Assembly (NCBI GenBank): GCA_947482115.1
Contig: CANKII010000001.1
Location: 1-64,000 of the forward strand
Direction of reading: 5' to 3'
From: Fibrobacterota bacterium
GTDB lineage: Bacteria; Fibrobacterota; Fibrobacteria; UBA11236
DNA length: 64,000 bases
The notes under the pieces were generated by a model, which was given only the letters and a program-made list of their open reading frames with translations, did no database searches and was not told the origin of the DNA. Both the position numbers and the translations under genes were made by a program. Within the stretch, counting starts at the first letter, position 1, and every line of letters begins with the position of its first letter. Shown in pieces: positions 1 through 64,000 of this stretch.

Positions 1-324
1 CTGGCCGCGCCCTTCAAGCAATGCGAGTTCGACATTCTTTATGGCACCGGGATTTCCAAAGAAGGCAGTTTGCTGGACTTGGCCACGGATCTTGAGATCG
101 TGCAGAAATCCGGAACGTGGTTTTCCTATGGCAAGGATCGTCTGGGTCAGGGCCGCGAACGCGCCCGGGATTTCCTCAAGGAGAACAAGGAAATTGCTGC
201 AGAAATCGAAGCCAAGGTTCGTGAGACTTTGCAAACCGGTCGCGATGAATTGAACGCCAAGGTCAGTTCACCATCTTCCAGTGACGACGAATGGAGCAAT
301 ATTCGCGTGGCGGACGAAGCCTAA
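1..324 (+). CDS. recA: RecA recombinase, C-terminal fragment (5' end outside window)
   Basis: The reading frame is open from base 1 and ends at TAA 322-324. The first residues ([20 protein letters not shown]) and the later [19 protein letters not shown] stretch match the end of the RecA ATPase core and the start of its C-terminal domain. RecA forms filaments on single-stranded DNA for homologous recombination and for LexA cleavage. The visible 107 residues finish with a Ser/Asp/Glu-rich tail, as is usual for RecA. Walker motifs lie upstream of the window and cannot be checked. The next gene is convergent, 90 bases away. Confidence 0.95.
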
Positions 325-414
325 CCTTGGTAATTCATAAATAATTGAAGTAACTGAACTCCGGATGGGAGAGCGGGGCTGTTCCGGTGAGTGCCGGGGT
401 GGCCCTTTGCTTTT

Positions 415-3009
415 TCAGGCTTCGTGAGATTCCTGAATCCGGCTGTCCGGAATCAGCTTCATGCACAACCACGGAGTCAATCCGAGAGTTGTGATCAGCA
501 AGGTGGGAAGACCCAGCACGGCGAATTTTCCGATGCTGATGATTCCCAGATGTGTGGTAAAAAGCATGCCCATATAACCGGCGGTGGTGGTGAGCGTGCC
601 CACGACCAGCAACACGCCGATATCCGAATAGATCTCGCGCAGACGGTGCCGCCCGAGCCGCAAATAGGCGAGCAGCAAATACGTGCAAAGGTTGACGCTG
701 TATCCCTGCAAGTCGGAAATGACGATGAGGTTGAACACGCCGATTTTAATGCGGAACAATCCCATCAATCCCAAAATCCAGATCATGCCCACCACCATTT
801 CGATCCCGCAAATGAGGGACAGGCGCACATCGTGAAGGATGAGGGCCAACAGCAGAATGAGGACGAGGATCATGGCGGAAAAGATTTTTACGCTGTCCCG
901 TTTGACCAGACGGATGATATCGCTGAAGATGAAACTGGAAGAAAATGCGCTCAGATGCTCCCCGTCCAGATCGAAGTGTCCATAGCGATCCTGGAAATGC
1001 CCTGCGTCAATCGCATCGGAGGAGCTGTAATTGCCGTAGATGAAACCGATTTTTCCGAACGAGCCATCCCGTTCGCGCAGCAGGTTCAGGGACCAGGGCG
1101 GAATATCGGAGCTGTTGAACTCATGCGTCTGTGCGAGTTCCCTCAGTCTTCCGATCATCATCGAGTCCTCGCCCTTGGCCCGATCAAAAATTCGGGCGCG
1201 GGCAAGCGTGTCAATTCGACGGATGTATTCCATGCGTTCCGTTTGCTGATCCGTAGGAGGGACGAAAGTGCTCAACGTCAGAAAGCTGCGCAAATAGGGA
1301 TCTTTCTCGATCGTCAGACGCTGCAACAGGGTGTCATAAAGTGTCACCATGGCCGCGGAGTCCTTCGCCAGAACAATCACCGGCTGGCTGCTGGTGCGAT
1401 GGCTGTTTAACGCCACCGCCACGGGAAGGTCATGGGTTTTTTTCTCTCCCGTTTCGCGAAGGTTGTTGAAGTCGTATTCAAAGCGCACCCGGGGTATGAA
1501 ACAGGCGAGGATCAAAGTGCCGATGCCCACCGCCACGGCCATGTTCCGGACCGTCTTTTTGCCGTTGAGGTTCTTGAGGAAAGCGGGATTCCAAGATCGC
1601 GCTTTTTTGGGGCGGAGTGACGGCCATACCTTGAATTTTTCGTGCAAGCCCTGCCACATGAAAATGAAAGAGGGCATGGTGAAAAAAGCGCATAGCATGC
1701 TGATGCCTATGCCGATGCTGGCGATGAAGGCGAATTCGTAGAAGCCCACGAATTTGGATACGCGCAAAGTCAGCAATCCCGCGATGGTGGTTGTGGCATG
1801 CACCAGCAGCGAGAAGAACAAGGTGACCATGGTTTTTTCCAGGGCCTCTTTCCACGTGCGCCCGGCAAGCACAAGCTTTTGGGCATGGCCGAGGATATAA
1901 ATGGAAAAGTCGATGCCCATCCCGAACAGGATGGCGATCACAAACACGGTGTAAAGATTCAGGCGGCCATAGGTCAGGGCGATGGCGGCGAGGGTTATGA
2001 GGCTGGCGAGGATGGCCTGCAGTCCGATGATGGCCACGGGTCCGATGCCGCGAAAGAAAAAGAAGATGATGAGAATGTTCAGGCCCACGGAAATGGCGGT
2101 GGCGATGGCGCCGTTTCTGGCCAGCGAGTTGACTTCCTCGAATCCCTTGTAAGGACCTTCCACCCCGATGTCCAGCTTGTTTCCGTATCTCGCCTGAATT
2201 GGTGCCAGCAAGGATTTGGATCGGGCCAGAACCGTTTTCACATAGTCGATGTCGGAACTCGGATACTTGAGGGCTGCCTGCACCAGGCCCACGGTTTTTC
2301 CATCCCGTGTTTTTCCCATCAACCGGGTGCGCAGGTTGGAGGGAATTCCATTCTTGGGATCGAACTCGTATTTTGCAGAATCCCCGGCCATGTTCTTTTT
2401 GAAGAACTCCCTGAAAGCATCCGCAGCCTCGTCGGGAAGGCCCAGTTGCTGCGGAATGGTGGCGTTGAACCATTCCGTTTGCGCAGGTTTTTCGGAAGTT
2501 TCGGGTTCGTCGCTTAACAGATCCACGCCGAGCGGGCTTTGTGTTCCCAAGTCCATTTGGGTTTGCTTCAACTTGTTTTGAATGTCGTTGAGATAGGGAA
2601 CCGGCAAATAGAGCAGCGCGTGTTCCTTGAAGAACTTGTTGTCGCGGGCGATTTGCACATAAACCAGATCCGGCCAGTCTTTTTCAAGTTCCGCCTTGAG
2701 TTCGTCTTGAATGCGGGCAACGGTATCGGGATTGTCCGACACAATGGAAATCGTGTACAAGTCCGTGCTTCCAAAACGAGCCTTGGTTTCGCGCATGGCC
2801 CGGATGGTTTCGGTATTTCGCGGCAGCAGGGAATCCAGATTGGCATCCAACCGTATCTTGGTACTGCACCAAATGCCGAATCCTGCGATTAACAACGAAG
2901 CCAGAACGATGGCCAGCCGGTTCTTGTGGGCAAAATTGAGATAAGCCCGAATCCAGCGTTGGGTGAAGGAAGGGCCTGAGGACCTTTTATTGGCAGGGTT
3001 TGAAGTCAT
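415..3009 (-). CDS. RND-superfamily exporter (MMPL type)
   Basis: 864 residues with the two-fold RND/MMPL layout: a membrane helix at about 31-50, a periplasmic domain to about 300, a cluster of helices at about 305-470, a second helix near 490 followed by another periplasmic domain, and a final helix cluster at about 700-850. The stretch after helix 1 (RLDANLDSLLPRN) is typical of the predicted-exporter branch that includes the hopanoid transporter HpnN. Such proteins use proton flux to move lipids or hydrophobic molecules outward; the substrate here is unknown. A LolA-like gene and an outer-membrane barrel gene lie 5-6 kb away, the usual partners of this branch. It is divergent from the 3163 gene. 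Confidence 0.85.
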   Translation of the reverse strand: MTSNPANKRSSGPSFTQRWIRAYLNFAHKNRLAIVLASLLIAGFGIWCSTKIRLDANLDSLLPRNTETIRAMRETKARFGSTDLYTISIVSDNPDTVARIQDELKAELEKDWPDLVYVQIARDNKFFKEHALLYLPVPYLNDIQNKLKQTQMDLGTQSPLGVDLLSDEPETSEKPAQTEWFNATIPQQLGLPDEAADAFREFFKKNMAGDSAKYEFDPKNGIPSNLRTRLMGKTRDGKTVGLVQAALKYPSSDIDYVKTVLARSKSLLAPIQARYGNKLDIGVEGPYKGFEEVNSLARNGAIATAISVGLNILIIFFFFRGIGPVAIIGLQAILASLITLAAIALTYGRLNLYTVFVIAILFGMGIDFSIYILGHAQKLVLAGRTWKEALEKTMVTLFFSLLVHATTTIAGLLTLRVSKFVGFYEFAFIASIGIGISMLCAFFTMPSFIFMWQGLHEKFKVWPSLRPKKARSWNPAFLKNLNGKKTVRNMAVAVGIGTLILACFIPRVRFEYDFNNLRETGEKKTHDLPVAVALNSHRTSSQPVIVLAKDSAAMVTLYDTLLQRLTIEKDPYLRSFLTLSTFVPPTDQQTERMEYIRRIDTLARARIFDRAKGEDSMMIGRLRELAQTHEFNSSDIPPWSLNLLRERDGSFGKIGFIYGNYSSSDAIDAGHFQDRYGHFDLDGEHLSAFSSSFIFSDIIRLVKRDSVKIFSAMILVLILLLALILHDVRLSLICGIEMVVGMIWILGLMGLFRIKIGVFNLIVISDLQGYSVNLCTYLLLAYLRLGRHRLREIYSDIGVLLVVGTLTTTAGYMGMLFTTHLGIISIGKFAVLGLPTLLITTLGLTPWLCMKLIPDSRIQESHEA

Positions 3010-3162
3010 GCGGAACGGATTGAAAGCGGGTTGATTTGCTAATTGTAACCGCTTCTTTTACCAAAAAGATTGAAGAAAGCGAACCTTTTTTTGGGAAAAG
3101 AGGATATTATAGGATTACACAACTGGTCTTACCAAAGTGAGTGGGCCTGAAAGGGAGAAAAG

Positions 3163-5148
3163 ATGAAAACGGCATTATGGGGTGTTTTACTTGCAGCAGC
3201 TTGCGGGTTTTCGCAGGAAACGTACTCAACGTGGACCGCGTATAAAAACATCACGATCAACACAACCACAGATACGGCTAATGGCGGCGCGAGTGTTGCC
3301 AATACCGTGACGAATTTTCCGACGCTTGTCCGGTTGACCTCCGCCAATGCCGATGTCTTTTCCCAGTCATTGGCCAACGGGGCAGATATCCGCTTTACGG
3401 ACGCCAGTGGTGCCGTCCGTCTCAGCCATCAAGTGGAAAGATGGGATACGGCTTCCAAGTCCGCCGAGTTCTGGGTTTTGGTTCCCAGCGTTGCTGGCAA
3501 TGCCACCACCACCTTTCGCATCTATTGGGGCAAGAGCGGTGCTGCCGACAGTTCCAAGGGAACGGCAACGTTTGACACAGCCAACGGATTTCAAGCCGTG
3601 TGGCACATGAACAAGGGCGATACCACGAGCGAAGCCGATGCGACTTTAAACGGATTCAATCAATCGGAAATCAATGGTCCGATTGATTCCGTAGGTGTCA
3701 TTGGTCGCGCCCGGCGCTTGAACGGAACCAATCAGCGTTTCCAGGCTGCGAACACGGCTTCCAGCAAATTGAACTTCCAGCTGACGGACAGTTACACCCT
3801 TTCTGCATGGATGTATCCCTACGCCATTACCACCACGGCAAATTCTGGACATAAAATCATCGACAAGGGTGACAATCAATACGTGCTGGCGATTTACGAT
3901 GCGGCAACACCGAAGTATTGGGAAATCACCACCCGCGGCAATAATGCCTATAATCAATGCCGTTCCAACGGAACGCCCACCATCACGGGTGACGCCTCTG
4001 TCGGAGCATGGCATCATCTTGTAGGAACCTATCAGGGTGCGGCTGTGGGACAGCCTGTGGCTGAATCCCTTTATTACGACGGGGTCTTAATCAACACTTG
4101 GGCGGGTACGAACACAAATAACACCGGCAGAAATTTGACTTACAACGTAAGCCTTGGTGTTCAAGCTGCCGGAACCGCGCCCGGTGGCACAACCTTTACC
4201 CGATATTGGAACGGTTTGCTTGATGAAGTGGAAATGTCCAATGTTTCCCGTTCACCTGCCTGGATCAAACTCCAGTATGCCACCGAAAAACCGGGTGCCA
4301 ATGCGGTAACCTTGGGAACTTCTACACCCAACATTCCGGGATTCCCGACTGTGACCAACCCCGCGAATCAAGCCCTGCTCGCCGGCGCGACAGCGAGATT
4401 CAAAGTGACCGCCACGGGCAACGCGACCTTGGTTTACAAGTGGGTCCGCCGCAATATCGACACCGTGGGAACGAATGCGGACAGTCTGATTCTCACCAAC
4501 GTTTCCAATGCCGATACGGGTTCTTACAAGTGCGTCGTGCGCAACACTGTCGGTCAGGTTGTGAGCAGTCCCGCCACGCTCACCATTCTCACCTTGCCTG
4601 CCATTTCCCAGCAGCCCTCCGATGTGAGTCTCAATGTGGGTGGAACGGCAAGATTTGGGGTGGTTGCCACCGGCACCACTCCCCGAACTTACAAGTGGGT
4701 AAAGAACAACACGGATACGCTTACTAATCCCAGTGCGAGTACGGATACCCTGATCCTTGCGAACGTACAGGTTGCGGACAGCGGAACCTACAAGTGCGTG
4801 GTGCGCAATGTCGCCGGGCAAGCGGTTAGCAATGCGGCCCGTTTGACCGTTACGCCCGTGGCCATTGTGATTCAAAAACTGTCCGGCTCCATGGGTGTTC
4901 ATGCTTCCGGATCGATTGTCACCTTCAGTTTCCCCTCCACAGCTTCCGGAGTTCAGGTTTCAGTGCGCGATGTGTTGGGACACAATGTGTGGAGTCGCAA
5001 AGCTGTCGCCGGAGCCACCGAAATCTCCTGGGATCGGAAAGCCGGTGGGAATTCCGCCCAACCGGGAATCTACTACGTCCGGGTAAGCGCAGACGTGGGT
5101 GGAAAGTCAAAAATTCTGGCGGAATCCAAACTGGCATTGACCCGCTGA
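3163..5148 (+). CDS. Secreted DUF2341-LamG-Ig protein with C-terminal sorting-type domain
   Basis: 661 residues behind a good Shine-Dalgarno (AGGGAG). A signal peptide covers about 1-18 (MKTALWGVLLAAACGFSQ). Domains in order: DUF2341 (about 25-130, with FPTLVRL and ADIRFTDASG), a LamG/concanavalin-like lectin fold (about 150-370, ending WNGLLDEVEMSN), two Ig-like domains (about 385-480 and 480-575, each with a DTGSYKC- or DSGTYKC-type strand) and a C-terminal beta-sandwich (about 580-661, GIYYVRVSADVGG). That last domain resembles T9SS sorting domains and is shared with the next gene. DUF2341-LamG proteins are usually surface adhesins or glycan-binding proteins; no catalytic motif is visible. 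A terminator follows at 5172. Confidence 0.85.
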   Translation: MKTALWGVLLAAACGFSQETYSTWTAYKNITINTTTDTANGGASVANTVTNFPTLVRLTSANADVFSQSLANGADIRFTDASGAVRLSHQVERWDTASKSAEFWVLVPSVAGNATTTFRIYWGKSGAADSSKGTATFDTANGFQAVWHMNKGDTTSEADATLNGFNQSEINGPIDSVGVIGRARRLNGTNQRFQAANTASSKLNFQLTDSYTLSAWMYPYAITTTANSGHKIIDKGDNQYVLAIYDAATPKYWEITTRGNNAYNQCRSNGTPTITGDASVGAWHHLVGTYQGAAVGQPVAESLYYDGVLINTWAGTNTNNTGRNLTYNVSLGVQAAGTAPGGTTFTRYWNGLLDEVEMSNVSRSPAWIKLQYATEKPGANAVTLGTSTPNIPGFPTVTNPANQALLAGATARFKVTATGNATLVYKWVRRNIDTVGTNADSLILTNVSNADTGSYKCVVRNTVGQVVSSPATLTILTLPAISQQPSDVSLNVGGTARFGVVATGTTPRTYKWVKNNTDTLTNPSASTDTLILANVQVADSGTYKCVVRNVAGQAVSNAARLTVTPVAIVIQKLSGSMGVHASGSIVTFSFPSTASGVQVSVRDVLGHNVWSRKAVAGATEISWDRKAGGNSAQPGIYYVRVSADVGGKSKILAESKLALTR

Positions 5149-5171
5149 AATCCTTTTTTGAAAGCAGAAAG

Positions 5172-5196
5172 GCCCCCGGTTTCCGGGGGCTTTTTT
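5172..5196 (+). terminator. Rho-independent terminator
   Basis: A perfect 8-bp stem GCCCCCGG/CCGGGGGC with a TTT loop is followed by six T residues, 24 bases after the stop codon of the upstream LamG gene. Confidence 0.9.
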
Positions 5197-5258
5197 GTTG
5201 CCTCATGCCCTATATTTTCTTGTATTTTTTCGGCACTCTTTGCGTGACTTTTGGACGT

Positions 5259-5270
5259 AATTACGTAATT
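5259..5270. promoter_or_regulatory. Palindromic site upstream of second LamG gene
   Basis: AATTACGTAATT is a perfect 12-base palindrome and is preceded by an overlapping direct copy (ACGTAATTACGTAATT from 5255). It lies 42 bases before the start at 5313 and after the upstream terminator, so it could be an operator in the promoter region. No binding protein can be named. Confidence 0.3.
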
Positions 5271-5312
5271 AAGGTGAGGTACATCATATTACTGCAGGAC
5301 GGAAGAAAAAAA

Positions 5313-7805
5313 ATGAACGGCAAAAAATGGGCGGGTGGGATTTTTTTACTGGGAGTGGCCTTGGCCTTTTCCGCAGAGGACTATACCCAGTGGGGGTCTT
5401 TGAAGACGATTGTCGTGGATACGCGCAGCCAAACCGGAAGCGCCAATGTTGCCACGGCCCAGGCCGGCTTTCCTCTGCTTGTACGTCTTAACAACACCAA
5501 TGCCGCAGATGTTTTCACGGGCTCGCAGGGTGCCGGAGCCGATATTCGCTTTGCGCAGGGCGCGACTCATCTTTCCTATCAGAGGGAGCGTTGGGATGGA
5601 ACCAATAAGCTGGCCGAATTCTGGGTTTTGGTTCCAGCCATTAAAGGCAATGACACGACCCAGATCCAGATTTATTGGAACAAGCAAAATGCCGGAGACA
5701 GTTCAAAAAGCACAGCCGTTTTTACCCCGGACAATGGATATCGGGCGGTATGGCATCTTGGCGAAACCGCGAATCCTTCCTCAGATGCGACCATCAATGC
5801 AGCCAGTGCGAAATGGCAGAATAATCCCGCTTCAACGACGGGAATGATCGGAAACGCCCTCAACTTTGCAAACGGCGCGGGTCAGGGTGCCACGGGCACC
5901 AACGGAAAATATCTCACTGCCTCCAACACCACCAGCACCTTTGATGTAGATGGAACCAACGGTGTAACCCTTTCCTTCTGGATGAGACGCACGGCCACCA
6001 ATACGAGTGGCACCTCGGTGCAAATGATGGCGGGCAGATACAACTACAGCGGCGGCAGCGATCGCCAGTATGGCATGACCACAACTGCAGCCGGTCTGAT
6101 TACGCTTTTTTATTCGGCAGATGGCTCCGGGGATGCCACGTTATCCGCCGGGGTGACGGCAACAGCCAATACCTGGTATCATGTGACCACAACCTTGACC
6201 GCGAATTCCCAAATTATTTATGTGAACGGGGTGCGCAGGGCCTCGGCTGCGGGAGCGATGACCTCCCTGGATCAGGCATTTCCCGATCCGTTTACCATCG
6301 CCAAGATGGACTCCGCCGCGCCCTATGACCAGTACTTCAACGGAACTCTCGACGAAGTGGAACTGGCGGCCAAGGCGCGAACGGCCGACTGGATCAAACT
6401 CACCTATCAGACGCAGAGAGCGGACTCGACCTTTGTGACTTTGGGGGCGACGGTTTTACAGGCGCCTTCCAATTTCTCCTACGCTCCCAATCCCGCTGTG
6501 TATACGGTGGGTTATGCGATTCCCAACAGCCTGCCGCAGATCTCGGGAAGCGTCACCACTTATTCCGTGACACCGGGATTGCCCTCCGGTTTGTCCTTGG
6601 ATGCGGTTACCGGAATCATTTCGGGAACACCGACTTCGGCGGCGGCAACTGCGACCTATACCATCTCCGCAACCAATCCCGGTGGAACAGCCACTACTCT
6701 ATTAGTGATTACGGTGAACGCGGCTCTCGCAGCTCCCTCGAATGTTTCCTACACCACTCCCGTCATCTATGGTTTGAATACGGTCATTGCCAACAATGTC
6801 CCCGTGGTGACCGGCACCGCGACGAGCTTTTCCATCAGTCCCGCGCTTCCCACCGGTTTGAATTTCAATACATCCACGGGTGTGATATCGGGTACTGCGA
6901 CGACGGCATCGGTTGCAACCGCTTACACGGTGACGGCCAGCAATACGGCGGGTTCCAAAACGGGAACGGTAAACATCACCGTGCTTGCGCCTCCCACGGG
7001 ATTGTCTTACTCCACTCCCACCGCAAATTATCCCACGACAAAAGTGATCCCCGCAAACAATCCCACGGTGAACGGAACGATTGCGACTTATTCCGTGAAT
7101 CCCGCGCTTCCCGGCGGTCTGACTCTGAACAGCACGACAGGTGTGATTTCCGGAACTCCGACAGTTGCTGCAGCCGCGAAGACTTATGTCGTGACGGCAA
7201 CGAATGCAGCAGGCTCCACTACCGCTTCCATTAGCATTACGATCTATGGAGCGCCATCAAGCCTGTTCTACACTTCAAATCCTGTGATCTACCTCCAGAA
7301 CCAGACCATTTCTGCCGACTATGCGGTGGTGACAGGCACGGTGACCAAATTTTCGATATCCCCAGCTTTACCGACTGGGCTTAACATGGATACCTTGACG
7401 GGCTCCATTACCGGCACACCTACGGTGGCCACACCGGGTACGGTGAATTACACCGTCACAGCCACCAATGGCGCGGGTTCAACCACGGTGACTTTGAGTC
7501 TTTCGGTGATTTCTTCGGCGGCCATTACGCCCCAGTTTGAAAAAACCCTGTTATTCCATGTTTCCGGAACGGGTTCTATTGCATTCCGCTTTCCCAAAAA
7601 TGTGGAGCGTCTGCATCTTTCCGTTCTGGATGTTTGGGGCCGCACGGTGTGGAGCCGAAAAATCGAAGCTGGAGCCACGGAGGTTTCGTGGAACCGGAAG
7701 GCTGAGGGTCATTCCATCGCAGCCGGAACCTACATCGTCCGGCTTGCCGCCAGTGAATTTCAATCCCGGTTGCTGGCCGAATCCAAGATCACATTGACCC
7801 CCTGA
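5313..7805 (+). CDS. Secreted DUF2341-LamG-He_PIG protein with C-terminal sorting-type domain
   Basis: 830 residues. The frame extends upstream, but ATG 5313 starts a signal peptide (MNGKKWAGGIFLLGVALAFS) and lies after the previous gene's terminator. Domains: DUF2341 (about 20-130), LamG (about 140-385, ending YFNGTLDEVEL), then four tandem He_PIG/putative Ig repeats (about 390-740), each with the P-x-LP-x-GL...TG-x-ISGTP signature, and a C-terminal domain (about 745-830) close to that of the 3163 gene (VWSRK...AGATE motif in both). It is probably a surface-anchored adhesin or carbohydrate-binding protein. The two neighbours share their ends but differ in the middle (Ig versus He_PIG), which suggests duplication followed by module exchange. 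Confidence 0.85.
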   Translation: MNGKKWAGGIFLLGVALAFSAEDYTQWGSLKTIVVDTRSQTGSANVATAQAGFPLLVRLNNTNAADVFTGSQGAGADIRFAQGATHLSYQRERWDGTNKLAEFWVLVPAIKGNDTTQIQIYWNKQNAGDSSKSTAVFTPDNGYRAVWHLGETANPSSDATINAASAKWQNNPASTTGMIGNALNFANGAGQGATGTNGKYLTASNTTSTFDVDGTNGVTLSFWMRRTATNTSGTSVQMMAGRYNYSGGSDRQYGMTTTAAGLITLFYSADGSGDATLSAGVTATANTWYHVTTTLTANSQIIYVNGVRRASAAGAMTSLDQAFPDPFTIAKMDSAAPYDQYFNGTLDEVELAAKARTADWIKLTYQTQRADSTFVTLGATVLQAPSNFSYAPNPAVYTVGYAIPNSLPQISGSVTTYSVTPGLPSGLSLDAVTGIISGTPTSAAATATYTISATNPGGTATTLLVITVNAALAAPSNVSYTTPVIYGLNTVIANNVPVVTGTATSFSISPALPTGLNFNTSTGVISGTATTASVATAYTVTASNTAGSKTGTVNITVLAPPTGLSYSTPTANYPTTKVIPANNPTVNGTIATYSVNPALPGGLTLNSTTGVISGTPTVAAAAKTYVVTATNAAGSTTASISITIYGAPSSLFYTSNPVIYLQNQTISADYAVVTGTVTKFSISPALPTGLNMDTLTGSITGTPTVATPGTVNYTVTATNGAGSTTVTLSLSVISSAAITPQFEKTLLFHVSGTGSIAFRFPKNVERLHLSVLDVWGRTVWSRKIEAGATEVSWNRKAEGHSIAAGTYIVRLAASEFQSRLLAESKITLTP

Positions 7806-7806
7806 A

Positions 7807-8598
7807 ATGGGTCGGTGGGTTTGCGGCATTCAGGCCGCCGTGGTTCTGTGTGGATTGACTTTCAGCGATACGATTCCCCCGCCGGATTCGGGACTGGCGT
7901 TGCTGGCCCAAGCGGCCGAAAATCAGTACCGGGGGAGTTATTCCTCCGGGGTGATTTTTGTCCGCGAATCCTTTTTGCGCGGCAGGGATTCCCTGCACGG
8001 GCGATTGGAGTTCAACGATTCAAACGGCGAGAGACAATTGCACCTCAAAGGCCGGGATCAGGCGTTTGACTGGTGGAGCCGCAATTTCGGACAGGAACAA
8101 TGGTGGATGGATGGCAACAGCGAACGCCTCCACCGCATTCCGTTTCGCTCCCTCAAGAAACCCGCCTTCGCCTCCCTGTTGAGCTATGAAGATTTGATAA
8201 AGCTGCCCGGGGATTATCTGCCGGATGCACTGTCCTGCCGGAAAGTTTCAGAAACGGATTCGATCTGCGAGTTGAAAATCCTGCTGAGGAAACCGTCGCG
8301 TTTGCGTTATGCCTCGCTGGAAATCAGCCTGCAGAAAAATCCGGTATTGCTGCGGCGCATTGTTTTTTGGGGTGCGGATGGACGCAAGCTGAAATCATTG
8401 GAAGTGCTGGATTACCGGAAGTCGGAGGGGAAATATTTGCCGGTGGGCTTGAGCATATTCGACGGGGACAGTCTTGCTTCAGTGCGAATGTCCCTGTCCA
8501 ATCCCAGCGTCATTCCTGCGGGAGCGGACAATACGCGAGTGCGGAATAATGCGGTGATCCGGAAAACCGAGGAGATTCAGGCGCCGGACCCGGAATAA
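7807..8598 (+). CDS. Outer-membrane lipoprotein-sorting (LolA-fold-like) protein
   Basis: 263 residues with an N-terminal signal sequence; the start lies one base after the TGA of the LamG gene, so translation is probably coupled. The pattern of a secreted protein with AAENQYRGSYSSGVIFVRES at the N-terminus, an EQWWMDG strand, a LLSYEDLIKLPGDY segment and SLEVLDYRKSEGKYLPVGL near the end is that of the LolA-like outer membrane lipoprotein-sorting protein family commonly encoded beside MMPL/RND exporters. It would be periplasmic and could carry a lipid or lipoprotein between membranes. The family call is from sequence pattern only; no lipid-binding residues can be pointed out. Confidence 0.65.
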   Translation: MGRWVCGIQAAVVLCGLTFSDTIPPPDSGLALLAQAAENQYRGSYSSGVIFVRESFLRGRDSLHGRLEFNDSNGERQLHLKGRDQAFDWWSRNFGQEQWWMDGNSERLHRIPFRSLKKPAFASLLSYEDLIKLPGDYLPDALSCRKVSETDSICELKILLRKPSRLRYASLEISLQKNPVLLRRIVFWGADGRKLKSLEVLDYRKSEGKYLPVGLSIFDGDSLASVRMSLSNPSVIPAGADNTRVRNNAVIRKTEEIQAPDPE

Positions 8599-8600
8599 TT

Positions 8601-9527
8601 TCAGTGCTCTCCCAGATGTAAAATCTGAATGTTCCAAATCCATTGCAAGGCGAGATGCAGTCGCAGCGGCCAGCCTTTCCCAGCCAGCTGTGGGTGCTCG
8701 GTCCAAAACCCGATTTCTCCATCAAGGCCGTGATAAGCGCGGTCGTTGTTATGTCCCCTGCGTAATCCGGTAAAGCCCGCCGAAACCAGATTCTCGGCCT
8801 GGTGGGTGTGCGTCGCCCAAGTGTACTGATCGCGAAGCACCACTCCCTGCGCCGAGAACCCCCAGCCTGCAAAATAGGGATCGAGTGTCAGCAGGGATTG
8901 CGCATACACCGAATTGAGTCGATCGTTTCTTTTGATGAGCAAGCCGGAATTGTATTCCAGCACGATGTCCTTGGTCTCGGTGTTCACATCCCACAAACTT
9001 CGGAAGGCCCCCATCAGCAATTGCACCCGTCCCACGTCCACGATGAGGTTCCCGTGAAAAGTGAACACATCGGCACCGACCGGTTCACGCACCCGCGAGT
9101 CCATGATTTTCCCAGGTCGCCAATCGGAAAGAGCCGGAAGCCAATCGATGGCCGCACCGGAGGGAGTGCTGAAACCAATCATGCTGTAGGGGAAAAGCAG
9201 CCGGTTGTAGCCAAGCCCGCCTTCCAGAAAGCGAACGGGCTTGAGATTGAAAAGGACTTCGATATCGGATTGATAAGGGGAGAGGGTGGCATTTCCCTGC
9301 GCTTCCAGATAGGTACCGCGGAAAACATCCCCTGCCCGGATGTTGATGGGTTCCAGCCACCCCGCCTTGAGATTATAGGCGCCTGTGGTGGGCAGATAAT
9401 GATATCCCACCGGACTGCCTTCGAACGTGACCCCTTGCTGCAAAAAGGGTCCAAAGCGCAATGGACGGACGCTTTCCGCATGCGTCATGATGGCGAGGGC
9501 GAGAAAAATTCCAGACAGTTTCTTCAT
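8601..9527 (-). CDS. Predicted outer-membrane beta-barrel protein, function unknown
   Basis: 308 residues with a cleavable signal peptide (MKKLSGIFLALAIMTHAES). The rest is made of alternating short strands rich in Tyr, Trp, Gly and Leu (for example VRFLEGGLGYNRLLFPYSMI), as expected for an outer-membrane barrel, although it does not end in the usual aromatic residue. I do not recognise a named family. It is convergent with the LolA-like gene (2 bases apart) and divergent from mutY. By analogy with RND-LolA-barrel sets it might be the outer-membrane partner of the exporter at 415-3009; this is inference from position only. Confidence 0.6.
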   Translation of the reverse strand: MKKLSGIFLALAIMTHAESVRPLRFGPFLQQGVTFEGSPVGYHYLPTTGAYNLKAGWLEPINIRAGDVFRGTYLEAQGNATLSPYQSDIEVLFNLKPVRFLEGGLGYNRLLFPYSMIGFSTPSGAAIDWLPALSDWRPGKIMDSRVREPVGADVFTFHGNLIVDVGRVQLLMGAFRSLWDVNTETKDIVLEYNSGLLIKRNDRLNSVYAQSLLTLDPYFAGWGFSAQGVVLRDQYTWATHTHQAENLVSAGFTGLRRGHNNDRAYHGLDGEIGFWTEHPQLAGKGWPLRLHLALQWIWNIQILHLGEH

Positions 9528-9558
9528 TCGGGATCAATTATAGATTCCATGCACTTCC

Positions 9559-10677
9559 ATGCGGGTAAAACGACTTCTTCCCAACGCATCCCTTTTCCGG
9601 GAGGCCGCGAAAATCCTGCCCGGGGCCAGGCTGGATTTGATGCGGTGGTTTTCCAGTCATGCGCGAAATCTTCCGTGGCGCAGGAAAAAAGGTTTGCGCC
9701 GGGACCCGTATGCGGTGTGGGTTGCCGAGATCATGTTGCAGCAAACCCAGGTGGCGACGGTGGTTCCGTATTTTGAAAAATGGATGAAAACATTTCCGGA
9801 TGTTGCCGCGCTGGCCCGCGCATCTGAATCGGAAGTCATGCGAGCGTGGGCGGGGCTCGGATATTATTCGCGGGCGAGGAATCTTCACCGCGCTGCAGGT
9901 CTCATTGCCGAACAGGGAAGCTATCCTGCGACGGCGTTGGCGTGGCAGGCATTGCCTGGGATCGGACCCTATACGGCAGGCGCGATTGCTTCCCTGGCAT
10001 TCGATGCCCCCGCTCCCATTCTGGACGGCAATGTCGTGCGTGTCTTCAGCCGGGTGTTCGCTTTGAATTTTCTGCCGGAAAACGGTCGTGAACAGCGCGA
10101 GGCTTACTGGAAACTTTCCGGAATTTGGGCTGCGGGGAAGCATCCGGGAAACGCAAATGAAGGCTTGATGGAATTGGGGGCTGTTGTTTGCAAACCCGCT
10201 GTTCCGCTTTGCGGCGCATGTCCCTTGCAGTCGGCATGTGTCGCACGAAAACGAAACTGGCAGGAGACGCTTCCTCCCGTCAAACAACGGCAGAAGGTTG
10301 AAATCGTAACCGGTGCGGCAATCGTCCTCAAAAACCGGAATCGTGTTTTATTGGAAACACGACCTCAAAATTCCTTTCTGGCGGGACATCAACTCTTTCC
10401 AATGTTTCTGGACAAGAAAGTTCGCGACTGGAGGAAGGCTTTTGCAAAGCGTTTCCCGGAATGTGTGAAAGAACAGGTGGGGTCCGGCACAGTCAAGCAT
10501 TCCATCATGAGCAAACGATATGTTCTGGAGGTTTTCCTTACGACATTTATCGGACGATCCTCCCTTAAAAATACGGGAACTGAATCACCGAAATCGACAT
10601 GGGTTTCACAGGACAGGGTGGATGAGATTCTGACGAACTCCCTCGCCCGGAAAATTTGGAAAGCCGTAAAAGATTAG
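9559..10677 (+). CDS. mutY: A/G-specific adenine DNA glycosylase MutY
   Basis: 372 residues. It removes adenine mispaired with 8-oxoguanine. Visible landmarks are the catalytic Glu57 in WVAEIMLQQTQV, the helix-hairpin-helix LPGIGPYTAG (132-141), the catalytic Asp156 in PILDGNVVRVFSR, and the 4Fe-4S cysteines Cys211, Cys218, Cys221 and Cys227 (spacing C-X6-C-X2-C-X5-C). The C-terminal third (about 240-372) is the NUDIX-like domain that recognises 8-oxoG. The TAG stop overlaps the stop of the convergent lipoprotein gene, leaving no room for a terminator between them. Confidence 0.95.
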   Translation: MRVKRLLPNASLFREAAKILPGARLDLMRWFSSHARNLPWRRKKGLRRDPYAVWVAEIMLQQTQVATVVPYFEKWMKTFPDVAALARASESEVMRAWAGLGYYSRARNLHRAAGLIAEQGSYPATALAWQALPGIGPYTAGAIASLAFDAPAPILDGNVVRVFSRVFALNFLPENGREQREAYWKLSGIWAAGKHPGNANEGLMELGAVVCKPAVPLCGACPLQSACVARKRNWQETLPPVKQRQKVEIVTGAAIVLKNRNRVLLETRPQNSFLAGHQLFPMFLDKKVRDWRKAFAKRFPECVKEQVGSGTVKHSIMSKRYVLEVFLTTFIGRSSLKNTGTESPKSTWVSQDRVDEILTNSLARKIWKAVKD

Positions 10678-13304
10678 GGCGAAGACGAGGAATCCGGCAG
10701 TGGGGGCCTGCGCGGCAGACTGCAGCAACGGAATCCAATGGCGGCATTGGAGTACTGCCGCCGTGCTGAAATGCTGTGCAATTGCGAATAGGCATAAAGA
10801 AAACGGATGGCATAACGGTTGTTCACACGCAAGGCGGACCACGGCGGTCCCGCTTCGCGGTTGAATATTGCACTCAGGCCGGCATCCGAAGTGTCGATCA
10901 TTTCAGTCGCATCCAAAGTGTCCACAACCAAATCACCGTTTTGGGAGTTCACGAAAGTCACGATTGCCAGGGAGCGCGGAGTGAATGATGCGGCAGTGGG
11001 TTTGGCGTTCTTGTAATTGACGTTGAAAGGGAGCGTGTAGGTGACCGGCTGGGCCACGCCATCGACGAAGAACAATATTTGGGTGCTGTCCCTTGCGGGG
11101 GCGACGGATGTGATTTTCAAATTCTTGAGGGAATCCGGAACGGGAAGACAGCGCGGATCTTTGCCGGTGTATGTCAAAACAATCAGCGCTTGTGTCGAAT
11201 CCACACATCCCTTAAATGGCTGTGGCCGGAGTTGTGTGGGATAGTCGCGGTTTGAGCATCGCGCGGAACGCAGCTTGGAGGCTGAGGACAGGTGGGAGTT
11301 GAGGTAATAGCTTCCCCGAAAAACATGCGTGCCGGAATCCGCAGGATCGGTCAACCCCCTGCCGGGATAAAGCGTGTCGCCTGCCTTCGTATAAGCCGTG
11401 GAGGAATAGGGATCCAGAACCCATTCGGCAAAATTGCCCGGCATGTCGAACACGCCTTCCCTTGTGAGGCAGGTTGGATTGCGGAGCGATTGGGATTTGG
11501 CCATGTCGGAATCGCCGGTTGCAATGTTGCAGGTGCTGAAAAGAGTTGCGGGATCATTGGCATTTTCCGATTGAAAGCCGTAAGTCAGCGGGAGGGAGTC
11601 CGCGCCTTCGCAGGCTCTTTCCCATTCCACCTCCGTGCAGAGATGCGTGCTGTCTGCGGGTGAAAGATCACGGCATGCATTTGCGGCATCCTGCCAGGTG
11701 ATGCGATTTTGAAAAATTCCAGAATTGGATCCCAGTTGATGTTCATAGGTTTCAATGCAGTAGGAACCCATGAAACGCTGTTTGGAAGGCGAAAACCCGG
11801 ACGGTTTTTCGTCTCCATCCGCAGTGGATGCCGTATCTCCCAGCATGAATTTTCCGGCAGGGATGGGAACAAAGCCCGTGGGGCAGGTTGCTCCGCTGTC
11901 CGTTCCCTCAAAACTGACAGTGATGGTTGAATCGTCCAAAGAATCCGCCTGTGACAAATGGCCCGTGGAGTCCATGGCTTGCACGAAGATCCGATAGACG
12001 GATCCCGGAGGCAGATAACGCACTGTGTCCACAAAAACAGTGTCGCGGCGATTCTTTGCGGTCATGCTCAGAATGGTGTTGGTGCTTGCAATACCCCCGC
12101 TGGATCCCGAGATCAATTTTCGTGTGACATGATATTCCATGATATTGGCATTTGGGGAATCTGCCGGGACAAGACTTCCGTCGCGTTCCACGAGATCGCG
12201 GCTGGCGGTAAATGCGTAAACGATTTGGTTCTTGCCGCCGCCCAGCAGGGCTCGAAGCATCGGAGCCACGGGTTCCGTGGTGTCTGTTAGAATGATTCTG
12301 TTTACGGCGGACGAGGATGTGTCCGTAATGTTCCCCGCGGCATCCACCGCCCACAAGGTGATGTCCACCGTGTCCCGAGGGGTCAATCCATTCAGGATTA
12401 CACGCAGGCTGTCGCGGGGATCCGAAGCGAGGGTGTTGAACACATGCAAGGAATCGGGCAATGTGAATTTCCAGCCTTTGCCGCCGCGGAAAGTGGTGAA
12501 AGAATCCGCTTGAACGCGGCTTGACCAATCGGCTCCACCGTTTTCATAATGGATGCCCGGAGCGAAATCCCCTGTTCTCACGGCGCTGAGAATCCCTCCG
12601 CGCACAATGCGCACCACGTAGTTCCGGATGACACCGGTATCTGCTTCCGGATCAAAAAAACTGGTGGGATCGAGGGGCCGGTTCCAGCTGATCTCCACGC
12701 TGCGATCATAAGGGGTGTAAACGGGTTGCAGGGGGAATGGCTGGAAATGATCATTGGCCACGATATAGGTGTAACGGGGCTGGCCCGCCGCTCCGTTCCG
12801 GTAGATCGCAATGATGGCGAACACCAGTTGGCCCTTGGCATCAATGCGCCCAGAGGTGTCGAATCCCACGATGCGGCGCTCGCCCTTGACCAGATGTACC
12901 GGATGAAACCCGGCGTTGTCGAACAGGAATGGGAGGCTGTCCAGCAGACCTCCGGAAGCGGGTACGATGGCATTGGCCAGGGTACTGTCGTTGCGAACCT
13001 GGGACCAATTTTTGTCGGAAGCATTGGGAGGATTGGTGTCGAGATAAATGCGGTATTCCACCAAGCCTGCGGTGTCTTCCGGACGTTCCCAGCGGAGCGT
13101 GTATTTCCGTGTGGCCTGACAGCTGTCCACGGACAAGGGTGAAAGTCCGAGGGCACAAAAGGGATGCAACGCCGGAAGCGTGTCCACACGGAAGGTGATG
13201 GGTGAGCGTAAATAATCCCCGTTGTTCGAATTGGGCGTCGTGGGGCATCCCCACAAAAGCAGACAACCCGATCCGAGCAAAGTGAGAAGATGATGACGCT
13301 TCAT
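10674..13304 (-). CDS. Large lipoprotein with FnIII-like and formylglycine-generating-enzyme-like domains
   Basis: 876 residues from ATG 13304, chosen because it gives a lipoprotein signal (MKRHHLLTLLGSGCLLLWGC, acylated Cys about 20). Two fibronectin-type or Ig-like segments (about 40-350, TLRWERPEDTAGLVEYRIYL) and another to about 470 precede an FGE/sulfatase-modifying-factor fold starting near 475 (CPTGFVPIPAGKFMLGD, HLCTEVEWERACEGAD, FDMPGNFAEWVLD, HVFRGSYYLNSH). The closing FGE motif IGFRCC comes only near residue 855, after about 130 extra residues. Similar lipoproteins occur in families in Fibrobacter. The oxidase cysteines of true FGE are not recognisable, so it is probably a surface binding or structural protein. 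The stop overlaps mutY. Confidence 0.75.
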   Translation of the reverse strand: MKRHHLLTLLGSGCLLLWGCPTTPNSNNGDYLRSPITFRVDTLPALHPFCALGLSPLSVDSCQATRKYTLRWERPEDTAGLVEYRIYLDTNPPNASDKNWSQVRNDSTLANAIVPASGGLLDSLPFLFDNAGFHPVHLVKGERRIVGFDTSGRIDAKGQLVFAIIAIYRNGAAGQPRYTYIVANDHFQPFPLQPVYTPYDRSVEISWNRPLDPTSFFDPEADTGVIRNYVVRIVRGGILSAVRTGDFAPGIHYENGGADWSSRVQADSFTTFRGGKGWKFTLPDSLHVFNTLASDPRDSLRVILNGLTPRDTVDITLWAVDAAGNITDTSSSAVNRIILTDTTEPVAPMLRALLGGGKNQIVYAFTASRDLVERDGSLVPADSPNANIMEYHVTRKLISGSSGGIASTNTILSMTAKNRRDTVFVDTVRYLPPGSVYRIFVQAMDSTGHLSQADSLDDSTITVSFEGTDSGATCPTGFVPIPAGKFMLGDTASTADGDEKPSGFSPSKQRFMGSYCIETYEHQLGSNSGIFQNRITWQDAANACRDLSPADSTHLCTEVEWERACEGADSLPLTYGFQSENANDPATLFSTCNIATGDSDMAKSQSLRNPTCLTREGVFDMPGNFAEWVLDPYSSTAYTKAGDTLYPGRGLTDPADSGTHVFRGSYYLNSHLSSASKLRSARCSNRDYPTQLRPQPFKGCVDSTQALIVLTYTGKDPRCLPVPDSLKNLKITSVAPARDSTQILFFVDGVAQPVTYTLPFNVNYKNAKPTAASFTPRSLAIVTFVNSQNGDLVVDTLDATEMIDTSDAGLSAIFNREAGPPWSALRVNNRYAIRFLYAYSQLHSISARRQYSNAAIGFRCCSLPRRPPLPDSSSSP

Positions 13305-13314
13305 GTCACAAGAC

Positions 13315-13350
13315 CCCAAAAACCAAAACATCCACGCGGTGGCGTGGATG
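13315..13350 (-). terminator. Rho-independent terminator after rpmA
   Basis: CATCCACGC (13329-13337) pairs perfectly with GCGTGGATG (13342-13350) around a 4-base loop. On the minus strand the hairpin is followed by TTTTGGTTTTTGGGG. It lies 66 bases past the rpmA stop and just upstream of the FGE-like lipoprotein gene. Confidence 0.75.
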
Positions 13351-13415
13351 AGCGGCTTAAAACAGGATACGAAAGAGGCGGACTTTCATCCACCGGGAAA
13401 ATGGGGGAAATCCGT

Positions 13416-13679
13416 TCAGGCAACCGTTGCAGGATAAACGCTGACCTTGTTTCCCTGTTTACCCACGGTTTCGAATTTGACCACACCTGGCACAAGCGCA
13501 AAGAGGGTGTGATCACGGCCGATGCCAACGTTGTTTCCCGCGTTCCAGCGCGTGCCGCGCTGGCGGAGTATGATATTTCCGGCAATCACGTTTTCGCCGC
13601 CGAATTTTTTTATCCCGAGATATTTCGGGTTGGAATCACGGTTGTTGCGTGTACTGCCTAAGCCTTTTTTATGCGCCAT
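13416..13679 (-). CDS. rpmA: 50S ribosomal protein bL27
   Basis: 87 residues beginning [22 protein letters not shown], the conserved bL27 N-terminus that reaches towards the peptidyl-transferase centre. [24 protein letters not shown] is the family core. The glycine-rich N-terminus has no cleavable Firmicutes-type extension. It follows rplU by 3 bases in the same transcript; the usual third gene, obgE, is absent, and a terminator follows instead. Confidence 0.97.
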
Positions 13680-13682
13680 GGA

Positions 13683-14132
13683 TCAACCCGCCTTCGCCTG
13701 GGATGCCGCCACCTTTTCGCGGCGTGTCGGTTTCTTGATTTGAAGTTTTTGTTTTTCGAGTGCCTGCGCGCGAACACGAGCCCGCACGATGGTGGCTTCT
13801 TCCACGGAGGATTTTTCAGACCCGCAGGAAATTTCGCGAACCAGCACCTCGGTGAAATCCTGGCGGTGTCCCTTGGTCAGGCGATAGCGTTTGCGACGCT
13901 TGCGTTTGAAGACGATGATCTTGTCGTCGCGATCGTGCTGCAGCACTTCGAGCTGGACGAGGGCGTCGGCAACCTTGGGGGTTCCGACTTTCACCGTGGA
14001 GCCGTTGGAGAAAAGCAGTACGTCCGAAACCGTCAGAACATCTCCGACCGAAGCATCGATTTTGGGGAGCTTGACCCGCTCGCCCGGCACAACCTTGTGC
14101 TGGAATCCACCTTGCGCAATAACCGAATACAT
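13683..14132 (-). CDS. rplU: 50S ribosomal protein bL21 with C-terminal extension
   Basis: 149 residues from ATG 14132 (MYSVIAQGGFQHKVVPGERV), which aligns with the normal bL21 start; an in-frame start 9 bases upstream is less likely. The core with KVGTPKV and KRKRRKRYRLTKGHRQDFT is complete by about residue 103. A further roughly 45 residues, rich in Lys, Arg, Ala and Glu, are predicted to be helical. bL21 binds 23S rRNA. It is the first gene of an rplU-rpmA operon. Confidence 0.96.
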   Translation of the reverse strand: MYSVIAQGGFQHKVVPGERVKLPKIDASVGDVLTVSDVLLFSNGSTVKVGTPKVADALVQLEVLQHDRDDKIIVFKRKRRKRYRLTKGHRQDFTEVLVREISCGSEKSSVEEATIVRARVRAQALEKQKLQIKKPTRREKVAASQAKAG

Positions 14133-14213
14133 GATAAGCACCCTTGGGGTTGAAAAAAGCGGAAGAAAGCTACCAAAACAGAGACAGGATTTAAAGGCGT
14201 TTTAGCTGATTTC

Positions 14214-15242
14214 TCAGTAAATTCCGCCCTCCGAAGAGTCTTTATAGCCCGGATTCAGAAATTTTACAGGATATTTCTCGGCCAGACTCTTGAGAAACTG
14301 GCGCATTTCACCTCCGGCAATCACTGTTTTCTGGTTGACCAGATTCTGGGTGACCTGCAACTTGTAACTGTCGTACTTGCCATCGTATTTCTCGATGAGA
14401 AGTATGAGGTGGTATCCCAGCGGTGTTTTGAATACCTGGGAGAGCTGTCCTACCCGCAGCATTTGGGCTTGTTTGCGGAACTCGGGGTTAAAATCCCTGG
14501 GGTTAAATCGCTGGAGATCTCCCCCCGATTTGCCTTCGGGACCTTCGCTGACTTGCGCCGCTGCGGACATGAAGCGCTGGAGGAGGGCCGGGGTTTTGGC
14601 GCTGTCGCGCATCAGATCGCGTCGAATGGATTCCATCGCGTCTTTCTTTTTATCCGCCAGATCCTTGGAGGTTTTGTCATCCACCAGCAACACGATTTGC
14701 AGGGCGCGCAGCGAATCGTTTACCGGAAAATCTTTTTTGTGGGCCTCCCAAAATTCCTTCATCTCTTTTTCGGAGGGCATTTCCGGCCTCTTAATACGGG
14801 ACGCCAGGACCTTGTCCGCACGGATTTGTTTGGCCAGTTTGACTTTCACCCTGACTTCGTTGTCGCCGGCTTCCTTCAGCATTTTTTTGAAGGTGGCTTC
14901 ATCCGGGAAGCGCTTTTTAAACCCTTGAAGAACGGAATCGACTTCCTTCGGAGTGGCTTCAATGTGTTTGGCTTTTGCTTCCAGCTCCAAAAGTTCCTGG
15001 CCGATGAGATTAGTGGACACGAGTTTTTTGATTTCCTCGCGCCGTTGGGGGGTGATTTCACCATAGGCCGCCTGGGCTTTGGACATCAATTCAACAATGC
15101 TGTCGACTTGGCCGCGCCGGATGGACTTTGTGCCGACCATAATGACCGGATCCCCGGATTTTACCGGTGCCGCTGCCACGTTGGAAGCGCAGAAAAAGCA
15201 CAGTAAGAGGATAAAAGGAGTGAAGTAATGATGACGTGTCAT
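14214..15242 (-). CDS. Periplasmic parvulin-type peptidyl-prolyl isomerase (SurA/PrsA-like)
   Basis: 342 residues with a signal peptide (about 1-25, ending AAAPV). An N-terminal helical chaperone region (about 30-160, with REEIKKLVSTNLIGQELLELEA) is followed by a parvulin rotamase domain (about 170-290) that contains DLQRFNPRDFNPEFRKQA and VFKTPLGYHLILL, close to the family pattern GdLGwf...pf..a and ..t.fGyHii. It probably helps outer-membrane proteins fold. A second, larger parvulin-like lipoprotein is encoded at 19828. It lies upstream of rplU on the same strand with a gap of 81 bases. Confidence 0.85.
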   Translation of the reverse strand: MTRHHYFTPFILLLCFFCASNVAAAPVKSGDPVIMVGTKSIRRGQVDSIVELMSKAQAAYGEITPQRREEIKKLVSTNLIGQELLELEAKAKHIEATPKEVDSVLQGFKKRFPDEATFKKMLKEAGDNEVRVKVKLAKQIRADKVLASRIKRPEMPSEKEMKEFWEAHKKDFPVNDSLRALQIVLLVDDKTSKDLADKKKDAMESIRRDLMRDSAKTPALLQRFMSAAAQVSEGPEGKSGGDLQRFNPRDFNPEFRKQAQMLRVGQLSQVFKTPLGYHLILLIEKYDGKYDSYKLQVTQNLVNQKTVIAGGEMRQFLKSLAEKYPVKFLNPGYKDSSEGGIY

Positions 15243-15310
15243 GAGATTGGCCTGTTCCCGGCTGGTTGAAAAGATTGCCGGAGCCGGGAAAATGTACGAA
15301 GTATAAGGCG

Positions 15311-16288
15311 CTAAAAGAGGGCGTAAAAGGCTTTGCGAAGATCCAAAAGGTGTACTCTAGCGGCAAAGGACACCGTCAATGGCATGTTCTCACCGGCTGC
15401 GGGGGTAAAATCCTCACCATCGAGTTGTACGGGTGTGCCTATTGGGAGAGTCAGGGTGATTTTGCGGGCCCGATACCAGCGCAACTTGCGGCGCATCCAT
15501 CGCGCTACAGCAGGGTTGCTTCGCGATCCTGCGGTGACAAGGATGTACTTCCAGATGGAGGCGAAAACGGCGATTTCCAGAACCCCGTCATCAAACTGCC
15601 CTCCTGGAAAAGGATGTGCCCCGCCCGCATAGGAATTGATATTGGCCGCAAGAAAAGCCCTCCGTCCTTCGAGAGGCAGTTCCACGGATCCTTCCGCAGT
15701 TTCAATTCGAGCCATTGCGCCCTTCGGTAAGCGGTAGCCGAGATTCGACACAAAGGATTTGAGATAAAAGAGTTTGTTTCCGAGTGTGCCACCACGCAAT
15801 TTCCCCTGCTTGCGGGCCTGATCAAAGGAGCGAAGCACCGAGGCGTCCAAACCTGCGCTGATATAGGACACCAAGGTTGCCCGGCCGCCGACATCCCACA
15901 AATCAAAAGGCTGGCTTTGGGCCTTGAGCAATTGTTTCAGACAGGCGATGAGTCCCTTGTCGTTATAGACTCGATACACGCCCAATGCCCGCCCCAAATC
16001 ATTTCCTGTTCCAAGCGGAATGAGACCGATGGCGGTGGTGGGCCGCAGTCGTCGAACGCGATCCAGCACAAGACCTATGGTGCCATCACCACCCACAGCG
16101 ATCAACTTGTCGGAAACCCGGAGCAGGTTGTCCGTTTGTTCATCGAGGCGTTTGGGATCGGTGAATTCCGCGATCCAAGTCGAACGATCCATTCCAAAGC
16201 TGTCGAGGATTTCACCCAACCTGTGGAATACATGTTTTCCCACGCCGCCTCCGGAAATGGGATTGATGAGAAAAGCCAGCTTGTACAA
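15311..16288 (-). CDS. Diacylglycerol kinase-like lipid kinase (DagK/YegS family)
   Basis: 325 residues starting at a TTG codon (TTG-TAC-AAG), the only start that keeps the family N-terminus (LAFLINPISGGG). The catalytic domain shows the nucleotide motif IAVGGDGTIGLVLD and the PLGTGNDLGRALG motif, both diagnostic of the DAGK catalytic fold. The C-terminal half is the beta-sandwich lipid-binding part (LVSYISAGLDASVL, ANINSYAGGAHPFPGG, VQLDGEDF). It would phosphorylate diacylglycerol or a related lipid at the inner membrane. It begins 9 bases after the stop of the SanA/YdcF gene and is probably translationally coupled, which would explain the weak start. Confidence 0.87.
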   Translation of the reverse strand: MYKLAFLINPISGGGVGKHVFHRLGEILDSFGMDRSTWIAEFTDPKRLDEQTDNLLRVSDKLIAVGGDGTIGLVLDRVRRLRPTTAIGLIPLGTGNDLGRALGVYRVYNDKGLIACLKQLLKAQSQPFDLWDVGGRATLVSYISAGLDASVLRSFDQARKQGKLRGGTLGNKLFYLKSFVSNLGYRLPKGAMARIETAEGSVELPLEGRRAFLAANINSYAGGAHPFPGGQFDDGVLEIAVFASIWKYILVTAGSRSNPAVARWMRRKLRWYRARKITLTLPIGTPVQLDGEDFTPAAGENMPLTVSFAARVHLLDLRKAFYALF

Positions 16289-16297
16289 GGGTCGGCC

Positions 16298-16909
16298 TCA
16301 ATTGGCGTGGAAGAACCGGAAGATACGAACCAAAACAAAATCCTTGAAGCGGCTGAACCATTCCCGGCCATGCCATTCCCCGTCCGAATCGGATTCGACG
16401 GCAAACCCGTAGCCTTGCAGTCCGAGGCGTCTGGCGATGTAAAGGGCGCGGGGCAGGTGATAGTCTTGACTGACGATGGCAAGGCTGTGCAGGCCAAACT
16501 TGTTTTTGCAATTCAACAGGGTCAGAAAAGTGCTGCGTCCGTCTTCATCGAGAACCACATTTCGGACCGGAAATCCACGGCTGACGGCATAATCCCGCAT
16601 GGCCTTGGTTTCACTGTATCCTTTGGGAACGGCATACCCGGAGAGCACCAGTTTCATGTCCGGCCGGCCTTGTGTCAGAGCGAGGGCTGCGTCCATGCGT
16701 TGCAAAAGCACCGGTGAAAGTTTTCCGGAGCGATGAACGCTGGCACCCGGTACGACGATCGCCTCCACCGGGGGAACTTTCAGGGCGTCATCAAATGTTT
16801 CTGGCCCGGCTTTGACTTCCATGTAGGTGCTGATGATCCAGTTGGAAACCAGCATGAGCGCCAGAAGCAGGGCGAGGTTTCTGGCGGCTCGCAGGAGGAA
16901 AATTTTCAT
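16298..16909 (-). CDS. SanA/YdcF-family (DUF218) membrane-anchored protein
   Basis: 203 residues with one N-terminal membrane helix (about 5-27) and then a DUF218 domain: AIVVPGASVHRSGKLSPVLL, LVLSGYAVPKGYSETKAMRDY, NVVLDEDGRSTFLTLLNCK and IVSQDYHLPRALYIARRLG. The family (SanA, YdcF, ElyC) acts at the cell envelope and is linked to barrier function and carrier-lipid metabolism; its biochemical reaction is not settled. It lies between the membrane protein at 16922 and the lipid kinase at 15311, all on the minus strand and closely spaced, so one envelope operon is likely. Confidence 0.82.
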   Translation of the reverse strand: MKIFLLRAARNLALLLALMLVSNWIISTYMEVKAGPETFDDALKVPPVEAIVVPGASVHRSGKLSPVLLQRMDAALALTQGRPDMKLVLSGYAVPKGYSETKAMRDYAVSRGFPVRNVVLDEDGRSTFLTLLNCKNKFGLHSLAIVSQDYHLPRALYIARRLGLQGYGFAVESDSDGEWHGREWFSRFKDFVLVRIFRFFHAN

Positions 16910-16921
16910 GGCGAAACGATA

Positions 16922-17413
16922 TCAATTCATGCGCGCGGAAGTTTGCGTCTTAATCCCGCGCCGAACCAGCCAAAAGCCCAGAAGTTCGAGCAGGATGCCC
17001 ACGGCAAGCAAATATCGAAACGGGAAAACAACGGCTTCGCGTACGCTCCAACCTTCATATCGAACGGTTCCCGAATCGGGATCGCCGGGAAGCAATTTGT
17101 TGTCCGGGAACCGGGTTTTGACCGCCCTGCGGATATCCTGCAAAGGAGTGTCCATGTCGAACTCCAGAAATAAACCCGTTTCCTCAAATTGAACGCGCTG
17201 CTTGGATGCCGACTCCTCGCCTTTTTTAAGCAACCTAAACACAGGGACTTCCTGTCCGGCTTTCAGCGGGATGACCATTCGGCGGATGTTGGCGGGAATC
17301 CCGTCGCCGGAAATCCATCCTGTTGAGAAAGGCAGGAACACAAAAGGCAAAAGCACCCCGGTGAGTACGAGTGCGAATCCGGAACGGATGCCAAAAACAG
17401 AACGCTTGGTCAT
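16922..17413 (-). CDS. Conserved hypothetical membrane protein
   Basis: 163 residues from ATG 17413, preferred over a start 12 bases upstream because GAGGG lies at the right distance before it. It has two predicted membrane helices, one near the N-terminus (about 8-28, FALVLTGVLLPFVFL) and one near the C-terminus (about 130-150, YLLAVGILLELLGFWLV), with a periplasmic domain between them. That domain contains KAGQEVPVFRLLKKGEE and GLFLEFDMDTPLQDIRRAVK. I do not recognise a family. It is 12 bases upstream of the SanA/YdcF gene and probably in the same operon. Confidence 0.65.
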   Translation of the reverse strand: MTKRSVFGIRSGFALVLTGVLLPFVFLPFSTGWISGDGIPANIRRMVIPLKAGQEVPVFRLLKKGEESASKQRVQFEETGLFLEFDMDTPLQDIRRAVKTRFPDNKLLPGDPDSGTVRYEGWSVREAVVFPFRYLLAVGILLELLGFWLVRRGIKTQTSARMN

Positions 17414-17429
17414 GTGAACCCTCAATGTT

Positions 17430-17948
17430 TTAAGTGCCCGCGACCTGTGAGAGATAGTTGTTTTTTACGCCGACATATTTTTTTGCCAGTCCGGCAATGC
17501 CGGATTTTTCCTCATCCGTGAGCGGACGAAGCACCCGGGCAGGGTTTCCAAGAATCAACGAACCCGGCGGAAAAATTTTCCCGCGTGAAAGCAAACTGCC
17601 AGCACCAACAATACTGTCTTCGCCCACCACGGCACCGTCCATCAGAATGCTGCCCATGCCCACGAGCACACGATTGTGCACCGTGCAGGCGTGCAGAATG
17701 CAGCGGTGCCCCACACTCACATCCGCGCCGATCAAAGTCGGCATGTCGCTGGCGAGATGAACCACGGTGTGATCCTGAATATTGGTGCGTGCGCCGATTT
17801 CAATGGTGTTGATATCGCCGCGCAGAACGCACTGGAAGAAAATGGAAGAATCTTCCCCGAGTGTCACCCGGCCGATGACATCCGCATCATGCGCGACAAA
17901 AACCCGGGGGCCGAGTGTGGGAAAGAAATCCTGATACCGGAGGAGCAT
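17430..17948 (-). CDS. Gamma-carbonic-anhydrase-like hexapeptide-repeat protein
   Basis: 172 residues forming a left-handed beta-helix (repeats with I/V/L-G-x4 spacing, for example GEDSIVGAGSLL) and a C-terminal helix (DEEKSGIAGLAKKYVGVKNNY). Three histidines sit where gamma-class carbonic anhydrases bind zinc: His64 (VVHLA), His81 and His86 (GHRCILHACTV). Relatives include YrdA, PaaY and CaiE. It would be a cytoplasmic trimer; whether it hydrates CO2 cannot be told from sequence. It lies 21 bases downstream of ndk on the same strand. Confidence 0.88.
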   Translation of the reverse strand: MLLRYQDFFPTLGPRVFVAHDADVIGRVTLGEDSSIFFQCVLRGDINTIEIGARTNIQDHTVVHLASDMPTLIGADVSVGHRCILHACTVHNRVLVGMGSILMDGAVVGEDSIVGAGSLLSRGKIFPPGSLILGNPARVLRPLTDEEKSGIAGLAKKYVGVKNNYLSQVAGT

Positions 17949-17969
17949 TTTTCCGCCCGGATGAAGGGT

Positions 17970-18413
17970 TCAGGAAAGAACGTGTGAAGCGGGGGCGTAA
18001 TCCGCAAGTTCTTCCGCCTTGAACCAATATGCCACTTCACGCGCTGCGCTTGTCACAGAATCGGAGGAATGCACCACGTTTTCACCGATGCTCGGCGCAA
18101 AGTCATAGCGAATCGTTCCGGGCAATGCGTCTTTCGGATTGGTGGCGCCATTCATTTGACGAACCGCTTCCACGGCTTTTTCTCCGCGCAACGCAAGAAG
18201 AACAACGGGACCGGAAGTCATGAAACCCACCAGTTCGCCGAAGAATCCGCGGCCGCTGTGTTCCGCGTAAAAACCCTCGGCTTCTTTGTTGGAAATTTTG
18301 GAGATGCGGATTGCTGCAACGGCCAGCCGGGCTTTTTCGAAGCGTCCCACGATTTCACCGATGAGGCCGCCTTGCACGCCGTTGGGTTTGATGATGACTA
18401 AAGTGGTTTCCAT
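17970..18413 (-). CDS. ndk: Nucleoside-diphosphate kinase
   Basis: 147 residues. It transfers the gamma-phosphate between nucleoside triphosphates and diphosphates through a phospho-histidine. The start METTLVIIKPNGVQGGLIGEI, the NGATNPKDALPGTIRYDF segment and the active-site His115 in NVVHSSDS are all present. Length is normal for the family. It is divergent from tRNA-Gly, so both promoters must lie in the 92-base gap. Confidence 0.97.
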   Translation of the reverse strand: METTLVIIKPNGVQGGLIGEIVGRFEKARLAVAAIRISKISNKEAEGFYAEHSGRGFFGELVGFMTSGPVVLLALRGEKAVEAVRQMNGATNPKDALPGTIRYDFAPSIGENVVHSSDSVTSAAREVAYWFKAEELADYAPASHVLS

Positions 18414-18505
18414 GTTTTATTCCGCCGTCTTCTTGAAAATGGGCTCAACAAAGTAGCTTCTTCGGCTTTTCCGGCAAAGTGTTTGTCGCTATATTAGCCG
18501 TTTCT

Positions 18506-18581
18506 GCGGATTTAGCTCAGTTGGTAGAGCTTCTGCTTCCCATGCAGATGGTCGTCGGTTCGAGTCCGATAATCCGCTCCA
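18506..18581 (+). tRNA. tRNA-Gly (anticodon CCC)
   Basis: 76 bases with the 3' CCA encoded. The acceptor stem GCGGATT pairs with AATCCGC, the anticodon stem TCTGC pairs with GCAGA around TTCCCAT (anticodon CCC), and the T arm is GTCGG-TTCGAGT-CCGAT. A TATATT hexamer at 18490-18495 is well placed as the -10 box. A strong terminator follows at 18613. Confidence 0.95.
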
Positions 18582-18612
18582 ATTTGTCTGAAATGGTTTG
18601 GTAACTGTGAAT

Positions 18613-18648
18613 AAAAAAAGCGGCCCTTAAAAAAGGGCCGCTTTTTTT
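18613..18648. terminator. Bidirectional rho-independent terminator
   Basis: AAGCGGCCCTT pairs with AAGGGCCGCTT around an A-rich loop, with an A run before it and a T run after it, so it can stop transcription in both directions: tRNA-Gly on the plus strand and the cytochrome lipoprotein gene on the minus strand. Confidence 0.9.
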
Positions 18649-18671
18649 ATTCAATAATCCCGGGTTTTGGT

Positions 18672-19763
18672 TTAATGGGTGGTATCGATACCCCAACCAC
18701 AGTTGGGGCCGATTTGCGCGCAACGAGTTAACAGACTATCGCGGATGTGACCTACCAGACTGGGACTGATGAAATCCGTGGCGCCATTTAACAGGGTGCG
18801 TTCAAATGTCAACACCGCAGCGATGTCGGAATCGTTTGCCATTTGCGCAGACATTTGCGAGGTGAACGATTCTCCATTGACCACTATGGTGGTGGCGGTA
18901 TCCGCCTCGTTGGGGATGCCCAGAAGTTGAATGCGAATGAGGCGGGATTTGTCCTTCATGAGGTAGTCCGATTTGAACAGGGGAGGAGTGGCTCCGGGGG
19001 AGCCTTTTCCATCCGAATTATGGCAACCTGTGCAACTTCCTTGAAAACGCGCCACGCCTTTTTCCAACAGACGGACCGGAAAGGCATTGTCCAGCACCGC
19101 AATGGAAACATGTTGCGAGTCTATTCCGAAGGGCCCGATGACAGACACGATGAATTCTTTCGCTGCCATGACGGTCGTCGGTGTTCCCGAGATGATGCCG
19201 TTTACGGGATTCAAAGTAAGCCCGGCGGGCAGGGCTGGAGAGATGGTAAAGTCTGTCACCCTGCCGCCCAATGGGAGAAACAGGTTGGTGTCCGGAGTCA
19301 TGGGTACATTGGGTTTTGTCCACACGAACGCCTGTGTGTAAGGCCCGTAAGGGGCACGGGTATCGCAAACATGCGCAGGTTCGCCCACGCAAATTATCAC
19401 CTTTGCGGTTCCCGTGCCACTGGGTCCGCTGGCCGATACAATGTGGAGGGTTCCAGGAGTGTCGAGCACGGTACCAGTACCGTAAATCCGGCCGGTTTTA
19501 GTGTCAAAGGTCAAGCCTGCGGGCAGGGGAGGAGTGATGGAATAACCATTGATGACTCCGCTGCCGGAAGCGATCAAAGTGTCGGGAACAATCGCCTGGT
19601 CTTTGAGGCCTGCCACACCTGGGCGTTTGTAGCTGATGCTGGGAGCGTAAGGGCTGGTTCCCGTGTCATTGCAACTGTTGAACAGGGCAACCAATGCCGC
19701 CGTTCCTGCGATGCCGAACAGGAAGCTCCTGCGGAATAATTTTTTGTGCGCCGACCGGATCAT
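18672..19763 (-). CDS. Lipoprotein with two He_PIG domains and a C-terminal mono-haem cytochrome c domain
   Basis: 363 residues from ATG 19763, supported by AGGAGA 7 bases upstream. The signal region contains a twin-arginine-like stretch (FRRSFLFG, 10-17) and a lipobox ending at Cys31 (ALFNSC). Two He_PIG-like Ig domains follow (about 40-125 and 150-225; PLPAGLTFDTKTGRIYGTG and ALPAGLTLNPVNGIISGTP). One haem c site, CTGCH at 244-248, starts a short cytochrome domain of the c-type used at the cell surface. Combining He_PIG modules with a cytochrome is unusual. A role in electron transfer at the envelope is inferred. It is upstream of no clear partner; the parvulin lipoprotein gene lies 64 bases away on the same strand. 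Confidence 0.8.
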   Translation of the reverse strand: MIRSAHKKLFRRSFLFGIAGTAALVALFNSCNDTGTSPYAPSISYKRPGVAGLKDQAIVPDTLIASGSGVINGYSITPPLPAGLTFDTKTGRIYGTGTVLDTPGTLHIVSASGPSGTGTAKVIICVGEPAHVCDTRAPYGPYTQAFVWTKPNVPMTPDTNLFLPLGGRVTDFTISPALPAGLTLNPVNGIISGTPTTVMAAKEFIVSVIGPFGIDSQHVSIAVLDNAFPVRLLEKGVARFQGSCTGCHNSDGKGSPGATPPLFKSDYLMKDKSRLIRIQLLGIPNEADTATTIVVNGESFTSQMSAQMANDSDIAAVLTFERTLLNGATDFISPSLVGHIRDSLLTRCAQIGPNCGWGIDTTH

Positions 19764-19827
19764 GCTTTTCTCCTGCGAAGTGGTGCAATAATAGTCATAC
19801 AAAGTGGAAGGAGCCGCATTTTATGGC

Positions 19828-22038
19828 TTACTTCTTTCCGGCATCGGGGGCTACGGAACTGCTGTCGCCCTCCAGTTTGGGCATCAGCTTTCCGCCGCTA
19901 CGAATGTTCCGGATCATCCAGTCTGCGTCGTCGGAAAGATCCGTATTGGGATATTTTGCCAGCATTTTTTCAAAGGAGCGGACGGCCGTCGAATCGTTCT
20001 TGAGATGCTCGGAGTAGATGAATCCCACCATGAACATTGCCTTGTAATTGTTCTGGCTGGAGGGATACAGATAACTGATGCGACGGTATTCCGCCATGGC
20101 CTGCTGGTAGCGTTCCTGTTCGATGTAAATCTGGGCGATTCCGAAGCAGATGGAATCCTGCAGTGCAGCCCGATCCGGGAATGCGTCCCGCAGTTTCCCG
20201 TAAAGTGCAAGCGCCTGGTCGAGCTTGCGATCATAGTGCAGGTTTTGCGCCCTCTTGTACGTTTCAACAGCCGGTTCGAGGGAAGGCTCCTGCAAAGTGG
20301 GGTCCACGATGCGAACATTGAAACGCTCCCTGAGATGATCCATCATCCGCTTGTCCAAGCGCTGATAACCGGCGGACTTCACGTTTTGGAAAATCTCGAA
20401 CATGACCGAGGACATGGGGGGCAGCAAAGTGTCGTGCTGGTAGTGTTCAGGATTCGTGTAATACTCGATGTTGAAATCCTGCGGGGTCAAAGTCAAATAG
20501 GCGGCAATATCGTGGACGTATTTGTGCCAGTCCTGATCGTTGCTGTCTTTTGTGAATAATCCCGGCTTGCCGGAAAAAGTTTTTGCGATGAGGAGGGTGT
20601 CCTCCTCGTAGGAACGCGGCATGATGGATTCCTGATAGATACGGCCCCAGAATCCATCCTCGTTTTGAAGGCGCAGGGCGATTAAACGCTTCTCTTCGGT
20701 CAATCCCAGGCTCTTTGCCTCATCACTTGCCACCTGCCATGTGATGAGATAATCCACGAGGCTTTCCCGTGTGTAGCGCTCCCGCATCTCCGGCGGAATT
20801 TCGTCCTTGAGGAAAATCACGTCGCTTTCCCGTAGAACCCTGCCATCTCCGTAAACCGCAAGGGTATCTTCCGGTTTGAGACTGGCGAGTTGGTTGGCCG
20901 CGAGATCGGATTTCACAAGCGCGCGTACCCTGTCGAGGGGTTTTGTTTTGCGGGGTTCTTTTCTGACTAGCCAGAAGAAATGCCATTTCTGGGTGTCCGA
21001 ACTGAGTACGGGGGCATCCACTTTTCCGGACGTGATGGGATCCAGAACCGGGAATAGTTCGGGAAGCATTCCGATTCCGTAGGGGAGGCAAAAATCGCGT
21101 TTTACCATCCCGATATATCCAGCTTGGGCTTTGGAGAGCGGATTTTCAGAGACTTGTGAGGCGAGGGTTTTGAAACCGTTGAGTTCCTTCACCTGTTTGA
21201 ATTTGGACAGAATCTTTTCTTTTTTCGCGACTTCGATATCATAGAGTTCAAAGGCTTCGGAGCTTTCGTAGCTCTCCTTGTTTTGATCGTAATAAGCCTG
21301 GATTGCAGCTTCCGTCGGGGCTTTGGTGGTTGGGAGGATACGGACACCGTACTTCACCTTCAATCCCGCGATGGCGCCTTCGCTTCTTTTCGTCTTGTAA
21401 TCGCGAATAAAGTCGGAGGCGACCTGAGAACGGCGGCTGTCAAGCGACGGCAAAATCTCGGCTTTGCAACTGTCGGGTCGCGAGATGAGAAGAGCCGAAT
21501 CACACGTGGCTCTTTGGATGTAATTGTTCTTGTTGGCAGTATAAAAGGAGTCGAGATTGGAGCTCGTGACAAGCAGGGAATCCGCAGCGCGATCGAGAAC
21601 CCGGGAAAGAGGCAGAACCTTGCCGGAATCCCCTGTGAATTTGGAGGGGTTGGAGCGATAATATTCTTCAATCTGCTTGCGGGTGTGGGTGCCATATTCG
21701 TTAATGTAGGTGTCGAAGTAATACTGGGTCACCACCCTTTGATCCGTCAAGGCAAGACGGTGATTCAAGGAGTCGCGGTTGCCGGTGGCGGCTTTTTGGC
21801 CGGCCAGAGCAAACAACCGGCTGCGCAGAATATTCTCAAAATTGGTGCGCCGTGACTCGGCGTCGTTCATGATGGCTTCGCGCTGTTCATCGGACTGGGT
21901 GCTGAGGCGCAGATCCAAATCTTCCTCTGTAAAGGCCTGAATATCGATTCGGGCGAGGGTTCGGCTTTTATCGCCGATTCCTCCATTGCACGCGGCAAGT
22001 ACGGAGAATAGGGGAAGCAGGAACAGACGTTTTCTCAT
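19828..22038 (-). CDS. Lipoprotein with parvulin-like and TPR regions
   Basis: 736 residues with a lipoprotein signal (MRKRLFLLPLFSVLAAC, Cys17). The N-terminal half has helical, SurA-like segments (YYFDTYINEYGTHTRKQIEE). About 240-370 has a parvulin-like pattern (YESSEAFELYDIEVAKKEKI, ASQVSENPLSKAQAGYIGMV, WHFFWLVRKEPRKTKPLDRV). The C-terminal 130 residues are tetratricopeptide repeats (YDRKLDQALALYGKLRDAFP, EQERYQQAMAEYRRISYLYP). It is probably a periplasm-facing foldase or assembly platform for outer-membrane proteins. It is divergent from the tamB/Omp85 pair (158 bases), which fits a shared envelope-assembly role. Confidence 0.78.
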   Translation of the reverse strand: MRKRLFLLPLFSVLAACNGGIGDKSRTLARIDIQAFTEEDLDLRLSTQSDEQREAIMNDAESRRTNFENILRSRLFALAGQKAATGNRDSLNHRLALTDQRVVTQYYFDTYINEYGTHTRKQIEEYYRSNPSKFTGDSGKVLPLSRVLDRAADSLLVTSSNLDSFYTANKNNYIQRATCDSALLISRPDSCKAEILPSLDSRRSQVASDFIRDYKTKRSEGAIAGLKVKYGVRILPTTKAPTEAAIQAYYDQNKESYESSEAFELYDIEVAKKEKILSKFKQVKELNGFKTLASQVSENPLSKAQAGYIGMVKRDFCLPYGIGMLPELFPVLDPITSGKVDAPVLSSDTQKWHFFWLVRKEPRKTKPLDRVRALVKSDLAANQLASLKPEDTLAVYGDGRVLRESDVIFLKDEIPPEMRERYTRESLVDYLITWQVASDEAKSLGLTEEKRLIALRLQNEDGFWGRIYQESIMPRSYEEDTLLIAKTFSGKPGLFTKDSNDQDWHKYVHDIAAYLTLTPQDFNIEYYTNPEHYQHDTLLPPMSSVMFEIFQNVKSAGYQRLDKRMMDHLRERFNVRIVDPTLQEPSLEPAVETYKRAQNLHYDRKLDQALALYGKLRDAFPDRAALQDSICFGIAQIYIEQERYQQAMAEYRRISYLYPSSQNNYKAMFMVGFIYSEHLKNDSTAVRSFEKMLAKYPNTDLSDDADWMIRNIRSGGKLMPKLEGDSSSVAPDAGKK

Positions 22039-22196
22039 AAGGTTTCCCTTTTCAACAGAAAGACTTTTAGGTTGTGAAGGTTCAGTAAATTAGCATTAAT
22101 TGATGATCGGAACCCTCTTTGATTGCTCACCATTATCGGTACTGCGCCCTGACTTAAGTAATTTGAAGCTTTTAGCGGGTACAACAGCGCGGCTTC

Positions 22197-25100
22197 ATGA
22201 CTTCCCTCCATCGGGTATTCCGCATATTTTGGGTGGGCCTCGGCCTGATCCTTTTGGGTATTCCCCTACTTTCAATTGTGCTGGTGAAGACTGCGGAACA
22301 TGCGCTGAAAGTGGAACGGCATGTGGGGGGATGGACTTTGCGGGTTCACGGAGCCCAAATATCCCCGTTCCTCGCCGCGCACGCTGACTCGGTTCAGGTG
22401 CAATCCCCAACCGAAACAATTTTTCTTTCCAACTTTTCCATCCATCTTTTTGACGGGATCCATCTGTGGTCGCATCGCGCTGTGATCCGGATCGCCGTGG
22501 ATTCCGTGGATGCCGTGCTGGGTAAAAATGAAAAACCACCGGAGGGCCCGCCCCGGTTTCCGGAATTGACTTTGCCGATTCCGGTGACGTTGGAATGCCG
22601 GGCATTGAATATAAGGCCGGCAGGAGTACCGGTGATTGCCATTGAGCAGGCGCAATTCAGGACTCAGGGGCCGCGTGGATTGAAGGGCCGTTTCCACGGA
22701 CGGGTTCAAATGGATTCCACCGGAGTTGTGCAGCAGGCGGATTTCAGTGTGGAGGCCCGATGGTACGGAAGCAAGGTGCGTTACCGGGTGGAAGCGATGC
22801 ATGCAACGGATACCTTGCTCGTGATCGGAAACAGGCAAAAGAAAGATCTGCTTTTGGGCGAGGATTCATTGGAAGTTCTTTCCCCAAATCCCCGCATATG
22901 GATGCCGGTTTCACTGGCCGCAAATGTACCGGAACTGAGTCGTTTTAAGGTAAAAGCAAAAATAGACTGGAGCGGGCACAAACTCTCCCTGAATGGAGAA
23001 TTGCGTACGGGGACATTCGACATGCTGGAGCCATTCGCATGGAGCTGGAATGTTTACGAAGATTCGGTGAGTGGTGGTTTTGTTTTGAACGGTGAGGGTT
23101 CCCATGTTCAAGTGATGCATTGGAGGGGACGGTGGCAACATCCTCCGGCGTGGCTGAGCAAGCCGAACTGGAATCTTTACACGGCGGATCTTTTTGGAAA
23201 AGTGCGCGGCATTCGCTGGCAAATTGGCACCCGGAATCTTCCGATCGAATTTGAGATCCCATCGCTTCATCTGGAAAGAGGGCTTTTGGCAGAGGCCAAA
23301 GTCACGACTTCAGACAGTTCACACCTTACAGCGCACTGGAATGGAAATCAACCCCGCAGGCTTGAATTTGCAGGAGACATTTCGTCCCGTGAAACATGGG
23401 CCACGATTTGGACGGACACGAATCTTTCCTACCAGTCCGCAAGAGTGGAAGGTTTTTTGGAGGGAAAATCCCTGAAGGCTTCAGCGTGGTTCAAGGATGT
23501 TCTTGCTTACGGAGCCGAGGTGGATAGTGTGAAGGCTGTGCAAGAGGTGATCTTTCCCGAGGGATATTATCTGCGTGAAGGCCTGCTGTATCGTGGAGGG
23601 CAGGTTTTCAAAAGTTCGGGTCAGGTGGAATGGGCGGTGCATCCCGGTCGTCGCGCTCCAACTCTTGCCTTTGAACTTTCCCACGCCCAGTTCGGAAAGA
23701 TGCGTTTTGCCATGCTGAATCCCGACTCGATGGAAGCCTCTGCGGAAAATGCACAGGCGACGCAGTTTCCTTATAAACCCCTGTGGCATTTCGCGCGGTT
23801 TCATCCGACTGTGGACGGACACTTTTTCTGGAACCACGTGACCGGCGGCGGTTCCTCCGATATACGCGCCGTTTTTTCCTATCAGGGAAAGGAACTGGGC
23901 GCCCATGTGAGCGGAGAATGGGATCGTGACAGTTTATATCTGAGGGATGGGGAGATTCAATCCGGATCCTCCCGCCTGACTGGAAAAGGGACCGCAGGTT
24001 TGCGCGGGCTTTCATTGGCAGGGCTTTCCCATCTGCATCCCAACACCGTCGGTTCCGCCCGGCTCGTGGCAGAAAATCTTCACATTGGAGAAGTGTTGGA
24101 ACTGGTGAATCCCGCAGGTCAAGGCGTTGCGGAGGGATTACTGGACGGAAATGTCCAATACGACGGAGGTTCGGGCTGGCGCGGAGACCTGCACGCCTCG
24201 GATGTCTCGGTTCCGTCCTTGCGGGGCATTTTGGAAGTGAAGAAACTTTCCCTTTCCGGCCAAGGGGATTCGCTGCGCATTTCCGCAACCACAACCTCCA
24301 CGCGTCATCCTCTGCTGGTGGACACCGTTGAGGCGCGCGTTTTTGGTTTGCGCTCCGAGTCTCCCGGTCTTGGAATTCAGGCGCGCAGCGGCGGTCTTTC
24401 AGCCGGCTTTGCAGGAGAGATCGCAGGATGGAAGGAGATTCGGGGAAACATCAGGATGGAGGGGCGCGCACCGCTGGGTGGGGAAGCCGGATTTCTGGAC
24501 GGAGTGCTTTTGGACGGGGCCTTGTCCATACCCATGACTGCAAGCGATTCGGGTCCGCGTTTTAGTTCTCGCAATTTTCATCTTCACTATGCGGTGGCTT
24601 CGGACACCCAATGGCTGGAAGGTCATTTGAATTATGCGGGCGGTCTTTTCACGGCTCCGGATTTGCGCATAAGGCAATCCCGCGGCGGGGGAGTAAATGG
24701 CCGGTTGCAGGCAAGCCTGGTTCCGGTGCCTTCCGCAAACTTTGAATTTGCCGGAACCGGATTGAATGTGTCCTTGCCCGGAGGACAGCATCTCGAAGCC
24801 TCGGGAATGGCCGGAAATCTGCATTGGAAAAAGGGTGAGGCCTTGTTGATTTCGGCCGATGCCCAAGCGGGGTTTTTCAAGATGAACAGCGCATCCTCGC
24901 GCATCGAAAGCGGCTTTGAAAAAGTGCGGCTGGAGGCTTCCATTCCTCCCGCGGAATCTCCCGCACTGCCAAAAATATTGCTGCGCGGCCGGACGAAGGA
25001 CTTTTTGTTTCAACGCAAGGTGGATGTGTTCGCATTCTTTCGAAGCTTCAGGAACAACAAGCGCGGTAATTCTGTTTCGATCGGCGACAAAAGGCCGTCC

Positions 25101-26012
25101 AAACCGTGGGAGATGGATTTGCAGCTGGAGGCGGTGGGAACCAACAATCGCGTGGACACGGATGTGTTGCGCCTTGCATTTCTCGGGGATATGGAAGTCA
25201 AGGGCGTTTATCCCTACACTTTGTTCAACGGTAAACTTTCCGGGTTGCGAGGGGAAATCGGATTGTCCGGTGTCGTGTATGAGGTAAGGGATTTCGAGGT
25301 GAAGTGGGAAAATGCGACGCTGGATGAAGGCCGTGTTTATGCCGAGGGAAACAAAAAAGTTTTGGTGGATTGCGAACCCGATACGCGCCGAACCTGCAAT
25401 GTGGGCATCAACCTCAACGGCGCCCTGAGTGAAATGAATTTTGGCTACGACACGGATTGCGAAAAAACTCCCGGTGAAACCAACCAGCCCATATCTCCCG
25501 CCTCGCTGATTACGTGGGCAGCGCAAGGCTGCGCTTCCGTTGCCCAGCAAAGCGGAGCCAATGGCGGGTATGGAGGCGTGACCCGCAAGCTCATCGATGC
25601 CACATCCAGTCTGTATGTCAATACCAAGATCAAGCAGGCCTCCAACGGGATTATTGAGAAAACCAAGGTCAGCGGAATCAGCAACCTTGTGAGCAATGAC
25701 ACCTCCGGCTTTGAGCCTGTGGCCGTGGAAGTTCAAACCCGGGAGAAATACCGGACCAGCTTGAAAGGCAAAATGGGTTATTTCCCGGAAAGGAAATTGT
25801 CCAATCCCTGGGAGGGTAAGCTCGGAATAGAATATCGGCCGCCGCTGGAGAACTTGATTTCGGACAGTTTGTGGCAGGCGCGCATCAAAGATCGCTGGAC
25901 GGTCGAAGCTTCCGTCGAAACGCGGCCATCCGATCATCCCGATGTGGATGAGCAGCGACAGGTCCGACAGCAGGCGGGTCTGCGCTACCATTACCGGTTC
26001 TGGGACTGGTGG
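22197..26012 (+). CDS. tamB: TamB-like translocation/assembly module protein (AsmA-like, DUF490)
   Basis: 1272 residues (stop TGA 26013-26015) with one N-terminal membrane helix (about 8-30, FWVGLGLILLGIPLLSIVLV), a very long repetitive beta-rich middle and a C-terminal DUF490-type region (LSGLRGEIGLSGVVYEVRDF; KLGIEYRPPLENLISDSLW). TamB/YhdP-type proteins form periplasm-spanning hydrophobic grooves that work with an Omp85 partner in lipid transport or outer-membrane protein insertion. The next gene, an Omp85 protein, starts inside this stop codon. The protein is longer than many Bacteroidota TamB proteins' conserved core but in the range of E. coli TamB (1259). Confidence 0.85.
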
Positions 26013-27880
26013 TGAAAGTGCTGAACCTCCAACGTATTTTCTTCCTGTCGGTTTTTTTGTGGATCAGCGCGGGTTTTTCCTTCGGGGCAAAGCGTTTTGA
26101 CGTTCGCGTGGAAGGGGACACCGCCTTCAGCGAAAAATATGTGGTATCACTTCTGAGTCTTCCGGAACAGACTGCCGATTGGGGAGCTCAGGATTGGGAA
26201 TCCTGGGCGCAGGACGCTTCCTCGTTGGTGGCCGAAACCTATCACGAACAGGGTTATTTTGACGCCACGGCGGAAGTTGTTCCACCGGATCTGGATTCGC
26301 TTAAAACACGAAAAAGTTTTTTGATCGCAGTTCGTCTTCATGAAGGCCCGCAGTATCGATTTGGTCCCGTGGGCATTCATTTGCCGTCGGGTTCGTTTCC
26401 CGTGTACGATTCGAGCAATCTGCGCAGTCGTCAGGGACGGGCGTTTGACAAGTCTTTCATTTATCGCGATCGACGCGATCTGCTCAAGTTTTACGGGGAC
26501 GCGGGATTTCTCAAGGCGCAGGCTGCGGAGTCTTTGTTTTATGATACCACCCAAAAATCGGTGCACGTGGCTTTCCGCATCGCACCCGGTCGCGCACTGG
26601 TATTTGACACCTTGATTCTCCACATTCAACGCGAAGGGGATACGACCGGGCTTCAAGGCAAAACTTCGACGAAACTTTTAAGGGGACTGTTTACCTTGCA
26701 GCGCGGTGACACGCTTTCCCTGAAGGACATCAGCAATTTTGAACGCAAGCTCAAATCCACACGCGTGTTCAGTTTCGTGCGGGTGCGGGACAGTTTGTTT
26801 TCAGAAACGGGAGGAGGACGAAGCGCGTTGGTTTTGAATGCGGAGGAAAAAATTCCCGGGGAACTGGAGGCCTCGGCGTTTTGGGAAAACCTTTATGGAA
26901 TCGGAGGCTCGGTGGGTTGGTCGCAAGCCAACATGAACGGGAGCTTGCAGGAAGGGCACGCCACTGTGACTTTTGCGCAGCGCAAACAGTCCCTGTTTCT
27001 CGGCTATGGCGCACCCCTGCTTTTCGGAACACTTGTTCGCTTCGACAACAATTTCACCATCAACTGGTTTCAGGATGTAGCCCCTGTTTTGGACAGGGGC
27101 TGGTTCAACGGTAATTTCGAAGTGTTCAACGAAAGCAAGTTGTCGCGCCAGCTTTTAAGATGGATGCGCGTGGTCAGCGGCGTTGAGCTTTTTGGAAAGA
27201 GCACGGAAACGGACTCCGGACGTCAGAGGGATTTCAGTTTGAATTACATCAACTCGGTATTTTTGGAACAACTGGATGATCCCGTGAATCCGACCCAAGG
27301 TGCCCGGCTGGCTTTTACCTGGGGCAATGGCGGTTCCATATTGGAAGGCGGGAATTTTTCGATTTCCCAACATCGCCACAATTGGCTTGAAGCCGAGGAT
27401 GCGGCCTATCTTCCTTTCAGCCGTTGGCTGGTATTGGCGTTGAGGGCAAACGGCGGGCGCTTCTTTGGCGATGGAGGCATCAATGCCGATCGGTTTTTTC
27501 TCGGAGGTCCGCGCAGCATACGCAGTGAGGATTGGCGTCAGGTGTGTCCGGAAATCGTGGATACCATTTGTAATGACAACATTGAGCCGGCGTATTTTCT
27601 GGCCTCCGCCGAATTGCGGATCCAACCGTTCCAGCCGTCCTGGGTTCCGGCCGATGGGATACTGAAAAATCTTGTGGGGTTGCAAATCGTACCGTTCGCG
27701 GATTATGGCAATGTTTGGGAGGTGGGGAAACCCCTGACTTCAAGGGGGCAGGGACGTGCAGTGGGCATGGGGTTACGCTACCTCTTCCTGTCGCTCTTCA
27801 ACATCCGCTTCGATTATGCCGTGGATCCAAGGAATACTTCCCAGCAAAGGTTTATTCTCGATCTTAGTCAGGCTTTCTAA
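26009..27880 (+). CDS. Omp85-family outer-membrane assembly protein (BamA/TamA type)
   Basis: 623 residues. The start is a GTG at 26009 or 26012, overlapping the tamB stop, so translation is coupled. A signal peptide (about 1-26, ILPFL-type hydrophobic stretch ending GFSFGAKRF) is followed by POTRA-like domains (about 27-290) and a C-terminal 16-strand barrel. The barrel contains FFLGGPRSIRSEDW, the family motif that corresponds to the lid-loop region with FxLGG-x-x-x-RG, although Gly is replaced by Ser here, and ends in Phe. With TamB it would form a TAM-like complex. The position next to tamB favours TamA over BamA. Confidence 0.88.
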   Translation: MVKVLNLQRIFFLSVFLWISAGFSFGAKRFDVRVEGDTAFSEKYVVSLLSLPEQTADWGAQDWESWAQDASSLVAETYHEQGYFDATAEVVPPDLDSLKTRKSFLIAVRLHEGPQYRFGPVGIHLPSGSFPVYDSSNLRSRQGRAFDKSFIYRDRRDLLKFYGDAGFLKAQAAESLFYDTTQKSVHVAFRIAPGRALVFDTLILHIQREGDTTGLQGKTSTKLLRGLFTLQRGDTLSLKDISNFERKLKSTRVFSFVRVRDSLFSETGGGRSALVLNAEEKIPGELEASAFWENLYGIGGSVGWSQANMNGSLQEGHATVTFAQRKQSLFLGYGAPLLFGTLVRFDNNFTINWFQDVAPVLDRGWFNGNFEVFNESKLSRQLLRWMRVVSGVELFGKSTETDSGRQRDFSLNYINSVFLEQLDDPVNPTQGARLAFTWGNGGSILEGGNFSISQHRHNWLEAEDAAYLPFSRWLVLALRANGGRFFGDGGINADRFFLGGPRSIRSEDWRQVCPEIVDTICNDNIEPAYFLASAELRIQPFQPSWVPADGILKNLVGLQIVPFADYGNVWEVGKPLTSRGQGRAVGMGLRYLFLSLFNIRFDYAVDPRNTSQQRFILDLSQAF

Positions 27881-27947
27881 ACCTTTTTAACCGGTTTCAG
27901 TGCATATTAATTGGAGATACTGCCCATGAGCGGGCAAGGAGGTTTCC

Positions 27948-28487
27948 ATGCCGAGAGTTCACAGTCCTTGGAAAACCGGTTTACTGGCCATGTGTCTGCT
28001 CTTAGGAGCCGCCATAGTCCATGCGGACGACGACAGTTCCATTCCTCCCCGGGGCAAATATGGGCGGATACGAATTCTTGCCAATCCTCCTGCCATCGCC
28101 TATCTGGGGGGTGAGAATTTGGGATCGACCCCTGTAGATACGACTGTTGGGAGCGGAAGACAGACGCTTACGCTGATGCTCAATGGCGAAGAGTTGGTCC
28201 GACAACGGGTCAATATCTGGCCGGACTCCACCCTTACCTTTGAAAAAAATCTGGTGATGCCTTATGGCAGCCTTTTGATCACAACCGATCCGGCGAACTG
28301 TGATTGTGCGATTTACCTGGACAGCCTCGATGTGGGGAGGACTCAAGGCGCCCCACTGACCATTAACAATATCCGATCGGGAACACGCATGATTAAGGTG
28401 GTGTATGGGAAAAAATCCCGGGACTATACGGTGGTAATCATTCCCCAGAAAACCGTTGAACTTTTTGCGAATTTCAAGGGGGAGTAG
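27948..28487 (+). CDS. Secreted PEGA-domain protein
   Basis: 179 residues behind a strong Shine-Dalgarno (AAGGAGG). A signal peptide (about 1-27) is followed by two PEGA-type beta domains, each shaped like xGxIxIxxxPxxAxVxLDGxxxGxTP: YGRIRILANPPAIAYLGGEN, with STPVDTTV, and GSLLITTDPANCDCAIYLD, with RTQGAPLTI. PEGA domains are common in surface or periplasmic proteins of deltaproteobacteria, spirochaetes and Fibrobacterota. Function is unknown. The 3' end faces tRNA-Cys on the other strand. Confidence 0.8.
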   Translation: MPRVHSPWKTGLLAMCLLLGAAIVHADDDSSIPPRGKYGRIRILANPPAIAYLGGENLGSTPVDTTVGSGRQTLTLMLNGEELVRQRVNIWPDSTLTFEKNLVMPYGSLLITTDPANCDCAIYLDSLDVGRTQGAPLTINNIRSGTRMIKVVYGKKSRDYTVVIIPQKTVELFANFKGE

Positions 28488-28507
28488 GTCGACATGAGGA
28501 AAAAGGG

Positions 28508-28582
28508 TGGAGGCGACAAGCGGATTCGAACCGCTGAATGAAGCTTTTGCAGAGCTCTCCCTTACCACTTGGGTATGTCGCC
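28508..28582 (-). tRNA. tRNA-Cys (anticodon GCA)
   Basis: 75 bases on the minus strand with the 3' CCA encoded. The acceptor stem GGCGACA pairs with TGTCGCC, the D arm is CCC...GGG, the anticodon stem GAGCT pairs with AGCTT around CTGCAAA (anticodon GCA), and the T arm is AGCGG-TTCGAAT-CCGCT. Confidence 0.94.
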
Positions 28583-28689
28583 AACGGGGCCAATGGTAGC
28601 AATCGCGATATTTGCTTTAAACGAAATTCTTGCGGATGGGAGGGAGTTTATATTTTCGGAAGACGTGTTGGGAGTATTTTATACCGGCC

Positions 28690-29766
28690 ATGATTTTCCG
28701 TTCCGTTGCAGGGATTTTGCTCGGATTTATCGCTGTCACATCGGGCAAACCCCTGCCTGTTGAACCTGCTGTGTTTTCAAAATCCATGGCCGTCCTGGAT
28801 TTGGTGGACCTCAAGGACAATCGCGTGAAGATGGGTGTTTCCGAAGGCCTGCGGCGGGCTTTGAATGCGCGTGACATCAAGGTCATTCCTTACGGAACTT
28901 TGGTGAAGAAGATTTCTGAATTTGGCGGCGCGCCCGGCCAGCCTTGCAACAACACGCAATGCGGCTTTGATATCGGGGGATACGTCTCCTCGGATTTTGT
29001 CCTTTATGGCACGTATTCCTCTCTGGAAAAATTGAGTGCGGTGACTTTGAAGCTGCTTTATCTCCCCGAAGCACGTATAGTGTGGAGTTGGGCGGGGGAG
29101 GTACCCTCCAGCGAGGGAAAGCCCGACGAAGAAACCCCCGCAGTCTGGCAGGAACCGGCGACGGCACTGGCCGAAGCCGCCCGCGGTGGCCAGTTGATAC
29201 TGGGGAAAACCTCCGGGCATCACAGCCTTGCCATTATTGATGTGAGTGAAAAGGCCTATTTGTCACGGGTCTTTTCCGAGAGAGTGCTGACCCATGTTTC
29301 CGGCTTGACGCAATACGAAGCACTCGGATCCTCGGAATTGGCCGAATTATTGTCCGCTTTGGGGCTTAATAAGTACTCCATTACCCCGTCTCCCCAGGGA
29401 ATGATAGGTTTGGGACAGCAATTGGGGGTATCGGGACTCGTTTATGCCAGGGTGTATCGCGACGGAAGCAGCTATCTTTGCAGACTCGCAATGTATGATA
29501 TTGAACACAAAACTACGGTGGTCGAGTTCCCGCCGCAACCTGCGCAGGATTTCAGCAAGATTCTGGAATACGAAAATGAATTTTTTTCTGATCTTTTCGC
29601 ATGGGAGGAACAACGGGGTGGCAGGGAAAGTCATGCCGTCCAGTCTGCTTCCCATGTAAAAAAAGAGGTGGGCAAATCGAACAAGGCGTTGTGGGTCTCA
29701 CTGGGTCTTTTGGGCCTTGGAGGAGCGATTACTGCGCTGTGGGTGGAGAACCTGAAGAAGAAATAA
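28690..29766 (+). CDS. Secreted protein with CsgG/TolB-N-like domains and C-terminal membrane helix
   Basis: 358 residues from ATG 28690, which starts a signal peptide (MIFRSVAGILLGFIAVTSG); an upstream in-frame TTG is less likely. The N-terminal part (about 30-140) has the pattern of CsgG/TolB-N-type envelope proteins: MAVLDLVDLKDN, then a helix MGVSEGLRRALNARDIKVI, then SDFVLYGTYSSLEKL. A second copy of this arrangement follows (SLAIIDVSEKAYLSR, LGVSGLVYARVYRDG). It ends with a hydrophobic helix (WVSLGLLGLGGAITALWV) and a Lys-rich tail, so it is probably anchored in a membrane. It is the first gene of a tight four-gene set up to 33659. Confidence 0.65.
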   Translation: MIFRSVAGILLGFIAVTSGKPLPVEPAVFSKSMAVLDLVDLKDNRVKMGVSEGLRRALNARDIKVIPYGTLVKKISEFGGAPGQPCNNTQCGFDIGGYVSSDFVLYGTYSSLEKLSAVTLKLLYLPEARIVWSWAGEVPSSEGKPDEETPAVWQEPATALAEAARGGQLILGKTSGHHSLAIIDVSEKAYLSRVFSERVLTHVSGLTQYEALGSSELAELLSALGLNKYSITPSPQGMIGLGQQLGVSGLVYARVYRDGSSYLCRLAMYDIEHKTTVVEFPPQPAQDFSKILEYENEFFSDLFAWEEQRGGRESHAVQSASHVKKEVGKSNKALWVSLGLLGLGGAITALWVENLKKK

Positions 29767-29779
29767 CCAAGGAAGATTC

Positions 29780-30919
29780 ATGAGCGATCCGACACAATAT
29801 TCTCCGGTTGAACAACCGAAAAGGAAGAGTAAGATTCCCTTTCTGCTTTTGATCGCCGCTGTGATCCTGGGCGTGGTGATTTGGAAGATGAAGAGCGCGG
29901 GGGGTGGTTCCGAAACCGCTGCTGCCATGAGCGACTCAGCTTCCCAGTCTGCGCCTGTCGCACAGGAGCCTGCGAAGCCGGAAACAACCGCTATGACTCC
30001 TTCAACCCCGAAGCCGGAAACGGTTGCGCCACCAGCACCGGAAAAACCGGTTCATGTTGCCAAGCATCATAAAGTCAAAGTCGCAGCTTCCGAACCCGTT
30101 GCCAAACCCGAACCTGTTGTTGCACCGAAAGCAAAGCCTGAGCCTGTGGCAAAGATTGAGCCCAAACCTGCTCCTGTTGTTGAACAACCCAAACCCGTTG
30201 CCCCTGCACCTGCTCCGGCCAAACCTGTCAAGAAATTCGCCTTGGAAGATCAACCCATGCCCGCCGCCGCTCCGCTTTCCGAGGAGAGCAAGCTTGCGGT
30301 GAATTCGCAGCCTGCTGCAGTCGAACCAAAAACCGAAGCAGTTGCTGCCGCCAAGTCTGAAAATTCCGATGCCTTCAAGCAGGGGACCAACGCCTATCAC
30401 AAACAAGATTACGTCAATGCTGTCAAGCAATTCAAGGCTTTGCCCAAACCTTCCACCAAACAGCGCGGGGATGCGGTTCGCGATCAATATGTGGACGGAA
30501 ATTTCCTTCTCGGCCTTTCCCTGTTGCGAACGGATCATGCCGATGAAGCTGCGAACGCCTTTCTGACCGTTCTGGAGTATGAGAAGTATTATCCTCTCGC
30601 CAACATGAATCTCGGAATTTGTTACGTGGAGTTGAAGCAATACTTCAAAGCCAACAAGGCTTTTGAATCCGTCGTTCGCGATCAGGGTTACATCGATCCT
30701 TCCATCTTTGACGATGTCATGCAGCGCACCAAATATTTCTGGGCCCTTGCATGGACCCGCATGTACAAGACTTCCAAGGATGCGGACAAACAGTCGTTTT
30801 ATCAACAGCAGGCCATTCAGCGCTGGAAGGACTATCAGACATGGTTCGGAAAGAACGCCAAGTACCGCGCTGAAAACCGGCGGGCCGAGGATTATATCAA
30901 GAGTCTTTCCGCGCTTTAA
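29780..30919 (+). CDS. Membrane-anchored Pro/Ala/Lys-rich TPR protein
   Basis: 379 residues. A short cytoplasmic N-terminus and one membrane helix (about 20-38, IPFLLLIAAVILGVVIW) are followed by a low-complexity linker (about 60-165) full of KPEPV, KPAPV and APAPAKP units, much like the periplasm-spanning linkers of TonB or TolA. The C-terminal half (about 195-379) is helical with TPR-like repeats (AFKQGTNAYHKQDYVNAVKQ, ANMNLGICYVELKQYFKANK). It starts 13 bases after the previous stop. It may link the inner membrane to outer-envelope partners; this is inferred from architecture. Confidence 0.7.
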   Translation: MSDPTQYSPVEQPKRKSKIPFLLLIAAVILGVVIWKMKSAGGGSETAAAMSDSASQSAPVAQEPAKPETTAMTPSTPKPETVAPPAPEKPVHVAKHHKVKVAASEPVAKPEPVVAPKAKPEPVAKIEPKPAPVVEQPKPVAPAPAPAKPVKKFALEDQPMPAAAPLSEESKLAVNSQPAAVEPKTEAVAAAKSENSDAFKQGTNAYHKQDYVNAVKQFKALPKPSTKQRGDAVRDQYVDGNFLLGLSLLRTDHADEAANAFLTVLEYEKYYPLANMNLGICYVELKQYFKANKAFESVVRDQGYIDPSIFDDVMQRTKYFWALAWTRMYKTSKDADKQSFYQQQAIQRWKDYQTWFGKNAKYRAENRRAEDYIKSLSAL

Positions 30920-30937
30920 AAAGGAAAGAAGGGGCGG

Positions 30938-32254
30938 ATGTCTTTGGCGCTGGCCCGCTGGGGTTTGTTTATGTTATTGGCGGGAGCAGCCCTTCCCGCT
31001 TCCGGCCAGAATTCCATCGATGCCCGGAAAACGGTGGTGGTCGTTTCCAGCGACAATCCTAAAATCAGCGGACAGCTTTTCCATCCCAAGTTATGCCCGA
31101 AGATGCTGAACTATGTGGCCTTTGCCCGCCAGGTGCGGGACAACCGCCAATTGTGGCTGTATGATGCCAAGACCAAGGGTCTGAATCAGATATCCCCCTT
31201 AAAAGCCTCCGCTGGAATTGAAGATATGGGAGGGGAGGATGAAGAACAGGGTGTGTTCAAGGGTTATGAGGATGAATTGGAGTGGTGCCCTGTTCTCCAC
31301 AACGGAAAACAGTATTTCGTTTTTGTCAGCGCCGGTGGCGTGAACAATCACGATATCTATCTGGGTTGTGTGGGCTGTACGAATTTTACCCGTCTCACAT
31401 TTGATCCCGAAGTGGACGATTCTCCCCGCTGGGCGCCGAATGGCAAGGGACTGGTTTTCGTATCCGCACGAACGGGCAACGGCGACCTTTATTTTATTCC
31501 GGAAGTCACGAATTTCTTTGGGAAGGAATTGAAACAGGAACCCCGCGGCGTGTTCGAACGGCTGACAACTTCACAGGGCGAGGAGATGCTTCCCGCATTT
31601 TCACCTAATGGACGTTTTCTCGCCTTTACCATGCGCACAAGCGGCGCCAAAAAGCGGGGGCTATTCACAATCGCTCTCATGGATTTCAACGAGAAACGAA
31701 AAGTCCTCATCTTCAACGATCAGGTCCCCAACAATAAAAGCCATCCCTCCTGGTCTTTCGACGGGCATTTTGTCGCTTACCAAATCTCCAACGATCTCAA
31801 CGATCGCGTGGTCGATTTGGGGGTGATGCAACTTAAAATCGACGTACAGGATCATTTGGTGGAAGTGGCCAACTTGCACGGGAACAGTTCGAAAATCTCC
31901 GAGAACGTCTATCCCAGTTCCAAGGGCGGTGTAGCGTGGCTTCCAGGTTCCCGCGCACTGATTTACCCCAAGCGTGAATCGGCGCGCTTTAATCCTCTCG
32001 AAGTGGTCAACCTGGAAAAATGGCTGTATGATCCCAGCTACGAACGGGCGACGATTAACACATTCTCCAGCATTCATAGGGATGTGGATTGTCTGCCCAA
32101 TGATCCCATTGTGGTATTCGCGGGAGAGTCCGGGGCGAACTTTCAGATTTTTGCTTCCGTATTGCTGGGGGATGATGTGCGTCTCGGTGCGCGCAAGGTG
32201 AATCCCGACGACTATGACTTGTTCCGCGGGGTTGCTGACGATGCCTCGCGTTAA
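30938..32254 (+). CDS. TolB-like beta-propeller protein
   Basis: 438 residues with a signal peptide (about 1-24, ending PASGQ). Repeated propeller blades show the WD40-like TolB signatures: DDSPRWAPNGKGLVFVSART with NGDLYFIPE, EEMLPAFSPNGRFLAFTMRT, and SHPSWSFDGHFVAYQISNDL. TolB is the periplasmic partner of Pal in the Tol-Pal system; here it lies among TPR proteins rather than tol genes, so I call it TolB-like only. LGCVGCTNF contains CxxC but no haem histidine. The stop overlaps the next gene by 14 bases. Confidence 0.8.
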   Translation: MSLALARWGLFMLLAGAALPASGQNSIDARKTVVVVSSDNPKISGQLFHPKLCPKMLNYVAFARQVRDNRQLWLYDAKTKGLNQISPLKASAGIEDMGGEDEEQGVFKGYEDELEWCPVLHNGKQYFVFVSAGGVNNHDIYLGCVGCTNFTRLTFDPEVDDSPRWAPNGKGLVFVSARTGNGDLYFIPEVTNFFGKELKQEPRGVFERLTTSQGEEMLPAFSPNGRFLAFTMRTSGAKKRGLFTIALMDFNEKRKVLIFNDQVPNNKSHPSWSFDGHFVAYQISNDLNDRVVDLGVMQLKIDVQDHLVEVANLHGNSSKISENVYPSSKGGVAWLPGSRALIYPKRESARFNPLEVVNLEKWLYDPSYERATINTFSSIHRDVDCLPNDPIVVFAGESGANFQIFASVLLGDDVRLGARKVNPDDYDLFRGVADDASR

Positions 32255-33659
32255 AACAGCCTTTAGGGCTGTGTGGTGGATGCTACCGCTTTTTTCGGGA
32301 GCCTTTGCAGCGCAGGATCCGTTGGATTTGTTCAAGCGTCACCGCTACGAAGACGCCGCGACCTTGTGGGAAAAGGATGTGCGGAATTCCCCTCTGGATG
32401 AAAAAGGGGTTCGCTCCCTCAAGGGACTGTCCCTTGCATCCCGTCAATTGGGAAGTCTTTATTCGAAACTTCATCCTTTCTCACTCGCATTGTCAGCCGC
32501 ATACTATAAAGGTGTTCTTTCCGAGGCGAAGTCTCCTTTGGCTCTTTACTACTTGGGACAGGTGCAATATCAAAACGGTCAATGGGACAGTGCGGCATCC
32601 TCTTTCGAGAAGGCTGGAAAATCAGAGGGGGCGAAGGTTCCCGAAGAGAACGATGTCTTTCTGAATTATGCCAGGGCTCACGGTAAAAATGCAGGAAGTG
32701 GCTCCCCCAAATCCAATGCCGCACAATGGCAGGCCTTGGATCTTTCAGGTGCCGATGTCTCGGCTATTCCAGGGGATCTCAAAGCCTCAACCCCAAGGGC
32801 TAGACGCTGTCGTCTGTCCATTTTGGCGCGTTCTGCTTCGTCTTCCGTGGAGGAGATTCGCAAGGCGATTGCAGCCGTGATTCACGACGGTCAGAGCCCG
32901 GAGATTTCACAGGATCCAGGTCGCAACACGCAGTTGAACTTTTATGATCCCTTTTTACTGGAAACCCTTTCCCGGGCCTATCTTTCGGTGTCGCAGGTAT
33001 GGCAAACCCGGCTTCTTGAAGAGGAAAAACGCTTTCCAGAGCTACAGCGAAAATTCGGGACAACGCGTGGGTTGGCGGAAACTTGCCTGTTGCGGGGTCA
33101 GTATTCCCAAGCCCTGCAATTTTTGGGGCCGCAGGACAATGATGTCCCCGGCCGCATTCTAAAGGCCAAAATCCTCGGCAAATTGGGTAAAGTTGGCGAG
33201 GCCCGCACCCTCCTTGAGGGGGCCACCCGGGAGGCCAAAAGCCCCGAAATTTTAAGGGATCTGGCAGAGAGTTACTATTTTCTGGCGACCGATTTACAGA
33301 AAGGGCTGCAGTTGGCAACGCGTGCCCTGGAGGACAAGGATGGAGCGAATTATCACAGGATTTCCGCGGAGTTGTTGCTTGCGACGGGGAAAAGTGATGC
33401 TGCGCTTCAGGAATACGCAAGGGGTTACAAAATCGAATTCCGCAATCGGATCGACCAAATTGACCCGGAATACATGTCCCAGTATTCTTTCGCTATTTTC
33501 CTGAGCAACAAAATGCGTTACGAGGAGATTGTAGAGACCTTGTATCACTTGCAAAAGGAAATTCCGGCCTGTCGGCAGATGTATTACACGATGCAGGGTG
33601 TTTCGGCAGGTGCGGCGCGTAATTACGAAACCCAGCGGATTTTCCGCAAGGGGGGATGA
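32241..33659 (+). CDS. Secreted TPR-repeat protein
   Basis: 472 residues. ATG 32241 gives a signal peptide (MPRVKTAFRAVWWMLPLFSG, then AFAAQ). The remainder is a chain of helix pairs typical of tetratricopeptide repeats (ALYYLGQVQYQNGQWDSAAS, ETCLLRGQYSQALQFLGPQD, AKILGKLGKVGEARTLLEGA, DLAESYYFLATDLQKGLQLA). It starts inside the end of the TolB-like gene (14-base overlap), so the two are translationally coupled and their products may act together as an envelope scaffold. The substrate-binding protein gene follows after 16 bases. Confidence 0.75.
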   Translation: MPRVKTAFRAVWWMLPLFSGAFAAQDPLDLFKRHRYEDAATLWEKDVRNSPLDEKGVRSLKGLSLASRQLGSLYSKLHPFSLALSAAYYKGVLSEAKSPLALYYLGQVQYQNGQWDSAASSFEKAGKSEGAKVPEENDVFLNYARAHGKNAGSGSPKSNAAQWQALDLSGADVSAIPGDLKASTPRARRCRLSILARSASSSVEEIRKAIAAVIHDGQSPEISQDPGRNTQLNFYDPFLLETLSRAYLSVSQVWQTRLLEEEKRFPELQRKFGTTRGLAETCLLRGQYSQALQFLGPQDNDVPGRILKAKILGKLGKVGEARTLLEGATREAKSPEILRDLAESYYFLATDLQKGLQLATRALEDKDGANYHRISAELLLATGKSDAALQEYARGYKIEFRNRIDQIDPEYMSQYSFAIFLSNKMRYEEIVETLYHLQKEIPACRQMYYTMQGVSAGAARNYETQRIFRKGG

Positions 33660-33675
33660 ACATGGAGTCGAATTC

Positions 33676-35301
33676 ATGAAATGGTCCGATCAATACACTA
33701 GCCGTAAAAAACACGTTTTGCGCGGAATGGCGTCATGCGTTTTGGCAGTAATTTTGATTCCGCTTGGAATCCTCGCCGCTCCGAAGGGTGGTCAGCTCAC
33801 CTATGCCGAGCCGATTCTTCCCGACACCTACAACCCGGTAACCACTTCCGACAATGAAACCTCGTTGCGGTTGTCCGAGCTGTTGTTCGAATCCCTCGTG
33901 TACATCGACTACAAGGGGGAGATCAAGGGACGGCTCGCCGAAAGGTGGAACACCTTCAACGGCAACCAGCGCATCGTGTTTTATCTGCGCAAGGATGTGA
34001 AATGGCATGACGGAGTTCCGTTCACGGCCAACGACGTCAAATTCACCTATGACGCCATCATGGATCCCCTCTCCGACGTGCGACCGGAATCCCGTCAGGC
34101 GCTTGGAGTGATTAAGAGCGTTTCCGTGCTTGGGGACAATGTGATCCGGTTTGATTTCAATTCCAGCGTGGCCGATCCGGAGCGCCGTTTCCTCTTTAAA
34201 ATTCTTCCCAGCCATGCATTCCAGGGAAAAACGGGTCTGTCGAAATTCGACAAGTTCAGCAAAAATCCGGTGGGCACGGGGTATTACCGGTTCGATCGGG
34301 AAACGAAAAATCGCGATGTGATGTTAAGCGTTTCCAAGGATCATTATGGAGGCTATTCCAACATTGCCAACATCAAAATGGTTTATCAACCCGAAGTCAC
34401 TTTGCTCATGCAAAGCCTTTTGCTCAATGCGGTGGATTTGGTGGTGGAAGTTCCACCCGGGAAGGTTGCCGAACTGGCGAACACCGGAAAATTTCAGGTG
34501 ATTCCCTATAACTCGCTGGCCTTCGCTTTCTTCGGTTATAATACCGAAAACCCCATCCTTAAAATCAAGGAAGTGCGCCAAGCATTTACGCTTGCGATGG
34601 ATCGGGCCAAAATGCTCGACGATATTTATTTCGGAAAGGGTGAGCTTGTTTCCGGCCCCTTCTCCCCGGCCTCATGGGGCTACAATCCCGATGTCGCGGT
34701 ATGGCCGTATGATGTCGCCAAGGCCAAACAATTGTTGGAGAGCGCCGGTCTTCATCTCGGTGAAGACAAGGTTCTCCGTTACAAGGGCGCTCCGGTCAAA
34801 TTCAAGTTGAAGATTCCCGTATACAGCGGAAATGAAGGTGGCCTTTCCGTCTGTCTGCGCTTCCAATATTACCTCAAGGCTCTGGGAATCCAGATAGACA
34901 TTGAACATCGCGAGTATGAGAAATGGAAGGAAGAAGTCAAGGTCAAGCATGATTTTGACATCGTGTTTGCCGAATGGCTGTTCGACAATTCGTCGGACAT
35001 TTCCTCGCTGTTCCACTCCGCCGCCAGCAAGGAATCTTCGGGCGATAATTTCATCTCCTACAAGAATGCCCGGGTGGACAGTCTGCTCGACAAGTTTTCG
35101 CAAAGCATCAATCACGAGGTACGCCGCCGCTTGAACTACCAGTTGCATGAAGTATTGGCGGATGAATGCCCCTATACCTTCCTGTGGACTCTGGAAAAGA
35201 ATGCGGCGATTTCCAACAAGGTTCAGAAAGTGGTCGTTCATCCCTACCGCTTCTTCACCTTCGTGAATGACTGGTTCATACCCGAAGACGAAAGGAATTA
35301 A
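33676..35301 (+). CDS. ABC transporter substrate-binding protein, family 5 (oligopeptide/dipeptide type)
   Basis: 541 residues from ATG 33676, which begins the charged part of a signal peptide (helix about 18-36, MASCVLAVILIPLGILAA). Hallmarks of the SBP family 5 fold are FESLVYIDYKGEIKGRLAER with the WHDGVPFTANDVKFTYDAIM segment, NPVGTGYYRF, and the C-terminal ISSLFHSAASKESSGDNF region. These proteins bind peptides, nickel chelates or sugars outside the cell. Permease and ATPase genes follow downstream (35772-39596), interrupted by a lipoprotein gene and a strong hairpin. Confidence 0.92.
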   Translation: MKWSDQYTSRKKHVLRGMASCVLAVILIPLGILAAPKGGQLTYAEPILPDTYNPVTTSDNETSLRLSELLFESLVYIDYKGEIKGRLAERWNTFNGNQRIVFYLRKDVKWHDGVPFTANDVKFTYDAIMDPLSDVRPESRQALGVIKSVSVLGDNVIRFDFNSSVADPERRFLFKILPSHAFQGKTGLSKFDKFSKNPVGTGYYRFDRETKNRDVMLSVSKDHYGGYSNIANIKMVYQPEVTLLMQSLLLNAVDLVVEVPPGKVAELANTGKFQVIPYNSLAFAFFGYNTENPILKIKEVRQAFTLAMDRAKMLDDIYFGKGELVSGPFSPASWGYNPDVAVWPYDVAKAKQLLESAGLHLGEDKVLRYKGAPVKFKLKIPVYSGNEGGLSVCLRFQYYLKALGIQIDIEHREYEKWKEEVKVKHDFDIVFAEWLFDNSSDISSLFHSAASKESSGDNFISYKNARVDSLLDKFSQSINHEVRRRLNYQLHEVLADECPYTFLWTLEKNAAISNKVQKVVVHPYRFFTFVNDWFIPEDERN

Positions 35302-35304
35302 CCG

Positions 35305-35712
35305 ATGATTTCAAGGTCACCCCTTCTTGCCGTCGGGGCGCTTTGCGCCCTTTTGACCGGCTGCGCGACCACCATCACCGGTTTTGTGGTCAAACCCGAT
35401 GGTTCTTCCCTGACCAATGCCGATGTCATGGTGTCCACAAAGCCCCGTTCGGTGTCCACCAAGGTGGACAAAAACGGAGCTTTTGAGATTTCCCAAAACG
35501 TGGTTCCGGACAACGAATACACCTTGATTGCCGAGGATCGTGAAGGCAATACCGGGTATGTCCGCGGATTCAAACCCAAAAAAGGTTCGAACAAGGACGT
35601 CATCGTTCGCATGAGTCGTGAGATTGAAGCCAAGGATGCCGTGTTGGAAGGCAAGGGACCCACTGAATCCGGCAGCGGCCCCGGCGAAAAGATTCTGAAA
35701 TCCAGTCAGTAA
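35305..35712 (+). CDS. Small lipoprotein with carboxypeptidase-regulatory-like domain
   Basis: 135 residues with a clear lipoprotein signal (MISRSPLLAVGALCALLTGC, Cys20). The mature part is a single beta-sandwich of the CarboxypepD_reg/Cna-B type: TGFVVKPDGSSLTNADVMVS, TKVDKNGAFEISQ and EYTLIAEDREGN, ending in a Gly/Ser/Glu-rich tail. It starts 3 bases after the substrate-binding protein gene, so it is probably made together with it and could sit near it at the envelope; that is inference from position. Confidence 0.78.
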   Translation: MISRSPLLAVGALCALLTGCATTITGFVVKPDGSSLTNADVMVSTKPRSVSTKVDKNGAFEISQNVVPDNEYTLIAEDREGNTGYVRGFKPKKGSNKDVIVRMSREIEAKDAVLEGKGPTESGSGPGEKILKSSQ

Positions 35713-35754
35713 GATTACGGTAGGGGTAACCCATCAGGTTGCTCCTACCGTAAT
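35713..35754 (+). promoter_or_regulatory. Strong intercistronic RNA hairpin
   Basis: GATTACGGTAGGGGTAAC (35713-35730) pairs with GTTGCTCCTACCGTAATC (35738-35755 region) over 18 positions, with only two G-U wobbles, around a 7-base loop. It begins directly after the lipoprotein stop and is followed by CTTCAATTTTTCC, a weak T tract, 17 bases before the permease start. It could be a partial terminator or an mRNA-stabilising structure that sets a higher level for the binding protein than for the permease. Confidence 0.75.
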
Positions 35755-35771
35755 CCTTCAATTTTTCCAGC

Positions 35772-36683
35772 ATGCTTCGCAACGCACTTCGCAGTCTGGT
35801 TTTTTTCCTCGGTTGCCTGCTGCTGGTTTCCGCTGCCATTTTTTGTCTCGTTCATCTCACTCCGGGTAACATCGCCGAGATCCACAACCTTTCACCGCAA
35901 ACCGCGCATGTTCTGCATTTGGACAGGTCGCTTCCTGTTCAATATCTACTGTGGCTGGGAAACTGCCTGCGACTCGATTTTGGCATTTCAACGGTGGATG
36001 GAACGCCCGTCTTTGCGCTTCTTCGGGATTATGCGCCCACAACTCTTTTCCTGACGTTCGGTTCCCTGTTTTTCTCTTTATTGATCGCCATTCCCATCGG
36101 TATGTATCGCGGTTTGAAGCCGCTTGCGCGCCTTGGGAAGGCTTTAAGCGTCGTGGTGTACACATTGTCCTCCATTCCCGCCTTTGTGCTGGGATATGTC
36201 GTTCTGGCCGTGGCCTTCGGTGTCTTTCATTCCTACATCACCACTCCTCCGGAGGGACCATTCCATTTTTGGAAATGGACGGCCTATTATCTGCCTCCCA
36301 TTCTCGTTCTTGCGCTGGGAAACGGTTCTCTTGGCGAGTTCGTGCGTTTCATTTCCCTTGAGGCTCAAAACGTGGATGCGGCAATGTTCATTAAGGCGGC
36401 ACGGGCCCGGGGTGTTTCCCTGTGGCCACATTTTCTTCGTTCCCTGATCCTGCCTGTCTTCAATATTGCCGTGACCAACATTGCCGTTCTGCTCGGTGGC
36501 TTGGTGGTGGTGGAACGGGTGTTCAATTTTCACGGGCTGGGCTGGCTTTCCTGGGAGGCAACGCTCAAGCGGGATTTTCCGGTCATCATGGGAATCACTT
36601 TGCTCATGGCCGTTGTGGTGCGCGTGTTGATGCTTTTGAACGAACTTCTTTCGACCTGGATCGATCCACGGCTTCGCCAATGA
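35772..36683 (+). CDS. dppB: ABC transporter permease, DppB/OppB type
   Basis: 303 residues with six predicted membrane helices (first about 10-30; then about 95-120, 130-155, 175-195, 235-255 and 275-295). The N-terminal LTPGN...HLDRSLPVQYLLWLGNCLRLDFG pattern is that of DppB/OppB proteins. The cytoplasmic EAA-like loop that docks with the ATPase reads AAMFIKAARARGVS. ATGA overlaps it with the next permease gene. Substrate is unknown; the family imports peptides and sometimes nickel or glutathione. Confidence 0.92.
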   Translation: MLRNALRSLVFFLGCLLLVSAAIFCLVHLTPGNIAEIHNLSPQTAHVLHLDRSLPVQYLLWLGNCLRLDFGISTVDGTPVFALLRDYAPTTLFLTFGSLFFSLLIAIPIGMYRGLKPLARLGKALSVVVYTLSSIPAFVLGYVVLAVAFGVFHSYITTPPEGPFHFWKWTAYYLPPILVLALGNGSLGEFVRFISLEAQNVDAAMFIKAARARGVSLWPHFLRSLILPVFNIAVTNIAVLLGGLVVVERVFNFHGLGWLSWEATLKRDFPVIMGITLLMAVVVRVLMLLNELLSTWIDPRLRQ

Positions 36684-37723
36684 TCTCTCCGTTTCTGCGC
36701 ATTCTGGGAAAGCCCGGCGGTTATCGCATGTTGTTGGGCGGTCTGCTGGTGTTCCTGCTGGCTTTGGTCACGATTACGGGAACGTATTGGACACGCTTCA
36801 AACCCGATGAAATGGATTTTGAACATCCATTGGTGCCGCCAAAATCCGCGTGGCTGACGCGCTTAACCACGACGGCGGACGGCCGCAAAGCTTTGATGGA
36901 AAGTCATCAAAATGCGGCTCCTTCAACGAGTTCCTCAAGCGTTACCGAAGAGGGCGATGATTTGCTGGGCGCTTTGAAGGAGGAGGAGCATCCTCCGACG
37001 GAAGCTTCCACTGCGAAGGTGGAATTTTCGGCCTTGCGGGATCATGGTCATGTTCTGGGTACGGACAAGAATGGACGGGATATGATCGCCTTGCTTGTCG
37101 CGGGTGCGCGCAGTTGCTTTCTCCCCGGATTGGTGGCCTGCGCAGTCGCGTTGGGCATCGGTGTGCCTCTGGGGTTGTTTGCCGGTTTTTACGAAGGCCG
37201 CTGGCGAATGTTCGCCCGCATCTTCAACGGCACCCTGCTTTCCATGCCGAGAATGGTTCTCATCCTCGTCGTGATTTGTGTGCTGGAACCCAACGTCTAT
37301 ATCACCATGGCGGTATTGGGGGCAACGCTGATTCCCCGTGTATCGGAGCTCATCGCCACCCGGGTGCGCATTCTTTCCGGAATGGGATTCATTCTGGCCG
37401 CGAAAGAGGGGGGACTGGGAGATTTCAGAATCCTTACCCGCCATCTTTTCTGGTATCAGAATCGCGCCGTATTCTTCATCCAGTTTTCCCTGATCATGGC
37501 CGAGTCCATTCTGACGGAAACCACTTTGAGTTATTTGCAATTCGGCACCAAGCCGCCCGATGTTTCATGGGGAAACATCATTGAGGGCAGCCGCCTGACT
37601 TTCTTCAGCGGCCAGTACTGGATCACCTTTTTTCCCGCCGTGGCCATTATCATGGCCATTCTCGGATTCTTTTATCTGGGCGACGGTTTGAACGCCAGAC
37701 TGGCATACCGTGAAGGTCGTTGA
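36680..37723 (+). CDS. dppC: ABC transporter permease, DppC/OppC type
   Basis: 347 residues. ATG 36680 overlaps the TGA of dppB (ATGA). One N-terminal helix (about 15-37) is followed by a periplasmic insert rich in Ser, Glu and Asp (about 70-115, SSSSVTEEGDDLLGALKEEE), then HVLGTDKNGRDMIALLVAGARSC, the DppC signature (LGTDxxGRD), five more membrane helices, and the ATPase-docking loop GFILAAKEGGLGDFRILTRH. The insert makes it longer than most DppC proteins (about 300). Confidence 0.91.
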   Translation: MISPFLRILGKPGGYRMLLGGLLVFLLALVTITGTYWTRFKPDEMDFEHPLVPPKSAWLTRLTTTADGRKALMESHQNAAPSTSSSSVTEEGDDLLGALKEEEHPPTEASTAKVEFSALRDHGHVLGTDKNGRDMIALLVAGARSCFLPGLVACAVALGIGVPLGLFAGFYEGRWRMFARIFNGTLLSMPRMVLILVVICVLEPNVYITMAVLGATLIPRVSELIATRVRILSGMGFILAAKEGGLGDFRILTRHLFWYQNRAVFFIQFSLIMAESILTETTLSYLQFGTKPPDVSWGNIIEGSRLTFFSGQYWITFFPAVAIIMAILGFFYLGDGLNARLAYREGR

Positions 37724-37733
37724 AGAAAAGAAC

Positions 37734-39596
37734 ATGCATTCCCTGCTCGACATTCGCGATCTATGCATTTCATTTGAGAGGGATGGATCGGGTGAAAAAT
37801 ATTTGCATGCCGTGAATCGCATTTCCCTGCGCGTGGACCCCGGGGAAATTGTCGGTATCATCGGACAATCGGGCAGCGGGAAAACAACTCTGATCATGGG
37901 CATACTTGGGCTTCTCCGCGGCGCTGTTCCGGGAGTGTGGCGTGGCGAGGCATTTCTGGATGGCAAATCCCTGCTGCCCCTCTGTGGCGAATATGCCGAG
38001 GAGAAGTCCGGCGGAAAAATCGTCAAAAGGAACACCCCTTTTCAGAGCGCGCAGGAAAAACTGCTCGGGGATTTGCGCGGTCGCGACATCGTAACCATTT
38101 TCCAAGAACCCCGGGCTGCACTCGATCCCTATTTCAGGGTGGGGGAACATATGCTGGAGGCCCTGCGCCGCAGCCGGGCTCCCGGTGGCGAAACGGAGTT
38201 GCGCACCCAGGGGATTGAGTTATTGCAGGATGTGGGATTGGTGGACGCCGCACGGTTGTGGGATCTGCATCCGCATCAAATCAGCGGAGGCATGGCCCAG
38301 CGGGTGATGATCGCCATGGCCTTGTGTGCCCGACCCAAGCTGCTGGTGGCTGACGAACCTTCCACCGCGTTGGATGTCACGACGCAGGCCAAATTGCTGG
38401 AGTTATTCCGGCGGCTTCGCGACAAGCATGGTCTTGCCATTCTTCTCATTTCACATGACATCGGTGTCATTCAGGAGATCAGCCAGCGGGTCTATGTCAT
38501 GCGTCATGGCGAAGTGGTGGAGAGCGGGGAAACACGGGAAGTTCTGGAAAATTTCCAACATCCTTACACCGGTTCCCTTGTCAAAGCCTTCGCGCATTTT
38601 GAGCATATTCCCGCGACATCGATTGCGAATTCCGACGCAGTATCCCTGCTGGAAATCAAGTCTCTGCGGAAACGGTTCCAACAAGGTGATAAATCCTTTT
38701 GGGCTTTGGACGATGTTTCCCTGGAGTTGCGTGAAGGGGAGACTTATGCGCTGGTGGGGGAGAGTGGATCGGGTAAATCCACTCTTGCGCTTTCCCTGAT
38801 GGTACTTCAAACCGTGAATGGCGGGGAAGTTCTTTACAAGGGTGAGGATGTTCTCAAAGCCGACAAGAAACGGATGCGCGCGTTGCGCCGTGAGATTCGC
38901 ATGCTCTTTCAGCATCCCGAAGCCGTGTTGAATCCCGGAATGACGGTGGGAGCCATACTCTCCGAAGGTCTGGAAAAGGACGGGGAGTTCACGCGCAACG
39001 AAATTGATCAACGGATTTCCGAGGTGCTGGATCAAGTCCATCTGGATCCGTCCCATGCGCTGCGTTTTCCCGGAAACCTGAGCACCGGTGAAAAGCAGCG
39101 CGTGACCATCGCCCGCGCGCTCATTACGCGCCCCAAACTGCTGGTTTGTGATGAACCTGTTTCGAGTCTGGATCTTGCTATTCAGGCGCAAATCATGGAA
39201 CTCCTGCGCGAGTTTCAGGGGCGGCTTGGATTGACCTATCTCTTTATTTCCCACAATCTCCAATTGGTGAAATTGTTGGCTCACCGTATCGGGGTCATGT
39301 ACATGGGAAGGTTGGTGGAAGAAGCTCCTGCCGGGGGCTTTACGACGGAAGGTGCACGGCATCCTTATACGAGGCTGTTGCTGGCCTCAGTGCCATCCAT
39401 GGGCGATGAAACTTCACGAAGTATATGTGCCGAATTTCCGGATGTGGAGCCGGTGCGATTGGAAGGCGGCTGCCTGTTCCGCAACCGTTGTCCGTGGTAT
39501 TTAAAGAGTCGTAATCCGGAGTGTGAAAATAAAACGCCACCCTTGCGCAATGTCTTGGGTGGCGGAAAAGTGGCCTGTCATTTGGCAGGCGATTGA
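37734..39596 (+). CDS. Fused double ATPase of oligopeptide ABC transporter (DppD-DppF type)
   Basis: 620 residues from ATG 37734 (an in-frame GTG at 37710 overlaps dppC and is an alternative). Two complete ATPase domains occur in one chain. The first has Walker A GQSGSGKTT (44-52), signature ISGGMAQRV and Walker B LLVADEPSTALD; the second has GESGSGKST, signature LSTGEKQRV and LLVCDEPVSSLD. The C-terminus is the oligo_HPY cysteine-containing domain (HPYTRLLLASVPSM, CLFRNRCPWYL...C). DppD and DppF are often separate genes, so this is a fusion, known in many bacteria. Confidence 0.93.
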   Translation: MHSLLDIRDLCISFERDGSGEKYLHAVNRISLRVDPGEIVGIIGQSGSGKTTLIMGILGLLRGAVPGVWRGEAFLDGKSLLPLCGEYAEEKSGGKIVKRNTPFQSAQEKLLGDLRGRDIVTIFQEPRAALDPYFRVGEHMLEALRRSRAPGGETELRTQGIELLQDVGLVDAARLWDLHPHQISGGMAQRVMIAMALCARPKLLVADEPSTALDVTTQAKLLELFRRLRDKHGLAILLISHDIGVIQEISQRVYVMRHGEVVESGETREVLENFQHPYTGSLVKAFAHFEHIPATSIANSDAVSLLEIKSLRKRFQQGDKSFWALDDVSLELREGETYALVGESGSGKSTLALSLMVLQTVNGGEVLYKGEDVLKADKKRMRALRREIRMLFQHPEAVLNPGMTVGAILSEGLEKDGEFTRNEIDQRISEVLDQVHLDPSHALRFPGNLSTGEKQRVTIARALITRPKLLVCDEPVSSLDLAIQAQIMELLREFQGRLGLTYLFISHNLQLVKLLAHRIGVMYMGRLVEEAPAGGFTTEGARHPYTRLLLASVPSMGDETSRSICAEFPDVEPVRLEGGCLFRNRCPWYLKSRNPECENKTPPLRNVLGGGKVACHLAGD

Positions 39597-39631
39597 ATCG
39601 TTGCAAGGCGTGATCCAATCACCCCCAGTTC

Positions 39632-40018
39632 TTACATCCCCTGAATAAAGTCGTTAACATCCTTGGCACGCGCCAAATCGATTTTGAGGTTGGTGATGTC
39701 GTCCTGAGCGAATGGGCTTTCACGCACCGGAGCCCCGGCTTGGTGGGAAGCCAGCACTTCCGTACGGCGAACCACGGCGGCGCTTTTTCCGGAATCCCGG
39801 CCGCCGGGATTTTTGAGGATGCCTCGCACCGTCGTCATCTGGGAATTCCCCTGGATTTTTTCCATCTCGCCGTTATCAATCGCAAAAGTTTTTCCGTAGT
39901 AGTACATCAGCGCTGCGTTGCAGGCCGGGCAGTGCAATACGATCATCTGGGCTTCGGATTCCAGCAACAGTTCGCTGGCTTCCTTGCATTGCGGGCATTT
40001 CAGATAAAGCGGTTTCAT
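39632..40018 (-). CDS. Small zinc-ribbon protein, function unknown
   Basis: 128 residues. The N-terminus holds a CPQC...CPAC zinc ribbon (about 8-33, KCPQCKEASELLL and VLHCPACNAALMYYYGKTFA). The rest is charged and likely disordered in the middle, ending in a short helical segment (ITNLKIDLARAKDVNDFIQG). I do not recognise a family. It is convergent with the ABC transporter ATPase gene and lies 104 bases upstream of the acpS stop on the minus strand. Confidence 0.6.
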   Translation of the reverse strand: MKPLYLKCPQCKEASELLLESEAQMIVLHCPACNAALMYYYGKTFAIDNGEMEKIQGNSQMTTVRGILKNPGGRDSGKSAAVVRRTEVLASHQAGAPVRESPFAQDDITNLKIDLARAKDVNDFIQGM

Positions 40019-40122
40019 AATGCGCCTCCGGATGCGGGTTCGCCCGCGCCGGCGATGAGGTTTAGCGCGGGTTTCTGATCTTGAAACTATTAGGTACGCG
40101 TCTCCGTGTCAAGTGCTGTAAA

Positions 40123-40488
40123 TCACTTTTCGAGCACGGCAAATGCGACGGAATAGCTTCCCTGGTGTGAAATTGAGACATGACAACGGGTTGCGCCCAT
40201 AATTTTTATGCGACGCAATGCCGCGCCGGAAAAAGTTGCATGGGGAGCGCCGGAAGAATCGGGAAGCACTTCTATTTGATGCCACGCAATTCCTGAGCTG
40301 AGTCCCGTACCCATCGCTTTTAAAATGGCTTCCTTGGCGGCGAAGCGTCCTGCAATGCGTTCGTGCGGATTTGCATAACGCTTGCAATACTCACGCTCCT
40401 TGAGTGTGAGCAATCGCGTCACTGCGGCGGGCCGCAACTTTCTTATTCTTGCGATTAGCACAATGTCCGTTCCAATGCCTTTAATCAT
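40123..40488 (-). CDS. acpS: Holo-[acyl-carrier-protein] synthase
   Basis: 121 residues from ATG 40488, which gives the standard start MIKGIGTDIVLIARI; the frame is open further upstream but nothing family-like is there. It moves the phosphopantetheine arm of CoA to ACP. The Mg-binding Asp8 (GTDIV) and the Glu of RFAAKEAILKAMGTG are present, as is the SISHQGSYSVAFAV end. The start overlaps the divergent methyltransferase start by two bases, sharing CATG. Confidence 0.93.
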   Translation of the reverse strand: MIKGIGTDIVLIARIRKLRPAAVTRLLTLKEREYCKRYANPHERIAGRFAAKEAILKAMGTGLSSGIAWHQIEVLPDSSGAPHATFSGAALRRIKIMGATRCHVSISHQGSYSVAFAVLEK

Positions 40489-41668
40489 GTCCTCAAAGTT
40501 AGCGTTTTTGACCTCGCCGGTTGGTTCCGATCTTTTACGCCGTGTAATGGACGACGGGAGGGAGGACCTTGCTCTTGCTTCCGTTTCATGGATGAAAGGG
40601 CTGGATTCCAGGGAGCGGACGGCCTTGTTGGAGCAAAGAGCATTGCGACACAAGGCGATGCGCAAAAACAGTGGCGCTTCGTCCATGTTGTTTACCCTGT
40701 TGGGCATGCAACAAATGACCACGGAAATTCTCTCCCGGTACAAGGCGGCGCGATTGCCTGCCGGGGTGAATCGCATCGCCGATCTTTGCTGTGGTTTGGG
40801 TGGAGATTCGTTGCATCTCCCGCCGGAAACATCCGTACTCGGTGTCGATAATAGTTTGGAAACTTTGCGAGCCTATCGTCATAACACGGGTCTTTTTCGC
40901 TTGGGGGGAACGTATGCCGTTCTGGCGGATGTCACCCGGTTTCAGGCTCGAGTCGATGGAATCTTTTTGGACCCGGCGCGACGCGCACTGTCCTCGCTTT
41001 CCAAAGATCGGGATTTTGACGCGGAGCCGGAACCGGGCTGGGAATCCATTCGGGAATTGATCCGAAAATTTCGGAACGCTGCCATCAAACTCGGACCGGG
41101 TGTTCGACTGCCGGAAGCCCTCGAAGAAGAGGAGCGCGAATATCTCGGGCTGCACGATGAATGTCTGGAACTTACGGTGCGAACGGGCTCTTTCGGTCGC
41201 GCAGGTTGGGTCCGCGCGGTGGAGCTGCCGGAGGGTGTTGAAATGGAGGCCCAAGCCTGCGACATTCCGGACAGCTTTGGTCGTGTCGAGGTTCCGGGCA
41301 GATATTTCTACGAGCCGGTCAAATCCGTGATACGCGCGCACCTCTTCGGAGTCCTTGCGCAGCGCGAAGGATTGTGGCAACTGGACGGACGTCTGGCCTA
41401 TCTCAGCGGAGATAAATGCGTGGATTCTCCGCTGCTCAAACGCTACCGGGTGGTTAAAGTCCTGCCCGTCGATGAAAGCATGTTAAGGAAGGAAGTGGCG
41501 GCGGGGGAGGTGGGCATTCTGGAGATCAAAAAACGGGGTCTTGATGTTTCGCCCGAAGAATGGCGGAAGAAGTTGAAACCGAAGGGGCCGAATGCGGCCA
41601 CCTTAGTCCTGACACGTTTACAGGGAAAAGCTTCCGTCTTGTGGGTGGAACCCGAAGGTTCAAATTAA
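40487..41668 (+). CDS. Class I SAM-dependent methyltransferase with THUMP-like C-terminal domain
   Basis: 393 residues from ATG 40487. The Rossmann core has motif I ADLCCGLGGDSLHLP, then LGVDNSLETLRAYRHN, ADVTRF and the motif FLDPARR. A C-terminal region (about 290-393, YFYEPVKSVIRAHLFG, GILEIKKRGLDVSPEEWRKK) matches the THUMP-like domain of this family. The substrate is unknown; RNA is likely given the domain. The start is chosen because a longer frame would run deep into acpS; no Shine-Dalgarno is visible. The TTAA stop is shared with the convergent ferredoxin gene. Confidence 0.82.
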   Translation: MSSKLAFLTSPVGSDLLRRVMDDGREDLALASVSWMKGLDSRERTALLEQRALRHKAMRKNSGASSMLFTLLGMQQMTTEILSRYKAARLPAGVNRIADLCCGLGGDSLHLPPETSVLGVDNSLETLRAYRHNTGLFRLGGTYAVLADVTRFQARVDGIFLDPARRALSSLSKDRDFDAEPEPGWESIRELIRKFRNAAIKLGPGVRLPEALEEEEREYLGLHDECLELTVRTGSFGRAGWVRAVELPEGVEMEAQACDIPDSFGRVEVPGRYFYEPVKSVIRAHLFGVLAQREGLWQLDGRLAYLSGDKCVDSPLLKRYRVVKVLPVDESMLRKEVAAGEVGILEIKKRGLDVSPEEWRKKLKPKGPNAATLVLTRLQGKASVLWVEPEGSN

Positions 41669-41862
41669 TCCGCAGCGGCGGGCGGTTTTGGAAATTTCAG
41701 ATAAAATTCCAGCAGCAATTCAATATCGGGCTGACAACGGGCGCAATTTCCTGTCACTCCCAACAGGTTCTTGATTTCCCCAAGCGAGGAACATCCGCCT
41801 TCAATGGCGGCTATGACCCGTTGCTTTTCGACATTGAAGCAATAGCACGTGATTTCGGACAT
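41665..41862 (-). CDS. Bfd-like [2Fe-2S] ferredoxin
   Basis: 65 residues with the cysteine pattern of bacterioferritin-associated ferredoxin/NifU-central domains: Cys6-x-Cys8 (TCYCFNV), and Cys40-x2-Cys43 (GNCARCQPDI), plus Cys24. Bfd reduces and releases iron from bacterioferritin; other members serve as small electron carriers. No bacterioferritin gene is in view. It ends at a TTAA shared with the methyltransferase stop and starts 3 bases after the yqeY stop, so it is probably co-transcribed with yqeY. Confidence 0.86.
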   Translation of the reverse strand: MSEITCYCFNVEKQRVIAAIEGGCSSLGEIKNLLGVTGNCARCQPDIELLLEFYLKFPKPPAAAD

Positions 41863-41865
41863 TCG

Positions 41866-42345
41866 TTATTTGGGTAGCAACTCTCGAACCACTTCGCTGA
41901 CGAGTTTCCCATCCGCCTTGCCCTGTGTTTGGGGGCGAACGGCGCCCATCACCGCCCCCATGTCTTTTGCGGATGAAGCTCCGGTTTGTGCGATGATTTC
42001 CCGCACCAAGACTTCGATTTCCACACGGGTCATTTGCTTGGGGAGATAGGCCTCGTATAGTGCGATTTTGGTGGCTTCAAGGGCTGCGATATCCGAACGT
42101 ACAATGCCTGCAGGGTTCTGCCCGTTGGCCCTGTCCAGTGTTTCCCGGAACTGCTTGATGCCCTTTTGAAGAATGGCGGCCACTTCCTCATCGCTGGGAT
42201 CTTTGCGGTTATTCACCTGGAAAGTCTTGACCTCGGCGAGTAACGTTCGCAGGGTCATCACCTTGGATTGATTTTCCTCTTTGCGGGAGGGTTCGCGATC
42301 CTTCATGGTGGCGATCAGGTCAGCGTTGATTTTTTCAAGTAGCAT
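41866..42345 (-). CDS. yqeY: GatB/YqeY-domain protein
   Basis: 159 residues. The sequence covers the whole YqeY fold: an N-terminal helical part (LLEKINADLIATMKDRE, LRTLLAEVKTFQVNNR), KGIKQFRETLDRA, and the C-terminal tail domain (IIAQTGASSAKDMGAVMGAV, GKADGKLVSEVVRELL), which resembles the C-terminal domain of GatB. The family is thought to bind tRNA, but its role is unclear. It is often near rpsU-dnaG-rpoD, which are not in this window. Confidence 0.93.
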   Translation of the reverse strand: MLLEKINADLIATMKDREPSRKEENQSKVMTLRTLLAEVKTFQVNNRKDPSDEEVAAILQKGIKQFRETLDRANGQNPAGIVRSDIAALEATKIALYEAYLPKQMTRVEIEVLVREIIAQTGASSAKDMGAVMGAVRPQTQGKADGKLVSEVVRELLPK

Positions 42346-42390
42346 AAGTGTTTCCGTGGGTTTATTTCAGGGGTTAAAAATACATCCAAT

Positions 42391-42423
42391 AAAAAAGCCC
42401 CCCGGATTTCTCCGGGAGGCCTT
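42391..42423 (-). terminator. Rho-independent terminator after dehydrogenase paralogue 1
   Basis: GCCCCCCGGA (42397-42406) pairs with TCCGGGAGGC (42411-42420) with one C-A mismatch; on the minus strand the hairpin is followed by six T residues. It is 28 bases past the stop of the gene above. Confidence 0.85.
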
Positions 42424-42450
42424 GTGAAAATTTGAAAAGGTCGGGAACTT

Positions 42451-44775
42451 TTACAGATCCTGGCTCATGAAGATCTTGCCGTCAAACTTGTCGCCATTCA
42501 CTCCGCGGAAGGAGTAGAAGTACACGGACATATTCAGGCCCTTGGCGGTGGCTTGCGACCATTCGCCCTTGCCGGCATTGTACGTGGAATGGAAAACCGC
42601 CTGGCCGCGGATATCATGCACCACAAAGTCACCCGAAGCCAGCTGGCCATAAGGATGCAATTCAAACCCATTGCGGGTCATGCTGAAACGGATATTGTTG
42701 TAAGCCTGTGCCGGGTGGCTCGAGCGGGAAATGGCCACCGTTCCGCCGATGGCGGTGCAGGTTCCCGGGCGGGTGTTGGCTGGTGTCGCTGCGGCGAGTT
42801 TGGCTGTGGTCGCTGCGTCGAAAGCCGACTGGGAATAGCTGTCGGTGGCCCGAAAATGACCTTGCACGGCAGCCGAGGCGGCGGGGCTTGCCGCCAAAGC
42901 GATATAGGCTTGCAAACGGACATGCGGATGCGGATCATCAGCTGCACACTGATCGCTGATGGCTTGTGCGGATGCTGCAGTTTTGGGCATGGCTTTCAGA
43001 ACGTTCTCGCGTACGCCCCAAGCCGGGTGCAGAAGAAGGCTCTTCAGGACGGGATTCCAACGCGCGGAATCGACGACCAAACGGTTCAAACCTTCCAAGG
43101 TCCACAGGGCGTGAAGGACGGGTCCATCAATTCCCACGGTATCGGCCGTTTTGTGTTTTGTCAGGATGCTTTGCAGTGAATCGCCCAACTCGGCGCTATA
43201 GCCACGTCCGATGAGCAGACGCTGGGCTTGCATGCGCCAGACGAAATTCTGATTGTAGAGGGTGCCTACCAATTGTGCCGTGGTGGCATTGGTCAGGTTG
43301 AGCACGGGTTCGGTATGTCCGTCTTCCGGCACAATGCGATAAATGCGTGTGCGGCTCTTGGTGCGTAATGCATTGTTCCATGCGGCATTTGTGGATGGGC
43401 TGGCGGGGTTGTGCAGGAACAGGTAGTTGTACCAGTCCATCACCCACAGTGCACCATCGGGACCGGTTCTCACCTTGAAGGGTGCAACCCATGCATCGGA
43501 CGAGGCAAAAATGTTGGAACGGACGGGGCCCGGCATGCGAATGGCATTCCAAGTGCTTCCGTTCACGACCAGGCTGTCCTGATTGCAAAGTTTGGTGGCC
43601 CCTTCGCAAATCATGCCAAACCGGCTCCAATATTTCGTGGGCAACAACCGGGAGGTATAAAAATCATGTCCGGATACGGCTGTTGAATTCGAAGCGGGGA
43701 ATCCGTTCCTGGTACCCGTTGACGACCCTTCCCAGAGGTATAAATCAGTTGTCAATGGATAAAAAACATGGCCGTCTCCGGCACTTGAAAATGTGCAGTT
43801 GGGCCCGGTACCGGCGAGAATGCTCACGCTCGCCTGGCCGGGACGCACCACATGGTTGGAGTGGGACGAACAGGTGGCGCCGGATTGGAAAATCTGGCCG
43901 TCTTCCATTTGGCCAATGCCATGGGCGTTGCTGGGGCCGGTGCTATAGGATTGAAACACGGTGGTTGTGCTTCCAAGGGCGGTGTGTTTGAAACGCCAGA
44001 CGCCGCCAGTGGGGCAGTTTACGCCGGCGCCGCCAGTGGATGCTACTGCGCTGCAACCGCCGTTATAACCGAGGTGACCATAGTACCAGTTGTCCAAACC
44101 GGCAGTTAAGCTGTTGGTTCCACCATGGGTATCCCAAGTATTTGCAGTACTTCCCATGCCGGTGAAGAGAGCAAGAATCGTTCCGGCTGTGTCCGGATTG
44201 GTTCCGCTTTTTCCCAGAAAGTAAATGTTGGGTTCGGTTGTTACGATCACGCCGCCATTGACGACTTCAATACTGGTGGGCATGACCAATCCGTCATAGA
44301 ACACTTTGTAATTGTCGAGGGAACCATCGCCATCGGTGTCTTCCAGAATGACGATGCGGCCTTTTCCACCCGTGAGACGGTTGGTGGGGTTCGGGTCGTT
44401 TGCGATCGCGGGATAGTCACGGGGTTCCACGGCCCAGACGCGGCCGCGTTCATCGAAGGTGAAATACATCAGATAGCTGAGGGCCGGCAACGGGCCCGGA
44501 GTCAATTCGGAAGCCACAAGCTCAGCCCGAAGGCCGGAAGGAACCTGAATGCAATTGATGGATTGTGCTCCGGTCAGCGGGTCCTGCAGTGTGTTGGCCG
44601 GATAGGTGCCTGTCGGAGCGGGCTTCACCGGAAACTGACTCCAGTTATCACCCGAGGGCGCCGTGTAGCGGGTCAAGGTGGGACATGCACCGGACTTGAG
44701 AATGGGAGGGGCACTGAAAACCATACTCACAATTGTCAATATCAGGGGGGTGACTATTGAGGGCAGATTTTTCAT
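42451..44775 (-). CDS. Secreted sorbosone-dehydrogenase-type propeller protein with HEAT-like region and sorting domain, paralogue 1
   Basis: 774 residues from ATG 44775 (AGGAG 7 bases before it; an upstream TTG is rejected). A signal peptide (about 1-24) is followed by a beta-propeller of the L-sorbosone dehydrogenase/membrane-bound dehydrogenase type (TIGR02604-like; YLMYFTFDERGRVWAVEPRD, GRIVILEDTDGDGSLDNYKV with an acidic calcium-type loop, TSIEVVNGGVIVTTEP). HEAT-like helices cover about 490-670 (VLKAMPKTAASAQAISDQCA, HPHVRLQAYIALAASP). The C-terminal 80 residues resemble a T9SS sorting domain (VHDIRGQAVFHSTYNAGKGE). Proteins of this family often end in a cytochrome domain in Planctomycetes; here no CxxCH is present. 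Probably a surface sugar-oxidising enzyme; the cofactor is unknown. Confidence 0.75.
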   Translation of the reverse strand: MKNLPSIVTPLILTIVSMVFSAPPILKSGACPTLTRYTAPSGDNWSQFPVKPAPTGTYPANTLQDPLTGAQSINCIQVPSGLRAELVASELTPGPLPALSYLMYFTFDERGRVWAVEPRDYPAIANDPNPTNRLTGGKGRIVILEDTDGDGSLDNYKVFYDGLVMPTSIEVVNGGVIVTTEPNIYFLGKSGTNPDTAGTILALFTGMGSTANTWDTHGGTNSLTAGLDNWYYGHLGYNGGCSAVASTGGAGVNCPTGGVWRFKHTALGSTTTVFQSYSTGPSNAHGIGQMEDGQIFQSGATCSSHSNHVVRPGQASVSILAGTGPNCTFSSAGDGHVFYPLTTDLYLWEGSSTGTRNGFPASNSTAVSGHDFYTSRLLPTKYWSRFGMICEGATKLCNQDSLVVNGSTWNAIRMPGPVRSNIFASSDAWVAPFKVRTGPDGALWVMDWYNYLFLHNPASPSTNAAWNNALRTKSRTRIYRIVPEDGHTEPVLNLTNATTAQLVGTLYNQNFVWRMQAQRLLIGRGYSAELGDSLQSILTKHKTADTVGIDGPVLHALWTLEGLNRLVVDSARWNPVLKSLLLHPAWGVRENVLKAMPKTAASAQAISDQCAADDPHPHVRLQAYIALAASPAASAAVQGHFRATDSYSQSAFDAATTAKLAAATPANTRPGTCTAIGGTVAISRSSHPAQAYNNIRFSMTRNGFELHPYGQLASGDFVVHDIRGQAVFHSTYNAGKGEWSQATAKGLNMSVYFYSFRGVNGDKFDGKIFMSQDL

Positions 44776-44876
44776 GTTCAACTCCTTTTTTTCATCTTAC
44801 GAAGCAAAATATTAGATCAAAAACAAGTTTTCTCGCATTCCCTGATGATTTTTTTTTGGAAAAAATGGCAATCGAA

Positions 44877-47207
44877 TCAAAAGTCCTGATTGGTAAGGAT
44901 TTTGCCGTCGAACTTGTCGCCATTCACTCCGCGGAAGGAGTAGAAATACACGGACATGTTCAAGCCTTTCGCAGTGGCTTGAGACCATTCGTGCTTGCTG
45001 GCGTTGTACGTGGAATGGAACACAGTCTGACCGTGGATGTCGTACACCACGAGTTCACCCGAGAGCTGGCCGTAGGGATGGAGCTCAAAACCATTGTGGT
45101 TTGTGGTGAAACGGATGCTGTTGTAGGCTTGAGTCGGTTTGTCGGATCCTGAGATGGCCACGGTTCCGCCAATCGCGCTACACGTTCCGGGGCGGGTGTT
45201 TGCGGGAGTTGCAGTCGCAAGTTTGGCGGTCGTCGCCGCATCGAAAGCGGAAGTTGCCGAAGCATCTGTCGCACGGTAGTGACCTTGGACTGGACCCGAA
45301 GGCGCCACAGGACTTTCACCAAGCGCCACATAGGCTTGCAAACGAACATGGGCATGCGGGTCATCCGTTGCGCATTGATCATTGATGATTTGCGCGGAGA
45401 TTGCTGTTCTGGGCATCGCCTTGAGCACGTTTTCACGAACACCCCAAGCCGGATGAAGGAGGAGGCTCTTCAAGATCGGATTCCAACGCGCAGAATCCAA
45501 GACAAGGCGGTTCAACCCTTCAAGGGTCCAGATGGCGTGAATGACAGGACCATCAATGCCGACGACATCCGAAGTTTTGTGGTTGGTCATTATGCTCTGC
45601 AAGGAGTCGCCCAGCTCGGTGGTGTAACCTTTGCCAATCAGAAGGCGTTGGGCCTGCATGCGCCACACAAAATTCTGGTTGTAGAGGGTGCTCACCAATT
45701 GCGCTGTGCTGGCATTGGTCAGGTTGAGTATGGGTTCGGTAGGAGTATTGTCAGGAACAATGCGATACAGGCGGGTGCGCGTTTTTGTACGCAATGCGTT
45801 ATTCCACGCCGCATTGGTAGACGGGCTGGCGGGGTTGTGCAGGAACAGATAGTTGTGCCAGTCGAGCACCCACAGGGCGCCATCCGGACCGGTTCTCACC
45901 TTGATGGGCGCCACCCATGCATCGCTTGATGCAAAGATGTTGGAGCGCGTGGCACCGGTCATGCGAACGGCAGACCAAGTGCTGCCGTTTTCGACCATGC
46001 TGTCCTGATTGCACAGCTTACTTGCGCCTTCGCAAACGAAAGAGAAGCGGCTCCAGTACTTTTGAGGCAGCAAGCGGGAGGTGTAAAAGTCATGGCCCGA
46101 GGATGCGGTGGTGTTGGATGTATAGTTTGCGACGAATCCGTTTGCGGCATTTGGGCCTCCAGCAGTCGAACCTTCCCACAAATAGCGATCTCCGGTGATG
46201 GGATAATAGGTGCCGCTGGTCTGAATGTTCAATGCCGCCACACCGCGACGGATGGCGTGATTGTTGTGAGGTGTACCCGTGGCTCCGGACTGAAAAATCT
46301 GTCCGTCTTCCATCTGTCCCACACCATGTGCATTCGCGGGGCCACTGGTGGAGAATGCCTGGAAGGTGGTGGTCAGGCCTCCAATGGCCGTATGCCGGAA
46401 ACGCCATACGCCTCCCGTATTGCAAGTTACTCCGCCAACACTGCAACCGCCGTTATAGCCCAGATGGCCATAATACCAGTTGTCGAGGCCTGAAGTAAGG
46501 CTGTTGGTTCCGCCGTGCGTATCCCATGTATTGCCCGTGCTTCCCATGCCCGAAAACAAGCTGACGACCGTTCCCGCAGTATCGGGATTGGTGCTGCTTT
46601 TGGGAAGGAAATAAATATTTGGTTCCACAGTTACGATCACACCGCCGTTGACCACCTCAATGCTGGTAGGCATGACCAAGCCGTCATAGAAAACCTTGTA
46701 GCTATCCAGAGAGCCGTCGCCATCGGTATCTTCGAGGATGACGATGCGGCCTTTTCCACCGGTCAGGCGGTTGGTGGGGTTCGGATCGTTGGCGATCGCC
46801 GGGTAGTCGCGGGGTTCTGCAGCCCAGACGCGACCGCGTTCGTCGAAGGAGAAATACATCAGATACCCCAGACTTGGGGCGGGGCCGGGAGTCAGTTCCG
46901 AGGCAACCAGTTCCGCATGGAGGCCGGCGGGAACCTGAATGCAGTTGATGGATTGTGCCGTTGCAAGAGGAGCTTGCTGCGTGCAGTTTTGCGGTGTTCC
47001 CGTAGCGCAAGGAACGCTCTTGGGGATGATGTTGCTGTCCGGTACGGAGTGACCGTTGGCAAACTGGCTCCAGTTGTCACCCGTGGGTGGGGCGTTGCGA
47101 GTAAAGGCGGGGCAGGGACCGGATTTGAGAATGGGCGGAGTGCTGAGACCCACTCCCCAGAGTGCCAAGGTAATCACTGCAAATTTTGCGACGGTTGGGT
47201 TGGCCAT
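44877..47207 (-). CDS. Secreted sorbosone-dehydrogenase-type propeller protein, paralogue 2
   Basis: 776 residues from ATG 47207 (GGAG upstream, then a signal peptide with KFAVITLALWGVGLS). It has the same plan as paralogue 1, with long identical blocks (NDPNPTNRLTGGKGRIVILE; NYLFLHNPASPSTNAAWNNA) and near-identical DNA around the C-terminus, so the two are a fairly recent tandem duplication. The main difference is a longer N-terminal segment (about 35-75) with extra cysteines (CATGTPQNCTQ). The sorting-type domain ends ...YSFRGVNGDKFDGKI. The gene lies just downstream of the ThuA terminator and must have its own promoter or depend on read-through. Confidence 0.75.
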   Translation of the reverse strand: MANPTVAKFAVITLALWGVGLSTPPILKSGPCPAFTRNAPPTGDNWSQFANGHSVPDSNIIPKSVPCATGTPQNCTQQAPLATAQSINCIQVPAGLHAELVASELTPGPAPSLGYLMYFSFDERGRVWAAEPRDYPAIANDPNPTNRLTGGKGRIVILEDTDGDGSLDSYKVFYDGLVMPTSIEVVNGGVIVTVEPNIYFLPKSSTNPDTAGTVVSLFSGMGSTGNTWDTHGGTNSLTSGLDNWYYGHLGYNGGCSVGGVTCNTGGVWRFRHTAIGGLTTTFQAFSTSGPANAHGVGQMEDGQIFQSGATGTPHNNHAIRRGVAALNIQTSGTYYPITGDRYLWEGSTAGGPNAANGFVANYTSNTTASSGHDFYTSRLLPQKYWSRFSFVCEGASKLCNQDSMVENGSTWSAVRMTGATRSNIFASSDAWVAPIKVRTGPDGALWVLDWHNYLFLHNPASPSTNAAWNNALRTKTRTRLYRIVPDNTPTEPILNLTNASTAQLVSTLYNQNFVWRMQAQRLLIGKGYTTELGDSLQSIMTNHKTSDVVGIDGPVIHAIWTLEGLNRLVLDSARWNPILKSLLLHPAWGVRENVLKAMPRTAISAQIINDQCATDDPHAHVRLQAYVALGESPVAPSGPVQGHYRATDASATSAFDAATTAKLATATPANTRPGTCSAIGGTVAISGSDKPTQAYNSIRFTTNHNGFELHPYGQLSGELVVYDIHGQTVFHSTYNASKHEWSQATAKGLNMSVYFYSFRGVNGDKFDGKILTNQDF

Positions 47208-47220
47208 TTTAAGATACTCC

Positions 47221-47252
47221 AAAGAAAAAAGTGCCCCGGTTTCCCAGGGCAC
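47221..47252 (-). terminator. Rho-independent terminator after ThuA-like gene
   Basis: GTGCCCCGG pairs with CCAGGGCAC around TTTC, with one mismatch, and on the minus strand the hairpin is followed by TTTTTTCTTT. It lies 36 bases past the ThuA-gene stop and 14 bases ahead of the next coding start. Confidence 0.75.
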
Positions 47253-47288
47253 GTGTTTTGTTTAAAACTCGTTGCAGTTCAAAGTCGT

Positions 47289-48686
47289 CTAGTTCAGGTT
47301 CACTCTGGCCGTAATGGTGCCAGACTTCGGAGACTCTACGCGGACAAAGTAAATGCCTTTGTTCAAGCGCGGAGTTTCAAAGGTTTTGCCCAATCCACCC
47401 ACAGCGCTGTTTTGCGCCCAGCGCTTGCCATTCAGATCCGCAATCATGATCTGATAGGTTCCCGCTTCGGGAGTCGCGACGCGAATGCCTTTGTTGGAAA
47501 GGCTGATGCCGTTATAGTTCTTGCCTTTGGTGAGCATGACGTTAACGGTGGTTCCGGTGCAAGGATTGGCAAGGTCAAATCCGGGTGTCAGGACTGAAAC
47601 CGTGGCTTCAGGGTTGTATTCCGAATTCGTATTGTCCGTGCAACCCTTGTAGTCGCGGGCGAGATAACGAATCAGGTTCCAGTTTATTTTTTCGGCTACG
47701 CTGTCGTTAACGGTGACACCGCCCACTTTGCGGGTGCGAACGTAAACATCGCCATGTCCCATATCCTGATACACTGTCAACCCGTTGCCCACGTGACGGC
47801 CCCAGACCTGAACACGGTCGCCCATTTTTGCGACGCCAGTGGTCCAGTAGTAAACGCTTTCATCCATGGACATGATCACAAGAACGGGTCCAAAAGCGTA
47901 TCCGTCAAAAGTTTGTGCACCCTGATTACGGACATAACCACGGTAGTTGTACCATTCGTCGCCAATGCTGTCCCAAACACCTGCATTCACAGTGCCGTTC
48001 ATGACACCGTTATTCGTGGGAAGGTTTTTGAAGATTCCCTGAAGTTCCGGGTTCCTCTTGCCATGGCTGATCGTGGACAGCACATGACTCGCGGAGATTG
48101 CACCGGTATTGGGGGGATACTCGCCCGCCTGCACGGAATCCACATAAAGTCTTGCCATGTGCGGATCGGGATCATGGGCAAGGTACTGGCGAACCATGAC
48201 ACGTGCCAGCCAGCGGCAATTGGCATCCGTCAAATTTTCGGCACCGGAAGTGGGGCAGGGAACATAAGCGGCTGCGGCATGTGAATTCAGAAGTCCTTTG
48301 CCGGAGTCCTGAATAAAAACCTTGGTAGCCGCCAGAGATGTTGCGTTTTGAAGGACGTCACCATCTCCGTTGCAGAATACGGCGACATCAACACCGTTCA
48401 ATGTGGTGGGTGTGATATAGGTCTGGGTTGTGCCCACATCCAGTTGAAAACCATATTTATTCGCCAAGCGAGTCATGGAATTCACGAGGTAGGTTTTGTT
48501 GTGTCCGCCCAAGGTGTAATTGTACAGCAGTACTCGGTGTACATGATTGAAGCGGCTCAATTGGTACGGATTGGCAGGATTACGAGCTACCGTCTGCTGT
48601 GCCGTCGAATCCGTCATCGCGCCAAGGCCGAGAATTACGGCGCAAGCGATTGTTAAATGCTTTAAAAAATTCGCAGTCGTTTTCAT
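47289..48686 (-). CDS. Secreted ThuA-domain protein with C-terminal sorting-type domain
   Basis: 465 residues from ATG 48686 (AGGAGAG upstream). A signal peptide (about 1-30, ending STAQQ) precedes a ThuA/glutamine-amidotransferase-like domain (about 45-370): HRVLLYNYTLGGHNKTYLVN, VDVAVFCNGDGDVLQNA, FGPVLVIMSMDESVYYWT, and VWGRHVGNGLTVYQDMGHGD, which matches the ThuA pattern of a hydrolase-like fold lacking an obvious amidotransferase Cys. The C-terminus (about 380-465) is a sorting-type domain (VATPEAGTYQIMIADLNGKR, GIYFVRVESP). ThuA helps use trehalose in rhizobia together with the Gfo/Idh/MocA protein ThuB; the same pair lies here, with ThuA sent outside. Confidence 0.78.
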   Translation of the reverse strand: MKTTANFLKHLTIACAVILGLGAMTDSTAQQTVARNPANPYQLSRFNHVHRVLLYNYTLGGHNKTYLVNSMTRLANKYGFQLDVGTTQTYITPTTLNGVDVAVFCNGDGDVLQNATSLAATKVFIQDSGKGLLNSHAAAAYVPCPTSGAENLTDANCRWLARVMVRQYLAHDPDPHMARLYVDSVQAGEYPPNTGAISASHVLSTISHGKRNPELQGIFKNLPTNNGVMNGTVNAGVWDSIGDEWYNYRGYVRNQGAQTFDGYAFGPVLVIMSMDESVYYWTTGVAKMGDRVQVWGRHVGNGLTVYQDMGHGDVYVRTRKVGGVTVNDSVAEKINWNLIRYLARDYKGCTDNTNSEYNPEATVSVLTPGFDLANPCTGTTVNVMLTKGKNYNGISLSNKGIRVATPEAGTYQIMIADLNGKRWAQNSAVGGLGKTFETPRLNKGIYFVRVESPKSGTITARVNLN

Positions 48687-48797
48687 ATTTCTCTCTCCTT
48701 TAAGAACAACTTTACAGTCTCCCCACACGGCGGTAAATCTACCATCGTCTGCGAGATTTCACCCGCAGAAAATGGTACTTTTTTGAAACTCAGTTAG

Positions 48798-48829
48798 TAA
48801 AAAAACTGTTACAAGCGAAAACCGCTAAC
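48798..48829 (-). terminator. Probable terminator after outer-membrane barrel gene B
   Basis: On the minus strand GTTAGCG pairs with CGCTTGTAAC (with a two-base bulge) around GTTTT, followed by AGTTTTTTTACT. It is close to the stop codon of the 48835 gene. Confidence 0.55.
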
Positions 48830-48834
48830 ATCCC

Positions 48835-50220
48835 TTAAAAAAGCCCAAAATCCAGTCGGACGACAAAATACCAGTCCTTGACTTTCAGGGTCACGGGCTG
48901 GCTTGTGGGCTTCACTTCCGGTCCTGTAGGCTGCCGTTGATGATCGCTGGCCGCTTGTGCCGATAACGCTATACCTGTCGTAATTTTGCGAGTCGCGTAA
49001 ATCGACCAGTGAAAGTCATCATTTGTCAGGCTTTTTTTATTCGCCGTAGCAGCCGAGTCCGTATAATCGTAAGGATTGGTGTTCAAATTCAAGGGAAGGG
49101 GCAGAGCGGCATAAAATGGCATTCCCACTGTGTTAGGGAATCGCGACTTGTGGTATTCCCCCTCGACAGAAAGCCGGGTGAGCAAGCCAAAGGTGGGAAG
49201 GTTAATGCCGACCATCATGGGCATGCGATCCATAATCTTGTCGTAGTAGTAAGGCTGATTCTTTATGCCGAGTATTGCCATTTCGGCATAAAGTTTGAAG
49301 TCTCCGGAATGAATCATACCCGTTCCGAGTAGAGTGCCGATATCGAAGGATGCTCTGGCCATGGTCTTGAAGCCTCTGAAAGTGTAAAAGCCAACCTGAT
49401 CCGGATGGTCCCTCGGAGTAAATTTCGTCACGGAGTCTTCAGCATTCAGAATGGGCAAGTTGGTGATTTTGCTATACCCATTGTTCAACGTATCCTTGGG
49501 AGCCAAGCGATCGGGATTCAATGAAATCGCATGCGACCAAACAATACCTCCGCCCACTTCCAGATAAGAGGTGGGTTTGTAGGTGATCACGTATCCGGGT
49601 GAGAAATCGCTTGTGGGCTCATAGTCGCGTTCCATAAACAACGTGAAATCGTGGGTAAGTTTGCCGTTAAACGTCGGCAAAGTGAATTCAGCGCCTTGTG
49701 CCAGGTAGCTTGCAGAATTGATATACGACCATCCCCCGGTTACTAAAAATCCGGGATAGGTTCCGCTTCGATAGAGGTATTCCCCCAAGTTTGTGGCATC
49801 GGTGTATTTGGTTGAAAACAACCCGAACTTCAACGTGGCATCAGGCTTCTCTGGATTTCCAAACGAGTAGATTCCCTCGGCCTGGCCCACTCCCGGTCCA
49901 AATTCAAGAAGGCGTTCCTTGGAGTGTTCTCCCGGTTGAAGGGGATACCAAAACAAGCCACCAATAGTGACATAGATGTCGAGATTCTTGTTGTACGTTC
50001 CCGAAGTAGTCAGATAAACGCCAGTGCGAGAAAGGGTTTCTTTCCTTACCGTGGCGCCTTCGGATTGTCCCTTCACGATTTCACCGAAATCGATCGAGGC
50101 GCCCACCACCTTGGGATGCATTTCCACTTGGGCATAGGTTGTGGCCGTGAACGAAAAACAAACGGCGCACAGCGCCGCTGCAAACGGAACCATTCGGTTT
50201 TTGATGATGCGTCTTTTCAT
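48835..50220 (-). CDS. Predicted outer-membrane beta-barrel protein B (paralogue of 50233 gene)
   Basis: 461 residues with a signal peptide (about 1-31, ending TTYAQ) and a barrel-like body ending in Phe (VRLDFGLF). It shares long blocks with the adjacent 50233 gene, which is also 461 residues: GWSYINSASYLAQG, DFTLFMERDYEPTSDFSPGY, AISLNPDRLAPK, KNQPYYYDKIMDRMPMMVG and EYHKSRFPN. I do not recognise a named family; the shape suggests a porin or substrate-specific channel. The gap to the upstream paralogue is 12 bases, so the two form one operon. Location beside ThuA and dehydrogenase-like genes suggests uptake of a sugar product. Confidence 0.7.
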   Translation of the reverse strand: MKRRIIKNRMVPFAAALCAVCFSFTATTYAQVEMHPKVVGASIDFGEIVKGQSEGATVRKETLSRTGVYLTTSGTYNKNLDIYVTIGGLFWYPLQPGEHSKERLLEFGPGVGQAEGIYSFGNPEKPDATLKFGLFSTKYTDATNLGEYLYRSGTYPGFLVTGGWSYINSASYLAQGAEFTLPTFNGKLTHDFTLFMERDYEPTSDFSPGYVITYKPTSYLEVGGGIVWSHAISLNPDRLAPKDTLNNGYSKITNLPILNAEDSVTKFTPRDHPDQVGFYTFRGFKTMARASFDIGTLLGTGMIHSGDFKLYAEMAILGIKNQPYYYDKIMDRMPMMVGINLPTFGLLTRLSVEGEYHKSRFPNTVGMPFYAALPLPLNLNTNPYDYTDSAATANKKSLTNDDFHWSIYATRKITTGIALSAQAASDHQRQPTGPEVKPTSQPVTLKVKDWYFVVRLDFGLF

Positions 50221-50232
50221 TCGGAAGCTCCC

Positions 50233-51618
50233 TTAAATTCCGAATTCAAGCCGAATGATGTAATACCAGTCGCTGGGACGTGAAGTGACGGGAATCGCGG
50301 CGGGCGTCGCGTAAGGTGAATTGAAATTGCGCATATAGTCGTTGGCCGCCTGTGCATAAACAGAAATCGCGCTGTTGATATGACGCCGGGCGTACAAGGT
50401 CCATTTCACGTCATCTTTCTTCAGCGCTGTCGCCAAGGAGTCCTTGGATGCAGCTGTGGCATAGCGTGGATCGTTCACATCATACACATAGGGATCTCCG
50501 TTGCTGACCGGAATGGCAGTTTGAGAGCCAATCACGCTTCCAATATCGTTGGGGAAGCGGGACTTGTGGTATTCCATTTCAAATGCAAGCTTGTCAAGCA
50601 GGCCAAAGGTGGGGATGTCCAGTCCTCCCATGATGGGCATACGCTCGGATTTCTTGTTGTAGTAGTAAGGCTGGTTTTTCACACCCAGCAGCGCAATTTC
50701 GGAGTAGAGTTTGAAATCCCCGGGGTGAATGCCGTCCACTTTGAGCAGGGTGCCAATGTCCAAGGAGACCCGGGCCATTGTTTTAAATCCCTTGAAGGTG
50801 TAATAACCGCAAGGACACGTGTCTGCAGGAGTACCATGTGTAATAGGCCGACCTGAAGACAAGCTGTATTTGTTTCCTTCTTCCGCTTTTGGCGTCAATC
50901 TGTCGGAATTCAATGAAATGGCGTGCGCCCAGACGACACCGGCTCCGACTTCAAAAAAAGAAACGGGTTTATAGGATACGACATAGCCCGGAGAAAAATC
51001 ATTGGTGGGCTCAAGATCCCGTTCCATGAAAAGGGTAAAATCATTATTCAACTTGCCTCCCAATAACGGAACAGTCAGGCTCATGCCTTGAGCCATGTAG
51101 CCTGCGGAATTGATGTAGGACCAACCCCCGGTGACTATGGCGGCGGGGTAGGTTCCACTGCGAAACAGGTATTCTCCCAGGTTCACGGATTCGGAGTATT
51201 TGTGGTTGAACAAACCGAATTGCAATTTGGCAACCGGATTTTTGGTATCGCTCCCGAAGGAGTAAATCCCCTGTGCCTGGCCGACACCGGGTCCGAAATA
51301 GATGCGCTTACTTTGGAAAGACGTTCCCTCGGGCAACCCAAACCAGAAGAGGCCGCCGACGGTTAATTGAATGGTTAGACGGTCGTTGTAGGTGCCTGAT
51401 TCGGTAAGGTATACGCCGGTTCGAGTCAGCTGCTGATTGTCGCCCTTTCTTCCGCTGGAGAAAACCTCGCCATCGTAAATGGTTCCTTTTACGATTTGGC
51501 CGAGATCTATGCTGGCTCCAATGGCCGTGGGATTTCTGACAAGTTCCGCATGGCCCAAGTTCAAGGCGAGCAACCCCGTAAATGCAAAAACACTCAACCC
51601 GAAGGCATTCCTATTCAT
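50233..51618 (-). CDS. Predicted outer-membrane beta-barrel protein A
   Basis: 461 residues from ATG 51618 (AAAGG before it; the frame stays open 66 bases upstream without a signal sequence). A signal peptide covers about 1-25 (ALNLGHAEL). The body is made of alternating strands rich in Tyr, Phe and Gly, with the blocks listed for its paralogue. It is the first gene of the minus-strand set, reading away from the Gfo/Idh/MocA gene across a 365-base divergent regulatory region. Two porin-like paralogues in tandem could have different substrate preferences. Function is unknown. Confidence 0.7.
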   Translation of the reverse strand: MNRNAFGLSVFAFTGLLALNLGHAELVRNPTAIGASIDLGQIVKGTIYDGEVFSSGRKGDNQQLTRTGVYLTESGTYNDRLTIQLTVGGLFWFGLPEGTSFQSKRIYFGPGVGQAQGIYSFGSDTKNPVAKLQFGLFNHKYSESVNLGEYLFRSGTYPAAIVTGGWSYINSAGYMAQGMSLTVPLLGGKLNNDFTLFMERDLEPTNDFSPGYVVSYKPVSFFEVGAGVVWAHAISLNSDRLTPKAEEGNKYSLSSGRPITHGTPADTCPCGYYTFKGFKTMARVSLDIGTLLKVDGIHPGDFKLYSEIALLGVKNQPYYYNKKSERMPIMGGLDIPTFGLLDKLAFEMEYHKSRFPNDIGSVIGSQTAIPVSNGDPYVYDVNDPRYATAASKDSLATALKKDDVKWTLYARRHINSAISVYAQAANDYMRNFNSPYATPAAIPVTSRPSDWYYIIRLEFGI

Positions 51619-51983
51619 TTCAAACCTTTCCGAAATGGTATTACTGACCTTAGCCAGTAGTCGTTTTGCAGAGATTTTCCGCATCCTTCAGCCTTTCTTT
51701 AAAATGCGCCAATGGATTCACAGGAATCATCCCTTTTGGTACTTGTATGGCCTTAAGGAAGCGATCCTATATGATTCGGTGAATATAATGCGGCTTTTGG
51801 CACTGCACTTGAGGAAAGTTTATCTGCGGGAATATTTTGGTAGATTTTTTCAAATTTAACTTTTATTTAACAATGAAAACTCTATCTATACGTGCAACTC
51901 ATTGAGTCAACTTGAATTGACGCTTTTTGCGCAAAAAAGCAGCTTAACACAACTTTAATCAACGCGTTTGGGAGGATTTTTTA
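51619..51983. promoter_or_regulatory. Divergent intergenic region, 365 bases, AT-rich
   Basis: No credible gene is seen here. It separates the barrel genes (minus) from the Gfo/Idh/MocA gene (plus) and must carry both promoters. A TATAAT hexamer lies at 51784-51789 on the plus strand, without a good -35 box. A perfect palindrome TTTTTGCGCAAAAA lies at 51924-51937, about 50 bases before the plus-strand start, and is a candidate operator. Confidence 0.5.
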
Positions 51984-53117
51984 ATGTCAGCGCAAAAGAA
52001 ATACAACGTTGCAATTGTCGGACTCGGATTCGGTGCAGAGTTTATTCCCATCTACAAACGGCACCCTTTGGGTAACATGTACGCAGTTTGCCAGCGCAAT
52101 GTGGAAAAGATGAAAGAAATTGCCGACGCTCACGGAATTGAAAAACGTTATTCGAATTATGAGGAAGTCTTAAAGGATCCCAATGTGGACTTTGTTCACA
52201 TCAATTCTCCCATTCCGGATCACGGTTGGATGTCCATTCAAGCCCTGAAGGCCGGAAAGCATGTCGCTTGCACCGTACCCATGGCCACGAATCTTGAAGA
52301 ATGCAAACAAATCGTGGAGCTGGTGAAACAGACGGGCCTGAAATACATGATGATGGAAACCGTGGTCTATTCACGCGAGTATCTGTTCATGAAGGAGCTG
52401 CGTGACAAGGGCGAACTGGGCAAGCTGCAATTCATGCAGGCCAGTCATCAGCAGGACATGGATGGATGGCCCGGATATTGGCCGGGCCTGCCCCCGATGT
52501 TTTATGCCACTCATTGCGTGGGTCCCATGGTGGGGCTTGCTGGGACAGACGCGGAGTACGTTTCCTGTTTCGGTTCCGGCACCATTCGCGAGGAAATGAT
52601 TCCGATTTACAATTCCCCCTTTTCCATTGAGACCGCGCATATCAAATTCCGCAATTCGGATCTCTCTGCACGCATCATCCGCTCCCTGTTCGATGTGGCG
52701 CGTCAGTATCGCGAAAGCATCGATGTATATGGAACGAACAAGGCGGTGGAATGGCCGTTGATTGAGGGTGAGGATTTGGTGGTGCATACTGCGAAGAAAC
52801 CGGAACATGAAATCGCGGAGCGGGTAAAGTGTCCCGACTTTGCGCATTTGCTGCCGAAGGAAATCCAATCGTTTACCACCAAGGGTGTTTACAGCGATGA
52901 GGGCGAAACTCATCTGTCCTTCATGCAGGGTGGGGGACACGGAGGTTCACATCCCCATTTGGCGAATGAGTTTCTGCAGGCACTGGCACAGGATCGGCAG
53001 CCGTTTCCGAATGCGACGCAATCCGCCAATATCACCTGCGTGGGAATTCTTGCGCATGAATCGGCCATGAAGGGCGGCGAAATTATTCGCCTTCCCGAAT
53101 GGACGTTTGCGAGTTAA
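51984..53117 (+). CDS. Gfo/Idh/MocA-family oxidoreductase
   Basis: 377 residues behind GGGAGG. The N-terminal Rossmann domain binds NAD(P) (VAIVGLGFGAEFIPIYKRHP). The site where the family normally has EKP reads CTVP (KHVACTVPMATNLEECKQIV), so the catalytic lysine is missing, which occurs in some subfamilies. The C-terminal domain has MMMETVVYSREYLFMKELRD and ATHCVGPMVGLAGTDAEYVS, with the conserved His. The family oxidises or epimerises sugars and inositols. Sitting opposite a ThuA-protein gene it resembles ThuB in 3-keto-sugar metabolism. It probably acts in the cytoplasm; no signal peptide. Confidence 0.9.
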   Translation: MSAQKKYNVAIVGLGFGAEFIPIYKRHPLGNMYAVCQRNVEKMKEIADAHGIEKRYSNYEEVLKDPNVDFVHINSPIPDHGWMSIQALKAGKHVACTVPMATNLEECKQIVELVKQTGLKYMMMETVVYSREYLFMKELRDKGELGKLQFMQASHQQDMDGWPGYWPGLPPMFYATHCVGPMVGLAGTDAEYVSCFGSGTIREEMIPIYNSPFSIETAHIKFRNSDLSARIIRSLFDVARQYRESIDVYGTNKAVEWPLIEGEDLVVHTAKKPEHEIAERVKCPDFAHLLPKEIQSFTTKGVYSDEGETHLSFMQGGGHGGSHPHLANEFLQALAQDRQPFPNATQSANITCVGILAHESAMKGGEIIRLPEWTFAS

Positions 53118-53162
53118 ATGCGCCTGTAAAAAACTGTCAGCCCGTAAAATCCTGTAAGCTTT

Positions 53163-53200
53163 GCGCCCCGTGTCTTTCCAGACCGGGGCGCTTCTTGTTT
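53163..53200 (+). terminator. Rho-independent terminator after Gfo/Idh/MocA gene
   Basis: GCGCCCCG-T-GTCT pairs with AGAC-CGGGGCGC, one base bulged, around TTCC, and is followed by TTCTTGTTT. It lies 45 bases past the stop. Confidence 0.85.
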
Positions 53201-53210
53201 AATACTGTGC

Positions 53211-54305
53211 ATGACACAACCGAATTCATGGAAACCCCCGTGGCCTTTTATTCTGCTCAATCTTTCCGTCCTGCTCGTGTTCTGGACGTGCACCAGCCCT
53301 ATCGCCGTGGGTGTTGCCGTTGTTCTTTATTTCGTGCGCATGTTTGGAATCACGGGAGTCTATCACCGTTACTTTTCACACCGCACCTACAAGACCTCGC
53401 GTTTCATGCAGTTTGTCCTGGCTTTTCTGGGGAACACTTCCGGTCAACGCGGGCCTTTGTGGTGGGCGGCGCATCACCGTCATCACCATGCCCATTCCGA
53501 GACGGCTGAAGATCCACATTCTCCGGTGCAGCACGGTTTCTGGAACAGTCATGTGTTGTGGTGGGGCCGCGCTCAGAACATGCCCACGCGCCTGCATTTG
53601 ATCAGGGACTTCGCGAAATACCCCGAACTTGTTTTTCTCGATCGCTTTGATTCCGTGGCTCCCGTTTTCCTGGCCGTTGTAACGTATCTGTTTGGTGCGG
53701 GGCTGCATCGATGGGCTCCGGGATTGCATACCAATGGAATGCAAATGCTGGTATGGGGGTTTTTCATCTCCACGGCCATCCTGTTTCACGGAGTAGCCAC
53801 GATCAATTCATTGGCTCATGTGATCGGAAGCCGCCGTTTTCGGACAACGGATCAAAACCGGAACAATTTCTTCCTCGCCTTGCTGACGATGGGGGAGGGA
53901 TGGCACAACAATCATCATCATTATCCGAACAGCGCCCGCCAGGGGTTTTATTGGTGGGAAATCGACCCGAGCTATTACGCGCTGCGGGTTTTGGAATGGC
54001 TGGGGTTGGTGTGGGATCTCAAGCCTGTTCCGGAACGGATTCTTGAACAGGGTGTTATTTCATCGCATAAAAAAAGCCCCCCGATTCGCGGGAGGCTTTT
54101 GAAGAGATTTGGAAAGGCTTTACAGTTCCGAAGCCAGGGTTATGCGGCCCTTGAACGTGTCACCGTTTATGCCGTGAAAGGTGTAGAAGTACACAGGGAT
54201 ATTGAGTCCCTTGGCAACCGGCGCGGACCATTCCGCCTTTTTGGCGTTATACACCGAACGGAATACGATGTTGCCGCGAATATCATAGACGAGCATTTCA
54301 CCTGA
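53211..54305 (+). CDS. Membrane fatty-acid (acyl-CoA) desaturase with unusual C-terminal tail
   Basis: 364 residues. The three histidine boxes that bind the di-iron centre are present: HRYFSH (52-57), HHRHHHAH (88-95) and HNNHHHYP (232-239). Membrane helices lie at about 15-45, 65-78, 150-165 and 180-200. Such enzymes put a cis double bond into acyl chains (often delta-9) to adjust membrane fluidity. The family normally ends near residue 283. The remaining about 80 residues run through the terminator (54068-54100) and 186 bases into the antisense of the 54120 gene, so the last part probably arose by loss of a stop codon. Confidence 0.88.
   Translation: MTQPNSWKPPWPFILLNLSVLLVFWTCTSPIAVGVAVVLYFVRMFGITGVYHRYFSHRTYKTSRFMQFVLAFLGNTSGQRGPLWWAAHHRHHHAHSETAEDPHSPVQHGFWNSHVLWWGRAQNMPTRLHLIRDFAKYPELVFLDRFDSVAPVFLAVVTYLFGAGLHRWAPGLHTNGMQMLVWGFFISTAILFHGVATINSLAHVIGSRRFRTTDQNRNNFFLALLTMGEGWHNNHHHYPNSARQGFYWWEIDPSYYALRVLEWLGLVWDLKPVPERILEQGVISSHKKSPPIRGRLLKRFGKALQFRSQGYAALERVTVYAVKGVEVHRDIESLGNRRGPFRLFGVIHRTEYDVAANIIDEHFT
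54068..54100 (-). terminator. Terminator of dehydrogenase paralogue 3, inside the desaturase 3' end
   Basis: GCCCCCCG pairs with CGGGAGGC with one C-A mismatch, around ATTCG; on the minus strand it is followed by seven T residues. It is almost a copy of the terminator at 42391 after paralogue 1. On the plus strand the hairpin is translated as the desaturase tail. Confidence 0.85.
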
Positions 54306-56546
54306 GGACAGGCCGCCGAAGGGTTTGAGCTCAAATCCATTACGGAAAAACCTGAAACGGAGATCATGGCGTGCGTAGGAACGGGTGTCAGATTCGCCAG
54401 AGCGGATGGAAACAGCCTGGGTGTAGGACGGGCAGGTGCCTGGACGCGCGGTGCCGGCGACTTCCGTCACTTTGCTGGCGCCCGCAGCAATGAATGCTGC
54501 GTTCGCATAGTTCGTTGCTCCTGTGCCAGTGCCGTCAGTGTTCTTGAAGTCCGTAACCATCGTGGCTGGGGTGCTCGGGGCGGGGTTGGCGATCAAAGCG
54601 GCGAGCGCCTGAATACGGACGTGCGCGTGCACGTCGTTAACCGCGCACTGCGCAACGATAGCGTTGGAAGAGGCCACAGTGGGGGGCATCGCCAAGAGGG
54701 CGTTGCGGCGCACCGTCCAAGCGGGGTGCAACAGAAGCTTTTTGAAAGTGGTGTCCCAGCGCGTCGGTTCAACTTTAAAGGTGTATTGCTTCATACCGGC
54801 AACGACCCACATGGCGTGAAGAACCTGTGGACTGGTGCCGAAGGCTGTATCGACTGAGCGGTTGTTATTGAGGATGGACTCCAATTGGGTAAGCAAGTCG
54901 CTGCGCTCAGTACTGGTGTAGGTGCGGTTAAGCAGAAGCCGCTGGGCTGTCGTTCTCCAGAGCATATTTGGGTGTCCCAAAGCGTTAACTAAATCAGATA
55001 TTGAAGCGTTGGACAAATTCAGCACTGGCTGAGTGGATCCATCAGAGGGCACAATACGGTAGATACGCACACGTGATTTCTCGCGAAGGGCATTGCGCCA
55101 AGCCGCATTTGTTGAGGGGCTGGCGGGATTGTGGAGGAACAAGTAGTTATACCAGTCGAGAACCCACAGCGCACCGTCAGGGCCGGTACGAACCTTGAGA
55201 GGTGCAACCCAAGCATCGGAACCTGAGAAAATGTTCGAAACTGCAGGGCTGCCGTAGATACGGTTGGCACGCCAAGTACTGCCGTTAAGGGTCATGTAAT
55301 TCTGGTTGCAAAGGTGGGTCATACCTTCGCAGACGAAGGAATTCTTGCGATAAGTTGAGGGCAGAAGCGTGGCTGTATAGAAGTCGTGGCCCGAAACGGC
55401 GGACTCATTGGTGCCATAGACCGTCGCACCATTGAAGTTGTAAGTGCGGGTAGTCGAACCTTCCCAAGCGTAATAGTCGCGCGTGGAAGGGTAGAAGTTG
55501 TGAATGGAATCTGTTTCTGTATAGTTGGTGCGGAGAATATTCGTAACGTTCCCGCCAAGGCGAACAACATGATGGGCGTGATTCGTGACCGTTGCCTTGG
55601 AAGCGAACCACTGGCCGTCTTCAGTCTGTCCGATGCCATGGGAGTTGGTGCCGGAATTGCCGGGACCATAAACCTGAACAAGGTTTGTGTCCGAGCCGAT
55701 TAAGTTGGATTTGAAACGCCAGATACTGCCAGTGGAACATCCTGAAGCGGTGTTACCGTTGGTGACCAACGGGGTACCGCAGCCATTGTAGCCGACACCT
55801 CCGTAAACAAAATTGTCAATGCCCCAAGTCAGGCTGTTGGTCTGGCCATGAGAGTCATAATTTTGGCTCGACGAGCCCATGTTGTCAACAACTTTGACAG
55901 GCGTTCCCCCAGCTGTGTCGGGATTACTCAGGCTGGCCGGAATGAAATAGATGGAAGGAGGTACGATGGCGATTACACCACCTTTAACCAGCTCAACACT
56001 GGTGGGCATGGTGAGGCCTGTGTAGAAAACTTTGTAGTTATCCAGGGAGCCGTCACCGTCCACGTCCGTCAGGATGAGGATGCGGCCGCGGCCGGCTAAA
56101 CGGTCGGCGGGAATGCCGTTGGTGGTGGTTATACCCGGAGATGTGACATCCGGCATACCCGTGGCATCATGTGTATATGGATAATCGCGGGGCTCAACAG
56201 CCCAGACGCGGCCTCGTTCATCAAAAGTGAACTCCATGATATAGGCCAAGGGCAATGTGGAGTTCAGGCCAGGTGTGAGTTCCGAGGCCAGCAATTGGGG
56301 TTTCAATCCTGTGGGGACGGTAATGCAATTGATGGAGGCATCGGGGCTCAGCGGGTTTTGAACAGTACCGCTGGTAATACCACCACCGGGTTTGACCGGG
56401 AACGTCCCCCAGTTATCGGAACTCGCCGTGTACCGCGACAGAGTCGGACACGGACCCGTTTTCTCTAAAGGTAGAGCACTTAAACCCATACTCCAAAGAG
56501 CCATTACCAATATGGCGACTGATTTGTGAAAAATATCCTTTTTCAT
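54120..56546 (-). CDS. Secreted sorbosone-dehydrogenase-type propeller protein, paralogue 3
   Basis: 808 residues with a signal peptide (about 1-24, FHKSVAILVMALWSMGLSAL). The plan matches paralogues 1 and 2: propeller (YIMEFTFDERGRVWAVEPRD, ILTDVDGDGSLDNYKV with acidic loop, TSVELVKGGVIAIVPP, NYLFLHNPASPSTNAAWRNA), HEAT-like helices (LLLHPAWTVRRNALLAMPPT, HAHVRIQALAALIANP) and a C-terminal sorting-type domain (MLVYDIRGNIVFRSVYNAKK). It is clearly more divergent than the 42451/44877 pair and stands apart, past the desaturase. No CxxCH or quinone-binding motif is recognised. It shares its terminator type with paralogue 1. Confidence 0.75.
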   Translation of the reverse strand: MKKDIFHKSVAILVMALWSMGLSALPLEKTGPCPTLSRYTASSDNWGTFPVKPGGGITSGTVQNPLSPDASINCITVPTGLKPQLLASELTPGLNSTLPLAYIMEFTFDERGRVWAVEPRDYPYTHDATGMPDVTSPGITTTNGIPADRLAGRGRILILTDVDGDGSLDNYKVFYTGLTMPTSVELVKGGVIAIVPPSIYFIPASLSNPDTAGGTPVKVVDNMGSSSQNYDSHGQTNSLTWGIDNFVYGGVGYNGCGTPLVTNGNTASGCSTGSIWRFKSNLIGSDTNLVQVYGPGNSGTNSHGIGQTEDGQWFASKATVTNHAHHVVRLGGNVTNILRTNYTETDSIHNFYPSTRDYYAWEGSTTRTYNFNGATVYGTNESAVSGHDFYTATLLPSTYRKNSFVCEGMTHLCNQNYMTLNGSTWRANRIYGSPAVSNIFSGSDAWVAPLKVRTGPDGALWVLDWYNYLFLHNPASPSTNAAWRNALREKSRVRIYRIVPSDGSTQPVLNLSNASISDLVNALGHPNMLWRTTAQRLLLNRTYTSTERSDLLTQLESILNNNRSVDTAFGTSPQVLHAMWVVAGMKQYTFKVEPTRWDTTFKKLLLHPAWTVRRNALLAMPPTVASSNAIVAQCAVNDVHAHVRIQALAALIANPAPSTPATMVTDFKNTDGTGTGATNYANAAFIAAGASKVTEVAGTARPGTCPSYTQAVSIRSGESDTRSYARHDLRFRFFRNGFELKPFGGLSSGEMLVYDIRGNIVFRSVYNAKKAEWSAPVAKGLNIPVYFYTFHGINGDTFKGRITLASEL

Positions 56547-56790
56547 TCCCCTTTTCCCCTTCCAATGATTGTTCTAAAAGCAATTGCCGGAATTCGATTT
56601 AATACCAAAATCCCGACCATACTTTTTCCAAAAGTTTGTCTACATAATAGCTGAAAACCTTGTTTTGCGAAGCACAAAAGTGAACAAAAACGACATTTTT
56701 CAGCAAAGATTTACAGGAAAATTGGCTAAAATGGACTGAAATCTCAAAAAATGAAATTTTGACTCTAGGGTAAAAAATGAGGTTTAAAGT

Positions 56791-57990
56791 TCAGCTTTTC
56801 GCAAGCACCTTCACAAAACCACGCTTCCCGGCCCGTAGAATATGTTCCCCGGTCACTTGAACATTCACTTTGGCATCCGCAAGCTTTTCCCCGTCAAACG
56901 ACACTCCGCCGTTTTCGATCATACGGCGTCCCTCGCCGTTGCTTTTCACAATTCCCGCCTGGGTCAATAATGCCGGGACCCAATGCTCTCCTGCTTTGAC
57001 TTGCAAAACAGGGATGTCCTGGGGAAGTGCTTCTCCGGAGTGAATGCGGCGTTCTTCTTCCGCAGCTTTTTCAGCGGCATCGGCTCCGTGGTATTGCGTT
57101 ACAATGTTTCGGGCGAGTTCATCCTTCAACCCATTCGGGTTGGATTTTCCCGCAGCGACTTCGGCAAGTTTGGAACGCACCTCTTCCATGGGAATGTCGG
57201 TCAGCAGCTGGAAATAACTTTCGACGAGGGCGTCGGGCAGGGAATAGAGCTTGTGATACATGGCCTGCGGGGGTTCATCGATGCCGATGGTATTACCCAA
57301 GCTTTTACTCATCTTTTCGCGGCCGTCAGTTCCGAGCAGAATGGGAAGGAACAGGCCGACCTGTGCTTCTTTGCCGATGGCGCGTTGAAGTTCGCGTCCC
57401 CGGAGAACGTTGAATTTCTGATCCGTGCCGCCCAATTCCACATCCGCTTCGATCATTACGGAGTCATAACCCTGCATTAGAGGGTAGAGAAATTCATGCA
57501 AGGAAATGGGTTGTCCGGCTTCATACCGGTTTTTGAAATCTTCGCGTTCCAGCATTTGGGCCACGGTGATTTGCGCGAGCAATTTCGTGACTTCGGTAAA
57601 AGTCATTTTGGAGAACCAGTCTCCATTGTAGACAACAGTGGTTCTTGCCGGGTCCACGATCTTGAAGAACTGCTGCTTGTAGGTTTCCGCATTACGCAGC
57701 ACTTCCTCATGGCTGAGGATGGGCCGGGTTTTGTTGCGACCGGAAGGATCGCCCACGGTGGCGGTATAATCGCCGACGATGAGAATGACTCGGTGACCCA
57801 AATCCTGGAACTGGCGGAGCTTGCGCATCACGACCGTGAAGCCGAGATGAATGTCCGGTGCGGTGGGATCCACTCCCAGTTTGATGTTGAGCGGTTTTCC
57901 TTTTGCGAGTTTGGCCTTGAGCTCATCCTCGCTGATGATTTCCACCACGCCGCGCGTGAGGGTTTGCCAGGCTTTGGGATCGATGGACAT
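56791..57990 (-). CDS. tyrS: Tyrosyl-tRNA synthetase
   Basis: 399 residues from ATG 57990; an upstream in-frame TTG is unlikely. Class I motifs are present: HLGF (48-51, the HIGH equivalent, in DPTAPDIHLGFTVVM) and KMSKS (226-230). LGGTDQKFNVLRGREL is typical of the tyrosine/tRNA contact region. The C-terminal 60 residues form an S4 RNA-binding domain (GGVSFDGEKLADAKVNVQVT). It charges tRNA-Tyr. It is divergent from the SGNH hydrolase gene, 47 bases away. Confidence 0.96.
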   Translation of the reverse strand: MSIDPKAWQTLTRGVVEIISEDELKAKLAKGKPLNIKLGVDPTAPDIHLGFTVVMRKLRQFQDLGHRVILIVGDYTATVGDPSGRNKTRPILSHEEVLRNAETYKQQFFKIVDPARTTVVYNGDWFSKMTFTEVTKLLAQITVAQMLEREDFKNRYEAGQPISLHEFLYPLMQGYDSVMIEADVELGGTDQKFNVLRGRELQRAIGKEAQVGLFLPILLGTDGREKMSKSLGNTIGIDEPPQAMYHKLYSLPDALVESYFQLLTDIPMEEVRSKLAEVAAGKSNPNGLKDELARNIVTQYHGADAAEKAAEEERRIHSGEALPQDIPVLQVKAGEHWVPALLTQAGIVKSNGEGRRMIENGGVSFDGEKLADAKVNVQVTGEHILRAGKRGFVKVLAKS

Positions 57991-58037
57991 GGAATGCAAA
58001 GTTAGGAAATACCCCCCTAAAATCTATCTTGGTTTTC

Positions 58038-58664
58038 GTGAAACGCATTCTTTGCTTTGGCGACTCGAACACGTGGGGCTACGAGCCCGGCACCGGAAAG
58101 CGCCTTGACAGGGATGTGCGGTGGACCGGAGTTTTGCGCAAAACATTGGGCGGGGACTATGAAGTCATTGAAGAGGGTTTGAACGGAAGAACAACGGTTC
58201 ACACCGATCCTGAAGAGGCTTATAAAAATGGTAGGGACTATTTGATTCCCTGCCTGGCCAGTCAAAGTCCTTTGGATGGTGTTGTTCTCCTGCTGGGCAC
58301 CAATGATCTCAAGGCGCGTTTTAATGTCACTCCGATTGAGATTTCCAGAGGCGCGGAAACGCTGGTGAAAATCATCCAATCTAGTGAAGCGGGAATTAAA
58401 GGCCGTGCGCCGCGTATTTTGCTGATGGCTCCGCCGCCCATCGCGCGGTTGAAAGATTATTCGGAAATGTTCGCGGGGGCGGAACCCAAGTCGCGGGAGT
58501 TTGGTGAACATTATGCCCGCGTCGCAAAGGCGACGGGATGCGACTTTTTGGACACCGCCTGCGTCATTGTTTCCAGCAATGTGGACGGCATTCACCTGGA
58601 TGCTCCGGAACATGATAAATTGGGGAAGGCTGTGGCCTCAAAAATCAGGGAAACGATCGGATAA
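58038..58664 (+). CDS. SGNH/GDSL-family hydrolase (arylesterase-like)
   Basis: 208 residues from GTG 58038 (a TTG 9 bases upstream is the alternative). The SGNH blocks are clear: KRILCFGDSNTWGYEPGTG with nucleophile Ser10, the Gly of block II (GLNGRTT), LLLGTNDLKARF with Asn, and the C-terminal DGIHLDAPEHDKLG with Asp and His. The relatives are cytoplasmic or periplasmic esterases acting on acyl esters, for example the TAP- and arylesterase-like families. There is no signal peptide. It is 3 bases upstream of hemJ, so they share a transcript. Confidence 0.9.
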   Translation: MKRILCFGDSNTWGYEPGTGKRLDRDVRWTGVLRKTLGGDYEVIEEGLNGRTTVHTDPEEAYKNGRDYLIPCLASQSPLDGVVLLLGTNDLKARFNVTPIEISRGAETLVKIIQSSEAGIKGRAPRILLMAPPPIARLKDYSEMFAGAEPKSREFGEHYARVAKATGCDFLDTACVIVSSNVDGIHLDAPEHDKLGKAVASKIRETIG

Positions 58665-58667
58665 AAC

Positions 58668-59201
58668 ATGGAATCTTACGTTTGGGCCAAGGCCCTGCAT
58701 CTCGTTTCGGTGGTGAGCCTGTTTGCCGGGTTGTTCTACCTCGTGCGTTTGTTCATCTATCATGTTGAGGCACTGGAACGGCCTGAAAACGAACGGGCCG
58801 TTCTTGTCCCCCAATACATCCTGATGGAAAAGCGGTTGATGCTTGCCATCGTCAATCCCGCGCTTATTGGAACCACGGTCTTTGGCTTGTGGTTGATGTC
58901 GATTATCCATGCGTGGGTGTTGCCGTGGTTTCAGCTGAAAATTTTTTTCCTGCTTTTGCTTTTCACCTATCATGGCTTTTGCAGTCGCATTCGCCGCCAA
59001 TTGGCGAAAGGCATTTGCAAATGGTCATCAAAGTCTTTGCGAATTTGGAATGAAGTGGCAACGGTTTTACTGTTCGCAATCATCTTTACGGCCGTGTTCA
59101 AACAACCGATTGGCGCTGGCTACGGGTTGATCGCTGTGCTGGTATTGGGCGGTGCGGGGGGGGCGGTTTTTTTCCTGACCCGCCGTTCCAAAAAAGGCTG
59201 A
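58668..59201 (+). CDS. hemJ: Protoporphyrinogen IX oxidase, HemJ type
   Basis: 177 residues with five predicted membrane helices. The pattern KALHLVSVVSLFAGLFYLVR (helix 1), MEKRLMLAIVNPALIGTTVF, LKIFFLLLLFTYHGFCSRI and RIWNEVATVLLFAIIF is that of HemJ (UPF0093), including the conserved His, Arg and Lys positions. HemJ does the last oxidation before haem insertion of iron in bacteria lacking HemG and HemY. It fits with the five-gene haem-protein operon directly downstream on the other strand. Confidence 0.87.
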   Translation: MESYVWAKALHLVSVVSLFAGLFYLVRLFIYHVEALERPENERAVLVPQYILMEKRLMLAIVNPALIGTTVFGLWLMSIIHAWVLPWFQLKIFFLLLLFTYHGFCSRIRRQLAKGICKWSSKSLRIWNEVATVLLFAIIFTAVFKQPIGAGYGLIAVLVLGGAGGAVFFLTRRSKKG

Positions 59202-59208
59202 AGCGGAC

Positions 59209-59619
59209 TTAATCCGGAAGTTTGGGTTTCAACCACGCAAAAGCATAGGCACCAGCCAATGCACCAGCCAATGTGAACAACGCGAAAAATTCTCCGCCGC
59301 CCAGTTGCGCATAGATGGGACCGGGACAGGTTCCGGTGATGAACCAGCCGAGTCCGAACAGAAATCCGCCATAGAATACACCTTTATGCATCGGAGTGGA
59401 AAGGATGGTCACTTCTTCGCCAAAAGGTGTTTTGGGTTTTGACCGGCGTATCAGCCAAACGCACAGGGCTCCCACGGCCACGGCCGATCCGATGATGAGA
59501 TACAGATCGGGTTCGCGGAAATAAAACATGGCACGGATTTTATGCCACGTCACCACTTCGGACTTGGTCAGAATAATGCCGAAATACATTCCCATCAGCA
59601 GGTAGCGGAGCTGTCTCAT
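59209..59619 (-). CDS. YeeE/YedE-like transporter, second half (DUF6691)
   Basis: 136 residues from ATG 59619; a longer frame upstream only antisense to its neighbour is rejected. It has about four membrane helices and the pattern GVFYGGFLFGLGWFITGTCPGP, with the Cys that in YeeE relays thiosulfate or other sulfur compounds. The start overlaps the TGA of the preceding half by 4 bases (ATGA). The pair together make one YeeE-sized transporter. Downstream position in the haem operon suggests use of sulfur compounds; this is inferred. Confidence 0.85.
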   Translation of the reverse strand: MRQLRYLLMGMYFGIILTKSEVVTWHKIRAMFYFREPDLYLIIGSAVAVGALCVWLIRRSKPKTPFGEEVTILSTPMHKGVFYGGFLFGLGWFITGTCPGPIYAQLGGGEFFALFTLAGALAGAYAFAWLKPKLPD

Positions 59620-60110
59620 GACAGGGCTCCGAAGAAAATTTTTGCAATGAGCGCCGCGCAAAGCCCTCCGGCGAAGAAGGAAAGCACAGCGTAAAGACTG
59701 GGCTTTTGGAAGTTGGACAGGCCCATGATGGCATGCCCTGAAGTACAGCCTCGGGCCCATCGCGTTCCCAAACCCACCAGAAATCCACCGCCCAGCAGTT
59801 TCAAAGCTCCGGAGAGGGAGTGATAATGTTGCGGAAGAAATTCGACGGGATGGGCGGAAAGAAAGCGCACGGCAACAAAAGCTCCAAGGGCAATGCCTGC
59901 AACGAAGAGCAGATTCCATGAGGCTTCCCGGACATTATCGGTTGCGAGATAGGGAAGGCTACTCTTGGGGAACGCCAGAGCACAAAGATGCCGGAAGCTG
60001 CTGGATACGCCGAGGTTACGGGAGCCGAGGAAAAGAAGCAGGCCCACAGTAAGCCCAATGAGTGGACCGCTGATCCACCAAGGCCACGGATTTAGAATGA
60101 AGGTTGTCAT
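59616..60110 (-). CDS. YeeE/YedE-like transporter, first half
   Basis: 164 residues, about four or five membrane helices (WWISGPLIGLTVGLLLFLG, LLFVAGIALGAFVAVRFL, LKLLGGGFLVGLGTRWARGC). The signature RGCTSGHAIMGLS has the conserved Cys of the YeeE/TsuA thiosulfate-uptake family. It is 45 bases past the barrel-cytochrome gene on the same strand and is translationally coupled to the second half. In related clusters such split pairs are found with persulfide- or sulfide-handling genes. Confidence 0.86.
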   Translation of the reverse strand: MTTFILNPWPWWISGPLIGLTVGLLLFLGSRNLGVSSSFRHLCALAFPKSSLPYLATDNVREASWNLLFVAGIALGAFVAVRFLSAHPVEFLPQHYHSLSGALKLLGGGFLVGLGTRWARGCTSGHAIMGLSNFQKPSLYAVLSFFAGGLCAALIAKIFFGALS

Positions 60111-60155
60111 GGGGAGAAAATACCTTAAGTACCTCCTCCCCGCACAAGGGGATTT

Positions 60156-61277
60156 TTAGAAAAAGAGATTGAAACGGCCCATCAACTCGTCCTGATTTTC
60201 CGCAATGGACTGCGGGACAAAATTGTTGAGACGGTAATAAAGGCCCAGCTGCAGGAAGCTGCTGACGAACGGCTCCACTCCGAAAGTCCAACGCTGCTGC
60301 CCATCTCTGGCATTGCCGACATGGATGTTGCGATCGAAGTATTCGTATGTGGCCTTGGTATTCAAACCCTGCAGGGCAAGGAAATTCAGTTCATAAAACT
60401 GGGCAACCTTCTGAATGCCAGCTTCTCGAATGAAATCCACCTCTGCCATGCCGGTGAACCTGCCGTAGTTTCCGCCTACGAAGGGACCCCACGACCATTT
60501 GTTGGAGGCTTTGGTGGTGCCGGCCGCATAAGACGCACCGACGCGATAGTGGCGATACACCACGGAGCCCACGCTGGAGAGTTGATTGTCGGTCAGATTG
60601 ACCGTCAAAGAAAGCGGACCGGGTTCGATGCCGATTTCACCTGCCGTCACGTGCGTGTTGTAGGTATATCCGGTCATATTCCGGATGAACGCCTGATCAT
60701 CTATGAGTCGGATGCCGTAGGGCAGCAGCATGTGACCGACCTTGAAGTAGCCGTTCAAAGGAAGTCCGCGCACCATGCCGTACATTTCACGGACTGTCGC
60801 ATTGGGGGCCATGGCCTCATCCAGATAAAGGCTGAGGAAATTTTTGACCAGTTCCACGTTGATGTAGATGTTGGATTCCTTGATGTTGGTCTGATTGTTG
60901 GCTGCTCCGACATGCGCACCGGTGTTGTCCGTGTAGGTGTATTTCTGGGTCATGAGTTCTTCGACCCGGAAATTTCCACCAATGGTGACGGACTCATTGA
61001 GCTTGGGATTGAAGGACGATTGTCCGCCCTGTTGGGCTTCCAACAAATTTTCGGTTTCCTTCATCAACAGTTTGTACTGGGTGTACACGGAACCGTATTC
61101 GGTGCGCTGTCCGCCGCCAATGCGGTTGACGTGACACTGGCTGCATTTGAAACCTGTGCGCATGGCGATATAGGGTTCGGCATGAATACCGGCGGCCGAA
61201 AGCAACACTGCCAAAATCGCGATGCGCTTCAATCCGGCGGTTTTCCGGAAGTTGAAAAACTTGCGGGGGTCAATCAT
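60156..61277 (-). CDS. Mono-haem cytochrome c fused to an outer-membrane barrel (Cyc2-like architecture)
   Basis: 373 residues with a signal peptide (about 1-33). The mature protein opens with EPYIAMRTGFKCSQCHVNRIGGG: one haem c site, CSQCH at 45-49, only 11 residues past the predicted cleavage site. The remainder (about 60-373) is made of alternating strands with aromatic girdles and ends in GRFNLFF, as in outer-membrane barrels. This matches the order of Cyc2, a fused cytochrome-porin that oxidises Fe(II) at the cell surface, but the similarity is architectural and motif-level; it is shorter than Cyc2 (about 400-480) and other barrel families with one haem site may fit. Start ATG overlaps the upstream lipoprotein stop (ATGA). 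Confidence 0.72.
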   Translation of the reverse strand: MIDPRKFFNFRKTAGLKRIAILAVLLSAAGIHAEPYIAMRTGFKCSQCHVNRIGGGQRTEYGSVYTQYKLLMKETENLLEAQQGGQSSFNPKLNESVTIGGNFRVEELMTQKYTYTDNTGAHVGAANNQTNIKESNIYINVELVKNFLSLYLDEAMAPNATVREMYGMVRGLPLNGYFKVGHMLLPYGIRLIDDQAFIRNMTGYTYNTHVTAGEIGIEPGPLSLTVNLTDNQLSSVGSVVYRHYRVGASYAAGTTKASNKWSWGPFVGGNYGRFTGMAEVDFIREAGIQKVAQFYELNFLALQGLNTKATYEYFDRNIHVGNARDGQQRWTFGVEPFVSSFLQLGLYYRLNNFVPQSIAENQDELMGRFNLFF

Positions 61278-61753
61278 GGCTTGGCTCCGTCTGCGATCCA
61301 GTTTTTAATGGTGTTGATGTCATCCGTCGACAGATAGGGTCCACCTTGGGGCATCTGGACTCCGGATTTTGGGCTTGCGGAAAAAATCTTCTGGTAGATG
61401 TAGCTGCTGTCCGCATTTGCGGGATTGACACGAAGTGTACCCGGAACTTCAAAGGAAGTCTGACCGGTTCCCGATCCCAGAAGACTGGCATATGAGTTTC
61501 CAGTGCTTAGATCCAAACCACCTGCACTCCCACCGGTGGCCGACCAACCCGATCCTCCGGAATGGTGACATCCGACGCAGTTCTTGGTGAAGATGGGCTG
61601 TACCTTGTCTGCGAAAACGCTGGTGGGTTTGTCACCGGAATCGCTCAATCCCAATCCGCTTCCAACGGGAAGCAGACATGCATAGAATGAGGATGCCGTT
61701 ACTCCAAGCAGAATGGCGGTAACCGCTTTCGATATAAGACTCTTGATTCTCAT
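61274..61753 (-). CDS. Mono-haem cytochrome c lipoprotein
   Basis: 159 residues with a lipobox near Cys26 (SSFYAC) and one haem c site, CVGCH at 59-63 (FADKVQPIFTKNCVGCHHSG). The pattern IFTKNCxGCH and the closing DDINTIKNWIADGA belong to the cytochrome c family common at the surface of Planctomycetes and FCB bacteria; GVQMPQGG may supply the axial Met. It is the middle gene of the operon, 7 bases after the di-haem cytochrome gene and overlapping the next gene by 4. It could be the periplasmic electron relay to the barrel protein. Confidence 0.87.
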   Translation of the reverse strand: MRIKSLISKAVTAILLGVTASSFYACLLPVGSGLGLSDSGDKPTSVFADKVQPIFTKNCVGCHHSGGSGWSATGGSAGGLDLSTGNSYASLLGSGTGQTSFEVPGTLRVNPANADSSYIYQKIFSASPKSGVQMPQGGPYLSTDDINTIKNWIADGAKP

Positions 61754-61760
61754 GGCACTC

Positions 61761-62693
61761 CTAGCGGGTTAATTCCATGTCTTCCGTAAACAACTGCTGC
61801 TGGATGGTCGGCTTCTGAATCAGGGAGCGGAGATAATGAACCAACGCCCATTTGCGTTGTTGTTCCAGTTCGTTTTTCTTCTCCGCCGCCATATTGTTCA
61901 GAGCCGCCTCGGTGGGCTGGGCCTTGAAATAATCCTCAAGCTGCTTGATCTCCAAAGCCGAAAAGGAGGCTTTGGTGGTGGAATCGATTTCCTTGTCCCC
62001 GCCGAAGAGAAATGCACCGGCGAAGGAAGGCATGGGAGTTCCATTCAAACCGGTGGTAAAGGTTTTGTAAATGCTGGCGGGATCATTACCCCGTTTGTAT
62101 TGAGCCCAGGTAAAATTGACGGGCCGGATGGGATGTCCCCAATTATCCATGAGAATACTGGCGGCCTTTCCGTCACCATGACCTTCCGTGCCGTGGCAGG
62201 ACCAGCATTGCAAGGCCATGAAAACTTTTCTTCCCTCCTGCACGAGTGCCGGGGAGGATGCGGGTGTCTCCGGAATCACAAGAACTTCCGGTGGTTTGGC
62301 GTCCTTGAAATCTGAGGAAAACCCCTTGATGTAGGCGACCACATCCAGTCGTTCCTGTTCCGAAAGGGTATGCTTCCACGGGGGCATTTGCGAATGCGGA
62401 ATGCCCTCATTGATCACTTGCAGAAGATCTTCATCGGTGGGCAGTTCGCCGAATCCCGTGGAACGATATTTATACAGGCCGCTGGTGAAGTCGCGAGGTT
62501 TGGGATTCAGCGGACCCGCACCGGGGCCGTTTCCGTCGCCGTTTTCACCATGGCAGGCAGTACAGGCTTTGCTGTAAACGACCTGTCCACGAGCGGCGGA
62601 TGCCGGGAAAAGTGCCGGGGCTCCAGCCATCGCCAGAAAAGGCACGGCAATCAGCGCCAATCCGGAAAAGCTCAAAGGGTTGATTTTTTGCAT
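61761..62693 (-). CDS. Di-haem cytochrome c
   Basis: 310 residues from ATG 62693 (AAGGAAG upstream); the longer upstream frame has no signal. A signal peptide (about 1-34) is followed by two class I cytochrome c domains: the first has CTACH (44-48) and later MPPW as probable Met ligand (about 103); the second has CWSCH (163-167) and MPSF. Both keep the family spacing (ACTACHGENGDGNGPGAG; WSCHGTEGHGDGKAASIL). It resembles cytochromes found with alternative complex III and other periplasmic electron carriers. It is the first gene of the five-gene operon to 59209. Confidence 0.9.
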   Translation of the reverse strand: MQKINPLSFSGLALIAVPFLAMAGAPALFPASAARGQVVYSKACTACHGENGDGNGPGAGPLNPKPRDFTSGLYKYRSTGFGELPTDEDLLQVINEGIPHSQMPPWKHTLSEQERLDVVAYIKGFSSDFKDAKPPEVLVIPETPASSPALVQEGRKVFMALQCWSCHGTEGHGDGKAASILMDNWGHPIRPVNFTWAQYKRGNDPASIYKTFTTGLNGTPMPSFAGAFLFGGDKEIDSTTKASFSALEIKQLEDYFKAQPTEAALNNMAAEKKNELEQQRKWALVHYLRSLIQKPTIQQQLFTEDMELTR

Positions 62694-62942
62694 TTTAGTC
62701 GCTTCCTTCTCGGTTCGGAATCGGTTCGGAAACCCCGCTTCGGTTTTATTCCGCCTTGGATTCTGGGAAAATATAAAGCAAAGCAGGAAAAAAAACACCG
62801 TTTGATTGGGGAAAATTTGGCAAAAGACTCCCCTGTTTGATTGACGCCTTGGGATTCGATTTCCAAGTTTGGTTTCTGTTTCCGATGGCATTTGAAAGAC
62901 TCCCGGGAGCGGAGAGGCTGTAATCTTCACAGTGTTGTCCCA

Positions 62943-63710
62943 ATGAACCCCTATCAGGAAGAACTCGCCCTCGCATTATCCCTGGCCGATGAAAGTCGGC
63001 GGATTTTGCTTTCGCATTTCGGCTCCAATCTTCAGGTGGAATGGAAGGGTGACAACACGCCCGTCACCCGTGCCGACAGGGAAGTGGAGGAAGTGCTTCG
63101 CGGCCGTCTTGCGAAGACGACTCCAGGTTACGGGATTATTGGCGAAGAGTTTGGGCAGGAACCCGGATCGATCGATCGGGAGTGGGTTCTCGATCCCATT
63201 GACGGCACCAAGGCCTTCATTCACCATGTTCCTTTGTTTGGAACTTTGATAGCCCTGTTGGAAAAAGGCGAGCCCATTCTTGGCATCATCGATCTTCCCG
63301 TACTCGGTCAACGGGTTTATGCAACACGGGGTGGCGGGTGCTTTCACAATGAAAAAAAGTGCCGTGTTTCTGAAACAAAGGATTTGGACGGCGCCTTGAT
63401 TCTCGATGGCAGCATCACCACCATGGAACGGTTGGGGCATGGACTCGCATGGAAAGGCCTTCGTGAAAAGGCGAGGCTGCATCGCGGCTGGGGGGATTGC
63501 TACGGACACTTTCTTGTGGCCACGGGAGCAGCCGAAGTCATGGCGGATCCCATAGTGGAAATTTGGGATATCGCACCCATGGCGGTGATTTTACCCGAAG
63601 CCGGAGGGCGTTTTACAAGCCTTCAGGGGAATGAAACCATTCGGGATCGATCGGGCCTGTCCACCAATGGCCGTTTGCATGAAACGATATTGAGTGCGTT
63701 ACAGTCTTAA
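62943..63710 (+). CDS. Inositol-monophosphatase-family phosphatase, histidinol-phosphatase-like
   Basis: 255 residues from ATG 62943. The metal-binding motifs are GEE (67-69, GIIGEEFGQE), DPIDGTK (84-90, WVLDPIDGTKAFIHHVPLFG) and WDIAPMAVILPEAGG near the C-terminus. The tail of the middle motif (GTKAFIHHVPLFGTLIALL) is the HisN-type variant rather than inositol phosphatase. It would remove phosphate from histidinol phosphate or a sugar phosphate; substrate cannot be fixed here. It is divergent from the cytochrome operon with a gap of 249 bases and convergent with the nnrD fragment. Confidence 0.87.
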   Translation: MNPYQEELALALSLADESRRILLSHFGSNLQVEWKGDNTPVTRADREVEEVLRGRLAKTTPGYGIIGEEFGQEPGSIDREWVLDPIDGTKAFIHHVPLFGTLIALLEKGEPILGIIDLPVLGQRVYATRGGGCFHNEKKCRVSETKDLDGALILDGSITTMERLGHGLAWKGLREKARLHRGWGDCYGHFLVATGAAEVMADPIVEIWDIAPMAVILPEAGGRFTSLQGNETIRDRSGLSTNGRLHETILSALQS

Positions 63711-64000
63711 ATCTCTTCGTCGTCTTCAAATTCCAGCAACAAATCTTCCATCTCCTTAATCGCCAGCGGCAAATACAGGATGAGATCCGAAGCCGCCATG
63801 CCCAACGTTCCGCGATCGCGGCGGGCGGCATCGCCTGAACGGCCATGTAAAAATACGGCTAATGGTGCGGCTTCTTCACGCGATTGACGGGTGAGAAAGG
63901 CGGCGAGAATTCCTGCCAGCACATCGCCCGAACCGGCTGTGGCCATGCCTGGATTCCCTGCCGTGATGACAATGTGTTTACCATCGGGTCCCGTGAACAC
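63707..64000 (-). CDS. nnrD: ADP-dependent NAD(P)H-hydrate dehydratase, C-terminal fragment (5' end outside window)
   Basis: The visible 97 residues, open to the window edge, contain GNPGMATAGSGDVLAGILAA, the phosphate-binding signature of the YjeF C-terminal (NnrD, ribokinase-like) domain, followed by LAVFLHGRSGDAARRDRG and an acidic tail (LLLEFEDDEE). It repairs damaged NAD(P)HX. Whether an NnrE epimerase half is fused upstream cannot be seen. Its stop overlaps the end of the convergent phosphatase gene by 4 bases. Confidence 0.88.
   Translation of the reverse strand: MFTGPDGKHIVITAGNPGMATAGSGDVLAGILAAFLTRQSREEAAPLAVFLHGRSGDAARRDRGTLGMAASDLILYLPLAIKEMEDLLLEFEDDEEI

Follow-up and report, generated by a model that had tools for sequence, protein, structure and literature searches.

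The conserved entity in the region analysed here is a pair formed by predicted outer-membrane barrels and a ThuA or DUF1080 protein. A propeller-Gfo/Idh/MocA unit is a second module, which meets this pair in the present genome (2.7 Mb, 99% complete), probably that of a Fibrobacter relative. Pairing of the barrels with ThuA/DUF1080 proteins suggests a separate way of taking up oxidised sugars. The window, i.e. the whole 64-kb stretch of DNA analysed, contains the following features:

42394..42423, minus strand: terminator-like hairpin after propeller 1, 13 pairs
42451..44781, minus strand: propeller 1, secreted, with DUF7133/TIGR02604 domain, HEAT repeats and C-terminal beta domain, no CxxCH
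44877..47207, minus strand: propeller 2, DUF7133/TIGR02604; likely start ATG 47207, listed ORF from GTG 47252
47231..47252, minus strand: terminator-like hairpin between ThuA and propeller 2, nine pairs (seven GC) and a T run
47289..48686, minus strand: ThuA-domain protein, secreted, T9SS type A tail; probable start ATG 48686, listed ORF from 48728
48835..50220, minus strand: BAR1, predicted outer-membrane barrel with C-terminal beta signal
50233..51618, minus strand: BAR2, second predicted barrel of the pair; probable start ATG 51618, listed ORF from 51684
51685..51983, no strand: divergent intergenic region; its conserved counterpart in G002 separates Gfo from a propeller
51984..53117, plus strand: Gfo/Idh/MocA protein, cytoplasmic, of a subfamily with TVP replacing EKP
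54120..56546, minus strand: propeller 3, between a fatty-acid desaturase gene and TyrRS

The two propellers, ThuA and the tandem barrels share the minus strand, and the Gfo/Idh/MocA gene is divergent. All six of these ORFs were present where a sequence-only reading of this DNA had placed them; its gene list was right for the six and had overlooked propeller 3. For propeller 2, ATG 47207 is the likelier start, since GTG 47252 lies inside the hairpin and a GGAG precedes the ATG. This strong hairpin (47252-47231) marks the boundary between the two modules. No match to Rfam was obtained in the region, and promoter-like sites occurred there at chance level only. The locus is flanked by the housekeeping genes TyrRS and YqeY.

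Comparison with relatives separated two conserved modules, barrel-barrel-ThuA and Gfo-propeller(s), which are adjacent in one of ten family genomes, namely this one. The single system proposed from the sequence is therefore not conserved as such, and the rarity of the adjacency counts against a joint explanation of both modules. Clustering of the homologues, which that proposal needed, was borne out for each module. The order BAR2-BAR1-ThuA was found in G000, G001, G002, G004, G007, G008 and G009; including G003, where one barrel was seen beside ThuA at a contig end, the barrel-ThuA module is present in seven of nine family relatives. The Gfo gene stands beside this module or a propeller in six of the nine: it heads the barrel operon in G007 and also in G008, where a contig end leaves a fragment of it, lies ~2 kb from the barrel operon in G004, and faces two propellers in G002; in G005, in G006 and at another locus of G008 it is the first gene of a Gfo-AP_endonuc_2 (TIM barrel)-propeller operon.

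The sequence separating Gfo from BAR2 matches the one that separates Gfo from the propeller in G002 with a local score of 39 (300 shuffles gave at most 28), and the Gfo-facing control region had no match among nine other upstream regions. TyrRS and YqeY flank the block in both genomes. From the shared divergent region and these flanks it follows that the barrel-barrel-ThuA unit was either gained here or lost in G002; the insertion site would have an old divergent control region on one side and the propellers on the other. That unrelated surface-protein genes are adjacent by chance and have no joint function is very unlikely as an account of the whole locus. The modules are apart in G001, G002, G004, G007 and G009 and the flanking genes are housekeeping genes, as this account would have it, but the divergent control region is conserved and the barrel-ThuA/DUF1080 pairing described below is far above chance across genomes. 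Chance adjacency may apply, at most, to the way the two modules are joined.

BAR1 and BAR2 are 55% identical. No Pfam or NCBIfam family reached its cut-off for either of them, and none matched as a SusC-type TonB-dependent barrel, in which the locus differs from a SusC/SusD polysaccharide utilisation locus; PHROGs and the PDB sequences likewise gave no match to the family. An alignment of 21 copies was used to search the phylum Fibrobacterota and plasmids. It found 23 genes, grouped into 12 clusters, in this genome; strong matches extend to a number of further families and classes within the phylum, and in the Fibrobacter-like family matches were only borderline. Plasmids held no relative of the barrels or of ThuA. 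Across 68 barrel C-termini, the positions 0, -2, -4, -6 and -8 are hydrophobic with frequencies of 0.96, 0.84, 0.85, 0.71 and 0.99, and mostly polar or small residues are found at -1, -3 and -5. Such an alternating hydrophobic C-terminus we take to be the signal recognised by the BAM machinery. By inspection, the N-termini carry an export signal, and a crude count of amphipathic windows was ~2 standard deviations above shuffles. An AlphaFold model of BAR1 from two sequences (pLDDT 27) was discarded, as was one of propeller 2 from five sequences (pLDDT 33); because the models failed, the barrel fold is predicted from the sequence pattern. The family is a previously undescribed one of predicted outer-membrane barrels. 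BAR1 and BAR2 fall into separate clades across genomes, so the pair is ancient in both order and identity.

In this genome, 10 of the 12 barrel clusters lie at most 501 bp from a ThuA or DUF1080 gene (called at E 0.001). With a random-placement probability of ~0.05 per cluster, the binomial p-value is ~8e-12, which is optimistic, as a single DUF1080 gene is next to a pair of adjacent clusters and loci that arose by duplication are not independent of each other. Beside the remaining two clusters are genes for sorting-tail proteins. A local ThuA model had assigned ThuA to them as well, and these assignments were rejected; Pfam shows the sorting tail only, hence the count is 10/12 and not 12/12. 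For eight relatives, 20 stretches picked by barrel position were checked using stop-to-stop frames and core-domain models excluding the tail: 19 of 23 barrel clusters lie at most 250 bp from ThuA or DUF1080, and of the four that do not, three sit where a stretch or contig ends. In G136 and G137, from a distant class whose genomes hold only one or two ThuA genes each, ThuA is ~140 bp from the barrel, together with an aldo/keto reductase. In G131 and G132, of the same class, the distance is 5-6 kb; an MFS sugar-type transporter gene adjoins the barrel, a Tat-type aldo/keto reductase gene adjoins ThuA, and the whole set fits into ~10 kb.

The main alternative is that the barrels are no sugar porins, and instead shuttle or anchor tail-bearing secreted proteins in the manner of PorP/SprF in type IX secretion. 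Most barrel partners have secretion tails, which fits secretion or anchoring too and weighs against the reading as transporters: a T9SS type A tail was recognised, at least weakly, in 8 of 10 scanned barrel-adjacent partners, and the two clusters lacking ThuA/DUF1080 adjoin proteins which match the sorting-tail model only. In Flavobacterium, sprF, which is PorP-like, adjoins sprB, and proteins of the PorP-like kind serve as anchors for type B cargo (PMC9143113); barrel genes next to genes for tail-bearing secreted proteins are thus common to both systems. However, the barrels had no PorP_SprF match in Pfam or NCBIfam at E up to 1, and the tails resemble type A, not type B. Tails are also missing from the barrel-adjacent ThuA of G136 and G137 and, according to the tail models, from two DUF1080 partners in this genome, and an MFS transporter gene abuts the barrel in G131/G132. 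Partner choice tracks the enzyme family (ThuA/DUF1080) and not the tail. We consider the shuttle or anchor reading rather unlikely, though more probable than any other alternative.

The ThuA protein of the window matches PF06283 with 41.2 bits (cut-off 33.4) and has the motifs W...GxG...GH and DEWY in common with other ThuA proteins. Sorting-type C-termini had been claimed for ThuA and the propellers. The tail of ThuA scores 26 bits with the NCBIfam T9SS type A model (cut-off 23); for the propellers the match is weak (CHU_C 12-15 bits, cut-off 27). We know of no established reaction for ThuA, which we count against the explanation preferred here. No DUF1080 gene, the hydrolase expected in a locus of the BT2156-2160 type, is contained in the 64-kb window. 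A search beyond the window, as the sequence-only reading had advised, found 13 genes of this 3-keto-disaccharide hydrolase family elsewhere in the genome, several of them beside paralogous barrels.

According to the preferred explanation, which covers both modules and which we judge to be evenly balanced between right and wrong, BAR2-BAR1-ThuA is one of ~12 loci of the genome in which one to three barrels accompany a secreted protein, in most cases ThuA or DUF1080. This secreted partner would act on an oxidised sugar or glycoside, probably of the 3-keto type, on the cell surface or close to it, and its cognate barrels would pass the product across the outer membrane. Such loci would take over the task of SusC/D loci, though built from unrelated parts, and would resemble polysaccharide utilisation loci having a dedicated porin. 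The substrate may be trehalose or another sugar. Keto-sugar chemistry is favoured by the literature on DUF1080, ThuAB and Agrobacterium taken together. The DUF1080 protein BT2157 hydrolyses 3-ketotrehalose, and 3'-ketolactose has been proposed as the substrate of a Caulobacter DUF1080 protein (PMC9007349); BT2158 is a periplasmic glycoside 3-dehydrogenase (PMC11300592). This Bacteroides pathway for 3-keto disaccharides shares with the present loci the DUF1080 and Gfo/Idh/MocA families and the secretion of the DUF1080 proteins. It differs in that the outer-membrane part is here an unrelated barrel family, ThuA takes the place of DUF1080 at the locus, and the Gfo protein of the window is cytoplasmic and lacks the catalytic lysine. 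For ThuAB, a link has been drawn to trehalose and similar sugars in the form of their 3-keto derivatives (Ampomah 2013, as cited in PMC10433430). As in the rhizobial thuEFGKAB operon for trehalose use via such derivatives, a ThuA-domain protein and a Gfo/Idh/MocA gene are close together in the window, whereas here ThuA is secreted with a sorting tail, no ABC transporter is found at the locus and Gfo is from a lysine-less subfamily. In Agrobacterium, an operon (AtOGE/AtHYD/Gfo) encodes an eliminase with a TIM barrel, a putative hydratase and a reductase of the Gfo family, which act on 3-keto-glucosides and on what is formed from them (PMC10628242). Among the relatives, the Gfo-TIM-propeller operons resemble it in combining Gfo with an AP_endonuc_2-like TIM barrel; the window lacks a TIM-barrel gene, and oxidation, performed by GlycDH in Agrobacterium, would here fall to an uncharacterised propeller, if the propeller oxidises.

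In the second module, a secreted propeller would oxidise or cleave a glycoside outside, and the cytoplasmic Gfo-family protein would act on the product inside. The Rossmann domain of the latter was found with 84.8 bits (Pfam cut-off 24), and no signal peptide was seen by inspection. When aligned to glucose-fructose oxidoreductase, all 11 Gfo orthologues have TVP or TIP at the EKP position and none has the catalytic lysine, a further point against the preferred explanation. Plasmid relatives are distant, and an actinobacterial relative (30% identity) likewise lacks the lysine. The protein may be no dehydrogenase, and may bind its ligand rather than oxidise it. Because of this lysine-less subfamily, the analogy with ThuA-ThuB which had been drawn is weak.

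The propellers had been described as being of the sorbosone dehydrogenase type. Both carry the DUF7133/TIGR02604 domain (DUF7133 at E 1e-70; TIGR02604 with 135-144 bits, cut-off 122.2), but none of 25 window-type propellers has CxxCH, the haem motif from which TIGR02604 (PVC-type heme-binding CxxCH protein) takes its name. Without it, any oxidation would have to pass its electrons to a different carrier; oxidation by the propellers is a putative step. Propellers 1 and 2 are 78% identical and propeller 3 is 55% identical to propeller 1. The only hits of a PDB sequence search with the propellers were designed repeats of the HEAT-like kind and, weakly, a sorting tail. The sole assayed TIGR02604 protein found in the literature, Lac161_ORF7, hydrolyses lactose (PMC5342196). 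By analogy, hydrolysis of the lactose type is a possible alternative activity, absent from the earlier proposal. Lac161_ORF7 has the N-terminal domain and HEAT repeats in common with the window propellers, which differ from it in lacking a cytochrome c motif and in ending with a sorting-type beta domain.

A sugar-acid route would assign other roles: the propellers would be sorbosone or aldose dehydrogenases acting at C1, the barrels would import aldonates, and cytoplasmic sugar-acid enzymes would consume them. Some ThuA-barrel loci do adjoin genes of the LarA-type racemase, DUF4147/MOFRL, mandelate-racemase-type, aldehyde dehydrogenase and NAD_binding_2 kinds, and a GSDH protein follows two propellers in G007. 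Such enzymes were not found in the window, however, and the DUF1080 pairing indicates keto-glycoside hydrolysis; we hold this route to be clearly unlikely.

Beyond the single locus, we propose, with somewhat less confidence than for the two-module explanation and as a claim that may well fail, that the barrels are a phylum-level family of outer-membrane transporters which, paired with ThuA/DUF1080 proteins that are secreted, makes up a class of utilisation loci independent of SusC/D and dedicated to oxidised (keto) sugars, with two ancient barrel types per ThuA locus. How sugars pass the outer membrane in Fibrobacter-type bacteria, which do without SusC/D, is poorly known, and the barrel family is a concrete candidate for this step. 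The pairing gives ThuA a cellular setting, that of a secreted protein beside a predicted outer-membrane channel, and one hypothesis would cover about a dozen loci per genome.

In the genome holding the window (G000), a DUF1080 gene (3-keto-disaccharide hydrolase family) is followed by three genes for predicted outer-membrane barrels, and this unit is present twice, back to back (G000:C2:289000-308999, L112). Five ThuA genes and two barrels form one cluster at G000:C3:358000-377999 (L110), which also holds a sigma-54 response regulator and two dehydrogenases, one for aldehydes and one of the NAD_binding_2 type. At G000:C10:23000-42999 (L113), two barrels and ThuA precede a LarA protein of the lactate-racemase type and a DUF4147/MOFRL protein.

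Weak DUF7133 propeller genes (L117:8425-11264 and L118:7984-11112) lie directly upstream of DUF1080 genes, which are without barrels. GH39-type glycosidase genes were found close to a propeller in a family relative (G004, L138:6120-8270) and close to a ThuA-barrel locus in a genome from a distant class of the phylum (G136, L176:15028-17253).

The third propeller gene of the window adjoins a further ORF:

53211-54305, fatty-acid desaturase ORF

Its antisense overlap with the propeller's 3' end spans ~185 bases; the Pfam domain stops at residue 252 of 364.

A Kitasatospora plasmid encodes a Gfo/Idh/MocA protein (L165:5992-7188), adjoined by a sugar ABC transporter, in which SVP is found and the EKP lysine is likewise absent; therefore, the variant subfamily extends to Actinomycetota.
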